A stretch of DNA of 53,428 nucleotides from Candidatus Udaeobacter sp. (GTDB lineage: Bacteria > Verrucomicrobiota > Verrucomicrobiia > Chthoniobacterales > UBA10450). The stretch is taken from the NCBI GenBank assembly GCA_013372845.1, contig JAALOD010000006.1, forward strand, positions 9,630-63,057. Reading direction: 5' to 3'. Below the pieces are notes generated by a model. The model ran no database searches and was not told the origin of the DNA. It worked only from the letters and a program-made list of their open reading frames with translations. The translations under genes and the position numbers were made by a program. Shown piece after piece: positions 1 to 53,428 of this stretch (the first letter of the stretch is position 1; every line of letters starts with the position of its first letter).

Positions 1-53
1 GACAACGCGTTCCACCTTCCTTTTTTCCTGCCGTCCAAATTCATGCGTTCGAC

Positions 54-926
54 TCATTTCACATTCGGAAAATAAACATCCGCAGCCATTCCGGCGCGCA
101 AACGATCGTCGTCGCTGGGCAAACGAACCTTCACCCCGAACACCTGTTTGATCCGGTCCGCGACGGTTTGCACGTTGCGCGGGGTAAACTCTGCCTGTCG
201 ATTCATCTGCTCCACAACCCCATCGAAATCCTTGCCCGGAAATGAATCGACACGGACGCGAACGTGCTCGCCGAGTTTAATCAAACCCAGCCACGATTCC
301 GGAACATAAACGCGCACCCAGAGATGTCCGGTTAATATCAGCGTGGCCGCTTCGCGATTCGCCGGCAGCACATCGCCGACTTTCACGCTGAGCACTTCAA
401 GAATGGAATCGGCCGGAGCGGTAACCTGCATTTCCGCCAGCTGGGCATCGATGTCGGCAAGTTGTGCCCGTGCCTGCGCGACACGCATCTTGGCTGCCGC
501 GACGTTTTTCTCCTGCGTTTTCGCAGAGCTGTCGGCCCGCTCAGCGTCACTTGAAGAAACGACTCTTCGCGTAAGTAAATCCTTCTGGCGGCGCGCTTCA
601 TCAATCAGGAACACCAATTGCGCCTGTTGTGCATCCGCGTCATGGAGTGCTGTGTCGATTTGCGCGTTGGCAAGATCGCGACGCGCTCGCAATTCCGACG
701 CATCCAGTTGTGCGATCAGTTGGCCTTCCCGCAGGTGATCGCCTTCCCAGGCTAAAATCTTTTCAACGCGTCCACTCATGCGCGGGCCCACATGCGCTTC
801 GTCCACTTCGATGGTTCCCGAAACCGCCCTTTCACGATTCCCGCAACCGGCGAGCAAGAGAAGTAACGTCAAAGCCCCCGCCGCACGCAACAGCTGTCGA
901 TGTTCACCAACGAATGACCGACTCAC
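54..926 (-). CDS. HlyD-family periplasmic adaptor / membrane fusion protein
   Basis: 290-aa ORF with lipoprotein-like N-terminus (LLLLLAGCGN), VDEAHVGPRMSGRVEKILAWEGDHLREGQLIAQLD biotinyl-lipoyl-like domain, coiled coil and MFP C-terminal domain; start overlaps the TetR stop (ATGA). Confidence 0.9.
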   Translation of the reverse strand: MSRSFVGEHRQLLRAAGALTLLLLLAGCGNRERAVSGTIEVDEAHVGPRMSGRVEKILAWEGDHLREGQLIAQLDASELRARRDLANAQIDTALHDADAQQAQLVFLIDEARRQKDLLTRRVVSSSDAERADSSAKTQEKNVAAAKMRVAQARAQLADIDAQLAEMQVTAPADSILEVLSVKVGDVLPANREAATLILTGHLWVRVYVPESWLGLIKLGEHVRVRVDSFPGKDFDGVVEQMNRQAEFTPRNVQTVADRIKQVFGVKVRLPSDDDRLRAGMAADVYFPNVK

Positions 927-1555
927 GCTTTTCGTCCCTTCGATGTCAGCGCGCCTTCGAGAACGATCTTAAGAATCCCGGAGAACCCTTCTTTCGGCAT
1001 CATCCCAAGCTCCTCCATCTTCGGCGGATTCATGATCGATTGAACCATCGCCAGCAAGATTTCGATGATCAGCTTGGCCGGAACATCCTTGCGCACCATT
1101 CCCGCTCGTTGCCCTTCGGCGAAAAATTTTCCGAAGTAGCGCTGGATTACCGCGGCCCGACGGCGTTCGACGAGTTTGAAAACGTCCGGCGCTTTCTGGC
1201 GCATATCGCGCACGAACGGCGGCTTAATTTCATCCAATTCGCGGTGCGTACCGGCCAACAACTCGCGCAAAGTCGCCGGGAAATCGTGCGGGTGCGCGCG
1301 CGTAACTTCCTTCAGCTTCGCTTCGACGCCTGCGAGTTTATCGGCCAGCACGGCCTCCAGCAGATCGAACTTGCCCGGAAAATGCGCGTAGAGCGTTTTC
1401 TTGCTAATGCCCAGCTCCTCCGCCAGATCGTCCATGGTCACACTGCGAAACCCGTGACTGAAAAAGTGGACCCGCGCAGCATCGACAATTCGCTGCCGGT
1501 TGGGGTCGCGCTTTCGGCTTCGCGGACGGGCCTTGTGTGCCGGTTTCATGTCCAC
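923..1555 (-). CDS. TetR/AcrR family transcriptional regulator
   Basis: N-terminal HTH RQRIVDAARVHFFSHGFRSVTMDDLAEELGISKKTLYAHFPGKFDLLEAV is a typical TetR_N domain; 4-nt overlap with the HlyD gene. Confidence 0.93.
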   Translation of the reverse strand: MDMKPAHKARPRSRKRDPNRQRIVDAARVHFFSHGFRSVTMDDLAEELGISKKTLYAHFPGKFDLLEAVLADKLAGVEAKLKEVTRAHPHDFPATLRELLAGTHRELDEIKPPFVRDMRQKAPDVFKLVERRRAAVIQRYFGKFFAEGQRAGMVRKDVPAKLIIEILLAMVQSIMNPPKMEELGMMPKEGFSGILKIVLEGALTSKGRKA

Positions 1556-1663
1556 GGTAGTCTTATCACAATGCGGAAACTAATCCAGTATATTTAGTTT
1601 CCAAGTCGGGGTGTCGACTTTTGATGTATCACTCTTTACCCAGTCTGGTGTAAACTGGAAGTG

Positions 1664-1803
1664 TTTGGCTCTGTTGAAAGGCTCCCCTTCGTGTCATGTC
1701 GAGCGCAGTCGAGACATCTCTTACTTCTTATGCCCCTTGACTAGAGAGGATCAGAGATTCCTCGACTCCGCTCGGAATGACAGACGTTGTCAACAGAGCC
1801 AAA
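1664..1803. mobile_element. MITE-like element with perfect 14-bp terminal inverted repeats enclosing a TGTCATG...GAATGACA palindromic repeat
   Basis: TTTGGCTCTGTTGA at 1664-1677 and its exact reverse complement TCAACAGAGCCAAA at 1790-1803; internal GTCATGTCGAGCGCAGTCGAGACATC ... GATTCCTCGACTCCGCTCGGAATGACA. Confidence 0.7.
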
Positions 1804-1835
1804 ATCCAAAGCCATCCTAAATCGATTACGCACTA

Positions 1836-2258
1836 ATGAGAGCCGGTTACTCAGGAACACCGCTACCGCAAAAGCTCGGAATCAAACCGGGGCTCACCGT
1901 GGTCACAATCAACGCGCCGATAAACTATCGTCGATTGCTCGGTACAATTCCCGAAGGCGTAGCTTTCTCGGATCGCTTGAAAGCGGATTCGAGTTTTGTC
2001 CACATTTTCGTCAAGAAGCGCAGCGAATTGGAGAAGCGATTGTCCATCTTGCGCGAGAAAATCGCGGACACGGGAACGGTTTGGGTTTCCTGGCCAAAAA
2101 GATCGGCCGGCGTGCCTACCGACGTGACGGAAGATGTGGTTCGCGCTGTCGCGCTGCCGCTCGGATTCGTCGATGTAAAAGTGTGCGCCATTGATGAAAC
2201 CTGGTCGGGATTAAAATTAATGGTTCGCCGCACAAATCGAAAACCAGCAGCCAAATGA
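1836..2258 (+). CDS. DUF3052-like protein
   Basis: 140-aa ORF MRAGYSGTPLPQKLGIKPGLTVV...VWVSWPKRSAGVPTDVTEDVVRAVALPLGFVDVKVCAIDETWSGLKLMVRR; resembles the DUF3052 family. Confidence 0.75.
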   Translation: MRAGYSGTPLPQKLGIKPGLTVVTINAPINYRRLLGTIPEGVAFSDRLKADSSFVHIFVKKRSELEKRLSILREKIADTGTVWVSWPKRSAGVPTDVTEDVVRAVALPLGFVDVKVCAIDETWSGLKLMVRRTNRKPAAK

Positions 2259-2728
2259 AGGCGCACGTTTTTTTGTTTGGCGTTTTCATGATCGCGACTG
2301 GTATCGCAGCGGAGCGTTGGTCGCCCGACAAGTTCTACTCTATTGTTCCACCAGCCGACTGGAGGCACAGCGAGTCGATAACGACCGCTGACTCTAGTTA
2401 CGCGTTCACATCACCAGACGGACAGTCAGAAGTTCGCGTCTCAGCCACTTACCATCTCAACCTGCCCGATGTTCTGCCAGAAGACGTACTAGACCTCGCA
2501 TTCCCAAACGAACGCGGACTGGCAGCGGTAGAGCGCATCCGCGGGAAGGAATGGGATGGCTTGCGGCGCGAGTATACGAATGCACAGCACACGAAACACT
2601 GGTTAGGCATAACAGCGCGCCGTGGCTCCACAGCCGTGTTGCTAACGATGGTAGCTTCTGAAAAAGATTTTGAGCACTACCGCGCTAAATTCGAAGCTGT
2701 CAGTCAGTCTCTTGAGCTTGGGAAGTGA
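2255..2728 (+). CDS. hypothetical secreted protein
   Basis: 157-aa ORF with a signal-peptide-like N-terminus (MKAHVFLFGVFMIATGIAAERW); ATGA overlap with the upstream ORF. Confidence 0.65.
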   Translation: MKAHVFLFGVFMIATGIAAERWSPDKFYSIVPPADWRHSESITTADSSYAFTSPDGQSEVRVSATYHLNLPDVLPEDVLDLAFPNERGLAAVERIRGKEWDGLRREYTNAQHTKHWLGITARRGSTAVLLTMVASEKDFEHYRAKFEAVSQSLELGK

Positions 2729-2731
2729 AAC

Positions 2732-4009
2732 CTAACCAAGCGGTGGCGCAACCGGCTGGCCAGCGCGTTTGAAACGCAAAAGCTCAATCGACAATCCGAT
2801 AAACAGCAGCAGTGTCGCAAAAAATGTATTCCCATAAAGCTGCGCGCCACGTGGGAATGCTAACCCGAGAGCGAGTAGCGCGAGCGCTGCCAAGGTCCAC
2901 CACAAAACAGCCGAGCCTTTTTCGATGAGAACTCGCTGCGTTATTACCGCGAACGGCAGCATGAGCCAGGAATAGAAGTAGCCGAACGAAAGCGGCGTGA
3001 GCATCAGCATCAGCAAAAGGAGCAAAGCAAATTCGATGGCATCGCTCTCCGCCGTTCGCGTATCGCGGTCGGGCATCACCGCGATAAACACGATGCCAAG
3101 TGCCAAGGCGGCGCTAATGATGATCGCGTTGACAACTGGAAAGCTAAGATCAGCAAGATTTACATAAACTGGTTTGTGCGGAGCGGATGCGGCATCCGCA
3201 TCGACGCGGCGAAGCAAGCGATTGCTCACACCGATAAGGGATTGATTCTTCCAAGTGTAACTGCGCATCGGGCGCTGCCCAACGGTGACTTCGCTGTATT
3301 TTAACATTCCCGCGCTCCACTTCTCGAGGTCGTGCCAGGCTCGTTCAAATCCTCGAAACGGCGCAGGCAAGATGAGAAGCAGAAATACAAGTGTCGCGAC
3401 GAGACTAATGGCTGCTTTCCAGTAACGCCGGTAAACCAGATAAATGATGGCAAGTACTGGAAACGCTTTGATCGCGGCGGCAACTGCAATCAGACCGCCA
3501 CCGACAATTTCGCGTTCTGCTCGGAGGGCAACGAAAGCGCCAACGATCAGCGCGAGCAAAACAAGGTTGGGCTGGCCAAGGTGGTAGCTCGACCAGATGT
3601 AAACAACCACCAGCAGACTTGGAATGAGATATAGCCACGGATTTATTTTGCCGCGCTGGCCCGTAGCGAGAATGGCGCTCAGTTTTGCGCTGCAAAACCA
3701 GGCCGCGGAGTTGATCGCAACCAGAAGAAAAATCAATCCTTCCTGCCCAAGCAGACTCGCGCCCGCCAGAAAAAGCGCGCATGCGGGCGGGTACATGAAA
3801 TCGTATTTCCCGGCCCGGAAATAATAGATTTCGTCACCAGCCAGCACATGTTTGCCGGTGGCGTACCAGAGTTCGTAATCAAAGATGGTGTGACCACGGA
3901 GGTACCGCAGGAGGGGGAGCACGGAAAAGACGGTGGCCGTTACGACAAAGAGCAACACGAGAGAGCTCGCTGCTCGCGATCTGTCTAGTCGCAGGTTAAA
4001 GACTCGCAC
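2732..4009 (-). CDS. DUF2029 / glycosyltransferase family 87-like integral membrane protein
   Basis: 425-aa polytopic membrane protein; FDYELWYATGKHVLAGDEIYYFRAGKYDFMYPPACALFLAGASLL is typical of GT87. Confidence 0.8.
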   Translation of the reverse strand: MRVFNLRLDRSRAASSLVLLFVVTATVFSVLPLLRYLRGHTIFDYELWYATGKHVLAGDEIYYFRAGKYDFMYPPACALFLAGASLLGQEGLIFLLVAINSAAWFCSAKLSAILATGQRGKINPWLYLIPSLLVVVYIWSSYHLGQPNLVLLALIVGAFVALRAEREIVGGGLIAVAAAIKAFPVLAIIYLVYRRYWKAAISLVATLVFLLLILPAPFRGFERAWHDLEKWSAGMLKYSEVTVGQRPMRSYTWKNQSLIGVSNRLLRRVDADAASAPHKPVYVNLADLSFPVVNAIIISAALALGIVFIAVMPDRDTRTAESDAIEFALLLLLMLMLTPLSFGYFYSWLMLPFAVITQRVLIEKGSAVLWWTLAALALLALGLAFPRGAQLYGNTFFATLLLFIGLSIELLRFKRAGQPVAPPLG

Positions 4010-4029
4010 GCCGTTCCTCTAGCACATCT

Positions 4030-4120
4030 AAAAGCGGCAGAACACTGCCGCACTCCAAAACGTAGCCGCTTTCGGAAGCGCACATTACGCCCTTGCGTTT
4101 TGGGGTGCTCCGCCGCTTTT
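4030..4120. repeat. imperfect inverted-repeat element
   Basis: AAAAGCGGCAGAACACTGCCGCACTCCAAAACG (left) versus reverse complement of the right end AAAAGCGGCGGAGCACCCCAAAACG; lies between convergent-spaced minus-strand genes. Confidence 0.65.
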
Positions 4121-4135
4121 CACGCGACGCGCTCG

Positions 4136-5614
4136 TCACGCTTTGTGCGTGGCCGAGGCGATCGGCGGACGCGACTTGTGCCAGTCTGTGCTCTGCTCAT
4201 AGGCATGCGCGATTTGCAAAATGCGCGCTTCATCCAGCGGTTTGCCTAACAACTGCAAGCCGATCGGCAGGCGATGCCCGTCCACTTCAGCGAAACCGCA
4301 GGGTATGCTGATTCCGCAAATCCCAGCCAGATTCGCGGCGATGGTGAAGATATCGGCCAGATACATTTGCAACGGGTCTGCGGTGCGTTCGCCTAACTTG
4401 AATGCCGGCACTGGCGATGTCGGCGAAATCACTGCATCGACTTTCTCAAATGCTTTCGCGAAATCCTGGCGGATCAACTCCCGCACTTTCTGTGCGCGCA
4501 AATAATAGGCATCGTAATAGCCGGAGCTTAAAACGTAAGTCCCGAGAATAACTCGCCGTTTCACTTCCGGTCCGAAACCTTCCTCGCGCGTACGACCATA
4601 AAGATCGAGCACGTCTTTGGGATTTTCCGCTCGATATCCATAACGAACCCCATCAAAACGGGCCAGGTTCGCCGAGGCTTCCGCGGTGGCGAGAATATAA
4701 TAGACGGCGACCGCGTAATCGGTATGCGGCAATGAAACATCGACGATCTCTGCGCCTAACGAATTCATCTGTTTCACCGCGGCGTTAATCGCGGCTTTCA
4801 CCTGTGGGTCGGTCCCTTCGATCATGTATTCCTTCGGCACGCCCAACCTTATCCCGCGCAAATCGTTTCCGAGCTTGGCAGCGTAATCAGGCACGGGCTC
4901 GTTAAGAGAGGTAGAGTCTTGCGGATCATGCCCCGCGATCACGTTCATGATGAGTGCGGAGTCACGGACGGTTTTCGTCAATGGCCCGATTTGGTCGAGT
5001 GACGACGCAAACGCGACCAGACCGAAGCGCGAGACCCGGCCGTAGGTCGGTTTGAAACCGACCACGCCCGAAAGTGCAGCCGGTTGCCGAATGGAGCCGC
5101 CAGTATCGCTGCCCAATGCACCAAAGGCTGCGTCCGCGGCGACGGCCGCCGCCGAACCACCGCTGGATCCACCCGGCACGCGCGTTAAGTCCCACGGATT
5201 TCGAGTTAATTTCATGGCAGAATTCTCCGTGGACGAACCCATGGCAAACTCGTCCAAGTTGGTTTTGCCAAATGGAATTGCGCCCGCGGCGCGCAATTTT
5301 CGAATGACCGTCGCATCGTAGGTCGCCCGATAACCATGCAAAATCTTTGACCCACAGGTACACGGCTGACCCATCACATTGATGATGTCTTTGATCGCAA
5401 CCGGGATGCCGCCCAGCGGAAGATCGACATTCGCCTCCTCGGCCTCCTTGGCGGCAGCGTCCATGTCGAGAGAGAGATAAGCGCCGATTTCTCCATCCAC
5501 CGCTTCGACGCGGGCTCGCAGCGCATCGACGACTTCGCGCGCGGAAACTTCCCGGCGACGCAACATCGATTGCAGATCGGCGATGCTTAGCGCCGGAAGA
5601 TCCTTCTCCGTCAT
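4136..5614 (-). CDS. gatA: Asp-tRNA(Asn)/Glu-tRNA(Gln) amidotransferase subunit A
   Basis: 492-aa amidase-signature protein: PVAIKDIINVMGQPCTCGSKIL, FGKTNLDEFAMGSSTENSAMKLTRNPWDLTRVPGGSSGGSAAAVAA, GSDTGGSIRQPAALSGVVGFKPTYG. Confidence 0.97.
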   Translation of the reverse strand: MTEKDLPALSIADLQSMLRRREVSAREVVDALRARVEAVDGEIGAYLSLDMDAAAKEAEEANVDLPLGGIPVAIKDIINVMGQPCTCGSKILHGYRATYDATVIRKLRAAGAIPFGKTNLDEFAMGSSTENSAMKLTRNPWDLTRVPGGSSGGSAAAVAADAAFGALGSDTGGSIRQPAALSGVVGFKPTYGRVSRFGLVAFASSLDQIGPLTKTVRDSALIMNVIAGHDPQDSTSLNEPVPDYAAKLGNDLRGIRLGVPKEYMIEGTDPQVKAAINAAVKQMNSLGAEIVDVSLPHTDYAVAVYYILATAEASANLARFDGVRYGYRAENPKDVLDLYGRTREEGFGPEVKRRVILGTYVLSSGYYDAYYLRAQKVRELIRQDFAKAFEKVDAVISPTSPVPAFKLGERTADPLQMYLADIFTIAANLAGICGISIPCGFAEVDGHRLPIGLQLLGKPLDEARILQIAHAYEQSTDWHKSRPPIASATHKA

Positions 5615-5901
5615 TCTACGACTTTAGGGACGATAAAAAGATCGTTGGCCTTTCGGGGCGCATTGCTCAGCGCTTGTTCCGCCGTGAACCATTCGCTCGC
5701 CGCGTCCTCGCGGAAAACATTGAAAATGGGAAGCGCGTGCGCAGCTGCTTCGACGCGACTCACGTCCGCCTGGCGAAGTTTTTCAACGTACTTCAGCACA
5801 TCATCAAGTTGCTTCTGAAACGCGTTTCCCTCCTCTTCAGTGAGATTGATTCGCGCCAGCCTGGCGACGTACCCAACGTCGAGCTCCGAAGTCCCGGCCA
5901 T
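5611..5901 (-). CDS. gatC: Asp-tRNA(Asn)/Glu-tRNA(Gln) amidotransferase subunit C
   Basis: 96-aa GatC pattern (DVGYVARLARINLTEEEGNAFQKQLDDVLKYVEKLRQADV); 4-nt overlap with gatA. Confidence 0.95.
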   Translation of the reverse strand: MAGTSELDVGYVARLARINLTEEEGNAFQKQLDDVLKYVEKLRQADVSRVEAAAHALPIFNVFREDAASEWFTAEQALSNAPRKANDLFIVPKVVE

Positions 5902-5910
5902 GATTGTTGC

Positions 5911-6267
5911 TTACGAATGCAGGTTGCTGATCAGCCAGATGAGTGCGACGGCAAGCGCCACCACAAGAAGGAGGAAAATGATTTGGCCTTCCCGTCGCTC
6001 TTTGCGCATCGAACGAGGGCGCCGGGAATTCCTGCTTTCGCCGATGGAGCCTCCGGCTTGCGCCGCAACTGAGACACGGAATCGTTTGTCGGTTCGATTA
6101 TCTTTTGGGCCTTGGTCCGCCCTGTTTTTCTCGATCAACGGCACTTTCGCAACAAGCCGTTCGAGTTTTTCGAGCCTCTCGCGCAGTTCCGCTTCCTGGC
6201 GTGCTATCTCTTCCTGCCTGCGGCGAAGCGGCGGGCTGGACTTGGGCGAACGACGAAACATCGTCAT
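5911..6267 (-). CDS. tail-anchored coiled-coil protein (hypothetical)
   Basis: MTMFRRSPKSSPPLRRRQEEIARQEAELRERLEKLERLVAKV... ending IIFLLLVVALAVALIWLISNLHS; internal start at 6267 preferred because it overlaps the upstream stop (TGATG). Confidence 0.7.
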   Translation of the reverse strand: MTMFRRSPKSSPPLRRRQEEIARQEAELRERLEKLERLVAKVPLIEKNRADQGPKDNRTDKRFRVSVAAQAGGSIGESRNSRRPRSMRKERREGQIIFLLLVVALAVALIWLISNLHS

Positions 6268-6887
6268 CACTTGCTCGCCAACCAAATGAAAAGAGCAAGG
6301 GCAATGGCACCAAAGATAATCAGCGGCAAAGTGAGTGCGACGCCAATCTGGAACCACTGAGAAAATGAACGTCCGTCGTTGCTCTCGTAAGAATCGGTCC
6401 CGACGTCTGGCAGTGACGCGTCGCCTTCATTTCCACCCGCCGCATGCAACCGGCTGCGTTGCTCGTTGTACACTGTGCGCGCCTCGTCCACCGTGCTCAA
6501 AGCCCGGCTCAATTCCTTGTGTAGATCGGAGGGATTCCAACTTTTTGGATCGATCGCTTCAATCAATTCCAAATGCTGACCGAAACTCTCCCGGGCCGCG
6601 CGGATCTGCTCGAGCCGGCTTTGTGCGTTGTACGCCTCACGCTCCAGGACCACGAGCGAGCGGGTCAGTTTATCGGCCATCTCCGAGCGGCCGTGCTCCA
6701 ATTCGTCCTGGCGACGACTTAGTTCTTCCAGTTCGCGCTTTTGTTTCTCGATCTGCTCTTGCTGGCGTTTGAGCTGGAGAAGTTGCTCCTGCGCCTTCTG
6801 CACTTGCGAATCCAGATGCTCGGGAGAATTGGCTTCGTCCTCGCTCAGTTCGAGCATTTGTTCAACCGGTCGAATTTTTTCTGCCAT
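6267..6887 (-). CDS. tail-anchored coiled-coil protein (hypothetical)
   Basis: 206 aa: long coiled coil (VQKAQEQLLQLKRQQEQIEKQKRELEELSRRQDELEHGRSEMADKL) and one C-terminal TM (IGVALTLPLIIFGAIALALFIWLASK). Confidence 0.75.
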   Translation of the reverse strand: MAEKIRPVEQMLELSEDEANSPEHLDSQVQKAQEQLLQLKRQQEQIEKQKRELEELSRRQDELEHGRSEMADKLTRSLVVLEREAYNAQSRLEQIRAARESFGQHLELIEAIDPKSWNPSDLHKELSRALSTVDEARTVYNEQRSRLHAAGGNEGDASLPDVGTDSYESNDGRSFSQWFQIGVALTLPLIIFGAIALALFIWLASK

Positions 6888-7013
6888 GACAAATCAGGAC
6901 TCGCCGTCCGGCTCGCTGAGCGCCATATTAAATGCCTCACTTGAGAATTCCAGATATTTTCGTTAAGCACCCGCGAAAATTTTCGTCTCAACATTTGTTC
7001 AGTCGCTACAGCG

Positions 7014-7124
7014 TGTCATCCCGAACGAAGTGAGGGACCTGCGCCTGCGACGTTTGCGTCACCCTACGGAATCAGCGTAATTGGTCATTCTGCGGGAGGT
7101 CCCTCGCTACCGCTCGGGATGACA
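7014..7124. repeat. inverted interspersed repeat, TGTCATCCCGA...TCGGGATGACA
   Basis: TGTCATCCCGAACGAAGTGAGGGACCT ... AGGTCCCTCGCTACCGCTCGGGATGACA. Confidence 0.75.
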
Positions 7125-7134
7125 TTTGAGCGTG

Positions 7135-8328
7135 CTACCGCCCCGGCATCATCTCCAGCAAAACTCCCTTGAAGTATTCCGTTTCGGGAATCGTCGGCAG
7201 CACGGGATGATCAGGGGCTTGCTCGAATCGTCGCAAACGTCGCGCGGAACGCCGGGCATCGACAAGCGCATCAGAGATTGTTTGCGAAAATGCGGCGTCG
7301 CTTACGTGATGCGAGCATGAAAAGGTCGCCAGCAGACCTTCTTTCGAAAGAAGCTTGAAAGCGCGCATGTGCAGTTCCCTATAACCACGCAACGCGTCGC
7401 GTAGTCCGCTTCTGGTTTTGGTAAAGGACGGCGGATCGAGAACGATCAAATCATACTGCGTCCCGGATTTTTCGGCCGCACGCAGGAACTGAAAGACATC
7501 CTGCTCGATCCATCGCACTTTCAAATCGTTCTGCGCTGCATTTCGTTTCGCGGCCGCGATATTCTCGGAATTTTCTTCAACGCCGGTCACGTCCGAGGCG
7601 CCTGCACGCGCGCAGGTCAACGCAAATGCTCCCTGATTTGTGAAACAGTCCAGCACGCGCCGGTCCCGCGCGAATCCGGCAACAATCCCATAGTTGCGTT
7701 TTTGATCGAGATAGAAGCCGGTTTTTTGTCCGTGCAGGAGATCGAGTTGGAAGTTTACGTCCTCGATTTCGATCTCGATTCGCGCTGGGGCGTCTCCGCG
7801 CAAAACGTTCGTGCGCAACTCCAATCCTTCCGCCTTGCGAACCGGCGCGTCATTTCGCTCGATGATCGTGGCATGCGCTTCCGGCGCATTGGACATCGAG
7901 CCGATGCCGCCTTCAATCGCGTCGGCGATCAAATCTTTTCGCATGTCCATCGCCAGCGTAAGCGTCTGCATCACGAAACAGTCGCCGTACCTGTCGATGA
8001 TTAACCCGGGAAGTCCGTCGCTTTCGCTCCAAACAACGCGGCAAAGCCTTGGATCGAGATGTCGCCGCGTACGGTATTCTGCCGCTTGTGTGATTCGGCG
8101 TTTGAAGAAATCCAGGTCCAAGTCCTGTTTCCGCCGCGAGAAACGGCGCGCCACAATCTGCGACCTGGAATTGTAAATCGCGCTCCCGATTAGATGATCC
8201 TTACCGTCCTTGAGCGAGATGACGTCTCCGTCTGCCGGTTTCCCAAAGACCTTCAGGACTTCGCTCGAAAACACCCAATCGTGTCCGTGCAAAATTCGCG
8301 CCCGCGGTTTGACAACGATTCCGGCCAT
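7135..8328 (-). CDS. class I SAM-dependent rRNA methyltransferase (RlmI/RlmK-like, PUA domain)
   Basis: 397 aa: N-terminal PUA-like region (KPRARILHGHDWVFSSEVLK), GQKTGFYLDQKRNYGIVAGFARDRRVLDCFTNQGAFALTCARAGASDVTGVE, LIVLDPPSFTK. Confidence 0.9.
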   Translation of the reverse strand: MAGIVVKPRARILHGHDWVFSSEVLKVFGKPADGDVISLKDGKDHLIGSAIYNSRSQIVARRFSRRKQDLDLDFFKRRITQAAEYRTRRHLDPRLCRVVWSESDGLPGLIIDRYGDCFVMQTLTLAMDMRKDLIADAIEGGIGSMSNAPEAHATIIERNDAPVRKAEGLELRTNVLRGDAPARIEIEIEDVNFQLDLLHGQKTGFYLDQKRNYGIVAGFARDRRVLDCFTNQGAFALTCARAGASDVTGVEENSENIAAAKRNAAQNDLKVRWIEQDVFQFLRAAEKSGTQYDLIVLDPPSFTKTRSGLRDALRGYRELHMRAFKLLSKEGLLATFSCSHHVSDAAFSQTISDALVDARRSARRLRRFEQAPDHPVLPTIPETEYFKGVLLEMMPGR

Positions 8329-8360
8329 AAGAGAGAGGAACCTCCAACGCTCAATTAGTC

Positions 8361-8459
8361 TGTCATTCCGAGCGGAGTCGAGGAATCTCTGGAAATTAGA
8401 TCAGAGATGTCTCGACCCATTCGACTTCGCTCAGGGCAAGACTTTCGCTCGACATGACA
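8361..8459. repeat. inverted interspersed repeat, TGTCATTCCGAGCG...CGCTCGACATGACA
   Basis: TGTCATTCCGAGCGGAGTCGAGGAATCTC ... CAGAGATGTCTCGACC...TTTCGCTCGACATGACA. Confidence 0.75.
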
Positions 8460-8507
8460 AACAGCATGCGAGTTGAAAGTTGAGCGTTGAGCGTTGAGCA
8501 TTGGCGC

Positions 8508-9404
8508 ATGCAGACTGCCACACAATTGTCCATCGAACTTCGGGGAATCAAAAAGCTGCGCAGCGGCAAGGTGCGCGAAGTCTTTGATCTTGGCGACACG
8601 CTACTGTTTGTCGCCACCGATCGGATCTCGGCTTTCGACGTGATCCTGCCCGATCCAATTCCTCACAAGGGCGCAGTGCTCAACCAAATTTCGGCGTTCT
8701 GGTTTAAGCATTTCGACAACATCAAGAATCACCTTGTAACGGCGAACTTCGAAGAGTTTTCCAAGGAGTTGCAACCGTTCCGGGAGCAGCTCGCCGGACG
8801 CTCGATGATCGTAAAGAAAACGAAACCGCTCCCCGTGGAATGCGTGGTGCGCGGTTATCTTGCTGGGTCGGGTTGGAAGGAATATCAGGAATCACAGAAC
8901 GTTTGTGGAATCGAGCTTCCGGCCGGACTAAAACAAGCCTCGCAATTGCCAAAGCCAATCTTCACACCGGCGACAAAGGCGGAGCAGGGTCATGACGAGA
9001 ACATCGACATGAAGCGATGTGCTCAGATTCTCGGCGACGAAATCGCTAATCGCGTGAAAACGCTCAGTCTCGAAATCTATTCACGCGGCCGCGAGCACGC
9101 GGCGCAGAAGGGAATCATCGTGGCGGACACGAAATTCGAGTTTGGCATTATCGATGGAGAATTGCTCTTGATCGACGAGTGTCTGACGCCCGATTCGTCG
9201 CGCTTCTGGCCAAAAGATGAATACGCGGTCGGCCAAAGCCCGCCCAGCTTCGATAAACAATTCGTGCGCGATTATCTGGAGACGCTCGACTGGGACAAGG
9301 CTCCCCCTGCGCCGTCTCTGCCGAAGGACGTGATTGAGAAGACGTCGGCGAAATACCTCGAAGCGTTTCGTCGTCTAACGGGTGGCGAACTCGCAACCAC
9401 CTAG
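8508..9404 (+). CDS. purC: phosphoribosylaminoimidazole-succinocarboxamide synthase
   Basis: KLRSGKVREVFDLGDTLLFVATDRISAFDVILPDPIPHKGAVLNQISAFWF; KPLPVECVVRGYLAGSGWKEY; LLIDECLTPDSSRFWPKDEY. Start taken at the second Met (MQTATQLSIELRG). Confidence 0.96.
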   Translation: MQTATQLSIELRGIKKLRSGKVREVFDLGDTLLFVATDRISAFDVILPDPIPHKGAVLNQISAFWFKHFDNIKNHLVTANFEEFSKELQPFREQLAGRSMIVKKTKPLPVECVVRGYLAGSGWKEYQESQNVCGIELPAGLKQASQLPKPIFTPATKAEQGHDENIDMKRCAQILGDEIANRVKTLSLEIYSRGREHAAQKGIIVADTKFEFGIIDGELLLIDECLTPDSSRFWPKDEYAVGQSPPSFDKQFVRDYLETLDWDKAPPAPSLPKDVIEKTSAKYLEAFRRLTGGELATT

Positions 9405-9425
9405 ACCGATCCCGTACAATGGTCC

Positions 9426-9542
9426 TGTCATGTTGAGCCCTTCGGCTTCACTCAGGACAGGCTTCGCGAAACCTCTCTGACTGTTCTCGCGAAAGATTGC
9501 TGCAGAAATGATCAGAGATTCTTCTCTTCGCTCAGAATGACA
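9426..9542. repeat. inverted interspersed repeat, TGTCATGTTGAGCCC...CGCTCAGAATGACA
   Basis: TGTCATGTTGAGCCCTTCGGCTTCACTCAGGACAGG ... CAGAGATTCTTCTCTTCGCTCAGAATGACA. Confidence 0.7.
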
Positions 9543-9609
9543 TTTATGAGATAGCTTGCAGGCAGGCGCGCTTGTCGATTCAAGTGCTCGCGCGGGACTC
9601 ATAACGAAA

Positions 9610-11125
9610 ATGTCACTAACCCGGCCCGATATACTCTTTATCATGACGGATCAGCAGCGATTCGATACCATCGCTGCGCTCGGCAACTCGCACGTCTATA
9701 CCCTAACCTCGACCGGCTGGTGCGCCGGGGAATCAGCTTTTCCAATGCATACGCAACTTGTCCGATTTGCATTCCCGCGCGCTACACGATCCGCACAGGA
9801 TGCGAACCGCTCACCACGCGCGTCTTTAGCAATGCAATACCAAAGCCGGCAGCGGGACAGGCGGCCGAAATGGAAGCGCGTTGCGGGCCGTATCTGGGAC
9901 GCACAATGTCGCGCCTGGGATATCGGACTTTTGGAGTCGGAAAGTTCCATACGTATCCGTGGAATGAAGATGTCGGTTACGAAACGCTGTGGCGTTGCGA
10001 AGAGACTTACCACCCGCCGGCCCGCGAAGGTGACGACTACGGTTCATGGCTGACGCGCGAGCATCCGGCGTTTGATTTCCTGGAGCAACCGTTTGGGGAA
10101 CGCACCGAGATGTATTACCTGCCACAGCGCAGTCCGCTTCCCGCGAAGCTAGGCGCCGAAGCGTGGATGGCCGATCGCGCGGTGCAGGAGATTACAAAGT
10201 CGGATAATTCGCGGCCTTTTTTTGGGTTCGTATCATTTGTCGGCCCGCATCCGCCGCTAGCTCCGCCAATTCCCTTCAATCGGATGTACGATCCCGATCG
10301 AATGCCCGACCTCGTTCTCGGCAGGATCGAGGAAGATCATTTGGATGAAGAGATTCCGTTCATGCGATATGCCATCTGGGCGGATGCAATCAATCCGGCG
10401 TTAGCGCGAATCGTGAAGGCACGATATTACGGCGAAATCAGTTATCTGGATCATTGTGTTGGACGAATCCTCGACGCGATCGAAGCGCGATCGAAATCCG
10501 AGAACATTCTTGTCTGCTTTTTTTCGGATCACGGCGACCTTTTGGGTGATCATCACGGGTGGCAGAAACAAAACTTCTTGGAGGCCGCATGCCGCGTTCC
10601 TTTGCTGCTTAGTTGACCGGCGATGCTGCCGAACGGAACTATTCGGAATGAATTGATCAGCCTCGCAGACTTGTTCGGAATCGCGACTGAGGCGGCCGGC
10701 GAGTGTTCCGTGCGAGAAGGAGTGAATGTTCTGAAAATGCTGCGAGGCGAATGCGCGCCGCGTGAATATCTTGTCGGTATGGTTGAATCTCCCGGCTCAC
10801 ACGATTTCAAACTCATGGTGGTACGGATGAGTGGAAATATATTTTCATGGCAAACGGAAGCCGGGAACAGCTTTTCAATCTCAGGAAAGACCCAAACGAG
10901 CTGTCGAACTGCGTCGGATCTGCTTCTCGGGTCAGGAACGAGCTGCATGCTTTAGGTGTGCAAGCGTGCCGCGCTCCGGGCGCGGCAGACGCTGTCGACG
11001 GCGACAAGCTTCGGGCGTTCCCTTTCCGCGAACGCCCACGGACGCGCATCTATCAATTCGACCGGTCGCGTGGCGTCGTTGGATTTCCCGATCATCCGCA
11101 GGACGCATTGAAAGGTTTCGACTGA
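9610..11125 (+). pseudogene. disrupted sulfatase (type I, FGly motif CIPAR)
   Basis: Homology continues through three frames: MSLTRPDILFIMTDQQRFDTIAALGNSHVYT (frame 1), RRGISFSNAYATCPICIPARYTIRTG...SDHGDLLGDHHGWQKQNFLEAACRVPLLLS* (frame 3), ...TDEWKYIFMANGSREQLFNLRKDPNELSNC (frame 2); in-frame TGA at 10614-10616. Confidence 0.88.
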
Positions 11126-11339
11126 TAGTGTTGGTAAATGGTTATTTGGTGTTCAGGCGGATAGTTGCGCCTGAGAACTTCGGACCCCTCACCTAAGGGG
11201 AGAGGCGAAACAAACGCCGTGGAACTGATAATTGACCAACGCTACTGTTTTGATCGCTGCCAGTTGAAGCGCGCGAACTAATATGGACCTACCTCAGGAA
11301 AGCAAGGGCTGGTGGTGAAGCCGGTCGCTGCGAAGAAGA

Positions 11340-12323
11340 TTACGAAATCAATTCGCTAACGAGGGACTTCTCTTCTTTTAATTCCGCCACCGACGCGTCG
11401 ATTTTCGCGCGGCTGAAATCGTTGATCGGAAGTCCCTGCACAATTTCCCATTTTCCACCGCGCACACGAACCGGGAATGATGAGATCAATCCTTTCTCGA
11501 CGTCATAATTCCCGTCGGAACAAACCGCCACGCTATGCCAGTCGTCACCCGGCGTGTCGTTTATGAGCGAAAAGACGGTGTCGACGACTGCGTTCGCCGC
11601 GGAACCGGCCGACGAAAGTCCTCGCGCCTTGATCACCGCGGCGCCGCGTTGTTGCACGGTGGCGATGAATTCTTCCTTCAACCATTTTTCGTCTCGGATC
11701 ACCTCGTTCGCCGGACGATTGTCGATCCTGGCATTGTAGAAATCGGGATACTGCGTCGAGGAGTGATTTCCCCAGATGGTCATGTTCGTGACCAAGCCAA
11801 TGCCTACACCGGCCTTATGTGCCAGTTGCGCGCGCGCACGGTTTTCGTCCAGTCGGGTCATGGCAAACCAGCGATCGCTTGGAATCTCTTTGGCGTTATT
11901 CATCGCAATCAGACAATTCGTATTGCAAGGGTTTCCCACTACGAGCACGCGTACATCGGAGGCGGCATTTTTTTCGATTGCCTGACCTTGTCCGATGAAA
12001 ATTTTGCCGTTAATCCCGAGTAAATCCTTCCGCTCCATGCCCGCCTTGCGCGGGACACTTCCCACCAGCAGCGCCCAATTCACATCCCGGAAACCTTCAT
12101 TGAGGTCCGCTGTGGGCACAACTGATTCCAGCAACGGAAAGGCGCAATCGTGCAATTCCATCACGACGCCATCCAGCGCGCCGAGCGCATCCGGAATTTC
12201 GATCAAATGGAGTTTGAGCGGTTGGTCCGGCCCGAACATCTGTCCAGAGGCGATGCGGAACAGAAGCGCGTAACCAATTTGCCCGGCCGCGCCTGTTACA
12301 GCGACTCTAATCGGTATCTTCAT
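11340..12323 (-). CDS. mdh: malate dehydrogenase
   Basis: [98 protein letters not shown]. Confidence 0.96.
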
Positions 12324-12381
12324 GATGCAATTAGGCATAAACGCCTTGGTGAGCAAAGCCAAAGGAGTGATAGATTAACGA

Positions 12382-12843
12382 TTGTCCATGTATCCGACCA
12401 AGCTAAACAAGATCATCAACCTCTTCGAGTCGCTCCCCGAAGATGAGCGGCGCGAGACGCTCGTTTCCTACGCAGACAGCGCGAAGAAGCAGGAGCCGCG
12501 CGAAGGCGAGAACTTTGACCTTGTCGACGTGCGAAAGGACGAGGAATGCACAGACACGGTCGGCGTTTATCTGCACGTGGATGAAGACGGCAGAGCACAC
12601 ATTCGCATGACGCTCGGTCCGGAAGTGCAAACACTTACCCGCTCCATGACGGCGATTCTTTGCAAGGGACTGGAGGGCTCGACACCGCAGGAAATTCTCG
12701 ATCTCCCCAGCGATTTCGTAACCCGCATCGTCGGAACGGAGCTGGTGCGAATCCGCAGCCAGACGGTCTATTACGTCCTCACGCGCATCAAAAGCATCTG
12801 CAAAGTTTGGCTGGACCGGCAACGCATGGCGCAGGTGGCGTAG
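12382..12843 (+). CDS. SufE-like Fe-S metabolism protein
   Basis: 153 aa; KLNKIINLFESLPEDERRETLVSYAD and C-terminal RSMTAILCKGLEGSTPQEILDLPSDFV...RIKSICKVWL fit the SufE family. Confidence 0.78.
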   Translation: MSMYPTKLNKIINLFESLPEDERRETLVSYADSAKKQEPREGENFDLVDVRKDEECTDTVGVYLHVDEDGRAHIRMTLGPEVQTLTRSMTAILCKGLEGSTPQEILDLPSDFVTRIVGTELVRIRSQTVYYVLTRIKSICKVWLDRQRMAQVA

Positions 12844-12955
12844 CATAGCCGTCTCGGCTGGGGGCGGCGGGCGTCTCGCCTGCCGGATGGGACTGCGCGA
12901 AGAGTACCGAGTAGGCGCGGACTCCGCTCGCCCCACAGGCAAGATGCCTATGCTA
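12841..12955. repeat. inverted interspersed repeat TAGCATAG(C/G)C...GCCTATGCTA
   Basis: TAGCATAGCCGTCT at the left, AGATGCCTATGCTA at the right; internal GGCGGGCGTCTCGCCTGCC palindrome. Confidence 0.75.
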
Positions 12956-13007
12956 CGATTCTCGCGTGACGTTCGTGTGATTTCGTTTACTGTCCGCGCT
13001 GGCGCAG

Positions 13008-16000
13008 ATGCCGCGAAATAACGAGCTTAAGAAAATCCTGCTGATCGGCTCAGGTCCAATCGTGATCGGACAGGGCTGCGAATTTGATTATTCCGGCGTG
13101 CAAGCGTGCAAGGCACTCCGAGAGGAAGGCTATGAGGTCGTGCTGGTGAATTCCAACCCGGCTACCATCATGACCGATCCAGAATTCGCGGATCGTACGT
13201 ATATCGAACCGATCACGCCCGAGGTAATCGAGGCAATCATGGAGCGCGAAAAACCGGACGCCATTTTGCCAACTTTGGGCGGACAAACGGCACTGAACGC
13301 TGCGATGGAGTTGAACCGCAACGGTGCGCTGGCGCGACATGGCGTGAAGCTAATCGGAGCAAACGCTCAAGCCATCGCAAAAGGCGAAGATCGGCAATTG
13401 TTCAAGGAAGCGATGTTGCGCATCGGGTTGGAAGTGCCGCGCTCCGGCGTGGCGCGTTCGCTCGCGGATATCAATCGCATCGTTGGTGAGATCGGAACGT
13501 TCCCGCTCATTATTCGGCCGGCGTTCACTCTGGGCGGGACCGGTGGCGGCATCGCGTACAATCGCGAGGAACTCGATGCGATTGTTGCACGCGGCCTCGA
13601 TCTCTCGCCGGTCCACGAAGTGCTAATCGAAGAATCGCTGGTTGGCTGGAAGGAATTCGAGATGGAAGTGATGCGCGACCGCATGGACAACTGCGTGGTC
13701 GTCTGTTCCATCGAGAATTTCGATCCGATGGGCGTGCATACGGGCGACTCCATCACTGTCGCGCCGGCGCAGACCCTCACGGACAAGGAATACCAGATGA
13801 TGCGCGACGCCTCGTTCGCGGTCATTCGCGAGATCGGCGTGGAGACCGGCGGGTCGAATATTCAGTTTGCGGTGCACCCCGACAACGGCCGGATGGTCGT
13901 GATCGAAATGAATCCGCGGGTGTCGCGCTCCAGTGCGCTGGCATCGAAGGCAACGGGTTTTCCGATTGCGAAAATTGCGGCAAAACTCGCAGTCGGTTAC
14001 ACGCTGGATGAAATCAAAAACGATATCACCCGCGAAACCCCGGCATGCTTCGAGCCAACCATCGATTACTGCGTGGTCAAAGTACCGCGGTTTACGTTCG
14101 AAAAGTTTCCACAGGCGGAAGCGACGCTTACGACACGAATGAAAAGTGTCGGCGAAGCGATGGCGATCGGCCGCACGTTTAAGGAAGCGTTACAAAAAGC
14201 ACTGCGCAGCCTGGAGATCAAACGCTTCGGCCTATGTGGCGATGGCGCAAATAAAGATGTGGACGCTGAGACCCTGCGTCTGAAGCTCGCGATCCCGAAC
14301 GCGGAACGGATTTTTTATCTAGCTCAGGCATTTCAAGACGGAATGTCGATCGACGAAGTTTTCGAACTGACCAAGATCGACAGATGGTTCTTGAGCAATC
14401 TGGCGGAGATCGTGACCGGAACGCAATGTTTGAAGACTAAAGATTTGCTGCGCGCCAAGAAACTTGGTTTTTCGGATCGCCAACTGGCTGTGGCGAACGG
14501 AGTCAGCGCAACTGAAATCCGTGCGAAGCGGCAGTCGTCAGGCGTCATTCCCACTTATCGCCTCGTCGATACCTGCGCGGCAGAGTTTGAAGCTTACACG
14601 CCGTATTACTACTCGACGTATGGCGACGAGAACGAGCGGCGTGAAAGTGGTAAGCGAAAGATCATGATCCTGGGTGGCGGACCGAACCGGATCGGCCAGG
14701 GAATTGAATTCGACTATTGCTGCGTGCACGCGGCTTTTGCCCTGCGCGAACTCGGATTCGAAACAATCATGGTCAACTCGAATCCGGAAACGGTCTCCAC
14801 GGATTACGACACGAGCGACAAACTTTACTTTGAGCCGCTCACGCTCGAAGACGTGCTCAACATTTATGACCAGGAGAAACCCGAGGGCGTGTTCGTCCAG
14901 TTTGGCGGCCAAACGCCGCTGAATCTGGCGGGCGGATTGAAGGCGGCAGGCGTACCCATTCTTGGCACGCAGCCTGAAAGCATCGAGACCGCAGAAGATC
15001 GGGGCTTGTTTGCGGAGATGCTTGACAAACTTGGTCTGCGCCAAACCCCGAATGGGTCCGCGACGAGCACCGAAGACGCCGTCGCGATAGCCAGAAAAAT
15101 CGGCTATCCTGCACTTGTTAGGCCGAGCTTCGTTCTCGGCGGACGCGCCATGGAGCTTATCTACAATGAGGAGGACCTTTGGCGCTACATGGCGAGCGCA
15201 ATTGAGGTAACGCCTGATCGTCCCGTGCTGATCGATCGTTTTTTGGAAGATGCGATTGAGGTGGATGTCGATTGCATTTCTGATGGCGAAACGACAGTGA
15301 TCGGTGCAATCATGGAGCACATCGAGGAGGCAGGCATTCACAGCGGTGACAGCGCATGCGTCATTCCGACATTCTCCTTGTCGCAAACAATTCTGGATGA
15401 GATTTCCGCTGCCACAAAGGCGATGGCGCGCGAGTTGAAGGTGCGAGGCCTGATGAATGTGCAATTCGCCGTGAAGGGCGACGACGTTTACGTGCTGGAA
15501 GTGAATCCGCGCGCGTCCCGCACGGTTCCCTTCGTTAGCAAGGCAATTGGTGTTCCGCTTGCAAAACTCGCTGCCAAAGTGATGACCGGAAAATCATTGC
15601 GCGAGCTCGGTTTCACAAAGGAAATCGTGCCGAAACACTTCTCAGTGAAGGAAGCTGTGTTCCCCTTTCTGCGCTACGAAGGCCTGGATATCTCGCTCGG
15701 GCCGGAGATGAAATCGACCGGCGAAGTCATGGGGATGGATGTGGATCTCGGCCTCGCCTATGCAAAATCGCAAATGGCGGCACCGCCGCCGCTGCCGAAA
15801 AAAGGAAAGGTGTTCATCAGCGTCAAGGACACTGACAAGGAAGCGGTGATTCAGGTCGCGCGGGAGTTTGTGAAACTCGGCTTCGAAATCATTTCCACAA
15901 GCGGCACTGCGGATGCCCTTACAAAAGCGAAAATCAAGATCACCAAGGTCTTCAAAATTCACGAAGGACGCCCAAACGTCCTGGACCGCATCAAGAATGG

Positions 16001-16196
16001 CGACATCAACTTCATCATCAACACGCCGAGTGGGAAAATTCCGCGCGAGCACGAAGTGGTCATTCGCAATGCGGCGCTGGCCGCGAAGATTCCCATCATG
16101 ACGACGGTGCGCGCCGCGTTGGCGAGCGCAAACGGAATCCGGTCACTGCAAAAACGGAAAGTTCAGGTGCGCAGTCTGCAGGAATACCATAAATGA
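13008..16196 (+). CDS. carB: carbamoyl-phosphate synthase large subunit
   Basis: 1062 aa with duplicated ATP-grasp halves: [51 protein letters not shown] and [52 protein letters not shown]-terminal MGS-like domain. Confidence 0.98.
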
Positions 16197-16252
16197 ATGA
16201 CGAAATCCCAATGACGAATGACGAAACAAATCCGAATGACCGGAATGACAAA
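16193..16252. repeat. degenerate AATGACGAA-type repeat
   Basis: AAATGAATGACGAAATCCCAATGACGAATGACGAAACAAATCCGAATGACCGGAATGACAAATG directly at the carB stop. Confidence 0.5.
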
Positions 16253-16269
16253 TGCCCAACGTTCAATTC

Positions 16270-16373
16270 TGTCATTCCGAGCGAAGTCGAGGAATCTCTG
16301 ATTGATCATCTAGAGATGTCTCCAGGCTTCGCATGAAGCTACGGCTTGGCAGGCGACTTCGCTCGACATGACA
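16270..16373. repeat. inverted interspersed repeat TGTCATTCCGAGCG...CGCTCGACATGACA
   Basis: TGTCATTCCGAGCGAAGTCGAGGAATCTCTG ... TAGAGATGTCTCC...GACTTCGCTCGACATGACA. Confidence 0.75.
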
Positions 16374-16396
16374 TTGCATTGATGTCATTTGTCAGC

Positions 16397-16999
16397 ATGA
16401 AATTCTCGATCCTCCTTGCCGCACTGTTAAGCACTGTGGCCTTTGCCGCCGAAGAAAAGAAAGAAACTCCTCCTATGAGTACCCCAAACGAAGTCGCTGT
16501 GATCAAAACTAACGAAGGTGAAATGGTAGTGCAGTTTTGGACTGATGCCGCGCCAGATACAATCCAGAATTTTAAGAAGCTGGCGCGTCAAGGCTTCTAC
16601 GATGGAACCATCTTCCACCGCATCGTCAAGGGGTTCATGATTCAGGGCGGCGACCCTAATTCAAAGGACCCGGCGAAAGAGAGCTCTTACGGAGAAGGCG
16701 GCCCCGGTTACAAAATCAAAGCCGAGTTTAACAATCATTCCCACGATCGCGGTGTCATCTCGATGGCGCGAGGGCCTGATCCAGATTCGGCCGGCTCGCA
16801 ATTCTTCATCTGCCTCGCACCCGTTCGGCGACTCGATGGGCAATACACGACGTTCGGCAAATTGATCAAAGGCGATGACGTGCTCGACAAAATCGGCAAT
16901 ACGCCGGTCGAGCGAAATGCACAGGGCGAAGTGAGCAAGCCGACGAAACGCGTGGTGATCGAAAGCGTGAAGATCGTCCCGGCGGAATCGGTTAAGTAA
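16397..16999 (+). CDS. exported cyclophilin-type peptidylprolyl isomerase
   Basis: Signal peptide MKFSILLAALLSTVAFAAEE; GFYDGTIFHRIVKGFMIQGGDP, DPDSAGSQFFICLAPVRRLDGQYTTFGKL. Confidence 0.95.
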   Translation: MKFSILLAALLSTVAFAAEEKKETPPMSTPNEVAVIKTNEGEMVVQFWTDAAPDTIQNFKKLARQGFYDGTIFHRIVKGFMIQGGDPNSKDPAKESSYGEGGPGYKIKAEFNNHSHDRGVISMARGPDPDSAGSQFFICLAPVRRLDGQYTTFGKLIKGDDVLDKIGNTPVERNAQGEVSKPTKRVVIESVKIVPAESVK

Positions 17000-17008
17000 T
17001 TAGCTCAC

Positions 17009-17092
17009 TGTCATGTCGAGCGAAGTCGAGACATCCCGTGGAGAAACCTCAGGGGTATCGCAACGGGATTCCTCGACTTCGCTCGGAATGAC
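17009..17092. repeat. inverted interspersed repeat TGTCATGTCGAGCG...CGCTCGGAATGAC
   Basis: TGTCATGTCGAGCGAAGTCGAGACATCCCGT ... ACGGGATTCCTCGACTTCGCTCGGAATGAC; contains the likely start codon of the next CDS. Confidence 0.78.
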
Positions 17093-17960
17093 GAAAATTG
17101 CGCTTATCCAGATGCGTTGCGGGCCGGACCCGGACAAGAATTTCTCGCGAGCGATTGAATTCATTCGCGAGGCGGCACAAAAAGGCGCCCAGATTGTTTG
17201 TTTACCGGAGCTTTTTCGGTCGCAATACTTTTGTCAGACAGAAGACCACCAGAATTTCGGTCTGGCCGAGGAAATTCCGGGCAAATCAACATCGGCGTTG
17301 GGCGAAGTGGCGCGAGCAACCGGCACGGTGATTATCGCTTCACTTTTCGAGAGACGCAGCGCCGGCGTTTATCACAACACCGCGGCAATCATCGACGCGA
17401 ACGGAAAATTGCTCGGCAAATACCGCAAGATGCATATCCCGGACGATCCGCTGTATCACGAGAAGTTTTATTTCGCGCCCGGCGACCTTGGGTTTCAGGC
17501 GTGGCCGACAGCGCAGGGCAAGATCGGGGTCTGCGTTTGCTGGGACCAATGGTATCCGGAAGCGGCGCGCCTGACCGCGTTACACGGCGCGGAGATTATT
17601 TTTTATCCCACAGCAATCGGTTGGCACCCTTCGGAAAAAAAGCAGTCCGGCGCAGCACAACATTCCGCCTGGGAAACGATTCAGCGCAGTCACGCAATCG
17701 CGAATGGATGCTATGTCGCCGTGCCAAACCGCGTCGGTCATGAAGCGCCTGCGGGCGGCGATGGCATTGAATTTTGGGGACAAAGTTTTGTTTGCGGACC
17801 AGACGGCGAAATTCTCGCAAAAGGTTCCGTCGACCGGGAAGAGATTGTGATGGCCGACGTCGATTGGAGCCGCGTCAATGAGCAGCGCACGCATTGGCCA
17901 TTTTTGCGGGATCGCCGCGTCGATGCTTACGGCGAAATCAATCGACGCCTGATCGATTAA
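17088..17960 (+). CDS. carbon-nitrogen hydrolase (N-carbamoylputrescine amidase-like)
   Basis: MTKIALIQMRCGPDPDKNF...IVCLPELFRSQYFCQTED; KYRKMHIPDDPLYHEKFYFAPGD; IGVCVCWDQWYPEAARLTALHGAEIIFYPTAIGW. Nitrilase-superfamily E-K-C triad is present. Confidence 0.92.
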   Translation: MTKIALIQMRCGPDPDKNFSRAIEFIREAAQKGAQIVCLPELFRSQYFCQTEDHQNFGLAEEIPGKSTSALGEVARATGTVIIASLFERRSAGVYHNTAAIIDANGKLLGKYRKMHIPDDPLYHEKFYFAPGDLGFQAWPTAQGKIGVCVCWDQWYPEAARLTALHGAEIIFYPTAIGWHPSEKKQSGAAQHSAWETIQRSHAIANGCYVAVPNRVGHEAPAGGDGIEFWGQSFVCGPDGEILAKGSVDREEIVMADVDWSRVNEQRTHWPFLRDRRVDAYGEINRRLID

Positions 17961-18061
17961 GCGTAGCACAGACATCCTGTCCGCCCGCCGTACAGCGGGC
18001 CTAATCCGTCCGGTGTGCCGATCTCAGGAAATGAAACGCGTGCTGTTTTGAATTCGTCTTT

Positions 18062-19432
18062 GTGTTAATGACCATGGCGGTGAGTACCAGGGAATCTCAA
18101 CAGATACGCCGGCCATGGTATCGGCCGTCGTTGACGATGCAGATCATGATCGGGTTGGTTGTCGGCGGTGTGATCGGGTGGCTGAGGCCCGATTGGGGGA
18201 ACGCGGTTTATTTTTTGCGCGACATCTTCATTAACCTGATCAAATCCATCATCGCACCGCTGGTGTTCTCGACCATCGTGGTTGGAATCGCAGGCGCAGG
18301 TGCATTGCGAAAGGTAGGACGGATGGGCGTGAAAGCGCTCGTCTATTTCGAGATCGTCACTACAGCAGCGTTGTTCATCGGCCTCGCTGTAGTCAATTTC
18401 ACGAAGCCTGGCATAGGCGTAACTCTGGCCGCTACCAACACCGATGTCATTAAGACAATCGAGCAAAGTCATCCAAAGACTCTGGTCGAAACGATCGTCC
18501 ATGCATTCCCCTCGAGCGTGATCGAAGCAATGGTGCGCGGTGACGTTTTGCAAATCGTCATGTTTAGCGTGCTCTTTGCGCTCGCCGTGTCAGCGATTGG
18601 CGAAAAGGGGAAACCAATCGTCCGGGCGATGGAGAGCCTGTCCCAGGTCATGTTCAAATTTACAAATTACGTGATGCTGTTTGCGCCAATCGGCGTAGGC
18701 GCAGCAATGGCACACACGATCGGCACACAAGGCCCCGGGGTGCTCGTGAATCTGGGCAAACTAATTCTATCGCTTTACCTGGCGCTAATCATTTTCATCG
18801 TCGTTATTTTTGGCCTTGTGGTTCTTATCGCGCGTGTGCCGCTGCGGCAATTTGTGCGGGCGGTGCGCGAGCCAGCTGCGCTCGCCTTCGCGACCACGAG
18901 CAGCGAATCGGCGTTGCCCAAGGCGATGGAATCGATGGAACGTTTCGGTGTGCCGCGACACATCGTCGGGTTCGTGATGCCAACCGGTTATTCGTTTAAT
19001 CTCGACGGCTCGACGCTTTATCTCGCGCTCGCTTCCGTGTTCGTGGCGCAGGCCGCCGAAACGACCATGGGTTGGCACATGGGTTTTGGTCAGCAGCTTG
19101 CGATGATGCTCACGCTCATGCTTACGTCCAAAGGCGTCGCCGCCGTGCCACGCGCGTCGCTGGTTATTTTACTCGGGACGCTGAACAGTTTTTTGCCAGC
19201 AGGTCTCGGCCCGATCGGCGTTGCGATAATTTTCGGCGTGGACGAATTGATGGACATGGGGCGCACCTGCGTGAATGTGATCGGTAATTGTCTGGCGACA
19301 GTGGTCGTCGCACGGTGGGAAAAAGAATTCGACGAAAGCCGCGCCCGGGTTTTTGGTACGGCCACTGAAGCGGAGTTGGATTTGAAATCAGGTGACGTCG
19401 CCTTCGCCGATGCGGTCGCGCAAGGCGATTGA
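18062..19432 (+). CDS. dicarboxylate/amino acid:cation symporter (DAACS family)
   Basis: 456-aa membrane protein; FATTSSESALPKAMESMERFGVPRHIVGFVMPTGYSFNLDGSTLYLALASVFVAQA is the DAACS signature. Confidence 0.95.
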   Translation: MLMTMAVSTRESQQIRRPWYRPSLTMQIMIGLVVGGVIGWLRPDWGNAVYFLRDIFINLIKSIIAPLVFSTIVVGIAGAGALRKVGRMGVKALVYFEIVTTAALFIGLAVVNFTKPGIGVTLAATNTDVIKTIEQSHPKTLVETIVHAFPSSVIEAMVRGDVLQIVMFSVLFALAVSAIGEKGKPIVRAMESLSQVMFKFTNYVMLFAPIGVGAAMAHTIGTQGPGVLVNLGKLILSLYLALIIFIVVIFGLVVLIARVPLRQFVRAVREPAALAFATTSSESALPKAMESMERFGVPRHIVGFVMPTGYSFNLDGSTLYLALASVFVAQAAETTMGWHMGFGQQLAMMLTLMLTSKGVAAVPRASLVILLGTLNSFLPAGLGPIGVAIIFGVDELMDMGRTCVNVIGNCLATVVVARWEKEFDESRARVFGTATEAELDLKSGDVAFADAVAQGD

Positions 19433-19586
19433 CAATTCTATACGAGTTGGCGGTTTGGCCGCTTTCAAGACGTGCCGACAATTTTCGGCTGACTTTTTTG
19501 CGACTGGCACGCACGGCGCGCACGAATAGGAATTGACAAGCAGTTCCCATTACAGAACTGTCACAACCCCTAATCTATCCAAACCT

Positions 19587-21777
19587 ATGAAGAAAATACT
19601 CGCAACAACCCTGATATTCTCTGCTATCGGCTTGGGCGTTATTGCATTTGGCGTAGGCGGCTCGCCTCGACCGAATCCAAACGCTGACGCCTTCACCCGC
19701 GGCCCCGACGTGGATAACACGAGCGCCATCGTGCAACTCAAAGGTGATCCAATAAGTACGAATCCCAGCACGAAACCGCCGCACGGCAGGAAGATTGATT
19801 TCAAGGGCCAGGCAGTAGGATCATACCGCGCACAACTGAATCAGAAGCGCAACGAATTCAAACGTTGGCTGCGAACAAATGCCCCCGGAGCAAGGGTTAC
19901 GGGCGAGTACGATGTCTCACTTAACGCAGTGGCGGTGCAACTCAACGGGACGCCGCTGGCGACAATCGCAGCCGCTCCGATGGTGCAGAGCGCCGAGTAT
20001 AACGCGCTTTACCATCCTACTCTGAGCGAGAGTTACAAAATCATCAACGCGTCTGACGCCTGGACTGCCGCTGGCGGCAGGGCGACTGCCGGCGCCGGCA
20101 TTAAGATCGGGGATATCGACACGGGCATTGATGACACGCATCCTTTCTTCGACCCAACTGGTTTCAGCTATCCCCAGGATTCTCAAAGTGCGATGCGGCT
20201 GATAGCGCTTCGCATCACGAGGATCAGGACTGCAACTACGTCTCGAAAAGGTTATTGTTGCGAAAGTTTTCTATAACAAAGCCCAGACCAAGGTCTCGAC
20301 GCCCAGGCATTCAAGACCACGGAACACACACGCGGGATTGCGGCTGGAGTAACCGGCAAACTGCGGTGGAACGGTGTGAGATCGATGACATGTCGGGCAT
20401 CGCTCCGGGCGCGTGGCTGGGAAATTACAATGTTTTCCCGGTGGCGTGTGAACGCTCGCAGGAAGACATTCTGAACGCCGTTGATGCGGCAATCGAGGAC
20501 GGCATGGATGTTCTCAACCTGTCGCTGGGCGGTTATCATGGCAACAACGATCTGCTGGCGATCGGACTCGATAACGCGTCGATGCAGGACTCGTAGTAGC
20601 CGTTGCCTGCTGGTAACAGCGGTCCCGGCCAAGGCACCCTTGAGTCCCCGGCCGCGCAAGGTCATCACGGTCGGCGGAGCACAAACCAGCATTTCGTCGG
20701 CCAGCCGTTTACCTATCCGAAGCGGTGGAACAACGTTGGCGCGCAGTAGGCGATTTCCGCCGTTCCCGCAGGACCTTCGACTCTTCGATACACATTCAAC
20801 GGCTGCGCCAGCGTCGATCCGGCGCTTCCGGCAACTGGCGATTATTGACCGCGGGTGTGCACGTTAGCCAGAAGTCGCAACGCCAAAGCGGCAGGTGCAA
20901 TCGCGTTCTGATCATCAACAACGTCGCTGGAGACCATTGCAATGGCGAGGACGGCGGTTTCGATGATGATCTACCGGCAGTCATGATCGGCAAGAACGAA
21001 GGCGCAGCGCTGCGAGGTCCGGAGACCACGCGCCGCAGCAAGCGCCACGTTCCAGGAATTCATCACCGGGAAACAAGGATTCTGTTGGCTTCAGCAGCCA
21101 GGGGCCGACAAACGTCGACTTGCGTCAAGCCTGACTAACCTCGGCTGGCGTCAACGTTCTCAGTTCGATCACGTGCGTGGCAAGCCGGCCGGCTGCCCGG
21201 GCGACGGTTCCGGTGGGCGTTCTTCCGGCACGTCGATGTCAACGCCGCACATTCGCTGGTCGGCAGCGGTGCTCCTGCAACTGTATCCAGACTGGTCGCC
21301 TGCGCAGATTAAGTCGGCGCTCGTCAACCGCGCCGATTTCTGGTGATCAAGGATGCGCAGACCGGCTTGCGACGACGTCGGTCCGACGCGCAGAGGCAGG
21401 GGCGCGAGAACCTCCGTAGCTGCAGCGCAACAACATGGATGGATCCGGCTTCGGCGAGTTTCGGCCGTGTGACCGTTGGTCGTCCGACTTCGGTTACCAT
21501 CACACTAAACAACCCGACAGGCACCGATCAGACGTTCAGCGTCTCGACGACAAAGTTTACGCCGAGACGTTCGGGGACGGTTCCCAGTGTTTCAATGCTG
21601 GACCTTAAGCTCGGTGATACCGCGATCACTGTCCCGGCCAGCGTAACGCCCGGCCAACGGTTCGACGACGCTCACGGTGACCGGCGCGCCGCAGGGCTCC
21701 AGTGCAGGGCTGGGTCAATCTTGATGGTGAGCTCGACAACGACCTGCATTTCGCGTATTACGCGCAAGTCGTCGTAA
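19587..21777 (+). pseudogene. S8 subtilisin-like serine peptidase, multiply frameshifted
   Basis: N-term MKKILATTLIFSAIGLGVIAFGVGG...; Asp motif GIKIGDIDTGIDDTHPFF; His motif DHGTHT; IDDMSGIAPGAWLGNYNVFP...GMDVLNLSLGGY; GNSGPGQGTLESP; Ser motif SSGTSMSTPHI. These lie in different reading frames with stops between them. Confidence 0.88.
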
Positions 21778-21805
21778 CCAACGGTATAGGCGAAGTAGTT
21801 TACAA

Positions 21806-21841
21806 AGCAGGGACGCGAAAAAATCGCGTCCCTGCTTTTTT
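21806..21841 (+). terminator. Rho-independent terminator downstream of the S8 remnant
   Basis: AGCAGGGACGCGA-AAAAA-TCGCGTCCCTGCT followed by TTTTTT: perfect 13-bp stem and T-tract. Confidence 0.88.
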
Positions 21842-21924
21842 CTTGGCAGTCCGTCGGACATTTGCAGCGTCCGCATCATGAAGGATCGACAAAGCTGGAT
21901 GATTCCAGCTAACGTTCGTGAGCC

Positions 21925-22340
21925 ATGCCATTTTTGCACACGCTCACGGGAGCAATTTATCTGACCCAGATCTTCGGCTCCGCTTTTCTTGCGATTCTCT
22001 TCCTTCAATCCGGGATCGATAAAGTCATCGATCACCGCAGTAACCTCGAGATGGCTAAAGGGCATTTTGCCAAAAGCCAGTTGGCCGGAGTTGTATCCGT
22101 TCTGTTGGCAGCGATCACGATTCTCGAAGTTGCAGCCGGAGCACTAAGCGCGATTGGATGCGTCATCTAATCATTTCGCGAGAAACGACCCTGGCCTTTT
22201 ACGGCGCTGTTATTTCAGCCGTTGCCCTCATTGCATTGTTCTTCGGACAACGCATGGCCAAGGATTACGCCGGCGCGGCCGTGCGTTGTTCCTTACTGCT
22301 CGCGCTAGTCGCGCTTATCTGCTCGCGCAGTGATAAGCAG
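21925..22340 (+). pseudogene. DoxX-like small membrane protein split by a frameshift
   Basis: MPFLHTLTGAIYLTQIFGSAFLAILFLQSGIDKVIDHRSNLEMAKGHFAKS...AGALSAIGCVI* (21925-22170) continues in another frame as RETTLAFYGAVISAVALIALFFGQRMAKDYAGAA. Confidence 0.6.
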
Positions 22341-22393
22341 GTGAGAAGTAAATGCGTGGTGCCGCGACACTCACCTCTCACTAATCACGTCAC

Positions 22394-22855
22394 CTATTTC
22401 TTCCCGATCTTTGGCGGGAGGAGCCAAAGAAGTTTTCCTTCCTCAGATTCGGGATCTACATCGACCAGCGCGACGCCAGCCTTGGCGAGTTTGAGCGACG
22501 CCCCAGTTAATCCTGAAATAACATTTGTGAAGTCAGGTTCGTGGCCGACAAGCATCAGAACGTTTGCTCGATGCCGCTTCACCACTGTTCGCAATTTACT
22601 TCTGCCAAATCCCGGTGCGAGCGATTCATCCTTGCGCACCTTGGCTTTGAGGTAGTCCGCCGCGATTTCGGCGGTCTGCGCCGCGCGGGGCAATGGGCTG
22701 GTAATGATTAAGTCGGGCCGCACTTTCAGGCGGTCCAAAAATTTCGCTACGTCGCGCATTTCTCTTTTTCCGCGCTTGGTCAACGGGCGTTCGTCATCGG
22801 GTTTCTTCCAGCTCGGCCAATCGGCCTCACCATGTCTTAGAAAATAAAGTTTCAT
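22394..22855 (-). CDS. sixA: SixA-like phosphohistidine phosphatase
   Basis: MKLYFLRHGEADWPSWKKPDDERPLTKRGKREM; ITSPLPRAAQTAEIAADYL; VLMLVGHEPDFTNVISGL: histidine-phosphatase RHG motif and second catalytic His. Confidence 0.88.
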   Translation of the reverse strand: MKLYFLRHGEADWPSWKKPDDERPLTKRGKREMRDVAKFLDRLKVRPDLIITSPLPRAAQTAEIAADYLKAKVRKDESLAPGFGRSKLRTVVKRHRANVLMLVGHEPDFTNVISGLTGASLKLAKAGVALVDVDPESEEGKLLWLLPPKIGKK

Positions 22856-22958
22856 GTTTAACAGAGTTAAAAGGTTAGAGGATTACAAAGTTAAGAGGAA
22901 GAAAGCATTTGATGACGGTCCATTTTAACCTTGTAACTCTTTTGACATTTTTACTGCC

Positions 22959-23648
22959 TCAAAGAATCTGCCACTTCGGTCGCCGTGTGCGCGAGTCAAT
23001 TTGCCAGAGTCGAACTCCGCCCAGGAACGCGTTCCGGTTATGTCCGAGTTCAACTCCCTTCGGGATCTCCTTCAATTCCTTGGCGTTTCCACCGCCTAGC
23101 ACGACATAATCGGCAATGAGTGATTTCTTCAATTGCACGAGGGCGTGTTGAACATCGCGCTGCCAGACTTTCTCGCCGACCCGTGCGTGGCCGGCTTCGC
23201 CAAGGTAATCCTCAATAATACTGCCGTTGCGATAGGGCAAGTCGCCTAGTTCGAGAGGGAGGACATAACTATCCCAAACCAGGGCGGACCCAAGTCCTGT
23301 CCCAAGTCCAAGAAAGAGCATTCGGCCACCGTGGTAGCTGCCGAGCGCCTGCATAGATGCATCATTGATGATGCGCACTGGTTTGCCCAGTGCTTTCTTG
23401 AAGTCGAATCTGACCCAGCCTTTGCCCAGATGTTTCGGCTCGCTCACGATTTTGCCGTTGCGCACCGGGGAAGGAAACCCGAGTGAAACGGCGTCGAATT
23501 CCCAATCGGCAACCAGCGGTTTGATTTGGTTCACCATCGCACCCGGCGTCAATTTCCCTCCCGACTTGAATTTTCTCCTCGCAGCGCGCGAGATCATCAG
23601 CTTCACATTTGAGCCGCCGACGTCGATAACGAGGATTTTATTCTTCAA
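22959..23648 (-). CDS. ROK-family kinase, polyphosphate-glucokinase-like
   Basis: VIDVGGSNVKLMIS phosphate-binding loop, IINDASMQALGSYHGGRMLFLGLGTGLGSALVWD; no CGxxGC ROK zinc motif visible; adjacent to ppk1. Confidence 0.75.
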   Translation of the reverse strand: MKNKILVIDVGGSNVKLMISRAARRKFKSGGKLTPGAMVNQIKPLVADWEFDAVSLGFPSPVRNGKIVSEPKHLGKGWVRFDFKKALGKPVRIINDASMQALGSYHGGRMLFLGLGTGLGSALVWDSYVLPLELGDLPYRNGSIIEDYLGEAGHARVGEKVWQRDVQHALVQLKKSLIADYVVLGGGNAKELKEIPKGVELGHNRNAFLGGVRLWQIDSRTRRPKWQIL

Positions 23649-25969
23649 GATTGCTTTCGGGGTGTAGCGGGCGCCGGCGATGCCGGCGTTGTCTTAACTG
23701 AGGGCGCCGACTTCTCACCACTGTCAGTTTCCGGATTCGTGGTAACGGGCGGATCGGTGGCAACGGTCATCGGAATTAATTTGTCTGCGCGCAATTTTTT
23801 CTTGGAACCGGTCATTTTTTTCGCGCGCTCGCGAGAGACTTCGCGGAAATGCCATTGCGCCTGGGCGCGTGGTTCCGTTCCTTCAGGCTTCAATCGACGA
23901 TAGGTCCCGTCGGGCAGCAGCTCCCGCGCCTTAACGCGATCATGCAAGAAACTCGGTAGCACCTCGTTGATAATCTGATCGCGCAATGCCGGGTTTTCGA
24001 CGGGGAACGCCAGTTCGATGCGCCGGAAAAAATTTCGTGGCATCCAATCCGCGCTGGAAAGGAACACTCTGGGCTGGCCGGCATTCTCAAAATAAAAAAT
24101 TCGGCTGTGTTCCAGGAAGCGACCGACAATACTAATGACACGGATATTCTCGCTCAAGCCGGGCATTTTAGGCCGCAAACAACAGATGCCGCGGACGATC
24201 AAATCGATGGTCACATCCGCGCGCGAAGCTTCGTACAGTTTCTCGATGATCTCCTGATCGACGAGCGCGTTCAATTTCGCGACAATGCGAGCCGGTTTGC
24301 CTGCCCGAGCGTGGTCACGCTCCCGCTCAATTAGCTTGATGAAACGGCTGTGCATATCAAACGGGGCGACCATCAATTTTTTTAGTCCTGGATAACCGGC
24401 CAGACCAGTGAGCGTGTTGAAGACGATTGCCACTTCCTCCGTCAACTTGGGTTCGCTGGTGAGCAAACTAAAGTCGGTATAGATGCGCGCAGTGCGCGGG
24501 TGATAGTTGCCAGTGCCGAGCTGCACGTAGCGCCGGAGTTGGTCTGCATCGCGGCGAACGATCAGCAGCGCCTTGCAGTGCGTTTTGAGGCCAACCACGC
24601 CATAGATGACGTGCGCACCAGCTTCCTCCAGACGCCGGGCCCACTGAATGTTGCTCGCCTCATCAAACCGCGCGCGCAGCTCAACAATGGCCGTAACTTG
24701 TTTCCCGGCATTGGCTGCACTGATGAGCGCTTCGACAATAGGCGAATCACCGCTCGTTCGGTATAGAGTGATTTTGATCGCAAGCACCTGCGGATCCCGC
24801 GCAGCGGCCTCTATCAATTCGACAACTTGATCGAAGCTGTCATAAGGGTGATGAAGCAACACATCCTGGCGTCGCAAGACCTCGAAAAAATCAACGTGCG
24901 GTGGAAGCGCTGGATCGCGCGCCGGCTGAAATGGCCGGTCTTTCAGCTTGGCAAACGCATCATTTGTCACGAGGGGCATGAGATGCGTCATCGAAAGCGG
25001 CCCATCGAGCTTGTAAGCGTCAGCCTCTGTCAGGTCGAAGAACCGCAGCAGCAATTCCAAAACATCCTTTGGGCAATCCGCCTCCACTTCGAGCCGAACA
25101 GCCTTGCCTCGACTTGAACGCCGCAGCTCCTGCTCGATGCTGCGCAGCAGGTTTTCCGCTTCTTCCTCGTCGATATACAGATCGCTGTTGCGGGTGACTC
25201 GAAACGCGTGGACTTCATCCAAGATCAAGCCGGGAAACAATTCCCCGATGTGCTGTTTGATGAGGGAGGCGAGATAAATGTACTCCCACGGCTCGTCTGC
25301 GCCCTTGCCGCGTGGCAGTGCGATCAGACGCGAGACCGCTCTGGGCACCTGCACGATGGCGTGCAGCGGCTCGCCACCTCGTTGTAATTTTGCCCGCACC
25401 AGCAGATTGTGACTTCGGTTCAAAAGATGCGGGAATGGATGGCTGGCATCCACTGCCAGGGGAGTAAGCATCGGAAGAACTTCCTGCTGAAAATAACGAT
25501 GCGCCCATGCTGCGCGTTTCGCCGAGAGCTCCGCCATTTCGCGCACGTAAATCCCGTTCTTTGCCAACTCGGGCAGCAGTTCATTTTTCCATAGAGCGCA
25601 TTGCGTCGCCACGAGCTGGCGCGCCGTCTTCTGGATACGATCGAACGTATCGGTCGGACTTAGGCCGTCCGGTCCGGTATCGCTGGTTTCACTTTTGATT
25701 TGCTGCTTGATCCCAGCCACGCGGATCTCGAAGAACTCATCCAGATTTGAGCTGAAAATGGTAAGGAACTTCACTCGCTCGATGAGGGGCTGCGTTGGGT
25801 CCTGAGCTTCCTCGAGAACCCGCCGATTAAACTCAAGCCAGCTTAGTTCGCGGTTGATAAAGTTTTCGGGATCCGAAAAACGCACTTCTTGAGGACGATC
25901 CTTCTGGACCAGCTCGGCCGGAGCAGGAGGCTCCTGGGCAACGCTGGTTTTCTCGGCCGCAGTAGGCAT
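23645..25969 (-). CDS. ppk1: polyphosphate kinase 1
   Basis: FINRELSWLEFNRRVLEEAQDPTQPLIERVKFLTIFSSNLDEFFEIRVAGIKQQ; VKLTLYRT-like KITLYRTSGDSPIVEALISAANAGKQVTAIVELRARFDE; start at MPTAAEKTS preferred over 26044. Confidence 0.96.
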   Translation of the reverse strand: MPTAAEKTSVAQEPPAPAELVQKDRPQEVRFSDPENFINRELSWLEFNRRVLEEAQDPTQPLIERVKFLTIFSSNLDEFFEIRVAGIKQQIKSETSDTGPDGLSPTDTFDRIQKTARQLVATQCALWKNELLPELAKNGIYVREMAELSAKRAAWAHRYFQQEVLPMLTPLAVDASHPFPHLLNRSHNLLVRAKLQRGGEPLHAIVQVPRAVSRLIALPRGKGADEPWEYIYLASLIKQHIGELFPGLILDEVHAFRVTRNSDLYIDEEEAENLLRSIEQELRRSSRGKAVRLEVEADCPKDVLELLLRFFDLTEADAYKLDGPLSMTHLMPLVTNDAFAKLKDRPFQPARDPALPPHVDFFEVLRRQDVLLHHPYDSFDQVVELIEAAARDPQVLAIKITLYRTSGDSPIVEALISAANAGKQVTAIVELRARFDEASNIQWARRLEEAGAHVIYGVVGLKTHCKALLIVRRDADQLRRYVQLGTGNYHPRTARIYTDFSLLTSEPKLTEEVAIVFNTLTGLAGYPGLKKLMVAPFDMHSRFIKLIERERDHARAGKPARIVAKLNALVDQEIIEKLYEASRADVTIDLIVRGICCLRPKMPGLSENIRVISIVGRFLEHSRIFYFENAGQPRVFLSSADWMPRNFFRRIELAFPVENPALRDQIINEVLPSFLHDRVKARELLPDGTYRRLKPEGTEPRAQAQWHFREVSRERAKKMTGSKKKLRADKLIPMTVATDPPVTTNPETDSGEKSAPSVKTTPASPAPATPRKQS

Positions 25970-26125
25970 CTTAGGTCGTTGTTGAATGGGTGACCCAAAA
26001 GCAGCGCCTGCGTCGCACCAGCCGCAGCGGGGCAAAGGCCCCACGCCACTCTTGGTTGCCCGTATAACTCAAGCAACCACTGCTTGGAAAATTAGGCAAG
26101 ACCAGCTGCGTCTGCCAATGGTCCC

Positions 26126-26812
26126 TCACGTCGTGGCAGTGAGGGATGGATGCCGAATATCTTGGGCAGCCGCGGCGTAAACTGCGTCTTCGGCAATATT
26201 GGTAGCGTGGTCGCCCACGCGTTCGAGGCAACGGCCAACAAAAATAAGGTTCAAATAGCCCCGCAATTGATCCGGATCCTGTGCCATGCGCTCGATTAAC
26301 TTGCGACTGGCTTCATGGTTTAAATCGTCCAGTTTTTCGTCGCGCGTAACGACCGCGCAACCAAGATCGACATCCTCGCGCGCGAAGGCATCGACGCTGT
26401 CTTTAAACATCGACATTGCCTGCTCGTACATCGGCTTTATCAGTTCAACTTCGGCCAGGGACGGATGCTGATTTAACTTTCGGGCGCGTCGCGCAATCGT
26501 AGTCGCTTGATCGCCGATTCGCTCCAGATTGGTCGACAGTTTCATCGCGGAGACTACGCGGCGCAGATCCGATGCAACGGGCTGAAAGCGCAATAGAATA
26601 TCAACGCCGTCCTTATCGATCTGTTTCTCCAGCTGATCGATTTCTTCGTCATCGGCGATTGTGTTTGCGCAAAGATCGTCATTGCGATCAACCAGCCCCT
26701 TCATTGCGCGCCCCAGACTGCGCTCGCTCAGCCCGGCCATCATGAGCACATTGTTGCGGAGTGCCGCGAGCGATTCATCAAATGTTCCGAGAATATGCCT
26801 TGGCGCGATCAT
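26126..26812 (-). CDS. phoU: phosphate signaling complex protein PhoU
   Basis: 228 aa; FDESLAALRNNVLMMAGLSERSLGRAMKGLVDRNDDLC...RIGDQATTIARRARKL; LERVGDHATNIAEDAVY. Confidence 0.95.
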   Translation of the reverse strand: MIAPRHILGTFDESLAALRNNVLMMAGLSERSLGRAMKGLVDRNDDLCANTIADDEEIDQLEKQIDKDGVDILLRFQPVASDLRRVVSAMKLSTNLERIGDQATTIARRARKLNQHPSLAEVELIKPMYEQAMSMFKDSVDAFAREDVDLGCAVVTRDEKLDDLNHEASRKLIERMAQDPDQLRGYLNLIFVGRCLERVGDHATNIAEDAVYAAAAQDIRHPSLTATT

Positions 26813-26857
26813 CGTTGTTTCTTCGCCTCGTTTCTTACTGATTCTTACTCCTGCTCA

Positions 26858-27706
26858 TTATCCAAATCGACCCGTGATATAATCCTCCGTCTGTTTTTCG
26901 GTTGGATTTGTGAAAATCTTTGTCGTCGGTCCAAACTCGATCAACCGGCCGAGGTACATGAAGGCGGTGTAATCCGAAATGCGGCCGGCTTGCTGCATGT
27001 TGTGCGTCACGGTTACAATGGTGTATTTCGCTTTTAGTTCGTGGATCAGTTCCTCGATTTTCGCCGTGGCGATCGGATCGAGCGCCGAACAAGGCTCATC
27101 CATCAAGATCACTTCCGGCTCCACGGCCAGCGAGCGCGCGATGCAGAGCCTCTGCTGCTGGCCACCAGAAAGACTGGTGCCTGGCTTGTGCAAATCGTCC
27201 TTAACTTCGTCCCAAAGAGCAGCCATGCGCAGCGATTTTTCCAGGCGTTCATTAAGAAATTTGTGATTGCGCACTCCATTCAATCGCAAGCCGACGATGA
27301 CATTTTCGCCAATCGTCATGGTCGGAAACGGATTCGATTTCTGGAAGATCATGCCAACTCGGCGTCGAACAATTGCGGGATCAACGGTTTTGGAATAAAG
27401 ATCCTCGCCATGAAGAAGGACCGTCCCGTCCATCCGCGTCTTTGGCACCAGTTCGTGCATCCGATTGAGGGCCCGGAGAAACGTTGATTTTCCGCAACCG
27501 CTAGGCCCAATGATCGCTGTCACGGCATTGGAAGCGATGTCGAGGCTCACATTCTCGATGGCCCGCTTTTCCCCGTACCAGATCGAGACATTCTTCGCCT
27601 CAAAAGTTAACTTTGGTGCAGGCTCGGCGCTGACGGGCGGCTGGGCAGGCCGCTCGATGCGCTCCGTAACGCTTTGTTCGGGTGTTGTCATAACGACATT
27701 AACCAT
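26858..27706 (-). CDS. pstB: phosphate ABC transporter ATP-binding protein
   Basis: Walker [10 protein letters not shown], signature [43 protein letters not shown]. Confidence 0.97.
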
Positions 27707-27717
27707 TTTTTAGGATG

Positions 27718-28578
27718 CTACACTACTGGCGCGCCGCGTCCGCGAGTCAGGATTCTTACAAGCACATTAACGCAGAAAATTCCGGTGACGAGCACGAGCG
27801 CGCCGGCCCAAGCCTGCCGATGCCAATCATCGTAGGGAGAGATCGCATAGGTAAAAATCTGCAACGGGAGCGCAGCGATAGGCTCGCTGAGGCTGTGATT
27901 CCAAAAACGATTGCCAAAAGCAGTGAAAAGGAGCGGAGCCGTTTCGCCGCCTATGCGAGCCAGGGCGAGCAAAATCCCGGTGATGATCCCCCTGGACGCG
28001 GTCTTCATCACGATGTGGACAATTGTTTTCCACCGGCTAACACCCAGGGCGAGGGCGGCTTCGCGATAACCATTCGGTACTAACAGAACAACCTCTTCTG
28101 TCGTGCGCAGGATCAGTGGAATCATGATTAGACCAAGCGCGAGCCCGCCGGCGTACGCCGAGAAGCCTTTGAAGCGCAAAACTACCAAACCGTAAACTAC
28201 GACACCCCAGGTGATCGACGGAACGCCGTTGAGCACATCAGCCAAGAAACGGAGAATAGAGTTGAGCCGCGCCGAGCCGTATTCCGCCAGATAAACTCCT
28301 CCCAAAACGCCAATCGGTATCCCAATGACACCAGCAATTGCGAGCAATTCGAGCGAGCCGACAATCGCATTCACCATGCCACCCCCAACGGCTCCTACCG
28401 GCGCCGGTAATTTTGTGAAAAAATCCCAGTTCACGGAACTGGCGCCATTGATGAGAAGATGAAAGAAGACCAGCCCCAAAGGCGTGATCACAAGAACGGC
28501 AGAAACAAAGGCGATCCCGGATGCCAGCGCGCTTTTGATTTTGCGCCAGTTGTGATTGTGTGCTCGTTCCAAATGCAT
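27718..28578 (-). CDS. pstA: phosphate ABC transporter permease PstA
   Basis: 286-aa permease; VLNGVPSITWGVVVYGLVVLRF...TEEVVLLVPNGYREAALALGVSRWKTIVHIV. Confidence 0.95.
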   Translation of the reverse strand: MHLERAHNHNWRKIKSALASGIAFVSAVLVITPLGLVFFHLLINGASSVNWDFFTKLPAPVGAVGGGMVNAIVGSLELLAIAGVIGIPIGVLGGVYLAEYGSARLNSILRFLADVLNGVPSITWGVVVYGLVVLRFKGFSAYAGGLALGLIMIPLILRTTEEVVLLVPNGYREAALALGVSRWKTIVHIVMKTASRGIITGILLALARIGGETAPLLFTAFGNRFWNHSLSEPIAALPLQIFTYAISPYDDWHRQAWAGALVLVTGIFCVNVLVRILTRGRGAPVV

Positions 28579-28580
28579 GC

Positions 28581-29585
28581 CTATTGCACCGCGCGTGTTG
28601 CTGACGTTGTTGAAATAGTCCGCAGAAGCAGTTGCGCGAGAAGGTTCACCAAGATAGTTATCCCAAAAAGAACCAGCCCAATTTCGAACAACGCCTGCAG
28701 ATAAATATCAGTTGTCGCTTCGGTGAATTCATTGGCAAGCACGCTGGCCAGGGTATATCCGGGCTGGAATAGCGACGCGACGATCTGCGGGGTGTTGCCT
28801 ATCACCATCGTTACGGCCATCGTTTCGCCCAGAGCACGACCCAACCCAAGAATCACGGCGCCGAACAACCCTTTCTTTGCGTAACTCAGCACTGCAATGC
28901 GCGTTGCCTCCCAGCGAGTCGCTCCGAGACCGTAGGCGGCCTCTCTTTGCAAGTCCGGAACACTGCGCAAAATCTCGCGCGAGACCGAAACGATGATCGG
29001 CAAAATCATAACCGCGATAATAATTCCTCCGGCGAGCATGCACGGACCGTAAATCGATCCACTGAACAAGGGTGTCCAACCGAAGAACCGTTTGAGCCAT
29101 GCGAAGGGATAATCGCGCAGCCACGGAATCATTACGAAAATGCCCCAGAGCCCAAGGATGACACTGGGAATTGCAGCCAACATCTCGATCAACGACACCA
29201 GGGGCTGCCGAATCCAGAGCGGAGCAAGCTCCGTCAGATACGCTGCCGTTGCGATGCCCAACGGGACCGCAATCAACAGCGCAATTAGAGAAGAAACCAG
29301 TGTCCCATATATAAATGGGAGAGCGCCAAATTGGTCCGCGACTGGGTCCCAGGTGGATGTGACAAGGAAATGGAACCCAAATTTTTTGATGGCTCCCACC
29401 GACCCGATCCACAGCTCCCACCCGGTCAGAATCACCAGCACAACCACCGTCAGCGCCATGGCGCATGTTAGCCACTCAAACGCTTTGTCGCCGAAGCGCG
29501 AGGGCCGCGCCATCACCTGGCGCGCTGATGCGGGCTCACCGGGTGCCCCGAAAGCTTTCGAGGCTGGAGCTGTAGCAACCTCCAT
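28581..29585 (-). CDS. pstC: phosphate ABC transporter permease PstC
   Basis: 334-aa permease; EMLAAIPSVILGLWGIFVMIPWL...LRSVPDLQREAAYGLGATRWEATRIAVL. Confidence 0.95.
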   Translation of the reverse strand: MEVATAPASKAFGAPGEPASARQVMARPSRFGDKAFEWLTCAMALTVVVLVILTGWELWIGSVGAIKKFGFHFLVTSTWDPVADQFGALPFIYGTLVSSLIALLIAVPLGIATAAYLTELAPLWIRQPLVSLIEMLAAIPSVILGLWGIFVMIPWLRDYPFAWLKRFFGWTPLFSGSIYGPCMLAGGIIIAVMILPIIVSVSREILRSVPDLQREAAYGLGATRWEATRIAVLSYAKKGLFGAVILGLGRALGETMAVTMVIGNTPQIVASLFQPGYTLASVLANEFTEATTDIYLQALFEIGLVLFGITILVNLLAQLLLRTISTTSATRAVQ

Positions 29586-29596
29586 GCTTCCTCACA

Positions 29597-30616
29597 TCAC
29601 ATTTTGATTTCGTTGATCCGCTTCAAGACACGCTCTTGCACGGTCTCTGGCAAAGGAGCGTAATCGAGGTCTTTGGCCATCTTTTCACCGTCTTTCGCAG
29701 CCCATTTTAGAAACTCCACGAGCTTTTTCCCCTTCGCGGGATCTTTCTGCTGCTCGTAAACGAGCAACCATGTCGCACCGCAAATCGGATAGGCGTCTTT
29801 TCCCGGCGCGTTTGTCATCGAGAACCGGAAGTCATCCGGGATTTCGGCCGTTGCGAGCGCAGCAGTCACTGAATCAATCGTCGGTTTCACGAACTGTCCT
29901 GCGGAATTTTTCACCTCTGCGTAAGGCATTTTGTTCTGTGTGGCGTAGATCAATTCCACATAGCCAATCGCACCGGGAGTTTGCTTTACCTGCCCTGACA
30001 CACCCTCGTTTCCTTTGCCGCCGATGCCAGTCGGCCAATTAACCGATGTATTATTACCGGCTTTCTGCTTCCATTCACTGCTCACTTTGCTGAGGTAATC
30101 GGTAAAAATAAATGTGGTTCCACTGCCGTCCGATCGGTGTACGACCACGATATCTTGATCGGGTAATTTTGCGCCCGAATTTAACGCCGCCAACTTGGGA
30201 TCATTCCATTTCTTTATCTGGCCGAGAAAGATTCCTGCGATGCTATCTCCATCGAGTTTCAAGCTTGGATTGCCTGCCAAATTGTAGGTCAGCACCACTG
30301 CACCGGCGACCGTCGGAATGTGGAGAATCTTCCCCGGCGCTTTGCCAAGATTCTCGTCGCTCATTGGCCCATCGGACGCCCCGAAATCGACCGTCTGCGC
30401 GAGGATCTGTTTTTGGCCTCCGCCAGATCCGATGGATTGATAATTGAACCGGACGGACGGATCGACTTTCGCGTACTCATCGAACCATTTCGAGTAGATG
30501 GGATAGGGGAAAGTCGCCCCTGCACCGTTAATCAACATCTGTGCCGAGGCCGTCGCGCTAACACCGGCCAATAGTACTGTTGCTAGGAGTTTGTGGGTAA
30601 AATTGCGGGATTTCAT
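29597..30616 (-). CDS. pstS: phosphate ABC transporter substrate-binding protein
   Basis: Signal peptide then INGAGATFPYPIYSKWFDEYAKVDPSVRFNYQSIGSGGGQKQI; VVHRSDGSGTTFIFTDYLSKVS; start at MKSRNFTHK. Confidence 0.97.
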   Translation of the reverse strand: MKSRNFTHKLLATVLLAGVSATASAQMLINGAGATFPYPIYSKWFDEYAKVDPSVRFNYQSIGSGGGQKQILAQTVDFGASDGPMSDENLGKAPGKILHIPTVAGAVVLTYNLAGNPSLKLDGDSIAGIFLGQIKKWNDPKLAALNSGAKLPDQDIVVVHRSDGSGTTFIFTDYLSKVSSEWKQKAGNNTSVNWPTGIGGKGNEGVSGQVKQTPGAIGYVELIYATQNKMPYAEVKNSAGQFVKPTIDSVTAALATAEIPDDFRFSMTNAPGKDAYPICGATWLLVYEQQKDPAKGKKLVEFLKWAAKDGEKMAKDLDYAPLPETVQERVLKRINEIKM

Positions 30617-30663
30617 AGAGCAGTCAGCCTGCCGTAGCGCGCGCCGAAGCGTCAAAATTTTTA

Positions 30664-30683
30664 ATGTTACTTTTGTGTGACAG
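30664..30683 (-). promoter_or_regulatory. candidate Pho box upstream of pstS
   Basis: Minus-strand CTGTCACACAAAAGTAACAT, ~50 nt upstream of the pstS start; resembles half-site pairs of CTGTCAC-type PhoB sites. Match judged by eye. Confidence 0.4.
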
Positions 30684-30749
30684 GCTTCGCCGGTTGAATC
30701 GTTAGATCCTTGAACCGTGAAGGTTGAATCGGGTTCAACGATTCAGCAA

Positions 30750-32027
30750 TTAACCTGGCGGCACCTCTGGAAGCACTATGCGGATCGTCGTCCCACGCCC
30801 CAGCTCGCTTTCGGCTTCCACCCGTCCACCGTGCAATTGGGCGATGTGCTTAACGATCGCTAACCCCAAACCGGTGCCTCCCAGCTCGCGGCTGCGCGCC
30901 TTGTCAGCGCGATAAAAGCGCTCGAAAATTCGCGGCAAATGTTCTTTGCTGATCCCGATTCCGTTATCAGCCACGCTCAGTACCACGTTAGAACCGCAAC
31001 GCGTCCCTCGTAGGCGAATCTGTCCGTTGTCGGGTGAAAATTTCACAGCATTGTCCAGCAGATTGTGGAGCGCTTCCTCCAGGCGCGTTCCATCGGCGCG
31101 AAGCACCGACGTTTCCGAAGGCAAATCAACAATCACCTTCAAGTTCTTTCCGGTCAGTTTTTCCTTCCAATCGCGGATGAGGTTATTAAATAACTCATCC
31201 ATCCGCACAACGCTGATCTCCAACTCCGCATGGGACGACTCCAGTTGTGCAAGGCTTAGCAGATCATCAACCAGCCGTTGGAGTCGTTTGGAATGCCTTT
31301 CCATGATCGAAAGGATGCGTGTGAGTTCCTCCCGTGATGTCTGCGGCTCATCAAACAACACCTCAATGTAGCCGCGTAAAATCGACAACGGCGTTCGGAG
31401 CTCGTGCGAAACATTTGCGACAAAATCTCTCCGGATTTGATCCAGCTGCTTCAACTCAGTGATATCGTGGAAAAGCACGACTGTGCCGGTCACTTCGTCA
31501 TCAGCGTTCTTGATTGGGACGGCGCTGACTTCGACATGCCGCTCGCTGTGGGTTCGCGAATCGGCTAGGCTCAACTCGCTTCGCATTGCTTCGCCAGTGA
31601 GCAGCGTTTCCGCAACCAGTTGATCGAGCGTGGCGTGACGGACGGCCTCAACCAAAGGAACTCCCACTGCCGGATCGCGCAGTTCGAACTGTTTCTGAAA
31701 AGTCGGATTCATAAGCGTAACATGGCTGCGCGCGTCAACTACGAGCAGGCCATCCTCCATCGCGCCGAGAATTGTTTGCGTGCCGGATTCGCGCCCCGCG
31801 ATCTGGAGTTCGAGTTCTTGCTGTCGAGCAAAAATATTCTCCAACGCAAGACCAACGCGGTGCGGATCTTTTCCGCCGTTTATCAGAAACGTGGACGGAC
31901 GTTCACCCCGGGCTATTTGCGAAACGAGCTGCTCGATTTGTGGCCACGGTGCAGCCCATTTTTGCCAGAGAAACAGCGCTGTCACTGCGAATATAGCGCA
32001 GAGCACGCCGAGGATTAGCCAATACAT
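30750..32027 (-). CDS. phoR: PAS-containing sensor histidine kinase, PhoR-like
   Basis: FVANVSHELRTPLSILRGYIEVL H-box; DNAVKFSPDNGQIRL; VLSVADNGIGISKEHLPRIFERFYRADKARSRELGGTGLGLAIVKHI. Confidence 0.92.
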   Translation of the reverse strand: MYWLILGVLCAIFAVTALFLWQKWAAPWPQIEQLVSQIARGERPSTFLINGGKDPHRVGLALENIFARQQELELQIAGRESGTQTILGAMEDGLLVVDARSHVTLMNPTFQKQFELRDPAVGVPLVEAVRHATLDQLVAETLLTGEAMRSELSLADSRTHSERHVEVSAVPIKNADDEVTGTVVLFHDITELKQLDQIRRDFVANVSHELRTPLSILRGYIEVLFDEPQTSREELTRILSIMERHSKRLQRLVDDLLSLAQLESSHAELEISVVRMDELFNNLIRDWKEKLTGKNLKVIVDLPSETSVLRADGTRLEEALHNLLDNAVKFSPDNGQIRLRGTRCGSNVVLSVADNGIGISKEHLPRIFERFYRADKARSRELGGTGLGLAIVKHIAQLHGGRVEAESELGRGTTIRIVLPEVPPG

Positions 32028-32033
32028 CTGGCC

Positions 32034-32726
32034 TTACTTTTCCTTCAATCGATACCCGAACCCACGGACGCTTTCAATCACATTGGCGGCCTTGCCAAGT
32101 TTCTTGCGCAACCGTCGGACATGGGTGTCCACTGTTCGCGTGTCAATCACACTTTCGTAACCCCATACGTCGTTAAGCAAACGGTCACGTGCCTGCACAC
32201 GACCTCGTCGCTGTATCAGCGTGCGCAAAAGTTTAAATTCAAGGCTGGTAAGATTGATCCGCTTGCCGTTAACAGAAACTTCATAGCGCGCCGGATCGAT
32301 GGTAATGGGACCGGCTGTCAAACGTTCATCGTCCGGTTTCGCCTCGCCGCGGCGCATGATCGCGCGAATGCGCAGGACGACTTCCCGCGGACTAAACGGC
32401 TTTGTCACGTAATCGTCCGCGCCAAATTCCAAACCGACTATCCGGTCGATTTCCTCGGCTTTCGCTGTGAGCATCATGATGGGAACTTGCCGTGTCCCAG
32501 GGTCGCTTTTCAGAATTTTGCAAACTTCCAGCCCAGGCATCTTCGGCAGCATGAGATCAAGAATAATCAAAGCTGGCTTTTCCCTGCGCGCTTTTTCCAG
32601 TCCGGCAGCGCCATCGCACGCCGTCGAGGTGGTGAAACCGGCTTTGCGCAAATTGAGCGCGAGAAGATCGACTACATCGCGTTCATCCTCGATAATCAGC
32701 ACTGTGTTCGCAGACGCGGGGTCCAT
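32034..32726 (-). CDS. phoB: OmpR/PhoB-family response regulator
   Basis: VLIIEDERDVVDLLALNLRKAGF...LIILDLMLPKMPGLEVCK...YVTKPFSPREVVLRIRA; winged helix VWGYESVIDTRTVDTHVRRLRKKLG. Confidence 0.94.
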   Translation of the reverse strand: MDPASANTVLIIEDERDVVDLLALNLRKAGFTTSTACDGAAGLEKARREKPALIILDLMLPKMPGLEVCKILKSDPGTRQVPIMMLTAKAEEIDRIVGLEFGADDYVTKPFSPREVVLRIRAIMRRGEAKPDDERLTAGPITIDPARYEVSVNGKRINLTSLEFKLLRTLIQRRGRVQARDRLLNDVWGYESVIDTRTVDTHVRRLRKKLGKAANVIESVRGFGYRLKEK

Positions 32727-33891
32727 GGCAGTTCGCTTTTATCGCCGAAACTGTTTCGGTTCGCCAGCGAACTTTTCACTACCCTTTGTTCAAAGCGCCA
32801 ACAACTCATTAAAAGTGGAGAAAGCACGTCCATGCATGCGATTTCTAAAGATGGCAGCAAGTGAGCTCTTGCTCCAGAAAGGTGAGAAACCAGCCCGGAG
32901 ATACAACTCTGCACGAAAACAATACTAATTAGCAGGCAAATCCCGTTTGCGCGTCTCGCCATCTTTAGCTGCATCGAAACCGTCCAGACATCACAAGCTT
33001 TGAATAGAACTGATTCCGCTCCAGCTTCAGAGATTAAAACGAACTGTTCCTGGCCATGACAGGTAAGTCGATTAGATGCTTCGACCGCCAGAAGGAGAGA
33101 TCAACAGCGGCGCATCCCCATTCCCACATTGGTCGCAAGCGCGATACAGTGATTATCCAGGCAACGGCAAGAGACCAAATTTTGCGCGGAGTACATAAAG
33201 AACGGCGACGCCAAAGGCTTCCAAAGCATGATTCGAACTTTGAACTACCGAGGCCGAAGACCAAAGGACCGGTCGTTGCACAGCCTTCAAGAAGTAGCTA
33301 AAAGATCCGATACCCCGGTTGAAAGAAAGTGGAACACAGTCATCGCAATCAGCGGAATACATTCGCTGGATCGACAACGAGTAACGCCCAGGACCGTTTG
33401 ACTCCGTCACGCCCATATCCGATGAGAAGCTAGTCAATTCTCAGGAATCGCGACTGATCGTCACGCCCGACAGCACTGCGAAAGCAGGCGATAATCCGTC
33501 CTGCAAGGTCCGAGATAGGGTTGAAGAGCGAAGCGGCCGATGCCAGAATCAAGATTTGTTCGGCTCCTTGGGAACGGTGGCAAATCGTCTTCATCGGCGT
33601 CATGTCGCGCGAAGCCACTCGAAAGCTGCCAGAAAGTAACGCAGCGCGCAGACCGAGGAAGCCGAGGTTCATGCGTGCTTCGACGGAAACACGTTCGAAA
33701 TGGTTCAAGAGGCTTTCAGATCTATCAGCGCGACTGAAGAATTCGATGCTTTCGCGGAGAAACGGCCCAGGTTTGCCTTTGCCAGGACACAACAGGAGTA
33801 AACGTTCTAGTTTTCCCTCGCCAAAACGCAATTTCGCTGGAGAAAACGGGCGACCTGTGTTTAACTAATAGGTTCGACATTTCCCGTCAGA

Positions 33892-36849
33892 ATGCCTGCG
33901 CAAGTTATCAAAATTAGCGGTGCCCGCCAGCACAATCTCAAGAACCTTCACGTGGAAATTCCGCGGGAAAAGCTGGTTGTTATTACCGGCTTGAGTGGTT
34001 CAGGGAAATCTTCACTCGCCTTCGACACTCTTTATGCCGAAGGCCAACGCCGCTACGTCGAAAGCCTGTCCGCTTATGCACGGCAATTTCTCGATCGAAT
34101 GGAAAAGCCAAACGTGGATTTCATCCAGGGACTTTCGCCAGCCATCGCCATCGAGCAACGCAGCGCTGGAGCTAATCCGCGATCTACCATCGCGACCACG
34201 ACCGAAATCTACGATTATCTACGGGTTCTTTTTTCGGCGGTAGGCCAGCCGCATGATCCGCTGACGGGCCAGCCGTTGAGCCGACAAACGCCCCAGCAGA
34301 TTGTCGATCAAATCCTTGCTTACGAGCCGGAGTCGAAAATCATTTTGCTGGCACCGCTGATCGAGAATCAGCCAGGGGAGTTTCGAGACATAATAGAAAA
34401 GGTCAGGCGCGAAGGATTCGTGCGCGCGCGGATCGACGGTCAAATTGTGGAGTTGGATCGCTCTGAACGGATCCGGCTCAACAAGGACAAACGGCACACC
34501 ATTGAGGCGGTAGTGGACCGGTTGGTCGTGCGTGATGGCATTCGTATCCGTCTTACTGATTCAATTGAAACTGCGTTGAAATGGGGCGGGAATCGGGTCG
34601 TCGTCCTGCGACAACGACCCGGTGATGGAGTGATGGAGAAACGGAGTAATGAGAAAATCACTACTCCAACACTCCAACACTCCAACACTCCAACGGCCGA
34701 GTGGGAGGAACAGCATTACTCCACCGATTATGGAAACGCCGCGACTGGCTTTCGAATCAGCGAGTTAACGCCGAGACATTTTTCCTTCAACAGCCACCTC
34801 GGAGCATGCCCGGCTTGCCATGGACTTGGCACCCAGTTGGTTTGCGATCCCGAGTTGATGATTTCCGATCCGGAGAAAACTCTGGCTGAAGGCGCGATCA
34901 CGCCGTGGCGGCGTGGGACGAAGCGAATGCAGACGTACTACCGGCATCTGCAAAAGGCGCTCGTGAAGCACTTTCACATCGATGAAGACCTGCCGTTCAG
35001 CGAACTGCCGGAACAATTCAAGCAAGCGCTTTACTTCGGCACCAACGGAACGCCGATCGAAATGAATTTCAGCGACAATGGTCCCGCAGGCGCGGGAAAA
35101 GTTGCAAAACCCTTCGAGGGACTGGTGCCCCAGATGCAGCGCCTATACGAGCAGACTCAAAGCGAATTCACTCGCAATCGCATTCGATCGTTCATGACGT
35201 ACGAACCATGCAAAGTATGCAACGGAGCAAGGCTCAAACCGGAAATCCTCGCGGTTACCATAAAGGATCGGCAGGCGCAGGAGTTGAACATTCATCAGTT
35301 GAGCGAGCTGACGACCGAAGCAGCCGCGCGCTTTATTGCGGCGCTCGAGCTGACTTCGCAGCAACGGGCCATCGTCCGCGACGTGGTGCGCGAAATTCAG
35401 TCCCGCCTGCAATTTCTCGTCGAAGTTGGCCTCGGTTATCTCACACTCAATCGCCAGAGCGGGACACTTTCCGGAGGCGAAGCGCAGCGAATCCGATTGG
35501 CGACCCAAATCGGCTCCGGGCTCGCGGGAGTCCTTTACATTCTCGATGAACCAAGCATTGGACTACATCAGCGCGATAATGCACGGCTGCTGGGGACGCT
35601 GTGGCGCCTTCGTGACCTCGGCAATTCCGTCATTGTGGTCGAGCACGATGAAGAAACGATACGGGCCGCTGATCATATCATCGATCTTGGTCCCGGTGCG
35701 GGTCCGCGTGGCGGCGAAATTATCGCGCAAGGTAAACTCGAAGATGTCCTGCGCGCGAAGAATTCTTTGACTGCCGATTACCTTTCCGGCCGCGCGCGAA
35801 TTTCCATTCCCAAGCAGCGCGCCAAACCGCGGTCGACCGACAAATCCGAAGGCTGGCTAACATTGGTCGGGGCGACGGAAAACAATTTGAAAGACATCAC
35901 CGTCTCTTTTCCGCTCGGTTGTTTCACTTGTGTGACCGGCGTTTCCGGCAGCGGCAAGTCCACTTTGGTGGACGACATTCTGCGACGCGCGCTGTTTCGA
36001 CGTTTCCATAATGCCAAGGATAAACCGGGCGCCCATCGGGCGATTCGCGGGGTAGAACAAATCGACAAGGCAATTGTGATCGATCAAAGCCCGATTGGAC
36101 GAACGCCACGGTCGAACCCAGTGACCTACACGGGCGCGTTCACTCCCATTCGCGAATTGTTCAGTCAATTGCCCGCAGCGCGGGTGCGCGGTTATGACGC
36201 GGGACGTTTCAGCTTCAACGTTAAAGGAGGCCGTTGCGAAAATTGCGAAGGCGACGGGCTAATCAAGATCGAGATGCACTTTTTGCCCGATGTTTATGTC
36301 GAATGCGAGGTGTGCCACGGGAAACGCTATAACCGTGAAACCCTCGAGATCACGTACAAGGGCAAACACATTGCCGATGTCCTTGATCTGACCGTGGACG
36401 AAGCGGCCCGTTTTTTCCGGAATGTGCCCAGCATTTCGGAAAAGTTAGACTCATTACTGGATGTGGGTCTCGGCTATCTGCGACTTGGTCAGGCCGGAAC
36501 GACTCTTTCCGGCGGAGAAGCCCAGCGCGTAAAATTGGCAACCGAGCTTGCCAAAAAGGCGACTGGACGCACGCTTTACATCCTTGATGAACCGACGACC
36601 GGACTGCATTTCGCCGATATCGAAAAACTGCTGCAAGTGTTAATGAAGCTGCGCAACGCAGGCAACACGGTGATGGTAATTGAACATAACTTGGAGATGA
36701 TCAAGTGCGCCGACTGGATCATTGATCTGGGGCCGGAGGGCGGCGAGGGTGGCGGCGAGATCGTGGGAGAAGGCCCACCAGAGAAGATTGCCGAGTTGCC
36801 AGGCAGCTATACCGGACAATATCTGCGGCCGTCATTGAGGAACACATGA
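33892..36849 (+). CDS. uvrA: excinuclease ABC subunit A
   Basis: 985 aa; ISGARQHNLKNLHVEIPREKLVVITGLSGSGKSSLAFDTLYAEGQRRYVESLSAYARQFL; two ABC signatures LSGGEAQRIRLATQIG and LSGGEAQRVKLATELA. Confidence 0.98.
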   Translation: MPAQVIKISGARQHNLKNLHVEIPREKLVVITGLSGSGKSSLAFDTLYAEGQRRYVESLSAYARQFLDRMEKPNVDFIQGLSPAIAIEQRSAGANPRSTIATTTEIYDYLRVLFSAVGQPHDPLTGQPLSRQTPQQIVDQILAYEPESKIILLAPLIENQPGEFRDIIEKVRREGFVRARIDGQIVELDRSERIRLNKDKRHTIEAVVDRLVVRDGIRIRLTDSIETALKWGGNRVVVLRQRPGDGVMEKRSNEKITTPTLQHSNTPTAEWEEQHYSTDYGNAATGFRISELTPRHFSFNSHLGACPACHGLGTQLVCDPELMISDPEKTLAEGAITPWRRGTKRMQTYYRHLQKALVKHFHIDEDLPFSELPEQFKQALYFGTNGTPIEMNFSDNGPAGAGKVAKPFEGLVPQMQRLYEQTQSEFTRNRIRSFMTYEPCKVCNGARLKPEILAVTIKDRQAQELNIHQLSELTTEAAARFIAALELTSQQRAIVRDVVREIQSRLQFLVEVGLGYLTLNRQSGTLSGGEAQRIRLATQIGSGLAGVLYILDEPSIGLHQRDNARLLGTLWRLRDLGNSVIVVEHDEETIRAADHIIDLGPGAGPRGGEIIAQGKLEDVLRAKNSLTADYLSGRARISIPKQRAKPRSTDKSEGWLTLVGATENNLKDITVSFPLGCFTCVTGVSGSGKSTLVDDILRRALFRRFHNAKDKPGAHRAIRGVEQIDKAIVIDQSPIGRTPRSNPVTYTGAFTPIRELFSQLPAARVRGYDAGRFSFNVKGGRCENCEGDGLIKIEMHFLPDVYVECEVCHGKRYNRETLEITYKGKHIADVLDLTVDEAARFFRNVPSISEKLDSLLDVGLGYLRLGQAGTTLSGGEAQRVKLATELAKKATGRTLYILDEPTTGLHFADIEKLLQVLMKLRNAGNTVMVIEHNLEMIKCADWIIDLGPEGGEGGGEIVGEGPPEKIAELPGSYTGQYLRPSLRNT
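34622..34694. repeat. in-frame repeat insertion in uvrA with a 4x8-bp tandem repeat (ACTCCAAC)
   Basis: GTGATGGAGTGATGGAGAAACGGAGTAATGAGAAAATCACT followed by (ACTCCAAC)x4 at 34663-34694; GGAGTGATGGAG pairs with CTCCAACACTCC with one mismatch; encodes low-complexity VMEKRSNEKITTPTLQHSNTPT. Confidence 0.8.
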
Positions 36850-39299
36850 GCCTCAAAAGACGCATAGGACTGATGTGCCTGATGAGCCTGCTCGCGCAAT
36901 CGGCCCGCGCAGACTTTTCCAACGAAATTTCCGAAAGCAGCGCGCCGATTGCAGATGGGGTGCCGGAAGTAGCACTCGTGCGGTTGCAGGCGTTGTTAAA
37001 TAACAATCTGCCGGAAGCCGAGTGGCAGGCGGTCGTGGAGAAGCTTGCCGAAGCGCAAATAGCTGCAAAGCAGCCAGAGAATACTCTGGTTTTGTTGGCA
37101 GATAGCCGGGTACGCGAACTATCCTGGGCAAAATTTTGGCGCGCACAGGCCTTCGCCAGCCTGGATCGATGGGGTGAAGCCCTGCCGCTTTACGAGCAAC
37201 TGGCCAACGAGGAGGGGTCGCCATTTCGCACCGCGGCGATATTTGGAGCGGCGGAAATGCTGCGTGCATTGGGAAGGCGCGACGAAGCGCTGAAGAAATT
37301 TACGCCTCTCATTCATGACAAGGAATGGGCAACGCGAGCGCAGTTGCGAGCAGCCGAATTGTACATTGAAACGGGCGATGCCGCCGGCGCGCGTCGTCTT
37401 CTTGAAGAGATGGAGCCCGCATCCGTCGCGGAACGAAGAGAACGCCGGGTGTTGCGCGGACGGCTGGAATTAATGCAGCGGCGACCTGAAAGAGCAATCG
37501 GCATTTTTCAGGGTCTCTTGAAAAGACCAGAAGGAGCTGCTCACTCCACGCTGATCGCGGCAGTCTTTGGTGTTGCGGAAGCGCAAGTGCAACTCAAAAC
37601 GCCGGAAATCGCAGACGACGTTATTGAGCAGTTTATTGATCGTCATCCAGCAGATCCGGATCTTCCTCTTCTCTTCGCGAGACTCGATGAGTTGTATCGA
37701 GAGGAACACAAACCATCCCGCAACGAGCTGGAGAGATGGGTGCGCACCCCCGAACAGCCACGACGAACATTTGCGCGATGGTATCTCGCCCGGTTCGAAA
37801 TTCGTGCAGGGCGCAGGGAGCGGGCTCGACAATTATTTACCGATCTTCGCCACACCGGCGTAAAATCTCAGGCCATCGCGCCCGCTCTGCTCGAGTTTGC
37901 AAAATTCGAAGTCGAGGACAAACACTTCGATGAGGCGATTGCGATTTTGAACGACGCGCGCTCGTTTCATCCCACGCCGTCTTTGCTTACCCAAATCGAT
38001 TTTTTATCCGCCCGGGCGCAATACCTGGCGAGGCGATTTGGCAGAGCTTCCGCGGATTTTGAACAAATCGCGCGTTCCGGTTCGCCGTGGGCAAAGGTTG
38101 CGCTTTTCAACGCGTCCACCGGCTGGCTCCAACTCGGTGACCATACACGTTTTCTGACTGATTACGGTGACCTGGAAAAATTGGGTGGCGACGAAGAGGC
38201 GCGTGCCGACCTGCGATTGGAGGAAGGCCTGGTGCAAGCGGCAAAAGGCGACGAAAAAGCGACAAGATCGCTGCAGCAGTTCATTCATGATTTTCCCAAG
38301 AATCCTCGCGTGTCGGAAGCTTTGGTCAGCCTGGCGGAACTGGCCTTTCATGCCTCGCCACCGCGCCTCGATGAAGCGCGCAAGTATCTGACTCGCGCCG
38401 CCGAGTCGCCAACGGCGGCAGCCGCGGAACGCGGGGATTATCTCGACATCTGGGTTGAGGAATCAAGTGGTGGCAACGAAGCGAAAGTTATTGAGCTTGC
38501 AAAGCGCTTCCTCGAACAACATGGAAACTCACCCTTCGCTCCGGAAGTTCGAATGAAGTTGGCTGAGCTTTATTACCGACGCCAGGACTTTGCGAACGCG
38601 CAGACGCAGTTTGAACTTATTGCGCAACAGACTCCCGGCAATTCGCTTGGTGAACAAGCCCTCTTCTTCGCGGCAGAGTCAGCAATGTCCAGCATGGGTG
38701 AACATTCGTTGGACCGGGCAATTGTTTTGTTTGATCAGGTCGTGCGGCAGAACGGCGCGCTGCGATGGGCGGCGCGCAATGAGCAGGCTGTGATTGAGCG
38801 CAAGCTTGGCAAACCCAAGGACGCTCTCGCCTTATACGATGAGGTCCTAAAGAGCGATGCCGGTCCTTCAGAAAAACGCGAGGCGCTGTGTGGCAAAGGC
38901 GACATTTTCTTTGAGATGGGCACAACCGATCCAAACAATTACCAGCGTGCGATCGAAATCTATGATCAACTCGCCTCCGACAAGGACGAGCCGATTCACT
39001 GGCGCAACCAGGCACTGTTTAAGAAGGGATTGTGTTTGGAGAAGAAAAGCGAGCGCGCCAATGCGCTTGCCACTTTTTACGAAATATTGGAGGAAGACAC
39101 GCGTCCGGATCGGCGGCGCGAACTCTTCTGGTATTACAAGGCTGGGTTTAACGCTGCGCGCCTGTTGGAGGAAGATTCGAAGTGGGAATCTGCGGCGGCC
39201 ATCTATGAGAAACTAGCTGCCGCGGGAGGGAGCCGAAGCGAAGAAGCAAAAGCGCGTCTTACCAATCTTCGCCTGGAGCACTTCCTTTGGACGGATTAA
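36846..39299 (+). CDS. tetratricopeptide-repeat protein, exported
   Basis: 817 aa, signal-like N-terminus, repeated TPR helices (ALPLYEQLANEEGSPFRTAAIFGAAEMLRALGRRDEALKKF...); ATGA overlap with the uvrA stop. Confidence 0.85.
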   Translation: MSLKRRIGLMCLMSLLAQSARADFSNEISESSAPIADGVPEVALVRLQALLNNNLPEAEWQAVVEKLAEAQIAAKQPENTLVLLADSRVRELSWAKFWRAQAFASLDRWGEALPLYEQLANEEGSPFRTAAIFGAAEMLRALGRRDEALKKFTPLIHDKEWATRAQLRAAELYIETGDAAGARRLLEEMEPASVAERRERRVLRGRLELMQRRPERAIGIFQGLLKRPEGAAHSTLIAAVFGVAEAQVQLKTPEIADDVIEQFIDRHPADPDLPLLFARLDELYREEHKPSRNELERWVRTPEQPRRTFARWYLARFEIRAGRRERARQLFTDLRHTGVKSQAIAPALLEFAKFEVEDKHFDEAIAILNDARSFHPTPSLLTQIDFLSARAQYLARRFGRASADFEQIARSGSPWAKVALFNASTGWLQLGDHTRFLTDYGDLEKLGGDEEARADLRLEEGLVQAAKGDEKATRSLQQFIHDFPKNPRVSEALVSLAELAFHASPPRLDEARKYLTRAAESPTAAAAERGDYLDIWVEESSGGNEAKVIELAKRFLEQHGNSPFAPEVRMKLAELYYRRQDFANAQTQFELIAQQTPGNSLGEQALFFAAESAMSSMGEHSLDRAIVLFDQVVRQNGALRWAARNEQAVIERKLGKPKDALALYDEVLKSDAGPSEKREALCGKGDIFFEMGTTDPNNYQRAIEIYDQLASDKDEPIHWRNQALFKKGLCLEKKSERANALATFYEILEEDTRPDRRRELFWYYKAGFNAARLLEEDSKWESAAAIYEKLAAAGGSRSEEAKARLTNLRLEHFLWTD

Positions 39300-39827
39300 C
39301 CGTAAGGAGCATGGTGGCCGAAAATCTCGGTTTGTTGTCTTAAAATGACGGAAAATAGGCTTGCGCAAGCATTTGAAGCGGAATCACACTTAGGCCGTGA
39401 AAACAGTAGGCAGACCAAGTCGCCTGGGCGGCTGGTCGGTCCGATGTGCAAGCGTTGTGCTTGCGCTCGCGTTTTGCGCATCGGCTGCTGCTGATCCGAG
39501 CAAGAACGTCGTGCTCCGGCCACAACCACAGCAGGTCGTCAGACCTCAAAGAAGATGTGCTACACTGTGGCGCAGGCTCCGCATTCCGCAACCTTGCGAC
39601 GGCTAGCTGCAATTCCGACCACTCATGGCGCATTGGATATTTTAGGCCACCGTAACGGGCAATAATAAACTCCCGACGATTTCGCCGGTAATGGCGTGCT
39701 GCCGGCGCGGCAGCGCGGACGGGATTACATTTTTGAGCGCCAAAGCCATGCTTGGCAGCCTCACTTTTCAGTTAATGCGCGGGCCAAATTTTACTCTACG
39801 AATGCCTTCGGAGTTAAGCTTTCTGGC

Positions 39828-41591
39828 TTACCCAAACCGACTTCGCTGTCGCAAGCACGGACTTATCTCGTTATCCGTAAGCGCAGCGGAAATGGCGAAT
39901 CCGGCGGAATGACTGGCGCAAAACAAATCCGCAGCGAACTGGTCAGGGGATGAAGAACTTCCATTGCGTTGCGAAATTGAAGCTCGGCATCTACGACTGA
40001 GCACGCAGGTTGACGCAAAAGGTCCATCGCCGCGTTTGCGATCCGCTTCCTGGACAAGCTGCATATCAAGTATCGGCTCGCGGTAAGTAATCAGTGCGCG
40101 GTTCACAGCTACATTAAAACGCCAGATCAGCCGACCAAGTTGATTGGCAAACCATCGCAGCTCGGCGCTGTGTACTGGAATCTCGGGGACCCGCACGGTG
40201 GCGCCAAGTCGCTGCTTGCCAGCTGCCCACGCTTTCGCGATGCCCCGCTCCCGTGTCGGTTTCATCATCGTGTCGTAGATTTCCTTGAACTCCATGCCCG
40301 GTCCACGCATCCCCACCAGTGCGACAAACGAAGTCAGCACTTCATTCGCGCCTTCGCCGATCTGGTTAATGCGTGCATCGCGCATCATTCTCTCCAGCGG
40401 AAGATCGACAAAATACGCAGAGCCGCCATAAATCTGAAATACGTCGTTGATGCACTCCCAAAGCCGCTCGGTCGTAAACACTTTTAGCATCGCCGTCTCG
40501 AGCATGTAATCCTCCAGCCCGCGATCGATTAGCGCCGCGGTGATCGTGGTCATCGCTTCCATCGCGTAAGCGTCCGCCGCGATGCGCGCGATTTTCTTTT
40601 GGACCAGGTGAAAATTACCGAGTGTTTTGTTGAATTGTTTGCGCGTGTTTGCGTGTTCGATCGCCAGACGCAAACAAGTCTTGGCTGCACCGGTGCAGCA
40701 TGCGCCGAATGTTGTGCGTCCGAAATCGAGGACGGTCAGCGCGACCTTGAGGCCTTTGCCCGGCGGGCCGAGAATATTTTCCTTGGGAACTTTGACGTCG
40801 CGCAACGCGAATCGACCAGTCGCCGTGCCCCGGATTCCCATCTTCGGCATCCGCGCTTCTAGCATTTCGAATCCGGGCATGTCCGGTGTGACCAGGAATG
40901 CCGTGATCGAGGTCTTGTCCGACCGGGGCACCGGCGTGCGCGCCATCACGGTCAGCACATCGGCGATTGCAGCGTTGGTGATGTAGCGCTTTTCACCGTT
41001 CAGAACGAAATGCGAGCCGTCTTCGCTCGGTCGCGCTTGCATTTGCACGTTCGCCGCATCCGATCCCGCTTCCCTTTCGGTCAGCGCAAATGCGCCGAGT
41101 TGTTCGCCGGTCGACAATTTTGGAAGCCATCGCTGTTTTTGCTCGTGCGTTCCAAACAGTAATAACGCGCGAATTCCAATAGAGTGGTGCGCATTCACAA
41201 AAACGGAAGTCGATGCACAGCGGCGGCCAATTTCTTCCAGGATTTTGCAGTTGGCCATTTGCGAGAATCCATGCCCGCCATATTCCTTAGGCGCAGTCAT
41301 GCCGAGCACGCCAACTCGGCCGAGTCCATCAATCACGCTGCGCGGTATATCCGCTTTTCGGTCGACTTCCGCAGGATCGAGATGCTCGTCCAGAAATTGG
41401 CGAAGCTCGGTAAGAGCTCCGTCCAATTCGACCTGTTGCGCCGCCGGGATGCGCGGATACGGCATTACCCAATCGGCAACGAAATGGCCTTGGAAAAGAC
41501 CTTTGGCAAAACCGAGCGCCTGCGGACCTGCAAAAAGCAGTTCCTCAGCTTGTTGGATTTCTTTCTGTCGCTGCGCGTCGAGCTTGTTCAT
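39828..41591 (-). CDS. acyl-CoA dehydrogenase family protein; C-terminus disrupted (true homology ends near 40070 in this frame)
   Basis: KEYGGHGFSQMANCKILEEIGRRCASTSVFVNAHHSIGIRALLLFGT, GAFALTEREAGSDAANVQMQA, FGRTTFGACCTGAAKTCLRLAIEHANTRKQF, QIYGGSAYFVDLPLERMMRDARINQIGEGANEVL. Confidence 0.9.
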   Translation of the reverse strand: MNKLDAQRQKEIQQAEELLFAGPQALGFAKGLFQGHFVADWVMPYPRIPAAQQVELDGALTELRQFLDEHLDPAEVDRKADIPRSVIDGLGRVGVLGMTAPKEYGGHGFSQMANCKILEEIGRRCASTSVFVNAHHSIGIRALLLFGTHEQKQRWLPKLSTGEQLGAFALTEREAGSDAANVQMQARPSEDGSHFVLNGEKRYITNAAIADVLTVMARTPVPRSDKTSITAFLVTPDMPGFEMLEARMPKMGIRGTATGRFALRDVKVPKENILGPPGKGLKVALTVLDFGRTTFGACCTGAAKTCLRLAIEHANTRKQFNKTLGNFHLVQKKIARIAADAYAMEAMTTITAALIDRGLEDYMLETAMLKVFTTERLWECINDVFQIYGGSAYFVDLPLERMMRDARINQIGEGANEVLTSFVALVGMRGPGMEFKEIYDTMMKPTRERGIAKAWAAGKQRLGATVRVPEIPVHSAELRWFANQLGRLIWRFNVAVNRALITYREPILDMQLVQEADRKRGDGPFASTCVLSRRCRASISQRNGSSSSPDQFAADLFCASHSAGFAISAALTDNEISPCLRQRSRFG

Positions 41592-41707
41592 TCAGGTTGT
41601 ATCCGGCCAAAGCCGGTAGGTGCGCGCGCACTGTAGCCATGCGCGCCCGCATGTCCAATCAAACGCAATTCAATCCGATTATCCAGCCGAATGGCTAGTA
41701 GTTAAGC

Positions 41708-42514
41708 TCACGTCTGAAGCTGGCTAAGCGCCGGAATTCGATAAAGGCGAAGTTCTTCCTCAGTCAACTCTTCAGATGGGACAAGGTGATAGTGGCGTTC
41801 TGTTCTGACGCGGACGCCGTCTGGCGCTGTTTCAAACTCAAACAGCGCGATTAGGTCGGACTGAATAAACTGCGCGCCCAACGGTCGGCAGATTGCCTCT
41901 TTAAACTTCGCAGCGCAAACGGCGATATCCTGCTCAATTTGAACCACGCTCATCCGATCTCTGCCGCCTTTTGCCTGGACTGGAATCACGTAATGAGCAC
42001 CTTGTCGATCCACGCCGACATAGACTTCGTCAGTTTCGACTTGCCCGAGGCTTGGAACGCTTGTGCGCAAATGACTCTGAAGTGAGTAGCAGGTGACGCC
42101 AGTGAAGATGTCAATCAGCCGATTGTAACGAAGCTTTGCAAGAAGCGCTTGTTCATCGTTAAGCGCGTATTTGACGATCATCCCCGGCGTTGCATCCGGC
42201 ACTTTAATTCGCGAAAGCGCCGGATTGGGTGCAATCGCCCATTTGGTAACTAAAACAAACTGATATTTGCTGCGTCCGACCGGCCGAATGATCCATTCTT
42301 TGCCTTTAGGAGCGTTGTGGGTGATCGAATGCGGCAACGCAACGCGGTACCGAAAGCTGTAAATTAAATCGCCAAGATTTTTCGGAATTTCGATCCCGAG
42401 GCGCTTAGCCATCGCGGGAATTTCTTCGCGCTCGAAAGTGACTTCCGTGGTGCCCCGCTTGTAATGTGCGAGAAATATTCGTTCGATCAGTTGCTCGTAA
42501 CGATTGCGAGCCAT
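41708..42514 (-). CDS. putative restriction endonuclease partner (QxK-type PD-(D/E)XK/Mrr-like nuclease)
   Basis: 268 aa; wHTH-like N-terminus; GQVETDEVYVGVDRQGAHYVIPVQAKGGRDRMSVVQIEQD gives a candidate D...QxK nuclease core; start overlaps the methyltransferase stop (TAATG). Confidence 0.65.
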   Translation of the reverse strand: MARNRYEQLIERIFLAHYKRGTTEVTFEREEIPAMAKRLGIEIPKNLGDLIYSFRYRVALPHSITHNAPKGKEWIIRPVGRSKYQFVLVTKWAIAPNPALSRIKVPDATPGMIVKYALNDEQALLAKLRYNRLIDIFTGVTCYSLQSHLRTSVPSLGQVETDEVYVGVDRQGAHYVIPVQAKGGRDRMSVVQIEQDIAVCAAKFKEAICRPLGAQFIQSDLIALFEFETAPDGVRVRTERHYHLVPSEELTEEELRLYRIPALSQLQT

Positions 42515-43902
42515 TATTTCTTTCCCGGCCAGCGCAAGACGACAACTTCTTCCCGAAGTTGCTCGCGGGTCGCGGTCGCGAGTCGAGTCCGGAACAGATC
42601 GATTCCGATGATTTCGTAGCCGAGCGATTGAGCAATGGACGCAAGTAGCTGACCAGTGCGAATCATGATTCGGAGATACGATGCTTGATCGCCAGCCACG
42701 TACGCCAGCTGCGCATTGGGCCGCAGCACTCGCCGTAATTCCGCGAAGTGGCGAGCCATTCCACCGAAATACAGTTTGGTTACCTTTGCATAAAGACGTT
42801 CGAAGCCGCTCGTTTTGCCAAGTTCGATCCGCCGCGCCTCAATCGCGTCGGCAATACGCTGAATCTCCGCATGATCTTCAACTAACTCATGATCAGAATC
42901 GCCCTTATAGACGCCGCGCGTATTTGATCGAATCATCGTTCGTTTGAGGGCTTGCAGTTCTTTTTTGGAAGTGATGAATCCAAGCAAAACTGTTTCGAGT
43001 CTTGTCGTGCGCGTATAATCTTTCTCGTTCGGATAAGGCGGCGATGTGATTACTATGTCGATCGATTCAGGCCGAACGAGCTTTGCGATCTCCCGCGAAT
43101 CCGCGTGATGCACTCTAGCCGGGACGGACGCCAACTGCTTCAGACGGCGTAAATCGTCGGCCATTTCCTGAACAAGAGTAAGCCATCTCGAAACCACCGG
43201 CGCGTCGGCCTTTGGTGGCCCGACGCCGACCTCTGGACCGAACTCGAGATTACCGACGGTTGTGACAAGGGCCTTGGCAAGTGCGAGCAACTGATGCGAG
43301 CGACAAGTCTCAATTCCTTTGGAGCGAATCACATCACGCAACACGAGAGCTTTGTGAAGAGGCAGCGGACTGATTGAATTTGTCAGTAGCAACTTCTGAA
43401 TCTCAGGTGAAAGCGTCCGCAATTTACCCCGATCCGGCATTTCGGTGATTAACAAAGGCATTGGATCATCAATGATCCCATTCGCTTCCAATTCGGATAT
43501 CGCCGCCGCTGCGACGCGCCGCGAGGAATCTAAAAGTTCTTCAGGGTCGAGATTCCAATCCGCCTTTGTTGAGCTCGCGAAGTGTGCCATTGGATGAGCT
43601 TCGACTCCGACGCTTTGGATCCCAAGTTTCTTGCACTCGACAATCGTAGTTCCAGTCCCGCAAAACGGATCAAGCACACGCTTTTGCGATGAGGCTCCGA
43701 ATTGCGCTAGATAATCCCGCACGAGGTGTGGCGGATAGGAAAGTACAAAGCGATACCAATCATGTGCACCGCGGTCGTCACTGCCAAGTCTATTCGCGTC
43801 TGCGAAAATTCTCCGACGAGCCGTCGCCGGGTTGCTTGTCGGTTCTAGTGTCAGCGGGCTATTTGTCATTCGAAGCCATTGTCTAGCAGACGTCCGATCC
43901 AA
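42514..43902 (-). CDS. DNA methyltransferase (N4-cytosine/N6-adenine type, TSPPY motif)
   Basis: LDPFCGTGTTIVECKKLGIQSVGVEAHPMAHFAS (SAM-binding) and IDIVITSPPYPNEKDYTRTTRLETVLLGF (catalytic motif IV). Start may be internal (MTNSPLTLEP). Confidence 0.85.
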   Translation of the reverse strand: MDRTSARQWLRMTNSPLTLEPTSNPATARRRIFADANRLGSDDRGAHDWYRFVLSYPPHLVRDYLAQFGASSQKRVLDPFCGTGTTIVECKKLGIQSVGVEAHPMAHFASSTKADWNLDPEELLDSSRRVAAAAISELEANGIIDDPMPLLITEMPDRGKLRTLSPEIQKLLLTNSISPLPLHKALVLRDVIRSKGIETCRSHQLLALAKALVTTVGNLEFGPEVGVGPPKADAPVVSRWLTLVQEMADDLRRLKQLASVPARVHHADSREIAKLVRPESIDIVITSPPYPNEKDYTRTTRLETVLLGFITSKKELQALKRTMIRSNTRGVYKGDSDHELVEDHAEIQRIADAIEARRIELGKTSGFERLYAKVTKLYFGGMARHFAELRRVLRPNAQLAYVAGDQASYLRIMIRTGQLLASIAQSLGYEIIGIDLFRTRLATATREQLREEVVVLRWPGKK

Positions 43903-43988
43903 TACGAGGCGAAATTCAGGCTGTATCCCCCATGAAGGAACTGCGCAAGCGCATGGATGTGCCTGCGCAGGTGCTCTGGAAGACGACG

Positions 43989-44105
43989 CTAACAGCGTCC
44001 TTTCTTTACACGCTGAACTTCAATCGTACGTTTGTGCTTTTTAGCATAGCCCTTTGGCACGAAACGCCCGGTAACCGAACTTCGCGCTACCTTTCGCTTT
44101 CCCAT
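43989..44105 (-). CDS. 38-aa basic small protein upstream of the R-M genes
   Basis: Read directly from the minus strand: ATGGGAAAGCGAAAG...TGTTAG = MGKRKVARSSVTGRFVPKGYAKKHKRTIEVQRVKKGRC*; preceded by AAAGGGAAATCA (SD-like). Below the size cut-off of the supplied ORF track. Confidence 0.6.
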   Translation of the reverse strand: MGKRKVARSSVTGRFVPKGYAKKHKRTIEVQRVKKGRC

Positions 44106-44169
44106 TGATTTCCCTTTCTAACTTGCGCGCACACCGCAGCGATTCGCCGCGATGACCGCGATGAAATCT

Positions 44170-47100
44170 TCAGCTGCAGCCCTGACTCGTGCCGCACTCG
44201 GTGCAAACGCCGCAAGCGCCAGCGCGGATCACCTTGTCGCTGCCGCAAACCGAACAGGTGATTCCCATAAACACGCTGCCAAGCGCGACTGTTACCCGGT
44301 CGGCGTGACCATTGCCGTTCCCGTTCTGTCGGCCAGATTCGGAATCGCCGGGCGGATGGTTTGTGATTACGTCAATCACTTCTTTCTCGGCAGTCCGCGC
44401 CAAATCCGAGACTGGCCGGTTCACAGCCTTTTTCTCGATCTCCGCAATTTCCTTCAGCGGCAGATCGGGCTGGCCTCGGCTGGGCGAAGTCGCTTCCTTG
44501 TAGCCTTTGATGAACTGGCAGCCCAGCCAGCGAAATACGTAATCAGTGATGCTGGTAGCGTGCCGGATATCAGGGTTCTTTGTGAAACCGCTGGGCTCAA
44601 ACCGCTGGTAAGCAAACTTCTTCACCAGGCTTTCGAGCGGCACGCCGTACTGGAGAGCGATGGACGTGAGCGTGCCGACTGTGTCCATCAGCCCGCCGAT
44701 GGTGCTGCCTTCTTTGGACATGGTGATGAAAAGCTCGCCTGGCTGACCGTCCGCGTAGAGGCCGACAGTGATATAACCTTCGTGACCGGCAATCTCGAAC
44801 TTGTGGGTGAGCGACATGCGGGTGTCGGTCATGCGGTGGCGCACCGGTTGATCGACCAGGCCGCGCAACGACGCCACTTCCTGTTCCAGTTCGAGAATGC
44901 GTTTCTGAAGATCTTCTGTCCCCGGAACATCAGGAATGCCGCCGTCAGCGCCAGCGGCTACAGTGCCCATGTCTTTCGTCTTTCGGGTGTTCAGCGGCGC
45001 GGATCGCTTCGAGCCCTCTCGGTAAATCGCCACCGATTTCAAGCCGAGCCGCCATCCTTCGACGTAGGTGGTCATGATATCATCCACTGTGGCGGCTTCC
45101 GGCATGTTGACCGTCTTAGAAATTGCGCCACTAAGGAATGGCTGCGCTGCGGCCATCATTCGCAGGTGCGCCATATAATTGAGACTGCGCTCACCTTTGA
45201 ACGGCTTGAACGCGCAATCGAAAACGGGCAAGTGCTCCGGCTTTAATCCGGATGAGATTGTCGATCCATCCGTATCGGTGACGTCCTCGATGGTGTCGAA
45301 AGCGTCAATGTGCGCGACGATGCGCTCGATCTCGTCGGAATTGTAACCCAGTTTCTCCAGCGCGGGTTTGATCGTTTGGTTAACAATTTTCAGCATTCCG
45401 CCGCCCGCAAGCAGTTTGTATTTCACCAGCGCGATGTCCGGTTCAATTCCTGTCGTGTCGCAATCCATCAGGAAACTGATCGTGCCCGTTGGCGCGAGCA
45501 CGGTGACTTGCGCGTTTCGATAACCGTAACGCTTTCCAAGTTCCGCCGCGCTGTCCCAAACTTTCGCAGCCTCTTCTTTCAAATGTGCGAATTCCTTCGC
45601 ATCTGAGATTTCGCGCACCGCGTCCCGATGCAATTCAATCACTTCCAGCATCGGTGCGACGTTGTCCTTGGCGACCGGTTTCGGCACGCCGCTGGCGCGT
45701 GCGTCTCGATAACCCGGAAACGGCCCGATCGCCCGCGCCAATCGTGCGCTTTGTTCGTAAGCTTCGCCTGTCATGATCGCTGTGATCGCGCCACAGAGTG
45801 CCCGGCCTTCGACACTATCGTAGCCAAAACCGTAGCTCATGATGAGCGACCCAAGGTTGGCGTAGCCGAGTCCAAGTGTGCGGAAAACATGCGAGTTCTC
45901 CGCGATTTCTTTGATCGGATAACTCGCGTTATCGACAATGATTTCCTGTGCCGTGATGAAAACGCGCACCGCCGCTTTGAATCGTTCGACATCAAAGTCG
46001 CCCTCCGGCGTCTTAAATTTCATCAAATTCAGCGAAGCCAGATTGCACGCCGTGTTATCGAGGAACAGATATTCCGAGCACGGGTTCGTTGAATTTTGAC
46101 GGCCCGTGCCTTTGCACGTGTGCCATTTGTGGATCGTGGAATCGAACTGCATTCCAGGATCGCCGCAGATGTATGTGCCTTCGGCGATCTTGCGAAGCAG
46201 CGTGCGCGCCTCTTTGCGTTCGCACGGTTTGCGGTCCGTAACGCGGCGCGTCCACCACTCACGGCCTTCCAGCGCCCCTTCCATGAATTCGTCGCTTACC
46301 CGCACGCTCACATTTTCGTTCTGATACATGACCGAGCCATACGCATCGCCATTGTAACTGCCATCGTAGCCCTGCTCGATAAGCGCCCACGCCTTCTTTT
46401 CTTCCTTCTGTTTGGCATCGATGAACTCTTCAATGTCTGGGTGCCAATCCTTGAGCGTATTCATCTTCGCGGCGCGCCGGGTTTTGCCGCCGCTCTTCAC
46501 CACGTTCGCAACCTGGTCGTAAACTTTCAGAAACGAGAGCGGCCCGCTGGGTTTGCCACCGCCACTCAATTTTTCTCTTGTTGACCTGAGCGAAGAAAGA
46601 TCGGTGCCGGTACCGCTGCCATACTTGAAGAGCATCGCTTCACTGGTCGCCAGCCGCATGATGTCTTCCATCGTGTCCTCCACACTCTGGATGAAACACG
46701 CGCTTCCCTGCGGATACTCGTACTGCGACGCGGCTCGCTCCGCTTTGCCGGTCTCCCGGTTGTAGAAATAATTGCCCGCGCCAGCGCCTTTGCCCACGCC
46801 ATATTGGTGATACAAGCCGACGTTGAACCAGACCGGCGAATTGAACGCGCCGTACTGGTTCAAGCACAGCCAGGTCAGTTCATCGTAAAAAACTTCCGCA
46901 GCTTCCGCATCCGCGAAGTAGCCGTCCGCCAGTCCCCAGTCGGCAATCGTGCGCGTGACGCGGTGAATCAGCTGCCGCACCGAAGTTTCTCGTCCGCCCT
47001 TATATGGATCGGTGCCGTTCGCGATGTCGCCGTAAAAATATTTCGAGACAGCTATTTTGGTCGCCAGCGCGCTCCAGCTTTTCGGGACTTCGATGTCCTC

Positions 47101-47316
47101 CTGCTTAAAGATGACTTTGCCACTGTCATCGGTGATTTCGGCGGTGCGCCGTTCCCATTCAACCTGATCAAATGGGGCAACAGCGGCATCGCTGAACACG
47201 CGCTCAAGACGCAGGCCGGTCTTTTTCTTTTTGTCGGCCTTGTTTCTTCGGCGCACAGCCGGTTCACGTGGTCCTTTAAGCGAGGCGGGCGGAATTCCGG
47301 GTTTTAGTTGAATCAT
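44170..47316 (-). CDS. nrdJ: vitamin B12-dependent (class II) ribonucleoside-diphosphate reductase
   Basis: 1048 aa; FNSPVWFNVGLYHQYGVGKGAGAGNYFY, ACFIQSVEDTMEDIMRLATSEAMLFKYGSGTGTDLSSLRS, NPCSEYLFLDNTACNLASLNLM, APTGTISFLMDCDTTGIEPDIALVKYK; C-terminal zinc ribbon CSVCGSDKVIRAGACGVCTECGTSQGCS. Confidence 0.97.
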   Translation of the reverse strand: MIQLKPGIPPASLKGPREPAVRRRNKADKKKKTGLRLERVFSDAAVAPFDQVEWERRTAEITDDSGKVIFKQEDIEVPKSWSALATKIAVSKYFYGDIANGTDPYKGGRETSVRQLIHRVTRTIADWGLADGYFADAEAAEVFYDELTWLCLNQYGAFNSPVWFNVGLYHQYGVGKGAGAGNYFYNRETGKAERAASQYEYPQGSACFIQSVEDTMEDIMRLATSEAMLFKYGSGTGTDLSSLRSTREKLSGGGKPSGPLSFLKVYDQVANVVKSGGKTRRAAKMNTLKDWHPDIEEFIDAKQKEEKKAWALIEQGYDGSYNGDAYGSVMYQNENVSVRVSDEFMEGALEGREWWTRRVTDRKPCERKEARTLLRKIAEGTYICGDPGMQFDSTIHKWHTCKGTGRQNSTNPCSEYLFLDNTACNLASLNLMKFKTPEGDFDVERFKAAVRVFITAQEIIVDNASYPIKEIAENSHVFRTLGLGYANLGSLIMSYGFGYDSVEGRALCGAITAIMTGEAYEQSARLARAIGPFPGYRDARASGVPKPVAKDNVAPMLEVIELHRDAVREISDAKEFAHLKEEAAKVWDSAAELGKRYGYRNAQVTVLAPTGTISFLMDCDTTGIEPDIALVKYKLLAGGGMLKIVNQTIKPALEKLGYNSDEIERIVAHIDAFDTIEDVTDTDGSTISSGLKPEHLPVFDCAFKPFKGERSLNYMAHLRMMAAAQPFLSGAISKTVNMPEAATVDDIMTTYVEGWRLGLKSVAIYREGSKRSAPLNTRKTKDMGTVAAGADGGIPDVPGTEDLQKRILELEQEVASLRGLVDQPVRHRMTDTRMSLTHKFEIAGHEGYITVGLYADGQPGELFITMSKEGSTIGGLMDTVGTLTSIALQYGVPLESLVKKFAYQRFEPSGFTKNPDIRHATSITDYVFRWLGCQFIKGYKEATSPSRGQPDLPLKEIAEIEKKAVNRPVSDLARTAEKEVIDVITNHPPGDSESGRQNGNGNGHADRVTVALGSVFMGITCSVCGSDKVIRAGACGVCTECGTSQGCS

Positions 47317-47491
47317 GGCGATGAGGGAGGGTTGAAGTTTTCAATAATGTGCGAATACTTGTGAACAGCGGCGCAAACAACTTGTGAATCCTGGTGAACA
47401 ACAAGTAATAGCGTTGGCTGTCCTTGGGACATACAATATGCAGCCCTCCGTTCAGGCATGGCAAGCCTAAAATTGTGACATTTTTCGGTCC

Positions 47492-48397
47492 CTAGGCGGC
47501 CGATTCGCCGTGATCGACCGCCGCCTTCGCCAGAGCCTCGATGTAGCGCTCGTCGGTCCCACAACAGCCACCCAGAATAGCGAGATTGAACTCCCGCGCG
47601 CATCTCAATTCGTCTCGAGCCCAAATCTGGACATCGGTCGCAGCCAGATGGTTCAGTTTGTCGAGATCCTCGGTCGCAAGGGGTGAAGCGTTCGCTTTTA
47701 ATCCCCGAACGCGTTTAACGAGAGCGGACTGGGCAGCGCACAAAGCCTGCAGCGCTGTTTGGGCGTGTGTAGGATAAACGCAACCGATCATATAGTGACG
47801 CGGAGGTGGCGAGATCTCGGCATCGATGCGGGCAATCGCGTCTGCGAGTGGTGTCCCGTCGAGCATTGTGCCGTTCGGGTGCAGCGTCGGCGCCAATGCA
47901 TATGGGCGACCGGTTTCCGCCATGGTACGCGCAACGCCAGACAGTTCCGAGAATGCCGGAAAGGTTGGAGCGTAGAGAAGATCGACATCGAGTCCCGCAA
48001 GGACACCGGCTTGGTCGCGATGATAAACAAAGGCAGCGTCGGCGCTGAGCGCTTCGTCAGTCGCGTAGCCATCTGACGCCGGTCCGATTACCCCGGCGAG
48101 GATGATCTGCGCGTCGGCGAACTGCTGCCCAACGGCACGCAGCAATTCCACCGCAGCGGCGTTCACGCTCCCAACATCCTTTGTCCATCTACGGCTGGCG
48201 CGCCAGGTGGGCGTCCCAAGCTGGATCGGCAAGCCATATCGAACTGCTACTTGAGCATAACTCTGGTAAATGCGCTGGAGAATATCGCGGCCCGCTTCGT
48301 CTGCGAGCAACTGGTAGGCCTCGAAGTCGCCAATCGGGCGTTTGAATTCATAAATGATCCGCGTCTCGATTCCGCCATCAGTGAGTGTAACATCCAT
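47492..48397 (-). CDS. homocysteine S-methyltransferase family protein
   Basis: MDVTLTDGGIETRIIYEF, PIQLGTPTWRASRRWTKD, IGCVYPTHAQTALQAL, NLAILGGCCGTDERYIEAL (zinc-binding GGCCG). Start taken at MDVTL. Confidence 0.88.
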   Translation of the reverse strand: MDVTLTDGGIETRIIYEFKRPIGDFEAYQLLADEAGRDILQRIYQSYAQVAVRYGLPIQLGTPTWRASRRWTKDVGSVNAAAVELLRAVGQQFADAQIILAGVIGPASDGYATDEALSADAAFVYHRDQAGVLAGLDVDLLYAPTFPAFSELSGVARTMAETGRPYALAPTLHPNGTMLDGTPLADAIARIDAEISPPPRHYMIGCVYPTHAQTALQALCAAQSALVKRVRGLKANASPLATEDLDKLNHLAATDVQIWARDELRCAREFNLAILGGCCGTDERYIEALAKAAVDHGESAA

Positions 48398-48495
48398 CGC
48401 GCCATTGAAGGCTCGCGTGCCCCTTCGCCTTTGCAAACACACGGCGGGCCCGAAAATTGCGGATCCTGAAATAAGATTGACAATATCGAGCGACT

Positions 48496-48581
48496 GGAAG
48501 GGTGGCTGAGTCCGGTTTAAGGCACTCGACTCGAAATCGAGCGTGGGAAACCCACCGTGGGTTCGAATCCCACCCCTTCCG
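48496..48581 (+). tRNA. tRNA-Ser(CGA)
   Basis: GGAAGGGTGGCTGAGTCCGGTTTAAGGCACTCGACTCGAAATCGAGCGTGGGAAACCCACCGTGGGTTCGAATCCCACCCCTTCCG; acceptor GGAAGGG/CCCTTCC, anticodon loop CTCGAAA, long variable arm, TTCGAATC; no encoded CCA. Confidence 0.95.
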
Positions 48582-48742
48582 TTTTAAAGAAGACTTTGGG
48601 CCAAAGGCACTACTTTTTATTTAGACAAGATCGGTAATCAGCGGCGTCCCCATTATATAATCGTCTGAATGCCGACTATTGAATGAAATCGGAGTTGCAT
48701 CCCGTTTGTTCGACGGCAGTTTCCTCACTTCATGTCTTTTCT

Positions 48743-51700
48743 ATGAACATATTCTCTCGGCTTTTTGTTTTTTTGTGTTTAACCGCGATCTGTCTGATTT
48801 CGATCACAACCGTCTCGGCGCAGAAATTGCCCGACACGACCCGGCTGCTCCGTTTTCCAGCGACGAATGGAACGCAGATCGTCTTCTGTTACGCGGGTGA
48901 GATTTACACAGTCGGCAAAGACGGCGGCATTGCGCGACGCCTGACCAGCGGTCCAGGCTACAGCTCCTTCCCGCGTTTCTCGCCAGATGGGAAACAGATC
49001 GCCTTCACTTCGCAATACGATGGAAACACGGAAATTTACGTCATGCCAGCGGAGGGCGGAGTACCGAAACGCCTGACGACCTCGGCCACACTCGGGCGGG
49101 ACGACATTTCCGACCGCATGGGCCCCAACAACCTCGTGATGGCGTGGGAAAACACGAAGCCACTGGTCGTCTTCCGTTCGCGCATGAAGTCGTTCAACGA
49201 TTTCATCGGCTCGCTGTTTGCCGTCGGGCTGAACGCAGAATTACCCCAGCAATTGCCAGTGCCGCGCGGCGGTTTCGTTTCGTTTTCGCCGGACGATTCC
49301 AAGATGGCTTATAACCAGGTGTTCCGGGAGTTCCGCACCTGGAAACATTATCGTGGCGGCATGGCGGACGATGTTTGGATTTACGATTTCAAAACCGGCG
49401 CCACCGAAAATCTGACGAACAACCCCGCGCAGGACATCTGCCCGATGTGGGGACCGGACAACAAGATCTATTTCACCTCGGATCGCGACAACCGCATGAA
49501 TTTGTTCGTTATCGACCTCGCGACGAAGGAAACCAAGCAACTCACACACTTTACGGACTACGACATCAAGTTTCCGTCGATCGGCAAAGACTCGATCGTG
49601 TTCGAGCAAGCGGGATACATCTGGCGCTACGATCTCGCGAACGGTCAGGCAACGCCGGTGCCTATCGAAATCAAGGAAGATTTTGCTATTGGCCGCGGCG
49701 CGCTGGTCGATGCCGCCAAACATATCGAATCGGTGAACCTCGCGCCGGATGGAGAGCGTTCCATCACAGTAGCGCGCGGCGATCTTTTTTCCGTGCCGGC
49801 AAAGAACGGAACGCCGCGTAACCTGACGAAGACTTCAGGCGCGCATGAGCGCGACGCGGTTTGGTCGCCGGACGGAAAATGGATCGCCTATAACTCGGAC
49901 GTCACGGGCGAGAACGAACTTTACGTCCGCTCACAAGATGGCAAAGGCGAGCCACAACAAATCACGAGCGGCGCCGACACCTATTACTATGCACCGAAAT
50001 GGTCGCCCGACAGCAAGAAGCTGCTCTGGAGCGACCGGCTGCAACGATTGCGTTATGTCGATGTTGCAACCAAGGCGGTGACCCTGGTCGATCAAGACAA
50101 ATACGGCGAGATCCAAGGTTACAACTGGTCGCCGGATAGTCAGTGGATTATCTGGGCGCGCCCGGAAGAGAACGACATGCCTCGTGTCTATCTTTACTCG
50201 CTCGCCAACAAACAGCAGACCGCTGTCACTGATAGTTGGTATGGCTCTGGCGAGGCAGTCTTCAGCGACGATGGGAAATATGTGCTGCTCAGCTCGGCCC
50301 GCGATTTCAAGCCGACGTTTGGCGAAGAAGAATTTGCGAATGTGTATCGCGACATGCAGCGGGTTTATCTCGTCACACTTGCCAAAGAAACTGCGAACCC
50401 CCTCGCCCCGAAGAGCGATGAAGTCGGCAAGGCTGAAGAAAAACGACAAAAGGAAAAAGCGAAGGAAGCCGAAGAAAAAAAACCGGAAGAAAAAGCCACT
50501 GGGAAGAAGCCGGAAGAAAAACCAAAGAAGCCGGTCGTTGTGAAAGTGGATACCGATGGAATCCAGAACCGGATCCTTGGGTTGGAAATTACACCGGGAA
50601 ATTATCGCAACATCCGAATGCTGGATGACGGGCGGATCTTTTATCTGCGCCGCACAGCGGCTGACGACGTCGGCGAAGATGACCAAGAAGGATTCCCCGA
50701 AAGAGACAGGAAATCGCACCTTTGCGTTTACAACGTGGACGATCGCAAAGAGACCGTCCTGGGCGACGCGAACAATTACCAAATCACGTTCGACGGCAAA
50801 AAGATGCTGGTGAAGATCAAAAAAGATTACGCCATCATCGATGTGCCAAAGGACAAGCTCGAGACCAAGGATCGCGAGCACAAGATCGCGGGTCTTGACA
50901 CGCAGTTGGATCGACACGCCGAGTGGAACCAAATCTACTTCGAATGCTGGCGACAAATGCGCGATTTTTTCTTTTCACCCACGATGAACGGCGTCGATTG
51001 GAAGGCGATGCGAGATAAATACGCTGCGTTGCTCCCGTTCGTGAATCATCGCAATGATCTGACCTACTTGTTAGGTGAGCTCATTGGCGAGTTGAACAAC
51101 GGCCATACCTACGTCGGCGGCGGTGAGCGTCCCGACAGTCCACGCATCAAGCTTGGTCTGCTTGGCGCGGAGTTTTCTCGCGACCCGGCCACGCGCGCTT
51201 ATCGCATCGAACGCATTTTGCCTGGCGAAAATTGGGACAAGAAAACCCGCTCGCCGCTCACAGATGTCGGCGTGGACGTGAAACCCGGCGATTATATTCT
51301 AGCGATCAACAACACCCCGGTATCCACGTTGCCCAATCTTTACGACGCGCTCATTGGCACCGCAGACAAACAAGTGGTCCTGCGCGTGAATTCCAAGCCG
51401 ACTGATGCCGGTGCACGCGACGTGACCGTTGTGCCCACCGGCGATGAAGCGCCGCTTTACTACCTCGATTGGGTGCAAAAGAACATCGATTACGTAAACA
51501 AGAAAACCGGCGGCGAAGTCGGTTATCTGCACATCCCCGACATGGGCCAGCCCGGCTTGAACCAGTTCACCAAGTTTTACTTCCCGCAAATCCGCAAGCA
51601 CGCGCTCATTGTTGATGTTCGCGGCAACGGCGGCGGATTCGTCTCGCCGTTGGTGATCGAGCGGTTGCGGCGCGCGCTGGTGATGGTCGGGATAGCCCGG

Positions 51701-52132
51701 AACGGCATGCCCCAGACTGACCCGCAGCAAACGTTTGTCGGCCCAATGGTCACGTTGACCAATGAATTCTCTGCCTCCGATGGCGATATTTTTCCGTATC
51801 GCTTTAAGACGCTTGGGCTCGGCAAGCTGATCGGGAAACGCACATGGGGCGGCGTAATTGGTATTCGCGAGTCGCTGCCGCTTGTCGATGGCGGCCAGTT
51901 CTTCAAACCCGAATTCGCTCCGTACTCAAGGGACGGCAAACAATGGATCATTGAAGGTCACGGCGTCGATCCCGACATCGTCGTCGATAATGATCCCGGG
52001 AAAGAATTCAAAGGCGAAGACCAGCAGCTCGATCGGGCAATCCAGGAAATTCAAGAGGAGTTGAAGACCAAACGATACGACCTGCCTCCGGTCCCTCCCT
52101 ATCCAGACAGGAATCCGGCGAAGGGCAGCTGA
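48743..52132 (+). CDS. tricorn-like protease (beta-propeller, PDZ, S41 peptidase)
   Basis: Signal peptide; RFSPDGKQIAFTSQYDGNTEIYVMPAEGG propeller blades; PDZ GVDVKPGDYILAINNTPVS; S41 core GYLHIPDMGQPGLNQFTKFYFPQIRKHALIVDVRGNGGGFVSPLVIERLRR and TLTNEFSASDGDIFPYRFKTLGLGKLIGKRTWGG. Confidence 0.94.
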   Translation: MNIFSRLFVFLCLTAICLISITTVSAQKLPDTTRLLRFPATNGTQIVFCYAGEIYTVGKDGGIARRLTSGPGYSSFPRFSPDGKQIAFTSQYDGNTEIYVMPAEGGVPKRLTTSATLGRDDISDRMGPNNLVMAWENTKPLVVFRSRMKSFNDFIGSLFAVGLNAELPQQLPVPRGGFVSFSPDDSKMAYNQVFREFRTWKHYRGGMADDVWIYDFKTGATENLTNNPAQDICPMWGPDNKIYFTSDRDNRMNLFVIDLATKETKQLTHFTDYDIKFPSIGKDSIVFEQAGYIWRYDLANGQATPVPIEIKEDFAIGRGALVDAAKHIESVNLAPDGERSITVARGDLFSVPAKNGTPRNLTKTSGAHERDAVWSPDGKWIAYNSDVTGENELYVRSQDGKGEPQQITSGADTYYYAPKWSPDSKKLLWSDRLQRLRYVDVATKAVTLVDQDKYGEIQGYNWSPDSQWIIWARPEENDMPRVYLYSLANKQQTAVTDSWYGSGEAVFSDDGKYVLLSSARDFKPTFGEEEFANVYRDMQRVYLVTLAKETANPLAPKSDEVGKAEEKRQKEKAKEAEEKKPEEKATGKKPEEKPKKPVVVKVDTDGIQNRILGLEITPGNYRNIRMLDDGRIFYLRRTAADDVGEDDQEGFPERDRKSHLCVYNVDDRKETVLGDANNYQITFDGKKMLVKIKKDYAIIDVPKDKLETKDREHKIAGLDTQLDRHAEWNQIYFECWRQMRDFFFSPTMNGVDWKAMRDKYAALLPFVNHRNDLTYLLGELIGELNNGHTYVGGGERPDSPRIKLGLLGAEFSRDPATRAYRIERILPGENWDKKTRSPLTDVGVDVKPGDYILAINNTPVSTLPNLYDALIGTADKQVVLRVNSKPTDAGARDVTVVPTGDEAPLYYLDWVQKNIDYVNKKTGGEVGYLHIPDMGQPGLNQFTKFYFPQIRKHALIVDVRGNGGGFVSPLVIERLRRALVMVGIARNGMPQTDPQQTFVGPMVTLTNEFSASDGDIFPYRFKTLGLGKLIGKRTWGGVIGIRESLPLVDGGQFFKPEFAPYSRDGKQWIIEGHGVDPDIVVDNDPGKEFKGEDQQLDRAIQEIQEELKTKRYDLPPVPPYPDRNPAKGS

Positions 52133-52133
52133 A

Positions 52134-52712
52134 GTGGGCGGCGACACAAAAAACGCCGGCACTGATCCCGCAGAAATCCCGGTCGATGAACGCACCGACG
52201 GACCGGGCGTCTCGCGCATCGATCTGAACGATCCCGCCGCGCCGATCTATTATCTGCTGGAAAAGAGGCGCTCGCCGCTGACGCTGCGCGACATGATGAT
52301 TTTGCCGATCCGCACCGGCTACATTTCGGACAAGATCGACCCGACAGATCTGCCACCGAGTGCCGAGAAGCTTTATCCGCAGGTGGTCGTCTCTGAGGTC
52401 CGTGTCCCCTCGCCCGCCGGTCCGGTGCGCTGCCTGGTGTACACGCCACCGGGTGCTAATGCGCGGCGCGCGCTGATCTCCGCGGATACCCGCCCATGCT
52501 GATCGTGTCAGGCAGGCACTCACGATCCGGTGATCGACGATAACCGAGCCTTTGCCCAGAAGCTCCAAGAGGCAGGCTGCCGACTCGTCGAGCATTTCAT
52601 TCGAGAGGGCATGCCCCACGGCTATTACTTCTTTCCCCATTTATTCGAGCAAGGCGATGAGGCTTTCGATGCAATCCGCTCTTTCCTGGCAAAGACTGTG
52701 GGCGCGAGGTAA
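52134..52712 (+). pseudogene. alpha/beta-hydrolase remnant with deleted core
   Basis: N-terminal piece ...SEVRVPSPAGPVRCLVYTPPGANARRALISADTRPC* followed at once by C-terminal piece PMLIVS..GTHDPVIDDNRAFAQKLQEAGCRLVEHFIREGMPHGYYFFPHLF; the nucleophile-elbow region is absent. Confidence 0.75.
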
Positions 52713-52844
52713 CAGAGTCGCCAGCGCGTGAAATGCAGCGCTGGATTTGAGAACACGCGACGCAGGTTGCATAGTTTCCCCCATAGGATGCAGTCGTTAT
52801 TTCAATCGCTCGCTTTGACAGCATAAAGCGGCGCGATTAGCCGC

Positions 52845-53428
52845 ATGGACCGAGCTTTTCCAAATCGAATCGAAGCAGGGCGGGAACTCGCGGACAAGCT
52901 AGAGAAATACGCAGGTCGCAATGACGTGATCGTGCTGGGCTTGCCGCGCGGCGGTGTGCCTGTTGCTAATGAAGTTGCAAAGCGCCTGCGCGCGCCACTT
53001 GACGTTTTTATAGTGCGCAAACTCGGTGTCCCTGGTTTCGAAGAGCTGGCTGCCGGCGCAATCGCTTCGGGCGGAGTGCGCGTTTTGAATGAAGATGTCG
53101 TACGTGCGATACCGCACGCAGACCAGGCAATCGAGGCCGTTACCGCGCGAGAGACAGCAGAACTGCAGCGGCGCGAAGAAATCTATCGTGAGGGACGTCC
53201 AGCGCCGGAACTGCGGGATCGGATCGCCATCTTGGTGGATGATGGATTGGCCACGGGCGCCACGATGCGCGCTGCGGTAAAGGCACTGCGACAGCAGGGG
53301 GCCGCGAAAATTGTCGTAGCAGTGCCGGTTGGTCCACCGGATACCTGCCACGAGATCGAAGAACAAGCCGACGAAACAATCTGCCTAAGCACGCCTCCAT
53401 TCTTTCAAGCTGTCGGCCAGTATTACGA
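52845..53428 (+). CDS. phosphoribosyltransferase-family protein (partial, runs off the window)
   Basis: MDRAFPNRIEAGRELADKLEKYAGRNDVIVLGLPRGGVPVANEVAKRLRAPLDVFIVRKLGVPGFEELAAGAIASGG...IAILVDDGLATGATMRAAVKALRQQGAAKIVVAVPVGPPDTC; absent from the ORF track because no stop lies inside the window. Confidence 0.92.
   Translation, partial: MDRAFPNRIEAGRELADKLEKYAGRNDVIVLGLPRGGVPVANEVAKRLRAPLDVFIVRKLGVPGFEELAAGAIASGGVRVLNEDVVRAIPHADQAIEAVTARETAELQRREEIYREGRPAPELRDRIAILVDDGLATGATMRAAVKALRQQGAAKIVVAVPVGPPDTCHEIEEQADETICLSTPPFFQAVGQYY

What the first reader, a model, noticed from the sequence alone, without database searches (positions are those of the whole stretch)
41708..44105. Compact R-M-like cassette: 38-aa basic ORF, TSPPY methyltransferase, TAATG-coupled QxK nuclease
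Seen: three minus-strand ORFs (44105-43989, 43902-42514, 42514-41708). The MTase stop and nuclease start share TAATG. The nuclease has a core of ETDEVYVGVDRQGAHYVIPVQAKGG. Established: TSPPY is motif IV of N4-cytosine/N6-adenine MTases, and QxK variants of the PD-(D/E)XK core occur in Mrr-type nucleases. Inference: this is a type II-like R-M system, possibly of an undescribed subtype. The 38-aa ORF could be a control or accessory element but is too short for a classical C-protein HTH. This is the best candidate here for an undescribed system.
Basis: partly seen in the sequence, partly recalled or inferred. Interest (0 to 1): 0.75.

Follow-up and report, generated by a model that had tools for sequence, protein, structure and literature searches.

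The report
Two-gene restriction-modification system, probably CGATCG
This is an ordinary bacterial DNA-cutting and DNA-marking gene pair of a widespread but little-studied family, probably aimed at the sequence CGATCG; its most interesting feature is that the same cutting enzyme is paired with two unrelated marking enzymes in different bacteria.

Summary
The three ORFs are real and the M/R pair is a genuine type II-like restriction-modification cassette, but not an undescribed one. The 268-aa protein matches a PADLOC "Type II restriction enzyme" model over its whole length (E 1.7e-119). It has an invariant E-x-D...(Q/E)AK core, and a confident AlphaFold model (pLDDT 92) whose weak Foldseek hits include many PD-(D/E)XK nucleases. 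The upstream gene is a motif I-before-IV amino-methyltransferase (TSPPY), probably m4C, joined by TAATG. All 8 genomes with this MTase among 197 sampled from the order also carry the nuclease. The 38-aa ORF is not part of the system: relatives carry it without M or R, once right after the ribonucleotide reductase gene. The nuclease family pairs with the amino-MTase in 55 of 64 genome loci; in 6 of them, in small Klebsiella/Salmonella plasmids and in all 22 viral contigs it pairs with an m5C MTase instead. That m5C group is near-universal in the cyanobacteria sampled and published work assigns it to CGATCG (PvuI site), so I infer CGATCG as target. Five loci have M and R in one open frame. Verdict: new member of a known kind, with a partner-class swap worth a specialist's attention.

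The parts
42514..43869 (-). DNA amino-methyltransferase (M), probably N4-cytosine; motif order I (DPFCGTGTT) before IV (TSPPY). Frame is open from the TTG at 43902; ATG at 43869 is the likely start.
   Evidence: Pfam N6_N4_Mtase 2e-11; PADLOC MTase_II 4e-38; alignment A3 of 37 relatives
41708..42514 (-). Type II restriction endonuclease (R), 268 aa, PD-(D/E)XK-like core E160-x-D162...Q180-A-K182
   Evidence: PADLOC PDLC03404 REase_II, residues 1-259, E 1.7e-119; alignment A1; AlphaFold pLDDT 92.2, pTM 0.86; Foldseek
42512..42516 (-). TAATG overlap of the M stop and R start (translational coupling inferred)
   Evidence: sequence; tight M-R junctions in many relatives, including a close relative with TGATG
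43989..44105 (-). 38-aa basic ORF, NOT part of the system; small gene downstream of nrdJ
   Evidence: found in G103 and G127, which lack M and R; directly follows nrdJ in L121

Best explanation
The M and R genes form a two-gene type II (palindromic, IIP-like) restriction-modification system without a control protein. M methylates, most probably at N4 of a cytosine, every copy of a short palindrome in the host genome. R, a PD-(D/E)XK-like nuclease with a QxK active site, cuts incoming DNA in which that palindrome is unmethylated. The TAATG junction makes R translation depend on M translation, so protection precedes cutting. The target is inferred to be CGATCG (the PvuI site), because homologous R proteins are paired elsewhere with an m5C MTase group that published work assigns to CGATCG. 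Shown: gene structure, homology, conservation of catalytic residues, co-occurrence, partner classes. Inferred: catalytic activity, m4C chemistry, the CGATCG target, translational coupling.
For: R matches a type II REase model full length. It has an invariant E/D/K core, (Q/E)AK. AF2 model pLDDT 92; among weak Foldseek hits AdnA nuclease, ACE1 (Cas4 family), NucS/EndoMS, HincII, RecE and MspJI recur. M carries MTase motifs I and IV. M is found in 8 of 197 genomes of the order, and all 8 have R. M is next to R in 55 of 64 genome-contig loci, and M and R share one open frame in five. Target: m5C partners of R are 44-64% identical to the m5C MTase found in all 25 sampled genomes of the Calothrix family and only 30-37% to two other m5C MTases of the same Calothrix genome. 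PMC4390886 assigns the near-universal cyanobacterial m5C group to CGATCG (with XorII), reports m4C CGATCG MTases too, and notes a gene similar to CGATCG endonucleases beside the MTase in Calothrix PCC 7103. L073 and L096 show this pairing.
Against: No enzyme of this family could be tied here to a measured specificity. Site avoidance is only weakly supportive: CGATCG ranks 1st, 4th, 10th, 11th, 17th and 19th most avoided of 64 palindromes in six R-bearing genomes, versus 20th in pooled R-less relatives, and its count per Mb in G000 equals that of R-less congeners. Foldseek E-values are weak (best 1.2e-3) and many unrelated folds appear among the hits. The m4C rather than m6A assignment rests on the S-P-P-Y form of motif IV (general knowledge) and on the link to cytosine MTases.
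Confidence: 0.72

Rival explanations
1. Type II R-M pair as above, but with a different palindromic target (not CGATCG); R specificity drifted between the m5C-paired and amino-MTase-paired branches, and M marks some other cytosine or adenine site.
For: R sequences of the two branches are only about 50-56% identical; no direct specificity data; weak site-avoidance signal.
Against: Partner class changes only about twice on the R tree and m5C-paired R are nested among amino-paired R, which is easiest if the target stayed the same; an m4C class of CGATCG MTases is reported.
Confidence: 0.22
2. The pair is decaying or inactive in this host and serves no restriction function today.
For: Several relatives in the order carry broken copies (G145, G119, G010, G039 contig 462, G156).
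Against: In the window both frames are intact and all invariant residues are present; a near relative (L022, 90% R identity) is also intact.
Confidence: 0.1
3. Three-gene system in which the 38-aa basic ORF regulates M/R expression.
For: It lies directly upstream of M on the same strand.
Against: No homologue in any other R-bearing locus searched by tblastn; its homologues in G103 and G127 occur without M or R, one directly after nrdJ.
Confidence: 0.02

Closest known systems
PADLOC REase_II family PDLC03404 with type II MTases
   Same: R matches over its full length, E 1.7e-119; adjacent MTase
   Different: nothing detected; the model carries no named prototype or specificity
PvuI / XorII / RshI-type CGATCG R-M systems (m5C MTase)
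   Same: homologous R is paired elsewhere with the MTase group that PMC4390886 places with XorII and the cyanobacterial CGATCG MTases
   Different: here the MTase is an amino-MTase (probably m4C), not m5C; specificity not measured; homology of R to R.PvuI or R.XorII themselves not tested
m4C CGATCG methyltransferases noted in some cyanobacteria (PMC4390886)
   Same: expected to be the same chemistry and target as this M
   Different: sequences were not in hand; relation to this M not tested
Small ColRNAI plasmid R-M of Klebsiella/Salmonella/Citrobacter (e.g. NZ_CP115735, pB1019)
   Same: R 56% identical, same M-then-R order with overlapping genes
   Different: partner is an m5C MTase

Membership tests
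Type II restriction-modification system | separate, adjacent genes for a DNA MTase and a restriction endonuclease | tested here: met
   M present only where R is present in 197 genomes
Type II restriction-modification system | both enzymes act on the same sequence; methylation blocks cleavage | not testable with these tools
   needs an in vivo or in vitro assay
Type II restriction-modification system | endonuclease belongs to a type II REase family | tested here: met
   PDLC03404, residues 1-259, 1.7e-119
PD-(D/E)XK nuclease fold | D...(D/E/Q)xK catalytic residues conserved across the family | tested here: met
   E160, D162, K182 invariant, Q180 nearly invariant with E in L012 and L044, in 49 sequences
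PD-(D/E)XK nuclease fold | predicted fold matches solved PD-(D/E)XK nucleases | tested here: inconclusive
   confident model; PD-(D/E)XK enzymes recur among the hits but E-values are 1e-3 to 0.1, query TM about 0.25 or less, and unrelated folds also appear
CGATCG (PvuI/XorII) R-M systems | recognises CGATCG | tested here: inconclusive
   indirect: m5C partner group assigned to CGATCG in PMC4390886; site avoidance weak
CGATCG (PvuI/XorII) R-M systems | R homologous to characterised R.PvuI, R.XorII or RshI | not tested
   no characterised R sequence available in the collections reached
N4-cytosine MTase (m4C) | methylates N4 of cytosine | not testable with these tools
   SPPY of motif IV invariant, preceded by T in nearly all rows, fits m4C; no assay
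C-protein-controlled R-M systems | small HTH controller gene linked to R or M | tested here: not met
   no such ORF recognised next to M or R; the 38-aa ORF has no HTH match and is independent of M/R
Mrr-type (type IV) restriction | match to an Mrr-type family, no cognate MTase | tested here: not met
   no Mrr match in Pfam; cognate MTase present

The most novel reading that the evidence does not exclude
One restriction endonuclease family with a constant CGATCG target has exchanged its protecting enzyme between two unrelated chemistries (amino/m4C and m5C) at least twice, with the m5C form on the phage and small-plasmid copies and the m4C form dominating environmental genomes, and has repeatedly fused M and R into one polypeptide.
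Probability: 0.55. Interest if true: 0.45.

Novelty: new member of a known kind. Interest (0 to 1): 0.3.

Why it matters
The window's pair itself is ordinary. The family offers a clean natural experiment: related nucleases protected by two unrelated methylation chemistries, so one could test whether R is blocked by both m4C and m5C at the same cytosine and how an R gene survives a change of its protector. If the CGATCG assignment holds, it also links a widespread, poorly annotated family ("hypothetical protein" in most plasmid records listed) to a known specificity and to the near-universal orphan MTase of HIP1-rich cyanobacteria.

Tried and rejected
(1) 38-aa ORF as controller: rejected. (2) Pfam, NCBIfam and PHROGs for R: no meaningful hit; weak phmmer/Pfam hits to pneumococcal histidine triad proteins are short C-terminal chance-like matches. 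(3) PDB sequence searches with R and its profile: no relative. (5) Looking for the R. sphaeroides RshI region by accession CP030273: record not held. (6) Sau96I and other named systems as relatives: only guesses from size, no support found. (7) GenBank phage records: no R match, although 22 IMG/VR contigs have one. (8) The S. meliloti methylome paper lists CGATCG as a shell motif but calls it m6A and does not link it to a gene, so it was not used as evidence.

Full report
OBSERVATION. The three minus-strand ORFs are present as described. M (open frame 43902-42514) carries LDPFCGTGTT near its N terminus and TSPPYPNEKDYTR about 200 residues later. R (42514-41708) carries ETDEVYVGVDRQGAHYVIPVQAKGG. 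The M stop and R start share a base in TAATG. M probably starts at the ATG at 43869, inside the poorly conserved N terminus.

THE NUCLEASE. R matches the PADLOC model PDLC03404 "Type II restriction enzyme" over residues 1-259, E 1.7e-119. No Pfam, NCBIfam or PHROG family names it and no PDB chain is convincingly related by sequence. In 49 relatives E160, D162, A181 and K182 are invariant; Q180 is nearly so, with E in L012 and L044, i.e. a D...(Q/E)xK core. AlphaFold2 on this alignment without the plasmid row gave mean pLDDT 92.2, pTM 0.86. Foldseek against the PDB gives weak hits (best E 1.2e-3). AdnA nuclease, ACE1 (Cas4 family), NucS/EndoMS, RecE, HincII, a Cas4 protein and MspJI recur among them, but unrelated folds also appear. 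A PD-(D/E)XK nuclease is therefore likely, without a close solved relative.

THE METHYLTRANSFERASE. M matches N6_N4_Mtase (2e-11) and type II MTase models (4e-38). Motif order I before IV with a long stretch between fits an alpha-type amino-MTase. The SPPY form of motif IV fits m4C (general knowledge, not measured).

CO-OCCURRENCE AND THE 38-AA ORF. In 197 genomes of the window's order, R or a fragment of it is found in 15 and M in 8; all 8 genomes with M have R. The 38-aa ORF is found in 3 of 197. The two other than the window's genome (G103, G127) have neither M nor R, and in G127 it directly follows nrdJ, as in the window. It was not found in any R-bearing locus other than the window's own. 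It is best read as a small gene next to nrdJ, unrelated to the R-M pair.

FAMILY AND PARTNER SWAP. A scan of GTDB representative genomes gave 64 loci spread over many phyla (Verrucomicrobia, Planctomycetes, Chloroflexi, Acidobacteria, Armatimonadetes, Proteobacteria, Bacteroidetes, Gemmatimonadetes, cyanobacteria, Actinobacteria, an ANME-1 archaeal MAG). R is next to the amino-MTase in 55, next to an m5C MTase in 6 (L070, L071, L073, L074, L076, L079), and cut by a contig end in 3. L006 and L008 from the window's order also have the m5C partner. Plasmid records with R (64, mostly small Klebsiella and Salmonella plasmids) have an m5C partner in every record examined, and all 22 IMG/VR contigs have the m5C partner. 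On a maximum-likelihood tree of R the partner class changes twice (2 throughout the 5-95% range of bootstrap trees, shuffled mean about 8.5): one main m5C clade and one Chloroflexales pair. The tree is only moderately supported, so a single change is not strictly excluded. In five loci (L024, L026, L029, L030, L049) M and R share one uninterrupted frame; whether one protein is made is unknown, since in-frame ATGs exist at the R start.

TARGET. The m5C partner of R in Calothrix elsteri (L073) has matches in all 25 genomes of its family that were searched, most of them near full length at 56-92% identity. The loci around them are rich in GCGATCGC (80 in 98 kb against 0 for the reversed sequence). 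RM-linked m5C enzymes are about 44-64% identical to this near-universal group but 30-37% to two other m5C MTases of the same genome. PMC4390886 reports that m5C CGATCG MTases (orthologues of a proven Anabaena enzyme and of the Synechocystis enzyme, grouping with XorII) are nearly coextensive with HIP1-rich cyanobacteria, that some cyanobacteria instead have m4C CGATCG MTases, and that in Calothrix PCC 7103 the gene adjoins one similar to CGATCG-specific endonucleases. Synechocystis M.Ssp6803I makes m5CGATCG, which blocks PvuI (PMC6604393), and R. sphaeroides 2.4.1 has the PvuI isoschizomer RshI and m5C at CGATCG (PMC6256690). I infer that R recognises CGATCG and that the window's M protects it by another chemistry. 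That the near-universal group in my sample is the one the paper describes is itself an inference from its distribution; no characterised CGATCG MTase sequence was in hand. Site avoidance gives only weak support: ranks 1, 4, 10, 11, 17 and 19 of 64 palindromes in six R-bearing genomes against 20 in pooled R-less congeners, and no difference in CGATCG density between the window's genome and R-less congeners.

MECHANISM. Most likely M methylates CGATCG at a cytosine N4; R, presumably a dimer, cuts unmethylated CGATCG in incoming DNA; TAATG coupling ties R output to M translation. No step of activity has been shown.

VERDICT. A new member of a known kind: a type II R-M pair of a family already in defence databases. 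The amino/m5C partner swap and the M-R single-frame loci are the parts a restriction-enzyme specialist might find new; I did not find a paper describing them in the searches made, which cover only open-licence papers.

Noticed in passing
loci L024, L026, L029, L030, L049: M and R lie in a single uninterrupted reading frame, suggesting natural M-R fusions in at least two separate lineages of the R tree.
   Followed up: partly
viral contigs L205-L226: All 22 viral (IMG/VR) contigs with this R carry the m5C partner, none the amino-MTase.
   Followed up: yes
G145, G119, G010, G039 contig 462, G156: Broken or split copies of R (and in some cases M) in relatives, suggesting frequent decay of this system in the order.
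   Followed up: no
39828-41591 (- strand): Acyl-CoA dehydrogenase ORF whose last ~65 residues look out of frame, with an overlapping ORF at 39863-40069 in another frame; possible frameshift.
   Followed up: no
44170-47316 and 43989-44105 (- strand): Class II (B12-dependent) ribonucleotide reductase nrdJ, followed by the 38-aa basic ORF that also follows nrdJ in a relative (L121); the small ORF's function is unknown.
   Followed up: partly
whole genome G000 and congeners: CGATCG is about seven to fourteen times more frequent than its reversed sequence GCTAGC in the window's genus, whether or not R is present.
   Followed up: partly
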